This document shows positions 1 through 41,291 of a DNA stretch of 41,291 nt, piece by piece. Position 1 is the first letter of the stretch, and each line of letters opens with the position of its first letter. The DNA comes from Candidatus Saccharibacteria bacterium RIFCSPHIGHO2_12_FULL_47_16b (GTDB taxonomy: Bacteria > Patescibacteriota > Saccharimonadia > Saccharimonadales > UBA10212). A program made the translations under genes and the position numbers. The notes beneath the pieces were generated by a model. The model was not told where the DNA came from and made no database searches. It saw only the letters and a program-made list of their open reading frames with translations. The stretch is taken from the NCBI GenBank assembly GCA_001790525.1, contig MGCU01000029.1, positions 3,921 to 45,211 of the forward strand. Direction: 5' to 3'.

Positions 1-804
1 CAGTAGCTGGCGACGCTCCCCTTCCTTATCCGGCACAACTAACTGGGCAGCGTTGGTCGGAGTACTAGCCCGTCTGTCAGCCGCCAGTTCAGCCAAACTA
101 AAATCAGTTTCGTGACCGACGCCAATCAGCGTTGGCACCCGACTGGCTGCTACTGCTCTAACCAGCCGCTCATCATTAAAAGCTGCCAAATCCTCGGCGC
201 TGCCGCCACCGCGAGTTACAACAATTACGTCGGGCAGGTTTGGTAGTTGATTAAGATACTCGACGGCGGCGATGACTGCTATTGGCGCTTGATCACCTTG
301 GACAAGACAATCGGCCAGCAGTACATCTACCCCGCCCCAGCGGGAATTTAAGATTTTAAGAAAATCAGCGCAGGCGGCTGAATCAGCTGCCGTGACTAAG
401 CCAAGTCGTCTCGGTATAGCCGGTAACGACCGCTTGCGTTCTTCGTCAAACAGGCCCTCGGCCGCTAATTTAGTACGCAGTAGATCGGCCGCCTGCTTGA
501 TCGAACCCTCACCAACCGGTAAAAGACTGATTATATTAACCGTAAAACCGAATTTTGGGTGTAGCCGCGGCACGCCAACAACTCGCAACTTAAGTCCATC
601 CTGAAGCGGTCCCGGTAGTTGATAAACCGTGCCAAAGAAACGTAGGCTAGCAGCCTCGTCTTTAAGGTCAAAATAGACCCAGCGGTTTTTAGCGATTCTA
701 AAGTTTGTCAGCTCCCCCTCAATCACTACATTCGGATAAGCATATTCCAGTGTTTGGTTAAAGACGGCTACGAACTCGGACGGCGAAAAAATAATTTCTT
801 CCAC
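1..804 (-). CDS. xseA: Exodeoxyribonuclease VII large subunit, partial (C-terminus runs off window start)
   Basis: Minus-strand reading gives VEEIIFSPSEFVAVFNQTLEYAYPNVVIEGELTNFRIAKNRWVYFDLKD... and VIVVTRGGGSAEDLAAFNDERLVRAVAASRVPTLIGVGHETDFSLAELAADRRASTPTNAAQLVVPD, the XseA signature; GTG start at 804 overlaps the upstream stop (TAGTG). Confidence 0.93.
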   Translation of the reverse strand, partial: MEEIIFSPSEFVAVFNQTLEYAYPNVVIEGELTNFRIAKNRWVYFDLKDEAASLRFFGTVYQLPGPLQDGLKLRVVGVPRLHPKFGFTVNIISLLPVGEGSIKQAADLLRTKLAAEGLFDEERKRSLPAIPRRLGLVTAADSAACADFLKILNSRWGGVDVLLADCLVQGDQAPIAVIAAVEYLNQLPNLPDVIVVTRGGGSAEDLAAFNDERLVRAVAASRVPTLIGVGHETDFSLAELAADRRASTPTNAAQLVVPDKEGERRQLL

Positions 805-1844
805 TATTTTTGTGACCTCGACCCATTACTGATAGCTCTTTGGTACAAAAAGTAGCCTGGTGGCAGTTGGATTGCCATGGTTACCAATCGGAACATAATT
901 GTGACTGAAAGGCTAAGTCCGGCTGGTATGCCTGTAGCGATCAGCACGCCCGTCATCAGCCCTTCATAAATACCAATACCGGCTGGTAGTACAGAAATTA
1001 GGCCGGCAAAGTTAGCGACTGCATAAGCTAAAATCACAGCACCGACATTAACAAACTGGCCAAAGGCAATGTATACAACATATAAGGCGGCTATTTCAGT
1101 TAGATTAGCAAAAGTTGTATGAATAAAAGGCCATTTCAACTGCCGCCAATTCTTTTTATAAACTTGATAGTGATCGTGAAGTTCATCAAAAGCCGCCTGG
1201 GCGCCGACAATATTGATGGCCTCTTTTTTGCGTGGCTGAATTAGCTTGATTAAAATATTTAAAACACGCGTCATAAATGTAAGAAAAGTTTTAATCCGGC
1301 GACGGCTTTCAATCATATAGATGCTAAAAAGTGTGCCGATAACTAAGAGGGTGATTAACGAAGTTGCGGTTATCAACACCAAATTATTAACGTGGTTGCG
1401 CATGGCCAGTAACAACAGGCCGATAATCAAAAGTGGTTGATAGCTTACATAAAGTAAAAGCATTTTGGCAAATTGGGACAAGGTGCCTTTAGCGGCGCTA
1501 ATGCCGAAGGCACGAGAACGTAGGCCAAAATAAGAGATGCCGCTGATTCCAGCGCTTGGCAAAATGTAATTTACAAAATTCAGCTCTAAGCTCAAACGAT
1601 ACATTTGCCAATACCCCACCTGATTGCCCAGAATCGCAAAAAGGCGCCGATATAGACGCGTGTAGGCATCGTAATTAAGGAATTTGAGCGGAATTATTAA
1701 AAGTAAGGCAGCGGCATTAATTTTGGTTAGTTCCTTAATGGCATCGAGGATTTGGTGCCGTAGTCCATAAACTAAAACCGCTAAGCCCACAAAGCCCAAC
1801 AATGTCAGGTACAGTCGCCAGTTGGCAGTTTTTGAATCAAACAT
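804..1844 (-). CDS. Lysylphosphatidylglycerol synthase TM region / flippase-like (UPF0104) membrane protein
   Basis: 346 aa multi-TM protein; NFVNYILPSAGISGISYFGLR and NFAGLISVLPAGIGIYEGLMTGVLIATGIP are typical of the LPG_synthase_TM family. Confidence 0.8.
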   Translation of the reverse strand: MFDSKTANWRLYLTLLGFVGLAVLVYGLRHQILDAIKELTKINAAALLLIIPLKFLNYDAYTRLYRRLFAILGNQVGYWQMYRLSLELNFVNYILPSAGISGISYFGLRSRAFGISAAKGTLSQFAKMLLLYVSYQPLLIIGLLLLAMRNHVNNLVLITATSLITLLVIGTLFSIYMIESRRRIKTFLTFMTRVLNILIKLIQPRKKEAINIVGAQAAFDELHDHYQVYKKNWRQLKWPFIHTTFANLTEIAALYVVYIAFGQFVNVGAVILAYAVANFAGLISVLPAGIGIYEGLMTGVLIATGIPAGLSLSVTIMFRLVTMAIQLPPGYFLYQRAISNGSRSQK

Positions 1845-1859
1845 AAATTTATGCTCTGT

Positions 1860-1865
1860 ATTATA
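1860..1865 (-). promoter_or_regulatory. -10-like TATAAT upstream of the 804..1844 gene
   Basis: Reverse-complement TATAAT 15 nt upstream of the ATG at 1844. Confidence 0.45.
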
Positions 1866-1887
1866 ACTGCAATCTAGAATGAAAGTT

Positions 1888-1893
1888 TATACT
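1888..1893 (+). promoter_or_regulatory. -10-like TATACT 7 nt upstream of the GTG start (leaderless-type promoter)
   Basis: TATACT-AAAAGCA-GTG at 1888-1903. Confidence 0.5.
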
Positions 1894-1900
1894 AAAAGCA

Positions 1901-3154
1901 GTGGTTAAATTTGAAGCAACAAGTATCTGTATTTTGGGTCGACAGCCAGCTCTGGGCTTGGCCGAGCTGGAAAGCTTGTATGGTGCCAAACGTGTAGAAC
2001 CAATTGAAGGTGCAGCTTTACTGGACGTTGAGGCGGCCGATATCAATTTCAAACGGTTAGGCGGAACTTTAAAAGTCGCCAAAATACTGACACTTTTACC
2101 CTACACCGACTGGAATAGCCTGATCGACCATCTTAAACAAAATGTTCCAAAGCACTTAAATCATCTGTCGAAAGGCAAATTTCGCCTGGGGTTAAGTGTC
2201 TATGGCCTTAATGTTCCGCCAAAACAGATTAATTACAATCTGCTAGCTATCAAAAAAATCATTCGCCAAAGTGGTCGATCCGTTCGGGTGGTGCCTAACA
2301 AAACAGCCATCCTTAATACAGCTCAAGTCCTGCATAATAAACTAACTCATCTTGGCGGCTGGGAGCTGCTGTTAATAAAAAATGGTCAGCAGACTATTTT
2401 GGCGCAAACATTATTTGTTCAAAACATTGAAGCTTATGCGGCCCGTGATCAGGCCCGGCCAAAACGCGATGCCCGCGTCGGTATGCTGCCTCCGAAACTT
2501 GCCCAGATTTTAATTAACTTAGCGATGGGCAAGTTTGAGTCATCAGTCGCTAGTCATCAGTCATCAGTCAAAAAACTAGCGACTAGCGACTCGCGACCAA
2601 TGACTAAACGCGCTCTGCGCGTTTTGGATCCTTTTTGTGGTACAGGTGTAATCCTGCAGGAAGCATTACTTATGGGCTACAGCGTTATGGGTACTGATAT
2701 CGAGCAACGGATGATTGATTATTCTACCGTTAATATCAAATGGCTGATTGACAAATATCCGCAGATTGAGGGCTTCGTAGTCATTGAAAAATCCGATGCC
2801 ACCACTTATAAATGGCCGCCTTTTTCGGCAGTAACTTCCGAAGTTTTCTTGGGTCGACCGCTGGCTTCCCTACCTGACGAAGCCAACTTAAAAAAGATAA
2901 TCAACGACGCCAATACCATAATTAAAATATTCCTAAAAAACATTGTCACGCAATTGCAGCCGAGACAGCGAATGATCCTGGCTGTACCGGCCTGGCGAGT
3001 TAAAAACGGTTTTAAACATTTGCCATTAGTTGACCATTTAACAGAGATGGGATATACTCGTCTGGACTTAGTTCATGCTAAAAGAGACGAGCTGATTTAT
3101 TTTAGAGAAAATCAAATCGTTGCCCGAGAAATTTTAACATTGGAGAAGGCCTAG
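1901..3154 (+). CDS. TRM11/Trm-G10-like RNA (guanine-N2) methyltransferase family protein
   Basis: 417 aa; SAM motif VLDPFCGTGVILQEALLMGYSVMGTDIEQRMIDYSTVNIKWL; the canonical D/NPPY motif is replaced by SEVFLGRPL. Confidence 0.75.
   Translation: MVKFEATSICILGRQPALGLAELESLYGAKRVEPIEGAALLDVEAADINFKRLGGTLKVAKILTLLPYTDWNSLIDHLKQNVPKHLNHLSKGKFRLGLSVYGLNVPPKQINYNLLAIKKIIRQSGRSVRVVPNKTAILNTAQVLHNKLTHLGGWELLLIKNGQQTILAQTLFVQNIEAYAARDQARPKRDARVGMLPPKLAQILINLAMGKFESSVASHQSSVKKLATSDSRPMTKRALRVLDPFCGTGVILQEALLMGYSVMGTDIEQRMIDYSTVNIKWLIDKYPQIEGFVVIEKSDATTYKWPPFSAVTSEVFLGRPLASLPDEANLKKIINDANTIIKIFLKNIVTQLQPRQRMILAVPAWRVKNGFKHLPLVDHLTEMGYTRLDLVHAKRDELIYFRENQIVAREILTLEKA
2538..2605. repeat. Intragenic paired heptamer array (core AGTCnnn) in the methyltransferase gene
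   Basis: Left arm agtcatc|agtcgct|agtcatc|agtcatc|agtcaaa (2538-2572); right arm 2578-2605, whose reverse complement is agtcatt|ggtcgcg|agtcgct|agtcgct. Confidence 0.88.
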
Positions 3155-3156
3155 TT

Positions 3157-3504
3157 ATGTCGAAAACTTATCAAAAAGCAGAACTTACACCTATACTGGC
3201 TGCCCGTGAAGCGGCTGTTGATACGCTAAGGAGTGCTGTAATGTTCGAGGATAAAACTTGGCAATCGCTACGACCTGAATATAGAGCGTTTCTTGTCAGA
3301 GAAATTAAAGAGATACTTGAGAGCATGGGATTATTGGCAGAAGTAAGGCGCGATGGCACTAAACTCTACGCAGATTTGGGAAATACCGCTAAGAGAGCTG
3401 GAAAAGCGGAAGCGTACAAGGAGGGCGCGATTGGTCTGCTGATCAATCATACTTTCGCAGGAATGGCCCGTAATGGTTACATAAGGCGAGGAATGGAGAA
3501 CTAG
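3157..3504 (+). CDS. Hypothetical protein (115 aa) directly upstream of rpmA
   Basis: ORF 2 nt after the methyltransferase stop and abutting the rpmA ATG (TAGATG); no family recognised. Confidence 0.65.
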   Translation: MSKTYQKAELTPILAAREAAVDTLRSAVMFEDKTWQSLRPEYRAFLVREIKEILESMGLLAEVRRDGTKLYADLGNTAKRAGKAEAYKEGAIGLLINHTFAGMARNGYIRRGMEN

Positions 3505-3777
3505 ATGTCTAAAACTAAAGCCGGTGGTACAGCTAGAAACGTCCATGACAGTCCCGGTCAACGGCTGGGCTTAAAAATATCCGGCGGACAAAAAGTTAAG
3601 GTTGGTGACGTTTTAGTGCGACAAATCGGCATGACTAAACGGCCCGGCAAAGGCACTTTTGCCAGCCGCGACTTTACGATTCATGCTGCCAAGGATGGCG
3701 TCGTCAAGTTTAACCAGCGGCGAATTAAAAGATTTTCCGGCCGTAGTATCCCCCGTACCGAAGTTATCGTCGAATAA
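3505..3777 (+). CDS. rpmA: 50S ribosomal protein bL27 (divergent)
   Basis: MSKTKAGGTARNVHDSPGQRLGLKISGGQKVKVGDVLVRQIGMTKRPGKGTFASRDFTIHAAKDGVVKF matches the L27 pattern. Confidence 0.88.
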   Translation: MSKTKAGGTARNVHDSPGQRLGLKISGGQKVKVGDVLVRQIGMTKRPGKGTFASRDFTIHAAKDGVVKFNQRRIKRFSGRSIPRTEVIVE

Positions 3778-3957
3778 AAACGACTGCGCCGCGCTGACCT
3801 GCCAGCCAGCCAAGCCGGCTGCACCGTCATCGCTTTTGGCGCATTACGGTGTCAGAGCCTGCGGCACTCCTTCAACGTACCATCCCGTACGTCTCAGTCC
3901 GTTCCTCGGTTCTTCCTTGTACTGCGATCAAACGCAGCCGTTTTACCTTCGACGATA
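3765..3957. repeat. GC-rich convergent intergenic segment bounded by about 25-bp imperfect inverted repeats
   Basis: Left TATCGTCGAATAAAAACGACTGCG (3765-3788); reverse complement of right (3933-3957) TATCGTCGAAGGTAAAACGGCTGCG. Confidence 0.65.
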
Positions 3958-3965
3958 TTCTGATT

Positions 3966-5573
3966 TTATTTTTTGGCGGCGGCCCGTAGTAAACCAAGAT
4001 AGAGCGGATGGGGTTTGTTTGGTCTGGAGCGGAACTCCGGATGAGCCTGGGTACCAATGTAGAATGGATGATTAGGTGCTTCAACTAGCTCGACTAGATT
4101 GCCATCCGGTGATAAGCCTGAAGCCTTAATACCCCATTTTTCAAATAGGTCGCGGTAAGAGTTATTGACCTCATAACGATGACGGTGCCGATCAATAATT
4201 TTTTCTTGTCCAAATAGTTTACGAGCTAAAGTTCCCCGCTCTAAAACAGCCGCATAATCACCTAGACGCATGGTGCCACCGGTTTCTTCTTTTCCGATTT
4301 GTTCGGCCATAGTCGAAATTACCGGATCCGGCGTAGCCGGTTCAAATTCGGTCGAGTTAGCCTTTTTGAGGCCCGCCCGGCGGGCCATGGCGATGACCGA
4401 CATCTGCATACCAAGGCAAATACCAAGGTAAGGCAGTTTATTTTCATAAGCCCAGCCGGCCGCCCAAATTTTACCTTCACTGCCCCTCGAGCCAAAACCG
4501 GGCATGCCGACCAAACCATCGAGGGTTTTGAGTTTAGCTCGCTCTTTGACATTTTTAATTAGACCTTCGGCATCAACCCAGACAATTTCAATATTGACTT
4601 CGGCTGCCCAAGCTGCCGCTTTCAAAGCCTCGCAAATCGACATATAAGTGTCCTGATTATCTAGATACTTGGCAATTAAGCCAATTCGGACGGTCTTTTT
4701 ATAATCGGTTAAAGCGCTTTTGACAACTTTTTTCCACTCTTCGACATCGGACTTACGGCGTCTAATACCAAGTTTGTCGGAGATGACATCGGCAATTTTG
4801 GCATTTTCCAAAGATAGTGGCACTTGATAAATGGTTGGTGCATTAGGCAGCAGCACGATAGCCTCGGGCTCCACTCCGGTATGCAAACTAAGCTTATTGA
4901 CAGCCGAACGAGGCGGCGTAGCCTCGGAACGAGCGACCAGAACATCCGGCACTATACCTAGTCCGCGCAGCTCGCGGACAGCGTTTTGGGCCGGTTTAGT
5001 TTTGAACTCGGCGCTGGCACCAATAAATGGAATATAAACCACGTGAATATAAAGACAATTCTCGCCGCCAACCCGCAGGTTCATCTCGCGGATGGCCTCG
5101 ATAAAGCTCAAGGATTCATAATCGCCAACCGTGCCGCCGATTTCAACTATGTGAATATCGAAACCTTTTGCGGTATTTTCTATTTCTTCTTGAATGGCAT
5201 CGGTCACGTGCGGAATAATTTGGACGGTTTTGCCTAAGTAGCGGCCGGAGCGTTCGTCGGCGATAACCTTTTGTAAAATTCGACCGCTCATCAGACTGCT
5301 GGCCGAATTTAGTTCAATATCTAAAAAGCGCTCATAGTGGCCTAAGTCGAGGTCGGCCTCGGCGCCATCATGGGTTACAAAAACTTCGCCATGTTCTGCC
5401 GGATTAAGCGTGCCGGCATCAACATTTAGATAAGGATCGCACTTTTGGATGTTAACGGAAAGACCACGGCTTTTAAGGATGTTGCCAAGTGAGGCGGCGG
5501 TGATACCCTTACCGACGCCTGATAAAACGCCGCCGGTGACAAAAATATATTTTGTTTCGGGCCTAGCCGCCAC
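3966..5573 (-). CDS. pyrG: CTP synthase
   Basis: 535 aa; KYIFVTGGVLSGVGKGITAASLGNILKSRG, CDPYLNVDAGTLNPAEHGEVFVTHDGAEADLDLGHYERF, glutaminase LGICLGMQM. Confidence 0.98.
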   Translation of the reverse strand: MAARPETKYIFVTGGVLSGVGKGITAASLGNILKSRGLSVNIQKCDPYLNVDAGTLNPAEHGEVFVTHDGAEADLDLGHYERFLDIELNSASSLMSGRILQKVIADERSGRYLGKTVQIIPHVTDAIQEEIENTAKGFDIHIVEIGGTVGDYESLSFIEAIREMNLRVGGENCLYIHVVYIPFIGASAEFKTKPAQNAVRELRGLGIVPDVLVARSEATPPRSAVNKLSLHTGVEPEAIVLLPNAPTIYQVPLSLENAKIADVISDKLGIRRRKSDVEEWKKVVKSALTDYKKTVRIGLIAKYLDNQDTYMSICEALKAAAWAAEVNIEIVWVDAEGLIKNVKERAKLKTLDGLVGMPGFGSRGSEGKIWAAGWAYENKLPYLGICLGMQMSVIAMARRAGLKKANSTEFEPATPDPVISTMAEQIGKEETGGTMRLGDYAAVLERGTLARKLFGQEKIIDRHRHRYEVNNSYRDLFEKWGIKASGLSPDGNLVELVEAPNHPFYIGTQAHPEFRSRPNKPHPLYLGLLRAAAKK

Positions 5574-5648
5574 CTTAAAACTTACTCCTCTATCGGTCCT
5601 CTCCGCTAATTATTAATACTCAAATACTCTACGCTACTTGGTGTAAAT

Positions 5649-5767
5649 GTTCAATGCTTAAGGCTCAGTGTTCAATGAATGCTCAAGTAATCAATGTTTT
5701 TTAATGCATTTAATAATTGCCACATTGAAAATTCATTGATAACTGACGCTTGTAAATTGATCATTGG
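5649..5767. repeat. Intergenic degenerate heptamer array, inverted arms (word gttcaat / tcaatg)
   Basis: gttcaat|gcttaag|gctcagt|gttcaat|gaatgct|caagtaa|tcaatgt, opposed by cattgaaaattcattgat...aaattgatcattgg. Confidence 0.65.
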
Positions 5768-6999
5768 ATTTTGCTACGCAAAATCTCGTAGGCTTTGTCT
5801 TTTTGGGGATCGCGGCCGGCTTTTTTATCATCATCAGTTTGGGTTACTTGAATATCAGGGGTAATGCCCTGTTTATCGATATTAGCGCCTTTTGGTGTGA
5901 ACCAGCGGGCAATCGTCACTTTCAGGGCGGCCCCACCAAGTAGTCGTTCAATTTGTTGAACGCTGCCTTTGCCAAAGCTTTTTTCACCAACAATAGTCGC
6001 CACGCTGTTATCGTGTAGAGCGCCGGCAATAATTTCGCTGGCGCTGGCGCTGCCGCCATTAATGACAATCGCCGTTGGCAGACCGAGCAAGGTAGCGTTG
6101 CCGGATGCATAATCGGTTGACAAAACTTGACTGCCGCGACGTTCGGATACAACTACCTTGCCCTTTTCCAGCCACAGGCTCGATACATCTATGGCGCCGG
6201 ATAAGTAGCCGCCCGGGTTATTACGTAGATCTAACACTACAGCTTTGACGCCTTGTTGTTTAAAGTTGGTTGCGGTCTTGGCGGCAATAGAGACTGTTTC
6301 GGCTGTAAACTGGCTGATTTTTATATAGCCAATGCTGCCATCAACTTTTGACTCCACGCTTGGTAGAGTAATTTGGGTCCGGGTGATAGTGACATCGAAT
6401 GGCTTATCGTTACCACGGATAATAGTTAGCTTGACTTGACTATCGGCCGGACCGCGGATTTTTCTAACGGCTGCACTGACAGTTAATTCAGCTGTACTTT
6501 GGCCGTCGATGGCGCCAATTATATCTTTGGGTTGCAGACCAGCCTTCTCCGCCGGATAACCAGCTAGCGGCGCTACCACTACAATATTGTTATTTTCATC
6601 GGTGCCAAGTTCGGCGCCAATGCCGGTAAAGGTACCTGATAGTTGATTGTCCAGCTCTTTGGCATCGGCCGCATTAAGGTATTCGGTGTAGGGATCATTG
6701 GCTGCTTGGACCAAGCCGAACTTTAGACCATCTAGCAATTTACTAGTGTCTAAACTGCCATCAAAATTCGACTTTAATAGATTATAAACTTGGTCAACCG
6801 ATGAGTAATCCAGAGCCGTTGGAGTGCTTTTGGGAGCGCTTAAACCCTTAAGGTTAATTTTATCGCCGCGGCCAATAGACACACCGGCCGCGAAAATCGC
6901 CAAAACAAACAACAGGCTAATAATTATTTTAAGAACCGGCCAGCTCTTTTTGCGGGCAACTGTCTCATTCACCGGATTGTAGTTATTCAAGCCGTCCAT
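5761..6999 (-). CDS. S41 family C-terminal processing peptidase with PDZ domain
   Basis: YVLNSNFDGSLD-type N-term region, PDZ GIGAELGTDENNNIVVVAPLAGYPAEKAGLQPKDIIGAIDG, catalytic NGGSASASEIIAGALHDNSVATIVGEKSFGKGSVQ. Confidence 0.96.
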   Translation of the reverse strand: MDGLNNYNPVNETVARKKSWPVLKIIISLLFVLAIFAAGVSIGRGDKINLKGLSAPKSTPTALDYSSVDQVYNLLKSNFDGSLDTSKLLDGLKFGLVQAANDPYTEYLNAADAKELDNQLSGTFTGIGAELGTDENNNIVVVAPLAGYPAEKAGLQPKDIIGAIDGQSTAELTVSAAVRKIRGPADSQVKLTIIRGNDKPFDVTITRTQITLPSVESKVDGSIGYIKISQFTAETVSIAAKTATNFKQQGVKAVVLDLRNNPGGYLSGAIDVSSLWLEKGKVVVSERRGSQVLSTDYASGNATLLGLPTAIVINGGSASASEIIAGALHDNSVATIVGEKSFGKGSVQQIERLLGGAALKVTIARWFTPKGANIDKQGITPDIQVTQTDDDKKAGRDPQKDKAYEILRSKIQ

Positions 7000-7043
7000 G
7001 AAGGTTACGGTTATTATAACAGGTGCTTAAACAACCTAGGTGG

Positions 7044-8168
7044 CTACGGAAAGTGAATGAATACCAAGTTACCAACTCGAATTCTAGCCATACTATAGGT
7101 ACCTTGCCAATCAACATTAAACTGACTGACCAAGATGGTGCCGTCATCGTAAACAGCCTCAACATAAGCAGTATGCCCATAATAACCAGCGTTACTGACA
7201 GCCACGTCACCAACTTGGGGATTACCGTCAACTGGAATACCGGCTGCCAGAGCATTATCATCCCACTGGTTGGCATTGCCCCGCCCGCCCCAGTAAGGCA
7301 TGTAACGGCCGGAGGCGGCTACTCGGTAAGCCGTCCAGGAAACACATTCGCGATTATACATACCCCAACTGTCAATAATGCTATCCATCGGGGCGTTACA
7401 CCAGTCCTGCGGATAAATATCACAGCGGCTGGTTTGGATAATTTGGCCACCGCCAAACAGTCGAGCATTGGTAGCCGCCTGCTGACGCCTAAGCTCGCTG
7501 ATTTGGGTTTGATTGGCCTTAATTTGAGAGTCAAATGAAGCCTTCTGACTCTCCGTATAAGCCAACATTCTGGATTGTTCGTCTTGGCTAGAGGCTAACT
7601 GGGCTTTCTGGGCTTCCTGTTCATTAATTATAATTTGAACTTGTCGTTGCTGACTTTCCAGTTCAACCTTTATCTGGGTTATCTTTTCAAGCGTGGTTTT
7701 GACTTTTCTCTGAACAGAATTGCGATAGGCTTGCTTATCAACAAATTCACTTAGATCATTACTGCTAGCTAGGATTTCTAAAGTGGAAATCTGGCCTTCA
7801 AGATACATAGTTTTAATATTCTGTCCAAGAATATACTTCTGATGGGTAAGTTCGGCTTGTGTAGCGTCGATTTGTCTTTGTAGTTCATCATTCTTACGCT
7901 GATTGTCAAGGATGGCTTGGTGTATACCATTAATCTCAATTTGCAGCTTGTTAATGGCATCCTGATAGCTGGCAGCTTCAGCCGCCAACGAACCGGAACG
8001 CTGCTGCAAACCACTATTTTGGTTTTGCAGTTCGCGGATTTGATCATCAAATTGATCAGCCCCTACTAAACCACTCAAGATAATGCCAAACGCTAGAAGC
8101 AAAGCGATGCCAGCGGTGCTAGCCGTTTTTCTATAAGCCAGTAATTTTTTGATTTTTTGTTTTTGCAT
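7044..8168 (-). CDS. Secreted coiled-coil CHAP-domain peptidoglycan hydrolase (PcsB/CwlO-like architecture)
   Basis: N-terminal TM, long coiled coil, then NRECVSWTAYRVAASGRYMPYWGGRGNANQWDDNA...GDVAVSNAGYYGHTAYVEAVYDDGTILVSQFN. Confidence 0.9.
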   Translation of the reverse strand: MQKQKIKKLLAYRKTASTAGIALLLAFGIILSGLVGADQFDDQIRELQNQNSGLQQRSGSLAAEAASYQDAINKLQIEINGIHQAILDNQRKNDELQRQIDATQAELTHQKYILGQNIKTMYLEGQISTLEILASSNDLSEFVDKQAYRNSVQRKVKTTLEKITQIKVELESQQRQVQIIINEQEAQKAQLASSQDEQSRMLAYTESQKASFDSQIKANQTQISELRRQQAATNARLFGGGQIIQTSRCDIYPQDWCNAPMDSIIDSWGMYNRECVSWTAYRVAASGRYMPYWGGRGNANQWDDNALAAGIPVDGNPQVGDVAVSNAGYYGHTAYVEAVYDDGTILVSQFNVDWQGTYSMARIRVGNLVFIHFP

Positions 8169-8256
8169 TAACCTCGAAATTATACCACTCCTTCCTCTTT
8201 AGCGCAAGCATTAAGGATAGTACTTTGCCGGGCTTTAACCCACCTCGCCGGTATGT

Positions 8257-9186
8257 CTATTTGAGTTTAAGATAACGTCGCGTGGCCACGGCCGACGAGG
8301 CAGCGCCAATAATTATACCAGCTCCGATCTGGGCTATAACTATTAACCATAAGTGCCTTGAAAAATAGTTTCTTGAAAAATCAATATCCAGTAGGCTGCT
8401 AACTTCCAAGGTCGAAGCGATAGCAAATAACCCCCAAACAATAACTATCGAAACAATTGCCGCCATGATACCGTACATCATTGTTTCCACTACAAATGGC
8501 CCTTTAATGTACCATGGGCTGGCACCAAGTAAGCGCATGATAATAAGTTCGTCGCGACGGTTAAATATAGCCATCCTGATGGTGTTAAAGATGATTAGCA
8601 TAGAAATTATGATGAAAACAATAATGCCAACTATACCGGCCTTTCGGAAAAAGTCTGTAGCTTTGGCAATGCTGTCAATTGCCTCTTTACGTTCACCTGA
8701 ATAAGATGTTGGCTCTGATTGTAGAGCCTGAATTTCTTTTTTATCCAGAAAATCTTTAATTGTTTGCAGTCGGTTTGGATCATTAGGCTTAACTTTTAGT
8801 GATGCCGGCAGCGTGTTATCAGTTTCGGAAACAGCTGACAGAGTTTCTGGGTCGTTAGCATGATCCTCACGAAAATCTTTTAGGGCCTGTTCTTTAGAAA
8901 CATACTCGATTGATTTAACGTTCTCAACTTTTTTAAGGTCGGCTATTAATTGATTGCTCTGTTGTTCTGTCACGCTATCTTTAAGGTAGACCGATACATC
9001 AATCCGACTGGTAAGATCGGTAATGCTGTTGGCAAAGGTGGCATTAGCGACGATGGCAAATAGTAGAATCGTCAAGGTGATTGTTATCATGGCAATAGCG
9101 GCTATACTAATCCAGATATTGCGCAAAAAATTAACGACGCCGGTTTTAAGGATGCGCTCGACAGTAATAAATCTATGATCTTTCAT
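8257..9186 (-). CDS. ftsX: Cell division ABC transporter permease FtsX
   Basis: 309 aa; VSVYLKDSVTEQQSNQLIADLKKVENVKSIEYVSKEQALKDFRE; NTIRMAIFNRRDELIIMRLLGASPWYIKGPFVVE. Confidence 0.95.
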   Translation of the reverse strand: MKDHRFITVERILKTGVVNFLRNIWISIAAIAMITITLTILLFAIVANATFANSITDLTSRIDVSVYLKDSVTEQQSNQLIADLKKVENVKSIEYVSKEQALKDFREDHANDPETLSAVSETDNTLPASLKVKPNDPNRLQTIKDFLDKKEIQALQSEPTSYSGERKEAIDSIAKATDFFRKAGIVGIIVFIIISMLIIFNTIRMAIFNRRDELIIMRLLGASPWYIKGPFVVETMMYGIMAAIVSIVIVWGLFAIASTLEVSSLLDIDFSRNYFSRHLWLIVIAQIGAGIIIGAASSAVATRRYLKLK

Positions 9187-9190
9187 AGAC

Positions 9191-9201
9191 GGCCTCCGGC
9201 C
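9191..9201 (-). promoter_or_regulatory. SD-containing mini-hairpin GGCC-GGA-GGCC upstream of ftsX
   Basis: Minus strand ggccggaggccgtctATG; GGAGG straddles loop and stem. Confidence 0.5.
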
Positions 9202-9202
9202 T

Positions 9203-9320
9203 CATTTTTCATTTCCCATTTGCCATTAGCCGAATTATTAACCATTAGCCATTTATCAAATGTTTTAGTAAATGATAAATAATACTTAATTGGTAAATGT
9301 GAATTGGGAAATGGTGAATG
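9203..9320. repeat. Intergenic paired heptamer array (core CATTTnn)
   Basis: Left cattttt|catttcc|catttgc|cattagc...cattagc|catttat; right arm gtaaatg|ataaata...gtaaatg|tgaattg|ggaaatg|gtgaatg. Confidence 0.85.
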
Positions 9321-9325
9321 TTTGC

Positions 9326-10009
9326 TCATACTGTTTTATAACTACCGACTGCCCTGTCGCTAACCACCTTACCGTCGCGAATAGTAACCACGCGCCGCTT
9401 CAAATAATTTACGATCTCCTGATTGTGGGTTGTTAACAGAACTGTCGTGCCAAAGCGGTTGATTTTTTCCAATACCTTAATAACATCCCAAGCATGCTTT
9501 GGGTCAAGATTACCGGTTGGCTCATCGGCGATTAATATCTTGGGTTGACGAACGATGGCTCTGGCGATGGCTACTCGCTGCTTCTCGCCGCCGGACAGTT
9601 GACGCGGATAACTACGAGCCTTATCTTTTAAGCCAACTACGTCAAGGACTTTCGGTACAGTGTGTTTAATCTCGGCATTGGTGGCACCGGCAATTTCTAA
9701 AGCAAAGGCCACGTTTTCAGTAACTGTTTTATTGCTCAACAATTTGAAATCCTGAAATACCACGCCAATTTTGCGACGTAATTTTGGAATGTCCTTATCT
9801 TTCAAATCTTCATAATCTATGGCGCCGACGATAATTTTGCCGCTGGTAGGCTTCTCTTCTCTTGTCAGTAATTTAAAAAGAGTTGATTTGCCAGCACCGC
9901 TGGCGCCGACGATAACCACGAACTCTTTAGACTCCACATGCAGGCTAACTCGTTCCAGGGCCGCTTCCCGCCGGTCGTAAACCTTGGTTACCCTGTCTAA
10001 AAGAATCAT
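9326..10009 (-). CDS. ftsE: Cell division ATP-binding protein FtsE
   Basis: 227 aa ABC ATPase; Walker A GASGAGKSTLFKLL, LSGGEKQRVAIARAIVRQPKILIADEPTGNLD; adjacent to ftsX. Confidence 0.95.
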   Translation of the reverse strand: MILLDRVTKVYDRREAALERVSLHVESKEFVVIVGASGAGKSTLFKLLTREEKPTSGKIIVGAIDYEDLKDKDIPKLRRKIGVVFQDFKLLSNKTVTENVAFALEIAGATNAEIKHTVPKVLDVVGLKDKARSYPRQLSGGEKQRVAIARAIVRQPKILIADEPTGNLDPKHAWDVIKVLEKINRFGTTVLLTTHNQEIVNYLKRRVVTIRDGKVVSDRAVGSYKTV

Positions 10010-10037
10010 TTATATCAGTATAGCAAAAGCAGTATAT

Positions 10038-11117
10038 TTACTTCTTGTCCAGCCAGGCTTCGATCAATGGTTCAAGCTTACCATCCAGCACCACTTCTGG
10101 GTTAGTGGTTTCATAATCTGTTCGCAAATCCTTAACCTGTTTATAGGGATGAAGTACATAGCTGCGGATCTGATTACCCCATTCGGCTGATTGTGAAGGC
10201 CCTTTTATCTCTGCTAGGTTTTTGGCATGCTGTTCAAGTTGAAGCTGAACAAGTTTTGAGCGCAAAATACTAAGGGCTGTTTCCTTATTTTGCAACTGTG
10301 AACGCTCGGTTTGAATAGCTACTGATATAGCAGTTGGCAGATGAGTTACCCGAACCGCCGAATCAGTTGTATTAACCGATTGCCCACCTTTGCCGCTGGC
10401 CCGAAAAACATCGATTTTTAGGTCTTTTTGGTCAAGCCCAACTTCATCAGGCTGGCTAATCAAAGGCAGTACTCCGACTTTGGCAAAACTGGTTTGACGC
10501 TTATGATCGGCGTTATACGGACTTAATCGGACTAGGCGATGGACGCCGTGCTCGCCGGCCAGCTTGCCATAAAGCCAGTCACCGCCAGAAACCTCAATCG
10601 TGGCGCTTTTGATACCGGCCTCTTCGCCGACCGATTGATCAATAGTTTTAAGAGTTAAATGCTGACTATCGGCCCAACGAACATACATCCTAAGCAGCAT
10701 CTGCGCCCAATCCTGGGCATCGGTCCCGCCGGCACCGGCGTAGATGCTAATAATTGCGTCATGATCATCGTAAGGCCCTTGGAATTTAAGCTCTGACTGT
10801 AGCCCAGACAGCTGCTTGTCTAACCCATCTAGCTGTTTTGTCAGCTCATTCTCAAGACCAAGATCTTTTGTAGCTAACAGTTCTTGGACGGTCTTAAAAT
10901 CTGAAACCAGCTTTTGCCATGGCGCCAGGCGCCGGCTTAAATCCCCGGCTCGGCGGCTGATGGCTTGAGCTTTTTTGGCATCCTTCCAAAAGTCCGGTTC
11001 AGTCATTTTCTTATTCAGCGTGTTCAATTCGGACTCTAATTTAGACAAATTCAGCTTGGCGACAGCCTGATCCAGTGCCTGTTCGAATTGATCTGTCCGC
11101 TTCTGTAGTTCTTCCAT
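10038..11117 (-). CDS. prfB: Peptide chain release factor 2
   Basis: GGTDAQDWAQMLLRMYVRWA and [27 protein letters not shown] at 11117 with SD GGAGGAG preferred over 11138. Confidence 0.96.
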   Translation of the reverse strand: MEELQKRTDQFEQALDQAVAKLNLSKLESELNTLNKKMTEPDFWKDAKKAQAISRRAGDLSRRLAPWQKLVSDFKTVQELLATKDLGLENELTKQLDGLDKQLSGLQSELKFQGPYDDHDAIISIYAGAGGTDAQDWAQMLLRMYVRWADSQHLTLKTIDQSVGEEAGIKSATIEVSGGDWLYGKLAGEHGVHRLVRLSPYNADHKRQTSFAKVGVLPLISQPDEVGLDQKDLKIDVFRASGKGGQSVNTTDSAVRVTHLPTAISVAIQTERSQLQNKETALSILRSKLVQLQLEQHAKNLAEIKGPSQSAEWGNQIRSYVLHPYKQVKDLRTDYETTNPEVVLDGKLEPLIEAWLDKK

Positions 11118-11121
11118 ACAG

Positions 11122-11136
11122 GTCTCCTCCGGAGAC
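11122..11136 (-). promoter_or_regulatory. SD-containing mini-hairpin GTCTCC-GGA-GGAGAC upstream of prfB
   Basis: Perfect 6-bp stem with 3-nt loop; includes GGAGG, 4 nt from the ATG at 11117. Confidence 0.6.
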
Positions 11137-11268
11137 ATTTAGCAATTTACATTTACCAATTGCCATTAATTTATCAATTACCATTTTACAGACAATTAAA
11201 CTAATCAACATCTGACAAATGAAAAATGTTTAAATAATTGTGAAATGTTAAATGAAAAATGAAAATTT
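11136..11268. repeat. Intergenic paired heptamer array (core CATTTnn/CAATTnn)
   Basis: Left catttag|caattta|catttac|caattgc|cattaat; right acaaatg|aaaaatg...tgaaatg|ttaaatg|aaaaatg|aaaattt. Confidence 0.82.
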
Positions 11269-11272
11269 ACTG

Positions 11273-12556
11273 TTAGTGCCAAAGCGGTTGGAGTTGTTCG
11301 CGTAACCGGTTAACTATAGTTCTATCGGTCCCGCCAAGCACGCCAACATCTCCAATCTTCTGGTGAAACAGCAGCCGCATGGCTACGGCAATGTCGGCTT
11401 TAGTGATGGCTTTAATTCGGGCTGGAAAAGTCTTTAAATCCTCAATCTGGCCATCGAAAAAATAACGTGAGTAGGCGCTAGCTACGCTATGGACAGTTTG
11501 GAGGGAGCGTTGGTGTACGCCCAGAGCATATTGTTTGGCATTCTCTAGTTCAGCATCATCAATGATGCCGTTTTGGACCTTCTTAATCTCGGCTAAGATG
11601 ATATCGCAAAGCGCCGGGGCATTAGACGGTATGACTTGGGTGCTTAGCCACCATTCAGTCGTTCGACTGGCGATATGATGGCCTGAATTTACGTGATAGA
11701 CCAAACCATGTTCGCGAGCCTGGCCAAAGATGCGTGAGTACATTGTATCGGTTAAGATAACTCGGGCTAACTTAAGGGCATCCTCCTCTCTTTGTGGCAC
11801 AATTTCGTTAAACTGGCTGGAAATAATTAGATAAATATTGGGTATTGTTTCGTTCTTCATAAAAACGGTCTTGTTCGGCCGCTTGGCTTGTTCATCCGGC
11901 AGCACTTTGCGGGCTTTACCTTTTGGCAATTCCAGACTTTCAACTAACTGTTTTACGGCTACTCGCCGACCACGAAGACTGCCAGCAATAATAAATCGCA
12001 AATTACGGCTGTAATGGGTTTGCTTGTAGTGGTCGATTAGGTCGTCCAGGCTAACTTTTTTTAGTAACCTAACTCTTTGCTTATCATTGACTGCGCGAAA
12101 ACCAAAGGCTCGACTCATTGATAGCGATAGTTGACGAAAATGATTGTTAGACAGACTAGTTAGTTCATCGCGGATATTGCCTTTCTCGGCATCAAATTCA
12201 GTCTGTAAAAAAAGTGGTTTAGCTAAAGCAACATTCTGTAAGTTCATGACTCTGTCCCATTCAAAATCGGCCACTTCGCCAACATAGGCAACCGAATAAT
12301 AGCTAGTGTAGGCATTAATTTCGGCACCGTTTTTGCTTATTTCGGCATTAAAAACGCGGCGGTCTGGATATTGTTCATTAGCACCAGCCGAGACAACATG
12401 CTCCATCAGGTGCGGTACTTCCCATTTATCGTATGGCACCAGAAATTCACCGGCCCGAAAATTAAGTTCGTAGACGGTCACGCTGGCACCGGGAATGTCA
12501 ATCAACACCCCACGGGCGCCACTCTTTAGTTGAACCTCGCTAACGTTATGTCTCAT
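11273..12556 (-). CDS. M16 family zinc peptidase
   Basis: 427 aa; HLMEH (HxxEH) zinc motif, NGAEINAYTSYYSVAYVGEV. Confidence 0.92.
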   Translation of the reverse strand: MRHNVSEVQLKSGARGVLIDIPGASVTVYELNFRAGEFLVPYDKWEVPHLMEHVVSAGANEQYPDRRVFNAEISKNGAEINAYTSYYSVAYVGEVADFEWDRVMNLQNVALAKPLFLQTEFDAEKGNIRDELTSLSNNHFRQLSLSMSRAFGFRAVNDKQRVRLLKKVSLDDLIDHYKQTHYSRNLRFIIAGSLRGRRVAVKQLVESLELPKGKARKVLPDEQAKRPNKTVFMKNETIPNIYLIISSQFNEIVPQREEDALKLARVILTDTMYSRIFGQAREHGLVYHVNSGHHIASRTTEWWLSTQVIPSNAPALCDIILAEIKKVQNGIIDDAELENAKQYALGVHQRSLQTVHSVASAYSRYFFDGQIEDLKTFPARIKAITKADIAVAMRLLFHQKIGDVGVLGGTDRTIVNRLREQLQPLWH

Positions 12557-12559
12557 GTA

Positions 12560-12586
12560 TTAGTAAATAGGAATTAGGAATTAGCT
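12560..12586. repeat. Short heptamer array (ggaatta)
   Basis: tagtaaataggaattaggaattagc between secA and the M16 gene. Confidence 0.45.
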
Positions 12587-12636
12587 TTAAAAACAATTCT
12601 ACAGACAATCTTCCGACTCTCCAAGCATAAGGTTTT

Positions 12637-15261
12637 TTATTTGCGGCGGTGATGCTTAGCAGATTTTTTGCGCTGCCGTTCAGCTTTACGGGCTTTGCGT
12701 CGCTGGTTATGAGCCTTAGCTTGGGCAATTTGCTGGGCCTGCGCCTTATCAAAGTCTGATTCTTCAAATTTTTCGGCTTGGGTAATTTGGGCAGCGTTAT
12801 CAACCGATGAAGCCGCCGCTCTTGTCAGTTCGGTATCAACCTCTTTTTCAAGTTCGGCTTCCAGCGGTTGAGCGTGCATAACTGCCCGGACGATTTCGCT
12901 GCGCAAAGTATTTTGCATTTCATCAAATATCAGCTGGGACTGGCGGCGGTATTCAACTAGCGGGTCGCGCTGACCGACGCTTATCCAGTGGATGCCTTGG
13001 CGTAAGTGATCCATATTTTCCAGATGTTGCATCCACAAGGTATCGAGTAGCTGTAAGTAGATATCGCGCTCCACTTTGCGCATTATCTCCGAGCCAAACT
13101 GCCGCTCTTTGGCATGATAAAAGTCCTGGGTTGCTTTTTTTAGTTCATCGCCAAAGCGACTAGCTTCGACCGCGAATAACTTATCAAGCGTGGCTTCGTC
13201 AAACGGAAAAGTCGCCGTTAAAATCGTCTCGAAATGTTCGCTCAAAGATTCTGGATGATCGATTAAAACTTGAGCTTCTTCTTCGATATATTTGATAACC
13301 CTTGGGCTGATGTCTTCGGCTTTTAAAACTTCGCGGCGCAGAGCATAAACCGCTTTGCGGTGACGGTTCATGACATTGTCGTATTGGACAACGTTTTTAC
13401 GCATGTCAAAATTAAAGCCCTCAACCTTCTTTTGGGCGCCTTCTAAAGCCTTGGTTATCATCCGACTTTCAATCGGCGTATCTTCATCAACTTTGAGCCG
13501 ACCCATAATGGCGGCAATTTTTTCGCCGCCGTAAATGCGCATCAAATCGTCTTCACAAGATACGTAAAACTGGGTCATACCCGGATCGCCCTGCCGGCCG
13601 GTCCGGCCACGTAGCTGATTATCAATCCGGCGAGCTTCGTGCCGCTCGGAGCCCATAACGAATAAACCACCAAGATCAACTACACCGTCGGCCAAAACTA
13701 TGTCGGTACCCCGCCCGGCAATATTAGTGGCTAATGTAACGGCGCCCTTTTGACCGGCTTTGGCAATAATGGCCGCTTCTTTCTCATTGTTTTTGGCATT
13801 AAGGACTTCGTGCGGAACATTGGCTTTTTTTAGAAAGTTCGACAGCAGTTCATTCTTTTCGACGCTAACAGTCCCAAGTAAGACCGGCTGACCTCGCTTA
13901 TGAAGCGCGGCTACTTCACTGACGATCGACCGAAATTTTCCGGCTTCGGACTTATAAATTCGATCAGTCAGATCCGTCCGAATCATCGGCTTATTGGTCG
14001 GTACTTCAACCACGTTAATTTTATAAATTTGATGAAACTCTTCACTCTCGGTGGCCGCCGTACCAGTCATGCCCGACAGTTTTTTATAAAGACGGAAGTA
14101 GTTCTGAAAGGAAATAGTGGCCAGCGTCATTGATTCTTCTTGAACCTCAACGCCCTCTTTGGCTTCAATCGCTTGGTGCAAACCTTCGTTATAACGGCGG
14201 CCGCGCAGCAGACGGCCGGTAAATTCATCAACTATGACGATTTCGCCCTCGCGGGTAACCACATAGTCCTTGTCGCGGTGAAACAGCACTTCGGCTCGCA
14301 GTGCTTGTTCAAGATGGTAAATGACCCGCAAGTTGTCAGTTGAATAAAGATTGTCAACACCAAGCGTTTTTTCCATCAGTTCCACGCCGGCGTCGGTCAG
14401 CACTACGCTGCGGCGCTTCTCGTCCTTTTCATAATGCTCGGTTTCTTTAAGCTGGCGGACAACTCGAGCAAACTGCTCATAAGCCGAGGCGCTGGTGGTA
14501 GAGGGGGCTGAAATAATCAGCGGCGTCCTGGCCTCGTCAATTAAAATCGAGTCCACTTCGTCTACAATGGCAAAGTTCAGGTCGCGCTGGCGTAGTTGGT
14601 CGACTTCGCGGACCATGTTATCGCGCAGGTAATCAAAGCCATACTCATTGTTGGTACCATAAGTTATATCGGCATTATATGCTTCTTGGCGGGTGGCCGG
14701 CGCCAGGTGGCGGAAGCGTTCATCGACGTGGTCTTTATTGGTATAGCTTGGATCATAAAGATACGATTCGTCGGGGATAATAACACCAACGTTCATCCCC
14801 AAAAAATTATAAATTTGACCCATCCAGCCGGCATCACGCTGGGCTAGATAATCGTTAACTGTGACAATATGAACGCCCTTGCCTTCTAGGCCGTTGAGGT
14901 AAACCGGCAGCGTGGCTACTAAAGTCTTACCTTCACCGGTTTTCATCTCGGCCACACCACCTTCATGTAGCACCATGCCGCCAATTAGCTGAACATCAAA
15001 ATGGCGTTGTTTGAGCGTCCGAGTGGATGCCTCGCGGACAGCGGCAAAGGCCTCCGGCAGTAATTTATCAAGACTTTCACCACCGGCTAGGCGCTTTTTA
15101 AATTCGCCGGTTTTAGCTTTAAGCTTATCATCCGATAGTTTCTGATACTCATCAGCCAAAGCATTAACCTCAACTACCCTTTTTTTCAGGCGTTTTATGG
15201 TGGCGGCTTGCGGATCACCTAGCAGCCGCTTAATAAATTTTTTACTCGGTAAAATAGCCAA
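12637..15261 (-). CDS. secA: Preprotein translocase SecA
   Basis: 874 aa; MKTGEGKTLVATLPVYLNGL, VDEVDSILIDEARTPLIISAP, TNIAGRGTDIVL, RGRTGRQGDPG. Confidence 0.98.
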   Translation of the reverse strand: MAILPSKKFIKRLLGDPQAATIKRLKKRVVEVNALADEYQKLSDDKLKAKTGEFKKRLAGGESLDKLLPEAFAAVREASTRTLKQRHFDVQLIGGMVLHEGGVAEMKTGEGKTLVATLPVYLNGLEGKGVHIVTVNDYLAQRDAGWMGQIYNFLGMNVGVIIPDESYLYDPSYTNKDHVDERFRHLAPATRQEAYNADITYGTNNEYGFDYLRDNMVREVDQLRQRDLNFAIVDEVDSILIDEARTPLIISAPSTTSASAYEQFARVVRQLKETEHYEKDEKRRSVVLTDAGVELMEKTLGVDNLYSTDNLRVIYHLEQALRAEVLFHRDKDYVVTREGEIVIVDEFTGRLLRGRRYNEGLHQAIEAKEGVEVQEESMTLATISFQNYFRLYKKLSGMTGTAATESEEFHQIYKINVVEVPTNKPMIRTDLTDRIYKSEAGKFRSIVSEVAALHKRGQPVLLGTVSVEKNELLSNFLKKANVPHEVLNAKNNEKEAAIIAKAGQKGAVTLATNIAGRGTDIVLADGVVDLGGLFVMGSERHEARRIDNQLRGRTGRQGDPGMTQFYVSCEDDLMRIYGGEKIAAIMGRLKVDEDTPIESRMITKALEGAQKKVEGFNFDMRKNVVQYDNVMNRHRKAVYALRREVLKAEDISPRVIKYIEEEAQVLIDHPESLSEHFETILTATFPFDEATLDKLFAVEASRFGDELKKATQDFYHAKERQFGSEIMRKVERDIYLQLLDTLWMQHLENMDHLRQGIHWISVGQRDPLVEYRRQSQLIFDEMQNTLRSEIVRAVMHAQPLEAELEKEVDTELTRAAASSVDNAAQITQAEKFEESDFDKAQAQQIAQAKAHNQRRKARKAERQRKKSAKHHRRK

Positions 15262-15314
15262 TTAAATTAACCTTTTCCCACTCTCTGTCTCAACTATTTT
15301 AGCACTTCGGAGTT

Positions 15315-16622
15315 TCAAATGGTGGCCTGGCCGCCTATATAGGGCCGCAAAACTTCTGGCACAGTTATCGAGCCATTGTCATTTTGGTAATTTTCAATAA
15401 TACCAATCATTGTTCGACCCGGCGCCAAAGCAGTAGCGTCGTTGATATGCACTAATTCGACCTCACCTTTTGAGTTTTTATAGCGCGTATGCAGTCGGCG
15501 GGCTTGATAGTCAGTCATAAAATCGGCCGTATGTGTTTCTAGGTATCGATTGTGGCCCGGCAGCCAGATTTCAAGATCAACGCCGCGGGCATTGGGTTTG
15601 CCGATATCGGCTGTACATTTGTTAAGAACATGATACGGAAGTTTAAGTTGCTGCATCAAGTATTCCTGGATGGCTATCATGAAAAGATGTTCTTTTAGTC
15701 CCATTTGCGGCGTTGAAAAGCTCTCCATCTCTAACTTGTCGAATTGGTGCATACGAATAATGCCCTCAATGTCTTTGCCGTAGCTGCCAGCTTCACGCCG
15801 AAAACTTGTTAAATAACCAATATAGCGAATCGGTAGGTCTGCCTCCGGTAAAATTTCGTCCATGTACATTGGGCCAATAGTATGTTCGGCGCTACCCTGC
15901 AGCCATAAATCATCCTCATCAGTGCCTACTTGGTAACGTTCTTCGCGCGGCTCCAGCCGATCCATATTGTCGAAAACTTCAGTTCGAATCATGGCCGGTG
16001 GTAAAATCGGCTCGAATGGCTTAGTTGGAATGTCGCCAAGTTTAAACTGTTTGACGATTTCCTTTATCCTGGTTTCGTTGGTTAAAGTCTCAAGACAAAG
16101 TTGAACAAGCGCAAATTGCATCCTAACAAGATCGCCTTTGATATAAGCAAATCGGCTACCCGCAACTTTGGCCGCCCTCTCTTTATCAATTAAGCCGCGA
16201 CCCTCGGCGATTTCCCAATGAGTTTTGGGCTTAAAGTCAAAGCGCGGTTTTTTGCCCCATTCTTTCTCAATCTTGTTATCCTTCTCGTTTGTGCCTACCG
16301 GCACGTCGTCTGCCGGCATATTAGGTACTTGCTTTAGGAGCTTCTCAAAGTCAGTTTCGAGCGGCTTAATTTCCGCTTCAAGCTTGGCTAATTTATCCTT
16401 TAGTTCCTTGCCCTGCTTTATCTGTACATCGCTTGGTTTAAAACCCTTGGCGGCTTCAGCTAGTTGGTTCCGCTCGGCTCGGAGTTTTTCAATATCTTCA
16501 AGTAATCTGCGTCGTTTTTCATCGACTTCAAGTAGTTCTTTAATATCAACATCAAAGCCCTTCTGCTTGGACTTTTCAGCAACAAGCTTAGCCTTCTCCC
16601 GAATAAATTTAATATCCAGCAT
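15315..16622 (-). CDS. serS: Seryl-tRNA synthetase
   Basis: 435 aa; MLDIKFIREKAKLVAEKSKQKG coiled-coil arm, GTDEDDLWLQGSAEHTIGPMYMDEIL, FRREAGSYGKDIEGIIRMHQFDKLE. Confidence 0.97.
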   Translation of the reverse strand: MLDIKFIREKAKLVAEKSKQKGFDVDIKELLEVDEKRRRLLEDIEKLRAERNQLAEAAKGFKPSDVQIKQGKELKDKLAKLEAEIKPLETDFEKLLKQVPNMPADDVPVGTNEKDNKIEKEWGKKPRFDFKPKTHWEIAEGRGLIDKERAAKVAGSRFAYIKGDLVRMQFALVQLCLETLTNETRIKEIVKQFKLGDIPTKPFEPILPPAMIRTEVFDNMDRLEPREERYQVGTDEDDLWLQGSAEHTIGPMYMDEILPEADLPIRYIGYLTSFRREAGSYGKDIEGIIRMHQFDKLEMESFSTPQMGLKEHLFMIAIQEYLMQQLKLPYHVLNKCTADIGKPNARGVDLEIWLPGHNRYLETHTADFMTDYQARRLHTRYKNSKGEVELVHINDATALAPGRTMIGIIENYQNDNGSITVPEVLRPYIGGQATI

Positions 16623-16637
16623 AGCTTTATTATATAG

Positions 16638-17441
16638 CTATTTGGTCTTTAGCTTGGTTGGCCTTTTGCCATTTATGTGATTGAGGGTTAGTTCGGTACG
16701 GGCCTTGGCATAGGTACAAAACTCACAGGGCTTGGAAGGATCCATAACTTGTTTACCAATTGCGGGCATTTCACCTTCCAGGCAATCTTTCATTTTTTTT
16801 ATTGTTGGTTCTAGCCATTTGTCGCTACCTTGATAGCTGATAATCTTGGTGTGAAATTCGAGCTTATTATAAAAACCGTCCGAATCCAACCGACCGTTAG
16901 AGTATACGAAGTAGCCAGTGTCGCTAACATTAAGATTGTTTTGCCTAACCAACCACTGGTAAATTTCCATTTGCCGTTTGTACATTTTCTGCCACTCGGC
17001 ATCCAAGTTAACTTCGCCTGCCTTGGCTGTCGCTTTGTAGTCGACTACATATACCTGGCCTTTATTATCGATCCATAAATCATCAATTGCCCCATAAATA
17101 AGTAGGTTTGTTGGTTGATGCAAAGTCGCTACGCCAGTAAAATTTTGTCGCCATTTATCAAGATCATCATGTTGCATTGGCACCGCCTGAATTTTGTGCT
17201 CGACCATCCAGGGATGGGGTTTGCCCTTCAGCCTGAATGAGTCGAATTCTTTTTTGAGCAGTTCGTCAATTGCTTTATTGAGTTGGAATGGCGGGCCGCC
17301 GGGCCGACTGATTTTAAGTCGCCCGTCCAGCCAAAAGCAGCGTGGACACTGGACAAATAAGTCTATCTTGCTGCGACTAATTTTGAACGGAGCAGTTTGC
17401 CCCGGTTTATAAGGCGGGCTCCGCCATCTCTTATATGTCAT
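16638..17441 (-). CDS. PD-(D/E)XK nuclease, RecB/Cas4-like family
   Basis: ISRSKIDLFVQCPRCFWLDGRLKI, GAIDDLWIDNKGQVYVVDYKATAK, QMEIYQWLVR, C-terminal CEFCTYA. Confidence 0.8.
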   Translation of the reverse strand: MTYKRWRSPPYKPGQTAPFKISRSKIDLFVQCPRCFWLDGRLKISRPGGPPFQLNKAIDELLKKEFDSFRLKGKPHPWMVEHKIQAVPMQHDDLDKWRQNFTGVATLHQPTNLLIYGAIDDLWIDNKGQVYVVDYKATAKAGEVNLDAEWQKMYKRQMEIYQWLVRQNNLNVSDTGYFVYSNGRLDSDGFYNKLEFHTKIISYQGSDKWLEPTIKKMKDCLEGEMPAIGKQVMDPSKPCEFCTYAKARTELTLNHINGKRPTKLKTK

Positions 17442-17458
17442 TAGCTATATTCTAACAA

Positions 17459-18019
17459 TTAGTTGACAATGCTAGGAGGGTTGATTTCCGCACAATATTC
17501 CTTATACAGCTCATAATCTGGGTTCTCTGGTGAACATAGATCCGTACTGGAATCATTAAGCGGCTCTGGAGAATAGATGTAGGGTTTGATTGTCTGGCAA
17601 TTTTCACCGGCCTTGTATTGGTCATCAATATATAAATATGATGAATCGTAATTGCCATAAGAACTACTGCTGGCAGCCTGTCCACCAGCCGTCAATCCGA
17701 AAAGAATTTGATCAAAACTGCCAATATTCAATTGGTTGGCTTTTTTATAGGTCGCGCAAAATTCAAATTCCGAGGCGCTTTTCTTTTGGTACTTAATGGT
17801 ATTTGGAGCATCTTTGACTCCTGCTTCATTGAGGGAGACAGGAATTTCATTTTTTTCGGTAACATAATTGTTGACTTTTTCGGCGGCATCCTTGGCGGCT
17901 TTAAGTGTTAGGTTGTCCTGCTTGGCGCTCGCGCCTTGAATTAGAACATAAGTTGCCAGAATAATTGTTAAAAGACCCAGCGCCAATATGCCGAGAAGAT
18001 ACTTACGCAGCGAGTTCAT
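17459..18019 (-). CDS. Hypothetical protein with N-terminal TM helix (pilin-like layout)
   Basis: MNSLRKYLLGILALGLLTIILATYVLIQ followed by a soluble region; overlaps the upstream gene by 4 bp (ATGA). Confidence 0.65.
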   Translation of the reverse strand: MNSLRKYLLGILALGLLTIILATYVLIQGASAKQDNLTLKAAKDAAEKVNNYVTEKNEIPVSLNEAGVKDAPNTIKYQKKSASEFEFCATYKKANQLNIGSFDQILFGLTAGGQAASSSSYGNYDSSYLYIDDQYKAGENCQTIKPYIYSPEPLNDSSTDLCSPENPDYELYKEYCAEINPPSIVN

Positions 18020-18600
18020 CTATTACGTAATTTATGTTCGTCTAGCCAGTAGTACGTCAGAATTCCACCGGCGACCACCAGCACAATCAGCATTGTCAAG
18101 AAAGATTTTACTATCGTCGGTGCGGTTTCCCCCGCCGCTTTCTGCAACAGTAAGTATATAAAACCTATGACGTTAAAAAGACAGGCGGCAAAAGCGATTA
18201 TTTCGGTGAATTGGCTTAGGCGCCGTTTAGAAGGATCAAAGCGCAAATCCGGATTGGCAAGCTCTTCCCTTTTGAGTCGCATGAAAAGATAGCCAAAAAC
18301 AGGCACACAGGCGATCAGTATGGCCGTTGGCAGAACCAATGCCTTAAATGAAGTGCCGCCATTGACCAGTGCTATTAGAACCCAGATAATACTGCCGGCA
18401 ATCAGCCAAAGACTAAAGGTCATCATGGCATATTCGACGCCACGGACACTTAGGGCTTGGACAACTGCAACCGGCAAATCATTTCTAGATACCGAGGTGT
18501 TTATGGCTGGCACTGGAGTGGGTGGGAGTGACGATGGGGGTGATGGCGCATGAGCTCCTACGGGCAATGAGGGCGTTTGATAGGGTTCTGCTGGCGGCAT
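18016..18600 (-). CDS. Hypothetical membrane protein with Pro-rich N-terminus
   Basis: 194 aa, about 4 TM helices; translationally coupled to 17459..18019. Confidence 0.65.
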   Translation of the reverse strand: MPPAEPYQTPSLPVGAHAPSPPSSLPPTPVPAINTSVSRNDLPVAVVQALSVRGVEYAMMTFSLWLIAGSIIWVLIALVNGGTSFKALVLPTAILIACVPVFGYLFMRLKREELANPDLRFDPSKRRLSQFTEIIAFAACLFNVIGFIYLLLQKAAGETAPTIVKSFLTMLIVLVVAGGILTYYWLDEHKLRNR

Positions 18601-18668
18601 TTCCTAACCTCCATTAAGTTGATTTAAGATTATCACGCTTATGATTACGGGACAATACAGTCTATATG

Positions 18669-18764
18669 TCAGCCGGCAATGACGATTGCCAGCCAAGAAA
18701 TTAGAGCAAGAACAACGGCTGCAATGATGGCGATTAGGCCGATCTTGACGTACTTAGGATTCAT
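18669..18764 (-). CDS. Candidate 31-aa single-TM microprotein
   Basis: Minus-strand reading MNPKYVKIGLIAIIAAVVLALISWLAIVIAG*; absent from the supplied ORF track. Confidence 0.5.
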   Translation of the reverse strand: MNPKYVKIGLIAIIAAVVLALISWLAIVIAG

Positions 18765-18790
18765 AAGTTAATTGTACAGCCAAATTAAAT

Positions 18791-18822
18791 GGCGCGGGCT
18801 TTTTGCGAATTAAGCCCGCGCC
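18791..18822. terminator. Strong GC hairpin, probable terminator
   Basis: GGCGCGGGCTT (18791-18801) / AAGCCCGCGCC (18812-18822), perfect 11-bp stem, 10-nt loop; just downstream of the minus-strand YggT-like gene. Confidence 0.65.
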
Positions 18823-18861
18823 CAATTTTATTTTCGGTTTTAAGTTTTAGGCTTCTATAGT

Positions 18862-19161
18862 CTACTTCATGCTACGCATGTAAGACACCAGCCAGTAGCC
18901 CGCCACTGCGTAAGCCGCCATAGCGAACAAGGCGACATAGTCTACTACCCAGCCGCGCAAGACGACGTCGGTGGATGTAAACACTGCCCTAAATGGCTCC
19001 AGCAACGTTTGTGTCTGGGTGTAGGCCCAATTTACAAACGAAGCGTCTGGATTGGCATTGAAGAACCTGAGCGCCACCCTTAAAGTAAGTAACATTTCAG
19101 TTAAGCCTACAAAGAGCATAAGCATGCTGTTTGCTACTTGCTTAGGCGAGTATTGCCACAT
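18862..19161 (-). CDS. YggT-like membrane protein
   Basis: MWQYSPKQVANSMLMLFVGLTEMLLTLRVALRFFNANPDASFVNWAYTQTQTLLEPFRAVF; ATG at 19161 with SD GGAGG, preferred over 19242. Confidence 0.7.
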   Translation of the reverse strand: MWQYSPKQVANSMLMLFVGLTEMLLTLRVALRFFNANPDASFVNWAYTQTQTLLEPFRAVFTSTDVVLRGWVVDYVALFAMAAYAVAGYWLVSYMRSMK

Positions 19162-19252
19162 AGTTTCCTCCTTAATTGTTAATGAGTCCATCATATGCTT
19201 AAGCGCACAATATTTCAAGACACATATCCACAAGGCCGGCAAGCCGGCAGCA

Positions 19253-19279
19253 ACTAGTCTTTAGTCACTAGTCGCTAGC
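19253..19279. repeat. Short remnant of the AGTCnnn heptamer word
   Basis: actagtctttagtcactagtcgctagct; shares AGTCGCTAG with the array inside the methyltransferase gene. Confidence 0.5.
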
Positions 19280-19289
19280 TAAGGAACTT

Positions 19290-19661
19290 TTATTTTTCTA
19301 ACTCATCTATACGTCGGTGGTCCAGTCCGTAATAATGGGCTACTTCATGCCAAATTGTGTGACGGACGTTTTGCTTCAGTTCTTCTACATTCCGGCTGAT
19401 GGCTTCCAGCGGCAATTTAAAGAGCGTGATTTTATCGGGCAATAGTTTGGTGGCGCCACCGCGTGATGGCAGTGGCGTGCCTTCATACAGACCGAACAAT
19501 GTGTGACCGTCTGCTAGCTTTAGCTGCTGACGTTGAACGGGAGTTGGTTCATCTTCAATAATAAAGGCAACGTTCTTCAGATACTTTTGGTAAAGTTCGG
19601 GAATGCCGTCGATGGCTTCGGCGACTATTTTCTCAAACTGCTTACGGCTTAAGCTTTGCAT
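19290..19661 (-). CDS. Zincin-like metallopeptidase (PF06262-type)
   Basis: 123 aa; HTIWHEVAHYYGLDHRRIDELEK (HExxH...H), KITLFKLPLE. Confidence 0.88.
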   Translation of the reverse strand: MQSLSRKQFEKIVAEAIDGIPELYQKYLKNVAFIIEDEPTPVQRQQLKLADGHTLFGLYEGTPLPSRGGATKLLPDKITLFKLPLEAISRNVEELKQNVRHTIWHEVAHYYGLDHRRIDELEK

Positions 19662-19697
19662 AGTTTAATCTTAGCAAGTTGTTATTATTAAACTATG
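19659..19697. promoter_or_regulatory. Divergent start region framed by a perfect 11-bp inverted repeat including both start codons
   Basis: CATAGTTTAAT (19659-19669), 17-nt centre, ATTAAACTATG (19687-19697). Confidence 0.6.
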
Positions 19698-20270
19698 CGC
19701 TGGCGGCTTGGTTGGTTAGTAATTTCACTGCTGGTTGTCGTCATCGGTATTATAATTGTGATAGTCAATAAAGACTCGGGAGGTAAAAAGATGGACAATC
19801 AACCGCCGGCTACCAGCACTTCACTAGCCCTAAGTTCATCGGCTTTTAGCGATAATCAGCCAATTCCGGTCCAATATACCTGTAAGGGTGAAAACGTCAA
19901 TCCGCCACTGGCCATTAGCGATGTGCCGGCCGAAGCTAAAGCGCTAGCACTAATTGTCCACGATCCCGATGCCGTCAGTGGTGATTTTGTTCACTGGTTA
20001 ATGTGGGACATACCGCTCGCCACGACTAGTATCAACGCCAACACTGTTCCAGTTGGTGCGGTTCAAGGTCAAAACGACGGCGGCCAAAGCCAATACATGG
20101 GTCCCTGCCCGCCGGCCAGCACCGGCACTCACCGCTACATGTTTAAACTTTATGCCTTGGATACTATCTTGAATTTACCGGCCGGAAGTGAACGACCGGT
20201 GCTCGAACAAGCCATGCAAGGCCACGTCCTGGCCAAAACTACCCTAACTGGATTATTCGCTAGTCAATAG
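19695..20270 (+). CDS. PEBP / YbhB-YbcL family (Raf kinase inhibitor-like) protein with N-terminal TM
   Basis: FSDNQPIPVQYTCKGENVNPPLAISDVPAEAKALALIVHDPDAVSGDFVHWLMWDIP; GPCPPASTGTHRYMFKLYALD. Confidence 0.95.
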   Translation: MRWRLGWLVISLLVVVIGIIIVIVNKDSGGKKMDNQPPATSTSLALSSSAFSDNQPIPVQYTCKGENVNPPLAISDVPAEAKALALIVHDPDAVSGDFVHWLMWDIPLATTSINANTVPVGAVQGQNDGGQSQYMGPCPPASTGTHRYMFKLYALDTILNLPAGSERPVLEQAMQGHVLAKTTLTGLFASQ

Positions 20271-20751
20271 GCTCATAAGCCACGTGACACATCCCTCTTC
20301 CCGTACATTGAGTGTATTTTTGATGATAATCTTCGGCTGGATAAAATTGATCGGCTGGCTCTAGAGTCGTGACAATTCGGCCATGAAATTGTGATTTGTT
20401 CAGCTCATCCAAGATTTTTTGAGCTTTCTTTTTCTGGGTGACATTAGAGTAAAAAATAGCCGAGCGATATTGGTCGCCAACATCTGGACCTTGTCGGTTT
20501 AACTGCGTTGGGTTATGGATCCGGAAGAAATGTCTAACCAGAGTTTCATAACTGACTTTCTTAGTATCAAAAACAATTTTTACGGCTTCGGCGTGGCCGC
20601 TCGTATGGCTACAAACTTGTTTATAAGTTGGATTTTTGGTATGCCCGCCGCTGTAACCAACAACGGTTTTGATAACGCCCGGTACCATATCAAAAAAGTA
20701 CTGGACGCCCCAAAAACATCCCGCCGCAAAAATCGCTTTCTGACTAGTCAT
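20260..20751 (-). CDS. msrA: Peptide methionine sulfoxide reductase A
   Basis: AIFAAGCFWGVQYFFDMVPGVIKTVVGYSGGHTKNPTYKQVCSHTSGHAEAVKI; 3' end overlaps the PEBP gene by 11 bp. Confidence 0.97.
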   Translation of the reverse strand: MTSQKAIFAAGCFWGVQYFFDMVPGVIKTVVGYSGGHTKNPTYKQVCSHTSGHAEAVKIVFDTKKVSYETLVRHFFRIHNPTQLNRQGPDVGDQYRSAIFYSNVTQKKKAQKILDELNKSQFHGRIVTTLEPADQFYPAEDYHQKYTQCTGRGMCHVAYEPID

Positions 20752-21541
20752 TTAAATCCCTTTGGCGGAAGCTTAAGAATGATAGCAAGATTAAAAGACC
20801 GACGACGCCAACTAAAACCGATGCAAAGCGCCAGTTAAAGTTACCTACCAAAACCTCACCTGGCCGGTAGTAATGGTACGGTAAAAGTTTTGCCGGAAGG
20901 CGTAAGGCTCTAACGACGTCATCAAGCGAAGAAACTAAGTAACTGGCTATACCAAACAATGTGGCAATGCCAACGCTGGCGGCTCTGGCCCGCCCATGAG
21001 CCGCTACCAAAAAGGCGATGCTGGCAAAAATTAAGGCCAACAACGTCGCCAGTAAGGTGGCTAAAATGATGCGGTCAAAGGCAACCGGTAGCTTGACCAG
21101 ACGACAAACAATCACAGCTGTAACCATGGCCACCAAACTAACAGTCAAAACAATAATCAGCCCGGCTAGAGCTTTACCAGCCAGTAACTTACTTCTGGAA
21201 ATGGGGCGTGATAATAGGATTTCCAGAGTGCCCTGCTCTTCCTCCTTAGCAATTAAGCTGCTGGCTAAGCCAATCGCTAATATGCTTAAAAGTAGCGGCA
21301 GTAAAAGATAATACAACCTAGCGCTAAGAAAGCCTTCGGGCGTCAGAAAATTGCCGGTATCAGAAAATAGTGCCCGGGCCGCAGTTGGCAATCGATTTAG
21401 AATTTCGTTGACTTGGGCGGCTTGGTCACGAAACGAAGCATAGAAACCCAAAGACAGGACAATGAAAGCCGCCACCCCCAAACACCACCATAAAGTTGAC
21501 CATCGCCGCTGCCAAAAAGTCCAATGCAAAACTGACCACAT
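20744..21541 (-). CDS. ABC-2 type transporter permease
   Basis: MWSVLHWTFWQRRWSTLWWCLGVAAFIVLSL..., EEEQGTLEILLSRPISRSKLLAGKAL; start moved from 21577 to the SD-preceded ATG at 21541. Confidence 0.88.
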   Translation of the reverse strand: MWSVLHWTFWQRRWSTLWWCLGVAAFIVLSLGFYASFRDQAAQVNEILNRLPTAARALFSDTGNFLTPEGFLSARLYYLLLPLLLSILAIGLASSLIAKEEEQGTLEILLSRPISRSKLLAGKALAGLIIVLTVSLVAMVTAVIVCRLVKLPVAFDRIILATLLATLLALIFASIAFLVAAHGRARAASVGIATLFGIASYLVSSLDDVVRALRLPAKLLPYHYYRPGEVLVGNFNWRFASVLVGVVGLLILLSFLSFRQRDLND

Positions 21542-21546
21542 TACAA

Positions 21547-21561
21547 GCTGCCTCCGGCAGC
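21547..21561 (-). promoter_or_regulatory. SD-containing mini-hairpin GCTGCC-GGA-GGCAGC upstream of the ABC permease
   Basis: Perfect 6-bp stem, GGA loop, 5 nt from the ATG at 21541. Confidence 0.6.
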
Positions 21562-21678
21562 ATTTACCATTTGCCATTTACCATTTGCCAAATTATTAAT
21601 CATTGGCCATTTGTAAAGATATTTGGTAAATGATAAATGAAAAATTAATGTGAAATGTGAAATGTCAAATGAGAATTG
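21561..21678. repeat. Intergenic paired heptamer array (core CATTTnn)
   Basis: Left catttac|catttgc|catttac|catttgc (21561-21588); right gtaaatg|ataaatg...tgaaatg|tgaaatg|tcaaatg|agaattg (21626-21678). Confidence 0.9.
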
Positions 21679-21689
21679 GAGTGATGAAG

Positions 21690-22589
21690 TCACGACTGGC
21701 CTCGGTAAAATTTTAGGAATTCTTCTTCTAAATCAGATTCTTTCCTATCAATCGTCCGAACCTCATTTTTTGCTAAGACTCTAAATAGTGGCCGCAAATC
21801 ACCTTTTACTCTGACAGTCGCATGGTGGGCGCTATTACGTGTGAATTTAAGGCCGCTAATTGCTTTAAGTTCGGTTTCTGGCACTGGTGAAGCAAAGGCG
21901 ATATCAAAGACCTTAACCGAACTGGCCACGATATCAGAAATGGATTGTTCCTTTATCAGCCGGCCCTTGCGGATAATGCCAACCCGGTCGCAGACTTTTT
22001 GGACTTCGGTTAGGTTGTGGCTGCTCAAAAAAATAGTCGCTTCTCGGGCCTTGGTTTCACGCAGTAAATCAAAAAATTCCTCTTGCATCAGCGGGTCAAG
22101 TCCGGTAGTTGGCTCATCTAAAATCAGGACCTCGGGTTGAGTCATAAAGGCCTGGATGATAGCTATCTTTTGACGATTGCCGCGCGACAAACTTGATATA
22201 CGCTGTTCTAGTTCCACCCTAAAACGCCGGCACAAGACGTTGACGTAACTTGGGATAGGCGGTCTTCTTAAATCACATAGATAATCCAGTAGCTGCCGGC
22301 CTGTCATCTTCGGATAAAACTCAACTTCGGCCGGTAAATATCCGACTCGATTTTTTATGGCAACCGACTGGGTTAAAGTATCAAGTCCCAGAATCCTGGC
22401 CTCGCCTCGGCTTGGCACAATAAAATTCATCAGTAAACGAATGGTGGTGGTTTTACCGGCGCCATTGGGTCCTAAAAAGCCATAAATTTCGCCGGGCGTG
22501 ATGTTAAGTTCCAGATCGCGCAGGGCAAATTTTTTGGCCCTCTGATAGCGTTTACTTAAACCGTACGAGGTTATCGTAGCAACTCGCAT
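21690..22589 (-). CDS. ABC transporter ATP-binding protein
   Basis: GFLGPNGAGKTTTIRLLMNFIVPSRGEARILG; LSRGNRQKIAIIQAFMTQPEVLILDEPTTGLDPLMQEEF. Confidence 0.95.
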   Translation of the reverse strand: MRVATITSYGLSKRYQRAKKFALRDLELNITPGEIYGFLGPNGAGKTTTIRLLMNFIVPSRGEARILGLDTLTQSVAIKNRVGYLPAEVEFYPKMTGRQLLDYLCDLRRPPIPSYVNVLCRRFRVELEQRISSLSRGNRQKIAIIQAFMTQPEVLILDEPTTGLDPLMQEEFFDLLRETKAREATIFLSSHNLTEVQKVCDRVGIIRKGRLIKEQSISDIVASSVKVFDIAFASPVPETELKAISGLKFTRNSAHHATVRVKGDLRPLFRVLAKNEVRTIDRKESDLEEEFLKFYRGQS

Positions 22590-22609
22590 TGGCTTTTATT
22601 ATAGGCCTT

Positions 22610-24112
22610 TTAAGCTTCGAATCTTAATCGTTTAATCAACCAATCTCGTGGCAAAATTGACAAAAACCAGCCGGCCCGCGGTCCAGAAGTTTTGCCAATC
22701 AAAGCCTTATACAAAGTCTCGAATTTGGCTTTGGCATCGAGGTTAGTAAACTCCAGTTGATAGATGGCTTTATGAAACCACTCGCCGTCAGCGCTTTTTG
22801 GCGCTTTAGCTACTGCGTCCGCTAGCTTGCTTAAGAACTGCATTTCTGGCTCGCTAAAATCGGACTTCTTAACAGCCTTGGATAACTCAAATTTAATAGA
22901 CTCCGGCGCCCAGTTTTTTAGCCAGCCATCAATGTATTTAAGCTCTTTTTTAACTACCGCCTCATCAACTGGCTGCGGACTGGCTCTCTTGATAATATCA
23001 ATGGTCTTATCGATGTCTTTTAGAGCTGATTGATAGGCGGCAACCAAGTGAGAAAATGGCACATTGCTAACTACCCTTTCGAGCTTATTGAGTGATATTT
23101 GGACTAACGGCGAATCGGGCTCGGCGGCGGCCAGCCCGGCAAATTCGTCAATCAGCTGATCGATGTTTTGCTCGTCAAAATAAAGCCTCTTGCTAGGCGG
23201 AAAACGCAACATAAAATAGCGCACGACTTCTGGCGGCAGGACTTTGACTACTTCCGTGGCGCTGATGCCGGTACCGGCACTGGCGCTCATTTTTTTAGTG
23301 TCGCCAGCTCGGTTAACAAAATCATATGGCACTGGTATAGGTCCTTTTTGGCCAAAAATCTCTTTAATAATAGCTAGGCCAGTATCGAATGAACCGCCGG
23401 CCGAGGCATGGTCGCGGCCGGCCGGCTCAATGGCAATTTTAAGCAGCCACCAGCGGGCCGGCCAATCGATTCGCCAGTTTAATTTGGCTTGGCCGTGAGC
23501 GTAACTGATAGTCATAGTTTTGCCTTGAGCATCTTCGTAATCCAGCGTTTTGGCTTTTTCATCAATCGCTAAAAATTTGCGGTTTTTTAGGTAAGTTTCT
23601 TCTATGACCTGCAGCGGCGACCAATGATCATCAAGCTTATGTCCAGACACAGTTTCTAAAATCTGGCGGATCTTGGCTTCATCAGCCAGAGATTTTTCAA
23701 TAGCGGCTGTAAAAAAGCCGGCCCGATATTTTTCATGGGAGCGGATAACTTCCATCTCGACGCCCAAAACTTTGGCCGATTTTAGAAAATCGGCTAGAAA
23801 AAATTCGCCGTAAGAACTCTTCGAGCCGTCGGGCGCCGGAATATCACAAAGGGCTTGGCCTAAATATTTTTCAAATTCGGCCGGCACATTAGCCGGAATT
23901 TTACGTAGGGCATCCAAATCGTCCACGTAGTGGATATGTTTAGCTTGCCGGCCGCGGCGAATTAACTCCAGCCGAATCGCGTCGCAGGTGATAATTTCGC
24001 GTAAATGCCCAAAATGATAAGCACCCGAAGGACTGGCGCCGGATTCAATCAGCACCTCGCCTTTAGGCTGACGGGTTCCCACCTCATCAACAATCTTCGC
24101 AAGCCACTTCAT
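22610..24112 (-). CDS. lysK: Lysyl-tRNA synthetase, class I (archaeal-type)
   Basis: IESGASPSGAYHFGHLREIITCDAIRLELIRRGRQAKHIHYVDDLDALRKIP; KKMSASAGTGISATEVVKVLPPEVVRYFMLR (KMSxS). Start chosen at 24112. Confidence 0.9.
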   Translation of the reverse strand: MKWLAKIVDEVGTRQPKGEVLIESGASPSGAYHFGHLREIITCDAIRLELIRRGRQAKHIHYVDDLDALRKIPANVPAEFEKYLGQALCDIPAPDGSKSSYGEFFLADFLKSAKVLGVEMEVIRSHEKYRAGFFTAAIEKSLADEAKIRQILETVSGHKLDDHWSPLQVIEETYLKNRKFLAIDEKAKTLDYEDAQGKTMTISYAHGQAKLNWRIDWPARWWLLKIAIEPAGRDHASAGGSFDTGLAIIKEIFGQKGPIPVPYDFVNRAGDTKKMSASAGTGISATEVVKVLPPEVVRYFMLRFPPSKRLYFDEQNIDQLIDEFAGLAAAEPDSPLVQISLNKLERVVSNVPFSHLVAAYQSALKDIDKTIDIIKRASPQPVDEAVVKKELKYIDGWLKNWAPESIKFELSKAVKKSDFSEPEMQFLSKLADAVAKAPKSADGEWFHKAIYQLEFTNLDAKAKFETLYKALIGKTSGPRAGWFLSILPRDWLIKRLRFEA

Positions 24113-24116
24113 ACTA

Positions 24117-24202
24117 TTAGTAAATAGCAATTAGTAAATAGAAACTAGTATAAAATGGTCAGCATTATTACTAATTTCTAATTCCTGGTTCCTAATTTCT
24201 AG
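24117..24202. repeat. Intergenic paired heptamer array, 5+5 units in strict register (core nTAGnAA)
   Basis: Left ttagtaa|atagcaa|ttagtaa|atagaaa|ctagtat (24117-24151); right ttactaa|tttctaa|ttcctgg|ttcctaa|tttctag (24168-24202). Confidence 0.92.
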
Positions 24203-24657
24203 CTGATGTGGGTGATTTTGTAGGTAGTGGCTTCGGAGTTGGCGATAGTTACTTTGTCGCCGACTTGCTTGCCCATTAGCTCCGCGCCGATTGGTGATTC
24301 GTCGCTGATTTTACCGCGTAGAGGATCGGCCTCCATGGTGCCAACTACCTGAAACTGGGTGGTTTTGCCGCTAGCACTTTTAAGCCTTACGGTTGAACCT
24401 AGCACCACCTGCCCGTCGGTTTTGGGCTTGCGAATAATCTTAGAGTTATTCAGCACGTTTTCTAATTCCGAAATTCTGGATTCCAATCTGTCCTGTTCTT
24501 CGCGGGTGCTTTGGTATTCGGCATTTTCGCTCAAATCGCCTAGCTCGCGGGTTTGCTTAATTCGTTCAGCAATGGCCGGTCGCTGGCCAATCAATTCATT
24601 GAGCTCGGCTTTGAGCTCGTTTAAACCATCGGCAGTAAAATTGAACGTTTTTTTCAT
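24199..24657 (-). CDS. greA: Transcription elongation factor GreA
   Basis: MKKTFNFTADGLNELKAELNELIGQRPAIAERIKQTRELGDLSENAEYQSTREEQDRLESRISELENVL; an alternative GTG start at 24681 is possible. Confidence 0.96.
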   Translation of the reverse strand: MKKTFNFTADGLNELKAELNELIGQRPAIAERIKQTRELGDLSENAEYQSTREEQDRLESRISELENVLNNSKIIRKPKTDGQVVLGSTVRLKSASGKTTQFQVVGTMEADPLRGKISDESPIGAELMGKQVGDKVTIANSEATTYKITHIS

Positions 24658-24740
24658 GGCTTGATTGATAATCTTTTGCACCTTTCAGGATTTTTAAGCA
24701 CAAACTTATAAAGCACCAAAATTTCGTAACAACTTTATTC

Positions 24741-25988
24741 TTATCGTCTTAAAATGTCAACAATCGAATCGACGGGGACGATTTTGGCGGTTTCTTGTTT
24801 GCGATGTTTGATTTCGTAACCGCCGGCGGCCAGTGATTTTTCGCTAACGACCAGACGAATTGGGGCTCCCAAAAGATCGGCGTCTGCGAACATTTTACCG
24901 GCACTATCTCCCCGGTCATCATATATTACCTCAACGCCAGCGGTTGTCAACTGGTCATAAAGTGCCTCGGCAGACTTTTTAGCTTGACTGCCCGACAGGG
25001 CTATAAGATGAACTTGGTACGGCGCCACAGCTTCTGGCCATACCAGACCTTTATCATCAGCGAACAGCTCAGCAACCACTCCCATTAACCGAGTTATGCC
25101 TATGCCGTAAGAACCAAGAAAAACCGGCTGTTTTTGGCCGGCTTTGTCGCTAAACTGCAGGCCCAGTTGTTCGGCTTTGGTGGTTCCGAAATTAAATATA
25201 TTGCCCACTTCAGCCACTGTCACCTTTTCCAATTTGGCTTTATCCAAACTAAGCGATGAAGCCACTTCATCGCTCATGACTTCAGCGTTGATGGCCCGTT
25301 TTTTAATTTCATCTAGATAAACTGTGTCCTCGCCAGACGCCAGCAAGGTTTGAAATTCATGGCTAAATTGAGTAAAGGCGCCTCCGGACGCAAATGTAAA
25401 GAAGGTTTTGTCGTCGATGCCAATGCGCTTGAAAACCTTATGGTAAGCTTCTATCGCTCGCTGGTAAAATGCTTCATGCTCATCAGCCGTGCGGCTCAGT
25501 GAATACATGTCTTTCATGATAAATTCACGGGTGCGCAAGATTCCGCTTTTGGCCCGGATCTCGTTGCGTAGTTTTGTCTGGAATTGATAGACATAGACCG
25601 GCAGATCACGGTAGCTGGAGATAAAGTTTTTGAGCATATCGACAATTGGCTCTTCGTGCGACCAAGCCAATCCCACCTCGCTGCCATTTCGCAATTTGGA
25701 TTTGAACCAGATATCGACTTCCTTATCGTCCCAACGGTCGGTCTTTTGCCAAAGCTCTTTGCGCTGCAGACTACTCATTTGCAGTTCCTGACCATCGATA
25801 GCATTCATTTCTTCACGAACGATTTGTTTAATCTTTTCGATGACTCTTAACCCAAGCGGTAAAAGCACATACACACCGGCCATCTCTTTATGAATGTAGC
25901 CGGCTTTAATCAAAAGCTTGGCGTTACGGGATTGCTCATCGGCCGGCACCCCGTGGGTGGTCCGCGTAAAAGACTGGGATAACCTCAT
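24741..25988 (-). CDS. proS: Prolyl-tRNA synthetase lacking the INS editing domain
   Basis: MRLSQSFTRTTHGVPADEQSRNAKLLIKAGYIHKEMAGVYVLLPLGLRVIEKI; SHEEPIVDMLKNFISSYRDLPVYVYQFQTKLRNEIRAKSGILRTREFIMKDMYS; GIGITRLMGVVAE. Confidence 0.96.
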   Translation of the reverse strand: MRLSQSFTRTTHGVPADEQSRNAKLLIKAGYIHKEMAGVYVLLPLGLRVIEKIKQIVREEMNAIDGQELQMSSLQRKELWQKTDRWDDKEVDIWFKSKLRNGSEVGLAWSHEEPIVDMLKNFISSYRDLPVYVYQFQTKLRNEIRAKSGILRTREFIMKDMYSLSRTADEHEAFYQRAIEAYHKVFKRIGIDDKTFFTFASGGAFTQFSHEFQTLLASGEDTVYLDEIKKRAINAEVMSDEVASSLSLDKAKLEKVTVAEVGNIFNFGTTKAEQLGLQFSDKAGQKQPVFLGSYGIGITRLMGVVAELFADDKGLVWPEAVAPYQVHLIALSGSQAKKSAEALYDQLTTAGVEVIYDDRGDSAGKMFADADLLGAPIRLVVSEKSLAAGGYEIKHRKQETAKIVPVDSIVDILRR

Positions 25989-26010
25989 TACTTGATTGTA
26001 CAACAATCAA

Positions 26011-26065
26011 GAGGTTCGAGGTTCGAGGTTCGAGATAGCTCTCCACTCTTCGCTCTCCACTCATG
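26011..26065. repeat. Intergenic heptamer array (gaggttc x3; opposed gctctcc|actcttc|gctctcc|actcatg)
   Basis: gaggttc at 26011-26031 exact; second arm 26038-26065 on a 7-nt period. Confidence 0.82.
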
Positions 26066-26852
26066 TGCTGAAATAAACGCTGAAAGCTAGGATATTGTTT
26101 AAACCATGCACCATGATTGGCGCATAAAGCGCGCCGGTTTTTTCGCGCAGATAAACCAAAACCAATGAGAGAACTAAAGTGCTAACGCCGGCCGCCCAAA
26201 GTAAGCCGTCATCGTCAGCGCCGGTTAAAAGATGGGCAGCGCCAAATAAAACGCTGGTGGTAAGACCGGCCACTACAAAACTCCAGCGGGCCCTTAAGGC
26301 GGAAAACAGGTAGCCTCTCATTAATATTTCTTCGCCGAGAGGCGGTAACACCACAAGCGCTACAAAGGCCAGAATTTTATCGGCAGTAAGCGTAACTGTC
26401 TTAAAACCAACATCTTGAGTTTGATCAACGTTATAAGACGGGAAAAGGGCCGTTAAAGAGGCGTTGACTACAACTAGAAGCACGAAGAAGGTGATAAATC
26501 CACCGACCGCCATCTTAAAATCACGGCTCTGCAGTCGCCTACCCCATCCAATATCGGTAAGATTTAATTTGCGTCTTTTCAGTAGCCACAGCACCGAGCC
26601 GATTGCCAGAAGTTCGGCAATCAAAATATAAAAGAACTGGGCAGTAGCTGAATAACCAAGTACCGAAACGGTTGGTGCGCGGCTTAGCCACACGGCTGCA
26701 AAAAGTTCAATTAAGAGAGCAGCGATTATTTGACTAAGCAGAAAGATTAACAAAGCGTTGGCAATCGCCCTAAGCGGATGCCCAAAACTCGCTTTGCTCG
26801 CTGAATTATGAATTATGAATTTAGAATCAGGAACTTTTTTTTCATTCTTCAT
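26061..26852 (-). CDS. CPBP (CAAX-type) intramembrane metalloprotease
   Basis: PPLGEEILMRGYLFSALRARWSFVVAGLTTSVLFGAAHL; multi-TM. The N-terminal ~22 aa are repeat-encoded, so the start is uncertain. Confidence 0.9.
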   Translation of the reverse strand: MKNEKKVPDSKFIIHNSASKASFGHPLRAIANALLIFLLSQIIAALLIELFAAVWLSRAPTVSVLGYSATAQFFYILIAELLAIGSVLWLLKRRKLNLTDIGWGRRLQSRDFKMAVGGFITFFVLLVVVNASLTALFPSYNVDQTQDVGFKTVTLTADKILAFVALVVLPPLGEEILMRGYLFSALRARWSFVVAGLTTSVLFGAAHLLTGADDDGLLWAAGVSTLVLSLVLVYLREKTGALYAPIMVHGLNNILAFSVYFST

Positions 26853-26868
26853 TCTTTATTCGCCATTC
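26803..26868. repeat. Paired heptamer array (core GAATnnn) over the 5' end of the CPBP protease gene
   Basis: Left gaattat|gaattat|gaattta|gaatcag (26803-26830); right ttcattc|ttcattc|tttattc|gccattc (26841-26868). Confidence 0.92.
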
Positions 26869-26877
26869 TGGTTTTTG

Positions 26878-28056
26878 TTAAAAAAACCGTCGGACATCGA
26901 CAACTGTTATTAATACCGCGAGCAGCAGGATTAAGGTAATTCCAATACCATTAATCAACTCTTCGGCACCGGCCGATAACCGGATTCGTAGAGCCCGGGT
27001 GGCACTAATAATAAACAGTCGGCCGCCGTCCAGCGCCGGAATTGGCAATATGTTTATAAAGGCTAAAGATAGCGAAATAATGGACACAAACATCAGCAAG
27101 AAATTAAGCCCGAGCGAACCGCTATTCCAGATAGCTACCATAATTGCCACCGGGCCGCCGACTTGCGAACTGGCTTGGGTCTGCCCCTTTTGGCGAGCCG
27201 TCTCATTGCCAGTTACCAGACCGGCAATGGTTGAGCCTAAACCTTCCACGGCATGCCATAAGCCTTTAGCTGTCAAAACCATCAGCTGATTGGTAAAGCC
27301 AACCGCCACAATCGGCGCGCTCCAGGTGTAGCGAACAACCTCTAGGCTGGTTGGTGCTATACCAAGATAAGGTTTGTCAGTTCCGGAACCCTGCATTGCT
27401 TCGCTTGGGCTAAGCAACTTAGCTTGAACTTTTTGCTCTTGGCCACTGCGTTTTAAAGTAATAGTAACCGTTTGGCCGGCAAAATGGGTGGTGGCTGCTT
27501 TTAAATCTTGGGCATTTTTAATCGTTCGACTTTCGCTATCTGTCGAGATAGTTTCGAGGATATCGCGCTCTTTTAAGCCGGCGGACTGGGCCGGCGAATC
27601 GGCCACTACGTAATAAACCATGGCTTGAGAGCTAACCAGCCGCTCGTCGCTTTTAACCGTAAATTGGGCTTGGCCGACGGTTTCTTGATTGATTAATTTA
27701 GGAATACCGATGAAGGCTAACAATGTCAGCAAAATTAAGCCGGCCAGTAAATTCATGACCACGCCAGCCAGCATAATTTTGGTTTTAGCGCCAAAACTGG
27801 CGGCGCCAAAGCTACCCTTCTCCCGGTCACTATCGTGTTCGCCTTTTAGCTTGACAAAACCACCAAGCGGTAGCCAGTTGAGACTAAGTAGCATGCCGGA
27901 CTTTGTCTTTTTGTCATAGGCTCGCGGCGGCAGTCCAAGGCCAAATTCTTCAACTTCTACACCGCTGCGGCGAGCGGCCAGATAATGACCCCACTCGTGA
28001 ACTAAAATCAGGCCGATAAATAAAATAAAGCCCAAAATGGCAATAAAGATCTGCAT
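26878..28056 (-). CDS. rseP: RIP metalloprotease RseP/site-2 protease
   Basis: LVHEWGHYLAARRSGVEVEEFGLGLPPR; PDZ DSPAQSAGLKERDILETI; NILPIPALDGGRLF. Confidence 0.96.
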   Translation of the reverse strand: MQIFIAILGFILFIGLILVHEWGHYLAARRSGVEVEEFGLGLPPRAYDKKTKSGMLLSLNWLPLGGFVKLKGEHDSDREKGSFGAASFGAKTKIMLAGVVMNLLAGLILLTLLAFIGIPKLINQETVGQAQFTVKSDERLVSSQAMVYYVVADSPAQSAGLKERDILETISTDSESRTIKNAQDLKAATTHFAGQTVTITLKRSGQEQKVQAKLLSPSEAMQGSGTDKPYLGIAPTSLEVVRYTWSAPIVAVGFTNQLMVLTAKGLWHAVEGLGSTIAGLVTGNETARQKGQTQASSQVGGPVAIMVAIWNSGSLGLNFLLMFVSIISLSLAFINILPIPALDGGRLFIISATRALRIRLSAGAEELINGIGITLILLLAVLITVVDVRRFF

Positions 28057-28069
28057 ACAGCTAAGTATA

Positions 28070-28147
28070 GAGGGTCGAGGGTCGAGGGTCGAGGGTCGAG
28101 GGTCGAGGGTCGAAACTATACCCTACACCCTATCCCCTAGACCCTAA
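28070..28147. repeat. Paired heptamer array: six exact GAGGGTC units opposed by degenerate ACCCTAN units
   Basis: gagggtc x6 at 28070-28111; accctac|accctat|cccctag|accctaa at 28120-28147. Confidence 0.95.
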
Positions 28148-28148
28148 T

Positions 28149-28712
28149 TTAGACTGTCAAAATTTCCTGTTCTTTGGTTTTAGTCATCGCTTCGATATTT
28201 TCTTTATGTTTGGCGACAAGTTCGTCAATTTGTTTTTCAAAATGAAGTCGTTCGTCTTTACCAATTTGCTTGGCTTTCTCGGCCTGCTCGCCCTTACGTA
28301 AGGCCTCGTGTCTGGCCTGACGAGCCGCTACCAAACAGTCTTCGGACTTTTGATGCAAAACCTTGACCATGGCTTGGCGGTTTTCGCTGGTCATTGGCGG
28401 CAGGACTATCCGGACAACTCGTCCATCGTCAGTTGGTGAGAGACCGAGAGATTTATCATCACGAATAGCGTTAGCAATCGCCTGCAAATTATCAACATCA
28501 AAAGGTGTAATTTGGAGCGATTGTGGTTCGGGAGCCAGTATCGAAGCCACAGCTTTAAGAGGCATGGGCTGGCCGTAGGCATCAACCGTCACACCGTCGA
28601 GCATGGACGGATGAGCCCGGCCGGTCCGAAGTTTGGATAATTCGTCCTTAAAATGGTCCGTCGCTCTATCCAGCTTGGATTTAACTTCAGCAGTTACTTG
28701 AGTCGGGTTCAT
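28149..28712 (-). CDS. frr: Ribosome recycling factor
   Basis: FKDELSKLRTGRAHPSMLDGVTVDAYGQPMPLKAVASILAPEPQSLQITPFD; overlaps tsf by ATGA. Confidence 0.97.
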   Translation of the reverse strand: MNPTQVTAEVKSKLDRATDHFKDELSKLRTGRAHPSMLDGVTVDAYGQPMPLKAVASILAPEPQSLQITPFDVDNLQAIANAIRDDKSLGLSPTDDGRVVRIVLPPMTSENRQAMVKVLHQKSEDCLVAARQARHEALRKGEQAEKAKQIGKDERLHFEKQIDELVAKHKENIEAMTKTKEQEILTV

Positions 28713-29185
28713 TTTTTAGCCTGATCAACTTCACCCAAAACTAGACGGGAAAAGCGCTTAACGACGATGTTTTCGCCGAGTTTGGCAATGTGTTCCTTGA
28801 TCAAATCGCCGACGATAATCTCGAGGTTTTTGATATAGGGTTCTTTTAGCAGAGCCTCAACATCCTCGCTCTCGCTGGCGGCAATTTGCAGACAGATATC
28901 TTTAACCAACTCTTTAAATTCATCGGTTCGGGCCACAAAATCGGTTTCACAATTAACTTCCACCACTACACCGATCCGGCCGTCATGAGAGTATGTACCA
29001 ATCAGACCAGCCCGAGCTTCTCGTTCGGCCCTTTTGGCGGCTTTGGTCAAGCCTTTTTGACGCATGGCGGCCAGGGCTTTATCAAAATCACCACCAGCCT
29101 CAACTAGCGCTGCTTTAGCATCAGTGATGCCTACGCCAGTAAGTTCTCGGAGCCTTTTTACCTTATTTATATCAACCTTCGCCAT
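28709..29185 (-). CDS. tsf: Elongation factor Ts (short form, 158 aa)
   Basis: VKRLRELTGVGITDAKAALVEAGGDFDKALAAMRQKGLTKAAKRAEREARAGLIGTYSHDGRIGVVVEVNCETDFVARTDEF. Confidence 0.96.
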   Translation of the reverse strand: MAKVDINKVKRLRELTGVGITDAKAALVEAGGDFDKALAAMRQKGLTKAAKRAEREARAGLIGTYSHDGRIGVVVEVNCETDFVARTDEFKELVKDICLQIAASESEDVEALLKEPYIKNLEIIVGDLIKEHIAKLGENIVVKRFSRLVLGEVDQAKK

Positions 29186-29189
29186 ATCT

Positions 29190-29996
29190 CTAGCCTATAC
29201 CTTTTACCGGTCCAGTTACAGCCTCTGGCTCTGGTTTAGCTGATTCTTTTTTGAGTCGAGCATCGGTTTTAACCTCTTTTAATTCGTCCTTGGCAGGCTT
29301 TTTGGTTTTGGCTTTACCGGCTTCGATGGCCGATTTAACATAATCTAAGATCAAATTGATTGTCTTGGTGGCATCATCGTTACACGGTACCGGATAGGTA
29401 GCTAAAGTTGGATCAACATTACTATCGGCCAGTCCAATGACTGGAATCTTTAATTTATGGGCTTCGCGCACAGCGATATTGTCATTTAACATATCGACCA
29501 CAAAAATCGCGCCCGGCTGGGCCTGCAGGTTCTTAATACCGCCATAAAGCTTGTTCATGGCTTTAATTTCTTCGCCGTAGCGCTGGACTTCCAATTTGGA
29601 ATAACGGGCCTCGAGTTCTCCGCCAGCCATTCGGTTCTCCAGATCAACCAGATATTTAATCCGAGCGCCAATGGTGGCTTGATTAGTCAACATTCCACCT
29701 AGCCAGCGTTCGTTAACGTATGGCATGCCTGTAGCTTCGGCAACCTCTTTAATTTTGTCGCGAGCCTGGCGCTTGGTGCTGACAAGTAATATCTGCTTAC
29801 CATCAGATGAGGTTTTTTCCAAAAAGTCTAGGGCTTGCTCCAGCGCCGGCACAGTTTTGGTCAAATCAATAATATGGTTACCATCGCGGACACTATGAAT
29901 GTAAGGCGCCATTTTTGGATGCCAACGGCTTGAGCTGTGGCCAAAATGGGCACCGGCTTCTAAAAGCTTCTTTATATCAACGCCGAACTTCGACAA
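29190..29996 (-). CDS. rpsB: 30S ribosomal protein uS2
   Basis: LLEAGAHFGHSSSRWHPKMAPYIHSVRDGNHIIDLTKT; VNERWLGGMLTNQATI; TTG start with SD AAGGA. Confidence 0.97.
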   Translation of the reverse strand: MSKFGVDIKKLLEAGAHFGHSSSRWHPKMAPYIHSVRDGNHIIDLTKTVPALEQALDFLEKTSSDGKQILLVSTKRQARDKIKEVAEATGMPYVNERWLGGMLTNQATIGARIKYLVDLENRMAGGELEARYSKLEVQRYGEEIKAMNKLYGGIKNLQAQPGAIFVVDMLNDNIAVREAHKLKIPVIGLADSNVDPTLATYPVPCNDDATKTINLILDYVKSAIEAGKAKTKKPAKDELKEVKTDARLKKESAKPEPEAVTGPVKGIG

Positions 29997-30141
29997 GTAT
30001 TAATCCTTCCTTGCTTTGCGAGGTTTCCCGACTGACCCTGCACGGAATCTTTCGAGAGGATTATCTATCCCCGCTGTTTAATTTTAGTGTTCATATTTTA
30101 CGGTTGTTTTAATAAATATTCAAGTTAAAATATAGGCTCCA

Positions 30142-30399
30142 ATGAGCTCGCGTAAACCAAGATACGACGCTTGGAGTATGATAACTACTCAGGCAGCCAT
30201 CGACTTAGTGGAGTCTAATGGTTCTCTTATCCCCGGCGAAGCCGTCTGGGATCGATTAGAGAAAAGGGGTCTTGATCCTGCGCGACTTGCTGGAGAATCT
30301 TTGCAGCTCTTTAACATTTTAGGGAATATAGCTCTAGTCAAAGCAGACATATTAAGAGAAGATATCGCCAAAAGACGTCAGCTGCTGCGAGCAGCTTAA
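30142..30399 (+). CDS. Hypothetical small protein (85 aa) upstream of rpmE
   Basis: MSSRKPRYDAWSMITTQAAIDLVESNGSLIPGEAVWDRLEKRGLDPARLAGESLQLFNILGNIALVKADILRED...; no family recognised. Confidence 0.6.
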   Translation: MSSRKPRYDAWSMITTQAAIDLVESNGSLIPGEAVWDRLEKRGLDPARLAGESLQLFNILGNIALVKADILREDIAKRRQLLRAA

Positions 30400-30425
30400 G
30401 AATTGAAGTTTAGGAGTAAAAAGGC

Positions 30426-30431
30426 TATACT
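30426..30431 (+). promoter_or_regulatory. -10-like TATACT 9 nt upstream of the rpmE ATG (leaderless-type)
   Basis: TATACT-TATCTGCCT-ATG. Confidence 0.5.
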
Positions 30432-30440
30432 TATCTGCCT

Positions 30441-30797
30441 ATGAGGAAGGATATTCACCCTAAAAATTACCGTCCGGTTGTTTTTCAGGACACCAATGAC
30501 AACACGACCTTTTTGACCCGTTCAACCGCTCAAACTGAAGAGACCATAACTTTAGATGGCGTTGAGTATCCATTGGTCAAGGTCCACATCAGCTCTAGCT
30601 CACATCCCTTCTTCACGGGTCAGGAAAAATTGGTTGATATCGAGGGTCGGGTTGACAAGTTCAAAGCCCGCCGCGAAGCTGCCGAAAAAGCACGCGCCGC
30701 GCGGGTTGCCAAAGCCGCGAAGCCAAAAAGCCCAAAGCCTAAAGCTAAAAGTCAGAAGCTTGGCGCCAAAACCGCCAAACCCGTCGCTAGCGAATAG
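30441..30797 (+). CDS. rpmE: 50S ribosomal protein bL31 type B with basic Lys/Ala-rich C-terminal tail
   Basis: [77 protein letters not shown]. Confidence 0.95.
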
Positions 30798-30809
30798 CTA
30801 ATTAGTTTA

Positions 30810-30842
30810 AACCGCCTCTTGCTATGCAAGTTTCAGGCGGTT
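30810..30842 (+). terminator. Rho-independent-type terminator after rpmE
   Basis: AACCGCC ... GGCGGTT followed by CTTTTATA; inner CTTGCTATGCAAG. Confidence 0.7.
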
Positions 30843-30865
30843 CTTTTATATACTGGAGATGAGTT

Positions 30866-31924
30866 ATGGATTCTAAAGAGAAAAATCTAAGGGAGGAATT
30901 TACCAACTTGCAGACAAAGTTGCAAGATTCTGCTATCTATGGCTCGAAGGATTATCCGGCTTTGGCGCGGCGGCAGGCCGAACTGCAGCAGATTATTAGT
31001 TTGTTCGATGAAAAAAAACAACTTGAGTCTCAAGTTGAACAAACCAAGCATATGGTCTCACTTAATGACGCCGAGCTGGCAGAACTGGCTAAAACCGAGC
31101 AGGCTGAGCTGGAAGCCAAAATAATCGAAAATGAGGAGAAACTGACAGAGGTTCTGCTGCCAAAAGACCCTAACGATGAGCGTGATGCGATTGTTGAAAT
31201 TCGGGCAGCTGCCGGCGGCGACGAAGCCAGCTTGTTTGCCGGCGATCTGTACCGCATGTACCTTCGCTGGTGCGAAAATCATGGTTTTAAAACCGAACTA
31301 TTAAGCGAAAGTCCGTCAGAAGCCGGCGGTTTTAAGGAAATCATATTTGCGGTTCGGGGCGAAAATACCTATCAAAAGTTGAAATTTGAAGCCGGCGTCC
31401 ACCGCGTCCAGCGCGTACCTGTAACAGAAAGTAGCGGGCGGATTCATACCAGCACCGTCACCGTCGCCGTTTTGCCGGAAGCCGAAGAAGCCGATATCAA
31501 AATCCAGCCCGAAGAAATTAGAGTCGATGTATTCCGTTCTAGCGGGCCGGGTGGTCAAAGTGTTAATACTACCGATTCAGCCGTCCGTATCACCCACCTA
31601 CCAACTAATTTAGTGGTGACATCCCAAGACGAAAAAAGTCAGATTAAAAATAAAGCCAAGGCCATGAGCGTGCTACGCAGCCGCCTGTTGCAGGCCAAAA
31701 TTGACGAGGAGCACAAACATCTTTCTACCGCCCGTCGAGCACTTATCGGTTCTGGCGACCGTAGCGAAAAAATCCGCACTTATAATTTTCCGCAGGATCG
31801 CATCACCGACCATCGTATCGGTTATTCGCGCAGTAATTTGCCAGGCGCGCTCAATGGCGGCATCGACGACTTGATTGAGAAACTCCAAGCCAAAGAACTA
31901 GAACTAAAACGAGGCGAGCAATAA
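30866..31924 (+). CDS. prfA: Peptide chain release factor 1
   Basis: [68 protein letters not shown]. Confidence 0.97.
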
Positions 31925-31930
31925 GATGCA

Positions 31931-32021
31931 TTTTACCTTTTACCATTAGCCGTTTACCATAGAAAACGGAAAACGGATCATGGAGAACGCAATGAAAACG
32001 GAAAACGGAAAACGGAAAACG
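31931..32021. repeat. Heptamer array (GAAAACG) over the 5' end of the P-loop kinase gene, with an opposed arm
   Basis: ttttacc|ttttacc|attagcc|gtttacc (31931-31958); gaaaacg x2 (31962-31975); gaaaacg x4 (31994-32021). Confidence 0.92.
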
Positions 32022-32534
32022 GTCGGAAGGTACTTGATTACCGGTGTGGCCGGCAGCGGCAAATCGACTATTGCCTACGAGTTAAGCCGGCGCGGTTATG
32101 CGGCCTATGATACCGATGCCGGCTTCAGTTATTACGCCAATAAACAGACCGGCCAAAAAGTGACCCGCCCGCTGCATCCAACTTTGGAATGGTACGACAA
32201 GCACGAGCGGGTGTTTGATGAAAAAGTACTGCAAAACCTATTCAAAAAGCATCAGGACGAAGATTTATTGATTTGTTCTATAACGGCCAATCAAAAGAAA
32301 TACTACCCACAGTTCGACAAAATTTTTCTACTGACGGCTGACGATGAACTACTGGCCCATCGACTGCAAACCCGGACAACCAGCCATTTTGGCAAACATC
32401 CGGTTGATTTCCACCGTGTTTTTGCCGGTAAACAAGCCTGGGAAAATGAAGTCCGAGCCGCCGGCGCTTTCGAAATCGATTCCTCAAAACCAATTAAAAA
32501 GGTTGTTGATCAGATTCTTAAACAACTTAAATGA
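31980..32534 (+). CDS. P-loop nucleoside/shikimate-type kinase-like ATPase
   Basis: GRYLITGVAGSGKSTIAYELSRRGYAAYDTDAGF; the N-terminal MENAMKTENGKRKTV is repeat-encoded; stop overlaps the prmC ATG. Confidence 0.82.
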   Translation: MENAMKTENGKRKTVGRYLITGVAGSGKSTIAYELSRRGYAAYDTDAGFSYYANKQTGQKVTRPLHPTLEWYDKHERVFDEKVLQNLFKKHQDEDLLICSITANQKKYYPQFDKIFLLTADDELLAHRLQTRTTSHFGKHPVDFHRVFAGKQAWENEVRAAGAFEIDSSKPIKKVVDQILKQLK

Positions 32535-33364
32535 CAATTAAAGGCTGGCTAGCCCAAGCCGAGGCTAAGCTTAAGCTGGCTGATATTGGTACAGCACGGC
32601 TTGATGTTCTGATATTGCTGGAAGACGAAACCGGCAAGGACCGATCCTGGTTACTGGCCCACCCCGAAACTGTCTTACAAGGACCGTCCTTGAAGAGGTT
32701 GGATAAAAAAATTAAGCGGCGGGCTAAGCATGAGCCGCTGGCTTATATTCGTGGTTTTACGGAATTCTATGGTCGAAAATTCAAAGTCAACAAGCACGTT
32801 TTAGAACCCCGTCCCGAATCGGAAACGATGGTCGAGCTATTGCTCGACCTAGTAGACAGTAGACAGCAGGCAGTAGACAGTAGTTTACAGATTGTGGATG
32901 TGGGGACTGGGAGTGGGGCCTTGGCCATTACAACCAAGCTGGAGATTTCGGAGGCTGAAGTCATTGCCACTGACATTGATCCAAACTGTTTGGCGGTTGC
33001 CCATCAAAACGCTAAAGACCACGGCGTCAAAATCAAATTCCTCCAAGGCAACCTTTTCGTACCCCTCTACTCCCTACTCACTACACCCTACACCCTAATT
33101 TGCAACCTGCCTTATGTGCCTGATAAATGGCGAATTAATAAGGCCGCGGCGCGCGAGCCGAAAAAGGCTATTTTCGGCGGTCCTGACGGCCTTGACATTT
33201 ACCGCCGGCTTTTTGAACAACTCTCCAAAACGCCACAAAAAGCGGATTTCATACTTACTGAATCACTGCCGCCACAGCACGAAAAACTCGTCAAAATCGC
33301 TAAATCAACCGGCTATAAACTAAAACAAAACTCAGATCTAGTTCAATTATTTGAGCTGCTCTAG
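32531..33364 (+). CDS. prmC: Peptide chain release factor N5-glutamine methyltransferase
   Basis: EPLAYIRGFTEFYGRKFKVNKHVLEPRPESETMVELLLDL, IVDVGTGSGALAITTKLE, CNLPYVPD; downstream of prfA. Confidence 0.93.
   Translation: MTIKGWLAQAEAKLKLADIGTARLDVLILLEDETGKDRSWLLAHPETVLQGPSLKRLDKKIKRRAKHEPLAYIRGFTEFYGRKFKVNKHVLEPRPESETMVELLLDLVDSRQQAVDSSLQIVDVGTGSGALAITTKLEISEAEVIATDIDPNCLAVAHQNAKDHGVKIKFLQGNLFVPLYSLLTTPYTLICNLPYVPDKWRINKAAAREPKKAIFGGPDGLDIYRRLFEQLSKTPQKADFILTESLPPQHEKLVKIAKSTGYKLKQNSDLVQLFELL
32851..32885. repeat. Intragenic heptamer array (AGTAGAC) in prmC
   Basis: agtagac|agtagac|agcaggc|agtagac|agtagtt, encoding VDSRQQAVDSS. Confidence 0.9.
33068..33095. repeat. Second intragenic heptamer array (TACACCC) in prmC
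   Basis: tactccc|tactcac|tacaccc|tacaccc, encoding YSLLTTPYT just before the NLPY motif. Confidence 0.85.
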
Positions 33365-33368
33365 TTTA

Positions 33369-33409
33369 CATTTTTGTAAAAAATCGCAGTGCAGTTTTTT
33401 ACAAAAATG
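33369..33409. terminator. Perfect 15-bp A/T-rich inverted repeat between convergent prmC and htrA-like genes
   Basis: CATTTTTGTAAAAAA (33369-33383), 11-nt loop, TTTTTTACAAAAATG (33395-33409). Confidence 0.75.
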
Positions 33410-33475
33410 AGAGGAGTAATATAGCTCTAGGCTGAAGCTTTTGGCTGTTAAGACAAAACGAAGCAGGAGCGTAGG

Positions 33476-34657
33476 TTACGATGATGGGGCGGCTTCCAAA
33501 GTAGCTTTCAGTGTGAGAGTTTGGCCGTCTCGGTTGACAGTCAGTTCAACTGTGTCGCCAACACTGTATTGACTCAAGATGGAAGTCAGGCTGTTTTTCT
33601 CGTCAATTGTTTTACCATCAATTTTGACAATGATGTCTTTTTCGCGCAAACCGGCCTTTTCTGCCGGACTGCCAGCCACAATCGATGGGCCACCTCTTGA
33701 CGGAACAATGTAAGCGCCTTGCTCGACATCCAGATTTAACTCATAAGCTATGTCCGGTGTCAGTGAAACATAACGGACGCCAAGAAACGGTTGTTCTAAT
33801 TTGCCTTTATTTAAAACAGTTTTAATTAGTCCTTTGATGTCATTGATTGGAATAGCAAAGCCAATGTTTTGAGCGCCGCCGGCAATGGCGGTGTTAATGC
33901 CAATTACCTCGCCGTTAATATTAACCAGCGGACCGCCGGAATTGCCTTCATTGATAGCAGCATCGGTCTGGAAAAGATCGGTCAGATTTTCTTGCGCTAA
34001 GCCAGAGGCATCACCGGCCGTTACATCACGGCCATAGCCCGAAATAATGCCCGAAGTTACGGTGTTTTGAAACTGGCCAAGGGCATTGCCTATCGCCACA
34101 ACCCGGTCTCCAACTTGAACTTTGGCCGAATCGCCCAGTTTGACAGGCACTAATTTCTTGCTCTTTAAGTCGCTTATTTTTAGAAAGGCTACGTCTAAAG
34201 AACTGCCCTCGGTAGTTCTTCCCAGAACTTGGACGTTGTCATACTGGGTTCCGTCGGCCAAAGTTACACTAACGCTCGATGTGCCGGCCGGCACCACGTG
34301 ACGGTTAGTGATAATGATGCCATCCTCCGAAATAACGAAGCCAGTGCCGGCAAAAGCTTCAGTTTGGGGCGAGACAAAACCAAAAATATCCGTGGCTTGG
34401 GACTGGCTTTCGACATTAATAGAAAGGACGCTTTGGCCGGTGTCTTTGGCAATTTGAGCGATTAGCTGGCTTTCGGAACTAACTACTCTGATTTGGGAAG
34501 CAGTATCGGCTGGGTTAGTATTGTCACCGGCTAGATTAGCGCCAATAACTCCGCCACCAAAACCAAGCAAGCCGCTAAAAAGGATTATTAACCAAGTCCT
34601 GATCTTGGCTAGGCTAGTTTTGGATCTATTTAAGGCTGCGCTCAAGTTTGGTCTCAA
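33476..34657 (-). CDS. HtrA/DegP-type trypsin-like serine protease with PDZ domain
   Basis: GTGFVISEDGIIITNRHVV, LDVAFLKI, TDAAINEGNSGGPLVNINGEVIGINTAI, PDZ AGSPAEKAGLREKDIIVKIDG. Confidence 0.97.
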   Translation of the reverse strand: MRPNLSAALNRSKTSLAKIRTWLIILFSGLLGFGGGVIGANLAGDNTNPADTASQIRVVSSESQLIAQIAKDTGQSVLSINVESQSQATDIFGFVSPQTEAFAGTGFVISEDGIIITNRHVVPAGTSSVSVTLADGTQYDNVQVLGRTTEGSSLDVAFLKISDLKSKKLVPVKLGDSAKVQVGDRVVAIGNALGQFQNTVTSGIISGYGRDVTAGDASGLAQENLTDLFQTDAAINEGNSGGPLVNINGEVIGINTAIAGGAQNIGFAIPINDIKGLIKTVLNKGKLEQPFLGVRYVSLTPDIAYELNLDVEQGAYIVPSRGGPSIVAGSPAEKAGLREKDIIVKIDGKTIDEKNSLTSILSQYSVGDTVELTVNRDGQTLTLKATLEAAPSS

Positions 34658-34728
34658 TTGTTCTTTCCTTTGACTACCTGAAAATTATACCAACCCCAAG
34701 AACCAATTATTTCAGCCCTCAAGTTCCT

Positions 34729-34770
34729 TGCTCTTTGCTCTTTGCTCTTTGTTCTTTGTTCATTGTTCTT
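34729..34770. repeat. Heptamer array (TGCTCTT/TGTTCTT), single arm, flush with a stop codon
   Basis: tgctctt x3|tgttctt|tgttcat|tgttctt; directly followed by the stop codon of 34770..35522. Confidence 0.93.
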
Positions 34771-35522
34771 TATATCGTTGTGCCCGACCAATCGGATAAG
34801 ACTATAACAATAACCAAAATGGCCACCATTAAAGCCAGCGCCTGTTTTTCAAACGACGACGTCAGCCTTTCGGTGGCGTCCATGTAGTATAGGGCGGCAA
34901 TACCATAACCAATTGTCGTTAAGATAATGATTATTTGAGCAACCAATCCGTAAAACAGCAGCCAGTGCCCAAGCACGAAAGCCAGTCCTGCCGAAAAATA
35001 GGCCCAAACATGCGCTAGCAGCGGCGCATGCGGCTCATCAAAACTGGTTAGATAATGGCGGGCGGCTAAATAGGTAATTACCCAGGTACCTGCCATTAGT
35101 AATAAGGTTGAGGCATCGCCGAACTTTAAGTATAAAACTGCCAAGCCAAGCAGTTGGCCGAACATGGCTTGGGCAGCAACATACAACACACCACTACGCG
35201 GTTTTAACCAGGTTAACCAAGCAATGTAAGCCAACATCCAAAAAAGCTGCCACCATTTGACGCTGGTAGTAGACATAAAAATTACAAACGAAATGCCGGC
35301 AATGGTATCTATGCCATTGGCTATAAAATTAGCCATCCAGTAGCGCGGCTTGACTGCCACAATCCGCCATTTGGCGATTAGAACCAGCAAGATAGCTAGC
35401 CCAACAAAATCAATCCGAACTAAAATGTAGGCAATAATTGGCAGAGCGGCAACTAGGGCCAGATGAATCGGGTGTGAGAAGCCGCGGATGGGCTTTATTT
35501 TATCGAGAAGAGCCGTTAGCAT
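34770..35522 (-). CDS. Hypothetical multi-TM membrane protein
   Basis: 250 aa with repeated hydrophobic helices; no family recognised. Confidence 0.7.
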   Translation of the reverse strand: MLTALLDKIKPIRGFSHPIHLALVAALPIIAYILVRIDFVGLAILLVLIAKWRIVAVKPRYWMANFIANGIDTIAGISFVIFMSTTSVKWWQLFWMLAYIAWLTWLKPRSGVLYVAAQAMFGQLLGLAVLYLKFGDASTLLLMAGTWVITYLAARHYLTSFDEPHAPLLAHVWAYFSAGLAFVLGHWLLFYGLVAQIIIILTTIGYGIAALYYMDATERLTSSFEKQALALMVAILVIVIVLSDWSGTTI

Positions 35523-35530
35523 GCCTACCC

Positions 35531-37144
35531 CTACTGCCCTGCATCTTTGCCGACAATTATAACAAACTTAGTGCCAACAGGCGGATTGATGCCAAATTCG
35601 GCCGGGATTGCAGTGCGGGCAGTAACTTTAAAGCGCAACTCCAGATAATGGCGTGTGTATTTGTCGACACCATTGGATAAATCAACCAGGACTGTATTGA
35701 GTGGATTGGTCTGATTAGGTGCATTATCAACGACAGTAACGTTATAGCCGTAGGATTTAAGTAGATCGCCCTTGGTCTTGCCTAAACCGGCAACGGTAGT
35801 GGCGTTATAAACCGCCACGGCCGAATTCTCTTTGGCCAAAAAACCGTCGCGCAGCGTGTTGCGAACATAACTTTGAATAGCCGCGTAGTCAAACAAGGCG
35901 GTTTTGGGTCTAACAACCGAAAAGCCGCCGACATTGCCGGTTGTCAGGAAGTCGTGCGGCGGCGTAACTAGGTCTAATGAGGTAATGTCGCTGGAGGGAA
36001 TCTTAGAAGTAATGCTATAAAGGCGCATCACATCATTAAGTGAGAAATCGGTGTAAACATTGTCGCCGAAGCTAGAAAGTAACTGCGACATGCGCACCGG
36101 ATTGGCATAAGTTCCGACGGAGAAAATTTTATCCTTCATGGCTACCAGGACTAGCCGCTGTCGTTCGGCCCGGGCAAAATCACTACTGGTCAGGCGGCTT
36201 TTGACGTATAGCAAGGCCTTGGCACCATTGAAGGTCTGTGGGCCGGCTTTAGCGATAGTTGAGTTGTAATTATTCTCCCAAGCAATCGTTGGATCATATA
36301 GCGTTTCTGGTACATTGACGGTAATACCGCCAAGCGCGTCAACCGCCTGCTTAAAGGCTTTAAAATCAACTACCGCATGATAATGAATCGGGATGCCAAG
36401 CACTGCCTGTAAAGTCTCATCAACCAGATTTATGCCTTCTTTTTTCTTAGTTGATTCATCTTTGCTTTTGGAATTATTTTTGCCATAAGCATAAGCGGCG
36501 TTAATTTTTTGGGAGCCATTGCCCGGAATTTTGACCCATAAATCTCGCGGAATGCTAAGTAGGGCTACTTTTTTATTAATCGGGTCCAGGCTGATTATCA
36601 TAATGGTATCTGTTAAATCAGGCGCGACATGGCCTTCGCCGCCAATGCCAAGTAGCAGAATATTAACTCGGCCGTCGCCTTCGCTGCGCAGTTTATTAAT
36701 GTCAATTTCTTCAGCTAAGGCCGGCGCATTGCCGCCGCCTCTAAAAAGATTTTTCTGGGTTATATAAAACTTAATTCCAAAATAAGCTCCGCCCAGCAGG
36801 ACCAAAGCGGCCAAGACAAGTCCGGCTCGTTTAAATAGTCGCCGCCAGCTGCGCCGCCGGCCAGTAGTTTTCTTTCGGCTTTTGTCTGGTTCAATATTAT
36901 CAAGCAAGATTGGCTCATCTAAGGCGTCGGCAGAAAGCGTTTCGGCGGCCGCACCAACCTCCGCCCCACCGGTACGCATCGGGTGAAAGCCTTCTCCCCT
37001 TGGAGTTAGTAAGCCCAGTTTACCGCTCTGGCTGGCGCCGCGTGGCGGTGTCACAGGCATACCTAAACGGGGGCTGTCAGAGATAATTCCGTCTATAGAG
37101 CGTTCATGGTGACCATGCGCTCTCCGCCGTTTTTTATCAAACAT
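35531..37144 (-). CDS. LytR-CpsA-Psr (LCP) family protein with LytR_C-like C-terminal domain
   Basis: RVNILLLGIGGEGHVAPDLTDTIMIISLDPINKKVALLSIPRDLWVKIPG; YVKSRLTSSDFARAERQRLVLVAMKDK; C-terminal VAVYNATTVAGLGKTKGDLLKSYGYNVTVVDNA. ATG at 37144 preferred over 37183. Confidence 0.95.
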   Translation of the reverse strand: MFDKKRRRAHGHHERSIDGIISDSPRLGMPVTPPRGASQSGKLGLLTPRGEGFHPMRTGGAEVGAAAETLSADALDEPILLDNIEPDKSRKKTTGRRRSWRRLFKRAGLVLAALVLLGGAYFGIKFYITQKNLFRGGGNAPALAEEIDINKLRSEGDGRVNILLLGIGGEGHVAPDLTDTIMIISLDPINKKVALLSIPRDLWVKIPGNGSQKINAAYAYGKNNSKSKDESTKKKEGINLVDETLQAVLGIPIHYHAVVDFKAFKQAVDALGGITVNVPETLYDPTIAWENNYNSTIAKAGPQTFNGAKALLYVKSRLTSSDFARAERQRLVLVAMKDKIFSVGTYANPVRMSQLLSSFGDNVYTDFSLNDVMRLYSITSKIPSSDITSLDLVTPPHDFLTTGNVGGFSVVRPKTALFDYAAIQSYVRNTLRDGFLAKENSAVAVYNATTVAGLGKTKGDLLKSYGYNVTVVDNAPNQTNPLNTVLVDLSNGVDKYTRHYLELRFKVTARTAIPAEFGINPPVGTKFVIIVGKDAGQ

Positions 37145-37259
37145 ATCCGTGGAACTAGTATAGCATTCTCCAGAATCTCGCACCGCCTTTCCCTGCCTAC
37201 CAGCAAAGCCGGTAGCACTGGCAGGCTCTGGAATTTAAAAACCCTAAGTTATTTTCGGA

Positions 37260-37265
37260 TATAAT
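37260..37265 (+). promoter_or_regulatory. -10 TATAAT 8 nt upstream of the lepB ATG (leaderless-type)
   Basis: GGATATAATTAGGGCTTATG. Confidence 0.6.
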
Positions 37266-37273
37266 TAGGGCTT

Positions 37274-37903
37274 ATGGTTGAAGAAAAAAACTATCATAAG
37301 TTAAAACATCGCTTTTCCAGACCGCATAGCGAAGGCTGGCGATCAGCCCTCGGTACGATTGTTTTAATCCTATTAGCACCCCTGATTGCTCTGTTTATTT
37401 CGGCCTTTGTACTGCAATCCTATCAGGTTGACGGCCAAAGTATGGAGCCAACTTTGGCTAACGGCGACCGTTTAATTGTCAACAAAGTCCCCCGAACTAT
37501 CTCTAGGTTATCAGGCAACAACTATACACCGGCTCGCGGCGATATCGTTATTTTTAATCAATCTGGTGTGGAATTTGGATTTAGCCAGCCCAAACAGCTC
37601 ATCAAAAGAGTAATCGGACTGCCTGGAGAACACCTAATAGTCAAAGACGGTGTAATCAGTGTTATTAACAGATATCACCCGGATGGCTACAACCCTGATA
37701 TCGCTGGTGACTACCGGGTTCCATCACAATCTACACCGGGAGACGTCGATGTCGAGCTAGATGATAATGAAATATTTGTGGTTGGCGATAACCGAGCTAA
37801 TTCAGAAGATTCACGTCATTTTGGATCAGTTAACCAACGCCACGTAATTGGCAAGTTAATGCTTCGGCTTTTGCCGCTCGGCCAACCACATCGAATCGAT
37901 TGA
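37274..37903 (+). CDS. lepB: Signal peptidase I
   Basis: QVDGQSMEPTLANGDRLIVNKV; KRVIGLPGEHLIVKDG; EIFVVGDNRANSEDSRHFGSV. Confidence 0.96.
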   Translation: MVEEKNYHKLKHRFSRPHSEGWRSALGTIVLILLAPLIALFISAFVLQSYQVDGQSMEPTLANGDRLIVNKVPRTISRLSGNNYTPARGDIVIFNQSGVEFGFSQPKQLIKRVIGLPGEHLIVKDGVISVINRYHPDGYNPDIAGDYRVPSQSTPGDVDVELDDNEIFVVGDNRANSEDSRHFGSVNQRHVIGKLMLRLLPLGQPHRID

Positions 37904-37956
37904 ACAATTTTTGTACTCTAGGCTCTAGTACGTCCAGGCTACTTGATAATTGTTCA
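37901..37956. terminator. Possible stem-loop between convergent lepB and parB
   Basis: TGAACAATT (37901-37909) / AATTGTTCA (37948-37956), with nested GTACT...AGTAC. Confidence 0.4.
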
Positions 37957-37994
37957 GTTTAACTAGCAAAGTACAAAGCTACAACAAACGTGTT

Positions 37995-38846
37995 CTAAGC
38001 ACCAATTTTTTTGGCAATTTGGGCCAGTTCGTTGTCGTCTTTAAATTGAATAATTAATTGCCCGCCTTTGGCTGTATGCTTAATTCTAACCGCTGTTTTT
38101 AGTTTGGCCTCTAGTTTTTTAGTCAGTGGACTAATCTGGGCGGTTTTGGCCTTAGCTTGAGCCAAATCCGCTCCCCTCTTAGCTGCCACGACAAACTGTT
38201 CGGCCTGTCTGACTGTCCAACCGTTGTTTAATATACAATGCAGTAATTCTGACTGCTTCTCCTGTAGTCGGTTAAGGGCTAGTATAGCCCTGGCGTGGCC
38301 CTCGCTTATCTTACCTTTCCTTAAAGCGGTCATGGCGGCCTCGGGTAACTCTAGTAACCGTGTTAAATTACTCAATGTAGACGGGGCTTTGCCAAGTTTT
38401 TGAGCAATTTCATCTAGCTTAAGGCTAAATTGCTGTTGTAATTTTGAAACAGCTAATGCTTGCTCCAGTGGCGACAGGTCAATTCGCTGAATATTTTCAA
38501 TTAAACTAAATTCTAGCTGCTCTAATTCTTCTAAACTACGGACGATAGCAGGTATATTTTTATGCCCAGCGGCTTTGGCGGCCCGCCAGCGCCGCTCGCC
38601 GGCCACGATTCGATATTTACCATCATGGCGAATAACAATGATTGGCTGTAAGATCCCATGGCGCTTGACTGAAGCTATTAGCTCGACCAAATCATTTTCG
38701 GCTTCGCGGCGCGGTTGGGCCGGATTTGGCACAATATCGGCGATGAGTAGTTTTTGTACTCGGTGCTTATCTTCCTCCAAAATAGAATCGTCAATTTCTT
38801 TTGGAATGAGCGTATCGAACCCCCTTCCAAGTGCTTGCCGGCTCAT
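37995..38846 (-). CDS. parB: Chromosome partitioning protein ParB
   Basis: MSRQALGRGFDTLIPKEI; VPNPAQPRREAENDLVELIASVKRHGILQPIIVIRHDGKYRIVAGERRWRAAKAAG; ATG at 38846 with SD AGGAGGT. Confidence 0.97.
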   Translation of the reverse strand: MSRQALGRGFDTLIPKEIDDSILEEDKHRVQKLLIADIVPNPAQPRREAENDLVELIASVKRHGILQPIIVIRHDGKYRIVAGERRWRAAKAAGHKNIPAIVRSLEELEQLEFSLIENIQRIDLSPLEQALAVSKLQQQFSLKLDEIAQKLGKAPSTLSNLTRLLELPEAAMTALRKGKISEGHARAILALNRLQEKQSELLHCILNNGWTVRQAEQFVVAAKRGADLAQAKAKTAQISPLTKKLEAKLKTAVRIKHTAKGGQLIIQFKDDNELAQIAKKIGA

Positions 38847-38850
38847 ATTA

Positions 38851-38864
38851 TTACCTCCTGGCAA
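38851..38864 (-). promoter_or_regulatory. SD-containing mini-hairpin TTGCC-AGGA-GGTAA upstream of parB
   Basis: 5-bp stem including one G:U pair; loop is the SD core. Confidence 0.45.
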
Positions 38865-38865
38865 G

Positions 38866-38990
38866 CAATTTTCATTTTACAATTTTCATTTTTCAATAAA
38901 TTTTCAATTAACAATTTATAATTATTGATGAGTTTGTGAACTGTAAACTGTAAACGCACTCTAAACGGTAAACTGTAAACTGTAAAATTG
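38866..38990. repeat. Intergenic degenerate heptamer array with opposed arms (CAATTTT...; TGTAAAC)
   Basis: Left caattttcattttacaattttcattttt...; right tgtaaac|tgtaaac...taaacgg|taaactg|taaactg|taaaatt. Confidence 0.85.
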
Positions 38991-39008
38991 ATCGACGAAA
39001 CCATAAGC

Positions 39009-39767
39009 TTATAATAACCTTTCCTGGAGTTCATTGGCCAATGATTTGTAGGCCTCTGCCCCCTTGCTTAATGGGTCGTGCTCGTCGATTGTTTTACCGA
39101 AACTAGGTGCTTCAGCCAAGCGGACACTGCGCGGTACAACTGTGGTAAACAGTTTATCGCCAAAATGCTTGGCTAGTTCCAACCGGACTTGTTCGCTCAA
39201 ACTATTGCGGCTGTCGTAAAGTGTAGTGATTACTCCAAGTAAGTTCAGATCCGGGTTAATGGCTTGACGGACTTGCTGGTAGACGGATAAAAGTTGCCCA
39301 AGGCCCTCTAAAGCATAGTACTCGGCCTGGACCGGGATAATAACGTCTGTGGCCGCCGCTAAGCTATTAACTGTCAATAGACCGAGCGAAGGTGGTGAGT
39401 CAATGATAATAAAGTCATAATTTAGATCCGACAGTAGCTCTTTAAGTAGAAATTCGCGTCTAGGGTGATCGACTAGTTCCACTTCGGCTCCAGCCAGATG
39501 CCGATTGGCCGGCAACAGTTCCAGCCCGTCGATTTTGTGTTTTTGGATGACTTTATGCTTGGGCGCTTTAGAAAATAGTACGTCGTACAATGTTAGATTC
39601 AAACTGGACTTATCAAAGCCAAGGCCCGAGGTGGCATTAGCTTGCGGATCGCTATCGACGACAAGCACACTATGGCCGGCTTTGGCTAAATAAGCCGCCA
39701 AGTTAACAGCCGTGGTGGTTTTACCCACCCCGCCCTTCTGATTCAAAACTGCAATTATCCGTTTCAC
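39009..39767 (-). CDS. parA: Chromosome partitioning ATPase ParA/Soj
   Basis: MKRIIAVLNQKGGVGKTTTAVNLAAYLAKAGHSVLVVDSDPQANATSGLG; FIIIDSPPSLGLLTVNSLAAATDVIIPVQAEYYALEGL; GTG start. Confidence 0.97.
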   Translation of the reverse strand: MKRIIAVLNQKGGVGKTTTAVNLAAYLAKAGHSVLVVDSDPQANATSGLGFDKSSLNLTLYDVLFSKAPKHKVIQKHKIDGLELLPANRHLAGAEVELVDHPRREFLLKELLSDLNYDFIIIDSPPSLGLLTVNSLAAATDVIIPVQAEYYALEGLGQLLSVYQQVRQAINPDLNLLGVITTLYDSRNSLSEQVRLELAKHFGDKLFTTVVPRSVRLAEAPSFGKTIDEHDPLSKGAEAYKSLANELQERLL

Positions 39768-39907
39768 TGTTCCTTGCCCGGCTGTAAATCCTGAAACAAC
39801 AAGAGGGAGAATATCCCTATTTGGAGTATCAAGATTTTACGGCTGGGTGTTTGTCTTTCATTTACTTTTACAGATTAACATCTTTAGCCTAACCAGTAAA
39901 CTGTTGA

Positions 39908-41291
39908 CTAGTTGCCAACATAACTACCGCCACGGATTTCGCTACCGCCGCGGATTTCAACCGGTAAATTAGTGTTTTCGGTCGTGAATAAGCGGGTAGC
40001 CGAGAAGCTGGAGAAGGTGTTGGTCCCACCAGGATCAATGCCGGCTGCCTTCCAGCAATAAGTCGTTCCCTGGTTGAGAGGTGTGCCAGAAAGGGTAAAT
40101 GTAGCCATAGTTGAACTAGTTATTGTGGCCGAGCCGACATAGGCCGTACTGGTTTGTGTATCTTGACCACTCCAGCCAGTTTGCGAGACGGTCTGGTCAA
40201 AGGTTTGGACACTGCCATAAGGCGGTGGCGCAGAGCTACAGTCCGAAGCATAGAGCAGGACCTTATATCTTAAATAATCACTATCAGCATCAGTCGTCCG
40301 GAACTGAAAAGCTGGTAGAGTCGACACTAAGGTCGCGCCGGAGGCCGGTAAACTTAGGGCTGGTGCGGCTGGTATCAGATTAATACTAAAAGTCTTGGCT
40401 GAGGCTAGGCTGCCAAAAGTATCAGTGCCGCCCGGGTCTTTGGCCTTAGCTTGCCAGCAATAACTGGCTGTAGTTGTCAGAGGCGTTTGCACGGTGTAGG
40501 TGGCTGTACTGCCAGAGTTATAAGCCGTGCCAGATTGGGCGTCTTGCCCGCTCCAACCGGTTTGTGAGGCTGTTTGATCTCCCGTCTCCAGCAAGCTACC
40601 GGTGCAATTGCCCCCAGTGATGCCGCTGGTACTGTAAACATAGACCACATAACGGACATAATCAGAGTCAACGTCTGTGGTCGACATCTGCAACTGCGGA
40701 GTGGTGGTGGTTACCTGGGCCCCATCGGCTGGAGATGACAGAGTCGGCGCCGGTGGGGGTGTGTTATAGCTGATTCTGACTTGTCCACCACCGCCATTGC
40801 CGCCATTGGCGCCTTCGCCGCCGCCACCACCGCCGCCGCCAATCGACGGCGCATTACTACCCGCAACAGCGTTATTGCCGCCATTCCCGCCGGCGTAGCC
40901 ATCGGTTGGCGCCGAGCCGCCGGATCCTCCGGTACCGCCGGAATTGGCTGAACCGTTATTACCAATAGCCGCGCTGCCACCAGTCGAACCACCGCCGGCG
41001 CCGCCGGCCGAAGCACCTGACGAAGTACCGCCTGCGCCGCCGGAGAATTTTGTCGCTCCTTCACCGCTGCCGGACGCACCGCCGGCGCCGCCACTTCGGG
41101 TACTGCCGGTTGAGCCGCCCTTGGCCAGAACGCGGTTTGGCTGGCTGCCGGTAACTGACGATGTACCGCCTGCACCTCCAGGCCCGTCATCTCTTGTACC
41201 ACCTGCCCCGACCACCACAGATAAACTTTGGTTAGGCTCAACGCCGACATTTGATGTTCGGGCGTAGGCACCGCCACCGCCGCCGCCGCTG
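39908..41291 (-). CDS. Partial Gly-rich protein with two tandem FN3-like/Cys-containing repeats (probable surface protein); N-terminus beyond window
   Basis: Frame stays open to the window end (GGGGGGAYARTSNVGVEPNQSLSVVVGAGG...); Gly/Ser/Ala-rich region, then two ~115-aa repeats sharing DSDY(V/L)RY, SQTGWSGQD, YCW(Q/K)A and DPGGT(D/N)TF. Confidence 0.8.
   Translation of the reverse strand, partial: SGGGGGGAYARTSNVGVEPNQSLSVVVGAGGTRDDGPGGAGGTSSVTGSQPNRVLAKGGSTGSTRSGGAGGASGSGEGATKFSGGAGGTSSGASAGGAGGGSTGGSAAIGNNGSANSGGTGGSGGSAPTDGYAGGNGGNNAVAGSNAPSIGGGGGGGGEGANGGNGGGGQVRISYNTPPPAPTLSSPADGAQVTTTTPQLQMSTTDVDSDYVRYVVYVYSTSGITGGNCTGSLLETGDQTASQTGWSGQDAQSGTAYNSGSTATYTVQTPLTTTASYCWQAKAKDPGGTDTFGSLASAKTFSINLIPAAPALSLPASGATLVSTLPAFQFRTTDADSDYLRYKVLLYASDCSSAPPPYGSVQTFDQTVSQTGWSGQDTQTSTAYVGSATITSSTMATFTLSGTPLNQGTTYCWKAAGIDPGGTNTFSSFSATRLFTTENTNLPVEIRGGSEIRGGSYVGN

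Follow-up and report, generated by a model that had tools for sequence, protein, structure and literature searches.

The palindrome at positions 2538-2605 of the window, a 41,291-nucleotide stretch of a Candidatus Saccharibacteria genome, is probably a small coding palindromic element with arms formed by facing arrays of a degenerate 7-nt word, inserted in-frame in a tolerant loop of its host protein, and a member of a class of heptamer-armed elements dispersed in one family of Saccharibacteria. The hairpin exemplifies a class found across the genome, which reaches beyond what the first-pass annotation of the window had in view.

The hairpin and its host protein

In the palindrome, a 4-nt loop separates five AGTCNNN units from their five inverted counterparts, and the units keep an exact 7-nt register (Table 1). 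The AGTC words of the left arm start at positions 2538, 2545, 2552, 2559, and 2566, and the inverted units at 2574 (AACT), 2581 and 2588 (GACT), 2595 (GACC), and 2602 (GACT, ending at 2605). The first-pass annotation had described AGTCNNN units with inverted counterparts, and both arms are borne out by the sequence and by TRF. It had also placed the encoded peptide just before the motif VLDPFCGTG, and the in-frame translation, SSVASHQSSVKKLATSDSRPM, is correct. Its reading of the palindrome as inserted in-frame into the linker of a TRM11-like gene is supported by the translation of the open reading frame and by the comparison of orthologues. The RNA fold of the 74-nt stretch is a single hairpin with 7-nt periodic stems and an energy of -25.9 kcal/mol, compared to -10.6 +/- 2.6 kcal/mol for shuffled sequences (z -5.85; 0 of 200 shuffles as good). 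Folded as DNA with its flanks, the hairpin has a z of -3.2. In one unit of the right arm a TAG would fall in frame; the codon there is TCG, and TTG, with T at the same place, in the related genome G006. The C at position 2592 avoids an in-frame stop codon (TAG).

The five top PDB matches of the host protein in Foldseek are archaeal Trm11 (best E 2e-14). Sequence families match the protein weakly, and the NCBIfam match to TIGR01177 is below the cut-off. An orthologue is present in 60 of 61 related genomes. Trm11 enzymes are expected to carry a catalytic DPPY motif. At its expected position, amino acids 310-325, the protein has SEVFLGRPLASLP, and the aligned relatives share E-x-x-L-G-x-P at that site; judged from these residues, methyltransferase activity is therefore uncertain. 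The AlphaFold model of the host protein is of moderate confidence (mean pLDDT 64). The lowest values are predicted for residues 213-234, which form the insert, and would fit the disordered linker anticipated in the annotation.

Period-seven arrays across the genome

Arrays were scored in a 521 kb sample (about 90% coding) of the 794 kb genome, which is assembled in 29 contigs. Strict scoring of the sample identified 55 arrays with a period of 7 and 36 with a period of 14. Between 2 and 30, periods other than multiples of seven have zero to six arrays each. Simulated sequence gave no period-7 arrays at the strict threshold. Tandem 7-nt units are in excess over other unit lengths, which is the mark of heptanucleotide simple sequence repeats (SSRs). 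Most of the strict arrays are positioned between genes, and about 20 are inside real open reading frames. Looser scoring gives 139 stretches, including two that are runs of N; 90 are intergenic, 30 are inside open reading frames, and 19 overlap them partly. The words vary between loci, including AGTCNNN, CAATTNN, TAGNAAN, CTANACC, GTAAACN, and others, and are often arranged as inverted pairs. An ungapped stem score of at least 10 is reached by 25 of 122 array clusters, compared to 1 of 122 random places.

The arrays and elements are dispersed over distant loci. This genome is matched exactly at 25 places, in part overlapping, by the pattern AGTC(N3) x4, and nowhere by the reversed control. The annotation had proposed that the word is shared with distant loci and can enter coding DNA. 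This holds. The AGTC hairpin occurs in about six genes: TRM11-like, MnmA, TilS, PilD-like, TruB, and L1, where it forms an N-terminal extension. The intergenic recurrence that it had listed is real, with AGTC at 19256, 19263, and 19270, but consists of a single arm. An AGTC array is also present in a sugar-isomerase-like open reading frame. Judged by eye, the AGTC hairpin encodes similar SxQSSV...RLxTxDxR peptides in several genes. Across the arrays as a whole, some intergenic copies align over 115-147 nt with about 88-90% identity, reaching past the heptamers. Arrays occur in 29% of tandem, 13% of convergent, and 16% of divergent intergenic gaps, and are centred in the gap. The orientation of the gaps gives no support to a terminator role.

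Table 1. Positions in the window of the host gene, the parts of the hairpin, and further heptamer arrays and elements
Feature	Position	Strand	Sequence or words	Evidence or remark
Host open reading frame, Trm11-fold methyltransferase-like, 417 aa	1901..3154	+		Foldseek, NCBIfam, orthologues
Left arm	2538..2569	+	AGTCATC AGTCGCT AGTCATC AGTCATC AGTC	Sequence, TRF
Loop	2570..2573	+	AAAA	Sequence, RNA fold
Right arm	2574..2605	+	AACTAGC GACTAGC GACTCGC GACCAAT GACT	Sequence, TRF, G006 orthologue
Dispersed heptamer-armed element	9192..9313		CATTTNN	77% identical to 21550-21671
Array, single arm, intergenic	19253..19279	+	AGTCNNN
Second copy of the CATTTNN heptamer-armed element	21550..21671		CATTTNN
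Arrays spanning the N-terminal codons of ORF 26061-26852 and DNA upstream of it	26802..26869	-	TGAATTA / TTCATTC
Array, intergenic	28070..28146		GAGGGTC x6, then CTANACC
Heptamer element at start of ORF 31980-32534	31962..32022	+	GAAAACG	Without counterpart in congener G001
Array in-frame in prmC ORF (32531-33364), directly before VDVGTGSG	32851..32883	+	AGTAGAC	PrmC is an NCBIfam match over the cut-off
Second in-frame array of the prmC ORF (32531-33364), before NLPY	33067..33097	+	CTACACC

Other repeat families occur in these genomes. A non-heptamer dispersed element at 3785-3950 of the window aligns over 146 nt with a copy at locus L017 (77% identity), and similar sequence is present in gaps of the genomes G001, G004, and G015. 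Further stem-loop families are positioned at L077, L126, L138, and L155 (G001) and at loci of this genome. The families CATCCCGATTAGA...TCTAACGGGATAG, located near start codons, and CCGCACCAAAACCTGAG...TTTTGGTGCGGGG differ in presence between congeners. A 40-nt near-perfect palindrome, CATGTCCATAATTACGACATATGTCGTAATTATGGACATG, found at L074 894-1205 and L018 745-887, belongs to a group of eight gaps.

Insert slots and their words in related genomes

In-frame arrays interrupt the genes of TRM11-like, MnmA, TilS, TruB, PilD-like, L1, TsaD, PrmC, ArgS, TrmD, Fpg, and other proteins. Nine of the ten hosts tested (PrmC, MnmA, TilS, TsaD, TruB, L1, TrmD, ArgS, and Fpg) have NCBIfam matches over the cut-off; the PilD-like host has none and was named by eye from its sequence. 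Stop codons are avoided in the coding copies. A T precedes AGTC in 10 of 31 sense-strand units in open reading frames, compared to 36 of 53 intergenic units (Fisher p 0.003, unique units), as expected if selection acts against TAG.

The same slots are occupied by different words in related genomes. At the TRM11 linker, G006 shares the AGTC hairpin of this genome, and relatives of the same family carry other heptamer words: a GAATNNN hairpin in G010, ACAGCGG/ACGCTGT in G012, AGAAGAC in G001, and AGAAAAC in G015. In the remaining orthologues, including those of other families, the linker is short or unrelated; in accord with the annotation's reading of an insert, no linker sequence is common to all orthologues. 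The TsaD slot contains AGAAAAT..CTAATTC in this genome, G006, and G015, AGCCAAA..TTTCAGC in G001, AGCTAAT..AGCTATC in G002, GAAGAAT..ACTCCAT in G012, and AGAAGAT..ACCTTCC in G022, which belongs to a different family, whereas most other genomes have no insert. The slots of TilS and MnmA follow the TsaD pattern, and the sites in TilS, MnmA, and TsaD are empty or short in other families. Some syntenic intergenic gaps also contain paired arrays with changing words. Lag-7 identity is 0.45 in 24 insert-site sequences, compared to 0.24-0.28 at lags other than multiples of seven. As far as the aligned genes record it, the words change between species while the places of the inserts stay the same.

The arms of an insert match each other. 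For 14 inserts, the sum of alignment scores between an insert's own arms is 164, compared to 87 +/- 12 with permuted right arms (0 of 20,000 permutations), although the arm sets were delimited by hand, which may flatter the test. The observed pairing ranks first of 120 within TsaD and first of 24 within TRM11. The TRM11 inserts of this genome and G006 are identical in 27 of 27 nucleotides over the last left unit, the loop, and the first units of the right arm. The left arm in G006 consists of AGTCGGC x4, and the early right arm is unchanged, a difference in which homogenisation of one arm is visible.

A tree of nine syntenic proteins places G006 as a sister to the clade of this genome, G001, G012, G004, and G015. 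Because G006 branches outside this clade, the simplest history of the TRM11 and TsaD slots is that an old insert persists in this genome and in G006 but gave way in G001 and G012, by rewriting or by replacement. It is possible that independent insertions occurred at one permissive site instead. Transfer of a whole gene between this lineage and G006, which could account for the shared TRM11 insert, is not favoured, as the flanks are about 55-74% identical. An assembly artefact was rejected, since in-frame inserts are present at the same slots in several independent genomes.

Palindromic elements also differ in presence between this genome and its congener G001; the gap at the arrays of ORF 26061-26852 measures 92 nt here and 23 nt in G001. 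The flanks of the elements differ by about 20-25% even in this congener, and are therefore too diverged for a target-site duplication to be readable.

It is unlikely that the arrays are ordinary heptanucleotide SSRs, in which slippage by 7 nt expands chance words at each locus, coding copies are tolerated, and nothing is mobile. Heptamers are over-represented among bacterial SSRs, a 7-nt polymerase footprint has been proposed (PMC4692102, PMC4679880), and the homogenised units within one arm in G006 agree with slippage. However, slippage alone leaves unexplained the opposing arms with the same core, the single AGTC word family at many loci, the similar 115-147 nt elements common to several loci, and the whole palindromes that are present or absent between congeners.

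Even less probable is a function of the hairpins as RNA or DNA structures that are maintained for regulation or protein binding (a terminator, an attenuator, or a site for a nucleoid or RNA-binding protein), with coding copies acting at the mRNA level, for instance through slower translation between domains. Slots are kept in part of the family, the words there changing with both arms still matched, and several inserts fold far better than shuffled sequences, which such a function would explain. In contrast, the preference for tandem gaps and the centring in the gap do not fit terminators or promoters, the slots are empty in many relatives, and coding copies occur in unrelated genes.

Arrays are present in samples, of about 6-40 kb each, from the genomes G001, G004, G006, G008, G010, and G015, and absent from samples of the same size range from 20 genomes of other families. 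The AGTC x4 pattern was found in 9 of 61 genomes, two of which, G048 and G052, belong to other families. A literature search on intergenic tandem repeats in Saccharibacteria found no earlier description.

The distribution bears on the proposal that the heptamer palindromes are REP-like sequences moved by the Y1 (IS200/IS605-type) transposases of the genome, as in REP/RAYT systems, which is very improbable. Y1_Tnp genes of RAYT size are present in G000 (this genome, three genes), G001, G002, G004, G006, G010, and G012, and absent from G003, G007, G009, G011, and G014, the samples of which also lack arrays. However, no Y1 match was found in the array-rich G015 or the array-bearing G008, and G005 has a Y1 gene but no arrays in its sample. 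Two of the three Y1 genes of this genome were inspected (L058, about 6580-7310, and L018, about 4610-5300), and their flanks contain the CAAGGACSGTCCTTG or CCAAGGAGGCTCCTTGG palindrome, not heptamer arrays, so that the flanks of these two genes do not support mobilisation of the heptamer elements by RAYT. The Y1 genes and the CAAGGACSGTCCTTG/CCAAGGAGGCTCCTTGG palindromes are likely to be a separate REP system.

Known repeat systems and a possible mechanism

The closest functional analogues of the dispersed heptamer-armed elements are the Rickettsia palindromic elements (RPE, including RPE-4, RPE-6, and RPE-7), extending to a change of element group within one slot; the two are likened by their features. 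RPEs are small palindromes inserted in-frame at tolerated sites of unrelated conserved genes, and at or close to such a site, orthologues in other species have an insert of a different group (PMC3767692, PMC10969869). Similarly, the heptamer elements are palindromic (RNA z -5.9 for the TRM11 insert, with matching arms), and they are in-frame in several unrelated conserved genes, in which the encoded peptides look alike by eye. Unlike in RPEs, the arms are arrays of degenerate 7-nt words, many word families coexist in one genome, the hosts are Saccharibacteria, and the inserts compared are about 70-85 nt long (46-84 nt in the arm-matching set), whereas RPEs have about 100-150 nt.

The intergenic heptamers TAACTGA of Beggiatoaceae, GGGAATC of Xanthomonas, and GGGGA(T/C)T of Nostoc resemble the arrays described here in being tandem 7-nt units, mostly intergenic, with few copies in open reading frames and some with fixed degenerate positions, but the reports on them describe a single dominant word for each genome, mostly in direct orientation (PMC4679880, PMC4692102). 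This genome has no single dominant direct-repeat word of the TAACTGA or GGGAATC kind; many words coexist, often as inverted pairs, and core enzymes are interrupted. Degenerate heptamers are also present on both sides of the P6b stem of the Nostoc tRNA-Leu(UAA) intron, the length of which varies by units. However, P6b is one non-coding intron locus, whereas the elements here are dispersed and present in protein genes. They share with REP/BIME sequences and MITEs that they are short dispersed palindromes, mostly intergenic, and present or absent between relatives, but no transposase or terminal repeat is tied to them. Arms made of heptamer arrays are not known to be typical of REPs or MITEs.

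The heptamer-armed elements may arrive as hairpins, copied or transposed by a putative enzyme, and genic copies would survive solely at loop sites that keep the reading frame open. Polymerase slippage by 7-nt steps would then homogenise the units within an arm, and the arms could be kept matched by hairpin-templated copying (quasi-palindrome correction) or by replacement of the whole element. Words would turn over, and period, length, and site would persist. In the protein, the insert would be a tolerated disordered linker rich in Ser, Gln, Lys, and Arg, with no required function. Weak folding of some inserts (z -0.7 for TsaD of this genome, -1.1 for TRM11 of G012) counts against this reading, and not every copy would depend on a stable hairpin. 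The published ideas on heptamer slippage (PMC4692102, PMC4679880) fit only the slippage step of this mechanism. An origin based on reverse transcription (retron, DGR, or group II intron) was rejected, as no match to the reverse transcriptase family PF00078 was found in this genome, which is 95% complete.

More speculatively, the inserts could be self-rewriting coding palindromes, in which the slot is fixed in core genes and both arms exchange their 7-nt word en bloc through a putative 7-nt-stepping, hairpin-templated copying activity, mainly in one lineage of Saccharibacteria. This process may also account for the RPE-4, RPE-6, and RPE-7 inserts of Rickettsia, which keep their slot while switching group. 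The slots allow repeated hits of a hotspot to be tested against the rewriting of one old insert, a choice left open for Rickettsia (PMC3767692). For annotation, differences in linker length between such proteins may stem from repeat DNA. Heptamer repeats of bacteria and palindromic elements read in-frame, described separately before, are here one object, which sits in a reduced genome, within core enzymes of translation and RNA modification.

Follow-up and report, generated by a model that had tools for sequence, protein, structure and literature searches.

Heptamer-repeat hairpins between genes of a Saccharibacteria genome: the greA-lysK array as a probable resident copy of a dispersed element

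The heptamer array in the greA-lysK gap

The window analysed here is a stretch of 41,291 nt from Candidatus Saccharibacteria bacterium RIFCSPHIGHO2_12_FULL_47_16b (contig MGCU01000029.1). It corresponds to C29:3921-45211 of a draft genome of 793,886 bases in 29 contigs, hereafter G000, on which genes were called by a home-made caller with some starts wrong. In this window greA and lysK are read in the same direction, and the gap between them is occupied by two arms of five heptamers each (Table 1). The nearest named relatives of greA were at 59% (a bacterium) and 49% (Saccharibacteria), which points to a CPR host that probably lies close to Saccharimonadia. An earlier note, made from the sequence alone, had described the arms unit by unit, and our analysis agreed with it: the left units were TTAGTAA, ATAGCAA, TTAGTAA, ATAGAAA and CTAGTAT, and the right units, in reverse complement, CTAGAAA, TTAGGAA, CCAGGAA, TTAGAAA and TTAGTAA. 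Folded in register, 25 of the 35 positions formed Watson-Crick pairs as it had stated, with three additional G-U pairs, whereas arms shifted by 1-3 bases gave 5-13 pairs only. Positions 1 and 5 of the heptamer were free to vary, as had also been noted; positions 2 and 7 changed once each while 3, 4 and 6 were constant. The two-window lag-7 score of the array was 39 of 56, compared with 20.0±3.3 and a maximum of 30 in 3000 dinucleotide shuffles. The array fills the gap completely, the TAG stop codon of greA lying within the last right-hand unit and the lysK start (24112) four bases from the first unit. However, it could not be called the best-registered array, being surpassed within the window by 6.3 perfect GAGGGTC copies at 28070-28113, where the segment 28057-28148 folded clearly with 5-bp cores separated by 2x2 mismatches. 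In fact, with 21 lag-7 segments in the window and 306 non-coding ones genome-wide, the greA-lysK array was nothing exceptional for its genome.

Table 1. Positions of the genes, repeats and transposase genes discussed (window coordinates unless a contig is given)
Feature	Position	Strand	Remarks
lysK, class I lysyl-tRNA synthetase	22610..24112	-	PF01921 3.7e-96
greA, transcription elongation factor	24199..24657	-	PF03449 1.9e-23, PF01272 4.8e-20
lysK-proximal arm, five heptamers	24117..24151	-	3' arm of the greA->lysK transcript
Inter-arm loop	24152..24167	-	
greA-proximal arm, five heptamers	24168..24202	-	includes greA stop codon
43-nt conserved island up to lysK start codon	24110..24152	-	same in G006, 2 substitutions in G015
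Heptamer hairpin ahead of start codon	9187..9325	-	terminal mini-hairpin GGCCGGAGGCC
Half array, TAG family	12559..12584	-	C29_16476, in cluster of 8
CATTTAC/AATGTGA paired arms	21554..21682	-	
GAGGTTC/CTCTCCA arrays	25999..26062	-	
TGAATTA/TTCATTC paired arms	26799..26869	-	
GAGGGTC x 6.3 vs TAGGGTN paired arms	28059..28147	-	
GAAAACG/TTTACC arrays	31925..32033	+	
TTTGCTC/TTTGTTC array	34716..34778	-	
GTAAACT/AATTTTC paired arms	38847..39008	-	
RAYT-like Y1 transposase gene, own flanking palindromes	C26:1504-1743		
RAYT-like Y1 transposase gene, own flanking palindromes	C2:6805-7026		
RAYT-like Y1 transposase gene, own flanking palindromes	C25:24830-25060		

The earlier note had proposed to look for the 7-nt periodicity in the same gap of relatives, and the outcome was divided. 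TAG-type hairpins were found in G006 and G015 as in G000, and the gaps of G001, G002, G003, G010 and G012 had period-7 or heptamer-like sequence of other kinds, so that such blocks occurred in seven relatives, though some were called by eye only and the unit was often different. In contrast, G004, G007, G009 and G011 had short unique spacers.

Period 7, arm matching and end modules in the genome

At lag 7 the window contained 21 segments of >68% identity, and the remaining lags between 3 and 14 gave 0-3 each. The genome followed the same pattern: lag 7 gave 306 non-coding segments and lag 8 gave 8, and no other period was enriched; lag-7 segments in coding sequence numbered 38. Arrays were found in 130 of the 373 gaps of 60-500 nt (about a third), 82 of which held two or more. 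G000 has at least 130 hairpin-like heptamer elements between its genes, the greA-lysK repeat among them. Their frequency differed between gap types: 39% of co-directional gaps (108/279), 28% of divergent gaps (17/61) and 15% of convergent gaps (5/33) held arrays (co-directional versus convergent, p=0.007), indicating a feature tied to the 5' sides of genes and not a terminator. Hairpins in intergenic gaps might be taken for intrinsic terminators between genes. However, these hairpins were depleted precisely at convergent gaps and were commonest in co-directional runs, including rpoB-rpoC-rpsL-rpsG and rplV-rpsC, and instead of a G+C-rich stem with a U-run their stems were AU-rich and mismatched, which makes the terminator explanation extremely improbable. 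One further pair of arms was seen inside a gene: the prmC coding sequence holds two complementary period-7 arms (window 32846-32887 and 33060-33102), 170 nt apart and in frame, which flank the methyltransferase motif I region and apparently lie in tolerant linkers.

The unit varied from gap to gap, yet both arms of one gap matched each other. For 61 gaps the arm duplex energies summed to -939 kcal/mol, compared with -578±48 kcal/mol with permuted partners, and none of 20,000 permutations was as low. An all-against-all comparison of the 130 elements gave clusters of 42, 30, 8, 5, 3 and 3 together with smaller ones; with at least six clusters of different units, G000 does not have one characteristic unit per genome. 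The greA-lysK element belonged to the cluster of 8, with arms AATTAGN / CTANTTNC. End modules were common to different families. On the left a mini-palindrome ATGACTNCGTCATT was found, or ATGCTRCGCATTAAG in the TAG family, and some left ends contained CTACGTC, the body consisting of heptamer arms. On the right was the tail GCGACYGNARGGAGYG; 54 of the 75 distinct motifs were followed at 1-4 nt by a start codon, and the tail motif was present in 20 of 98 element gaps compared with none of 215 control gaps (p=2e-11). Some elements ended in perfect locus-specific Shine-Dalgarno hairpins (AAAGCCGGAGGCTTT, GTCTCCGGAGGAGAC, GATTTTTCCGGAGGAAAAATC). The greA-lysK copy has neither the left mini-palindrome nor the Shine-Dalgarno tail, and its membership therefore rests on its arm sequence and its clustering. 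Two elements (C26:31157-31281 and C26:32793-32911) were chimeric, with left and right arms from different unit families and the common tail kept. In addition, a hairpin pair GGTCCGACC...GGTCGGACC was nested in a heptamer element both in the rpsL-rpsG gap of G012 (L268) and at C26:3945-4118 of G000; its sequence was nearly the same in the two genomes and resembles palindromes by some RAYT genes.

The matched arms could be RNA structures under selection, acting as attenuator, as stability element or as thermosensor; alternatively, a protein could bind them as arrayed sites with a 5-of-7 core. A structured RNA specific to the locus had been implied by the earlier note, an implication that holds in part. 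The matching within a gap agrees with this, as does the invariance of the core positions in both arms; furthermore, the Shine-Dalgarno mini-hairpins had locus-specific complementary stems, stems of at least 5 being found in 22% of cases versus 8% of Shine-Dalgarno genes without arrays. However, RNAalifold gave no support for covariation in 14 TAG-family elements (covariation term +0.47), and two variable pairs each tolerated C-A mismatches in 3 of these elements, so that selection on a base-paired RNA is a conjecture. The chimeric arm pairs (C26:31157, C26:32793) and the wholesale replacement of units between sister species also argue against it, and we regard selected structures or protein sites as an unlikely explanation. 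A search of the window against Rfam gave no match at E<=1.

Similar heptamers have been described elsewhere, and over-represented intergenic tandem heptamers of the kind described by Mrazek, Rehm and MacGregor were found in G000 at lag 7 only. Rehm et al. (2015, PMC4692102) describe heterogeneous intergenic heptamer arrays, (GGGANTN)n, in Xanthomonas (GGGAATC) and Nostoc (GGGGAYT), with 70-75 convergent inverted heptamer pairs per genome in Xanthomonas. They resemble the elements of G000 in being intergenic arrays with variable positions inside the unit and with inverted pairs. However, they comprise one G-rich unit per genome with the focus on G-quadruplexes, whereas G000 has several unit families, and the excerpt consulted describes neither the Shine-Dalgarno-tailed families nor the stop-start insertion sites seen in G000. 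In Beggiatoaceae, TAACTGA direct repeats lie just upstream of start codons, including those in ribosomal protein operons, and a translational role was suggested for them (MacGregor, 2015, PMC4679880). Heptamer arrays ahead of start codons, ribosomal protein operons included, are shared with G000; unlike G000, Beggiatoaceae have one unit in direct arrays (with one indirect repeat), and no inverted arms or insertion polarity. The G000 elements unite traits of these heptamer repeats and of REP/REPIN sequences, but they differ in having several units per genome, in sharing a Shine-Dalgarno tail and in having split stop-start overlaps time and again. In the open-licence literature we found no description of such elements in Saccharibacteria or other CPR.

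Stop-start junctions, distribution and the search for a mobiliser

We compared 244 syntenic co-directional junctions between G000 and G001, a genome of the same genus. Arrays were present only in G000 at 62, only in G001 at 7, in both at 20 and in neither at 155. In the filtered set of 57 junctions with arrays only in G000, the median net gain was 105 nt; the G001 gap was at most 20 nt in 21 of them and the genes overlapped in 9. At many such junctions G001 had a long but different spacer (median 108 nt), so not all of them were clean empty sites.

The direction of change could be read at two junctions, rplV-rpsC and rpsL-rpsG, which were compared in up to 20 genomes. Of the 19 genomes readable at rplV-rpsC, 14 had a one-base TRATG overlap there, with all outgroup families read represented among them. 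At the same place heptamer blocks were found in G000 (CTAAATT/TTAGAGT type), G006 (TAG type), and G010 and G012 (ACAGGTT type), their tails being GCGACYGNNAGGAGYG or close to it and followed by the start codon, and G005 had an unrelated insert. Likewise, rpsL-rpsG was TAATG or nearly so in most genomes, with TAG-type elements in G000 and G006 and a CAAACTT-type element in G012. The hairpins at both junctions usually ended in GCGACYGNARGGAGYG and the start codon, that is, with a Shine-Dalgarno site of their own; rpoB-rpoC and rpoC-rpsL in G000 also held elements. Since the overlap occurred in most genomes and in the outgroups and the blocks in few, the ancestral state is the overlap, and in these operons of essential genes one junction was split repeatedly, by different units. 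The comparisons with G001 and with the outgroups thus show blocks of this kind to be insertions.

These data bear on whether anything moves at all. Pure replication slippage would create the arrays in place, with the inverted partner made by template switching. Among long simple repeats, heptamers are in many bacteria the most frequent, and slippage over a 7-nt polymerase footprint was proposed for them (Mrazek, 2007, as cited by MacGregor, PMC4679880). The complete change of unit at orthologous gaps fits such an origin, and so does the position of the prmC pair in variable linkers. However, whole blocks of about 100 nt with common tails stand at overlaps of 1 nt in most relatives, where there was no spacer, families recur, and a 44-nt left end plus arm was identical at non-orthologous loci of G000 (C10) and G015. 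Slippage on its own is disfavoured and, to our judgement, improbable.

We consider it likely that a dispersed non-coding insertion element, which settles at stop-start junctions, left the greA-lysK array as an old resident copy. The body of this putative element would be an inverted pair of heptamer arrays. Its left end would often be the mini-palindrome ATGACTNCGTCATT or ATGCTRCGCATTAAG, and its right end often a Shine-Dalgarno sequence within or beside a small hairpin (GCGACYGNARGGAGYG or NNNNCCGGAGGNNNN), after which the start codon would usually follow at a distance of one to four bases. Copies would settle between co-directional genes, where the upstream gene retains a stop and the downstream gene would gain a new ribosome-binding site, TRATG coupling giving way to independent initiation; the heptamers would turn over fast within copies while the arms remain matched. 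A broader proposal, that these are a mobile non-coding class specialised for TRATG overlaps, including those in essential ribosomal and RNA-polymerase operons, with its own 3' ribosome-binding site, freely evolving self-complementary arms and spread by an enzyme, is put forward only tentatively and may well not hold.

MITEs are short non-autonomous inverted-repeat insertions, and the elements resemble them in these respects; as with MITEs, they were present in multiple copies and present or absent at orthologous sites. Unlike MITEs, they showed no target-site duplication and no parent transposase among the families searched (Y1_Tnp, DDE_Tnp_1 and rve), and they bring a ribosome-binding site at their 3' end. 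Single loci had suggested a target-site duplication of TRAT(G), which we rejected when left-side counts showed no enrichment (T after the stop in 26% of element gaps versus 30% of controls). On the right side, TRRTG was kept in 30% of element gaps versus 12% of controls.

REP and REPIN sequences are palindromes of 20-40 bp with GTAG/CGTC tags that occur mostly 3' of genes and also in convergent gaps (Di Nocera, 2013, PMC3733652). Like them, the G000 elements are dispersed, non-autonomous, palindromic, placed between co-directional genes and possibly transcribed (PMC3733652, PMC3116915). They could accordingly be miniature elements mobilised by Y1 (HUH) transposases: hairpins sit in short intergenic gaps, GGAG is present in the tail, and RAYT-like single-copy Y1 genes were found in six genomes (three in G000, and in G001, G002, G006, G010 and G012), one of which, on C26, was flanked on both sides by CGGTTAx heptamers. 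However, the elements have heptamer arms and sit 5' of genes, and no RAYT gene was flanked by the same repeats; the RAYT genes had palindromes of their own, of types CCAAGGAGCCTCCTTGG, CAAGGACCGTCCTTG and GGGTCGTACCC, differing from the element ends. No Y1_Tnp match was found in G015, an array-rich genome of 89% completeness, while G004 had two Y1 genes and yet no period-7 segment in 16 kb of its ribosomal region. RAYT was rejected as the general mobiliser, and a REPIN-type origin seems quite improbable. Other candidates were also sought. DDE_Tnp_1 and rve were absent from the array-rich genomes of the window's family (G000, G001, G006, G012 and G015) and reverse transcriptase (PF00078) from G000, G001, G006 and G012. 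Among Y1_Tnp, DDE_Tnp_1 and rve, no transposase could be tied to the element ends. Nor did we recognise a long autonomous element with the two end motifs at its borders: most of the distant left-end matches were fortuitous hits in coding sequence or belonged to elements whose tails had degenerated.

Several genera of the window's family (f1) were dense in period 7; samples from most other families of the order had little or none of it. With R1, a covariance model built on the TAG family, many matches were obtained in G000, G001, G006, G012, G015 and G029 (family f15) and some in G035; since a palindromic element is counted on both strands, the true copy numbers are about half of these. With matches extending to G029 and G035, the distribution is patchy. 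G015 was very array-rich, with several near-identical copies within one 20-kb region. Separately, a Bacillota MAG (L128, WQSV01000060.1) had seven period-7 segments in 4.7 kb with paired arms TTGAATA/CATATTC, which are arrays of the same kind in an unrelated phylum.

The conserved island at lysK and its meaning

The earlier note was right about the register, about which two positions vary and about the gap being filled. It did not foresee the genome-wide dispersed insertions or a conserved arm of 43 nt, the island TATACTAGTTTCTATTTACTAATTNCTATTTACTARTAGTATG that reaches the lysK start codon (Table 1). G000, G006 and G015 represent three genera, in which the four-fold sites of greA and lysK were 37-54% identical, near saturation. 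Between G000 and G006, however, 47 nt were identical at the island, with both coding flanks at background identity. With up to 3 mismatches, the TATACTAGTTTCTATTTACTAATTNCTATTTACTARTAGTATG motif was found in 295 genomes of the order nowhere beyond the lysK starts of these three, and viral contigs gave no exact match to the conserved lysK-proximal arm. Horizontal transfer of a larger greA-lysK tract was unsupported, the flanking 30-nt windows being at background, though the identity may come from a very small conversion tract.

A TATACT sequence resembling a -10 box lies within the island at the border of arm and loop (24147-24152, minus strand). In G001, G002, G003, G004, G007 and G011 (loci L045, L050, L051, L046, L053 and L055, respectively), the last base of a TATAAT/TATACT-like box stands 6-7 nt upstream of the lysK ATG. 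Together with the TATACT of the island, these boxes suggest a promoter near the lysK start, and their distance from the ATG in the relatives is consistent with leaderless lysK transcripts there. Since the lysK-proximal arm and its TATACT are almost unchanged in three genera, the island is most likely a retained part of the lysK promoter or leader, as judged from sequence comparison.

The reduced genomes of CPR bacteria are regarded as streamlined, their genes being coupled and overlapping. Here, short insertions have time and again remodelled core-operon junctions, adding leader sequence and new Shine-Dalgarno sites. This provides a ready-made set in which one operon occurs both with its genes coupled in translation and with them uncoupled, and a route to asking why period 7 recurs in unrelated bacteria. 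The lysK start is a concrete case, in which one arm of a probable element is now strongly conserved.
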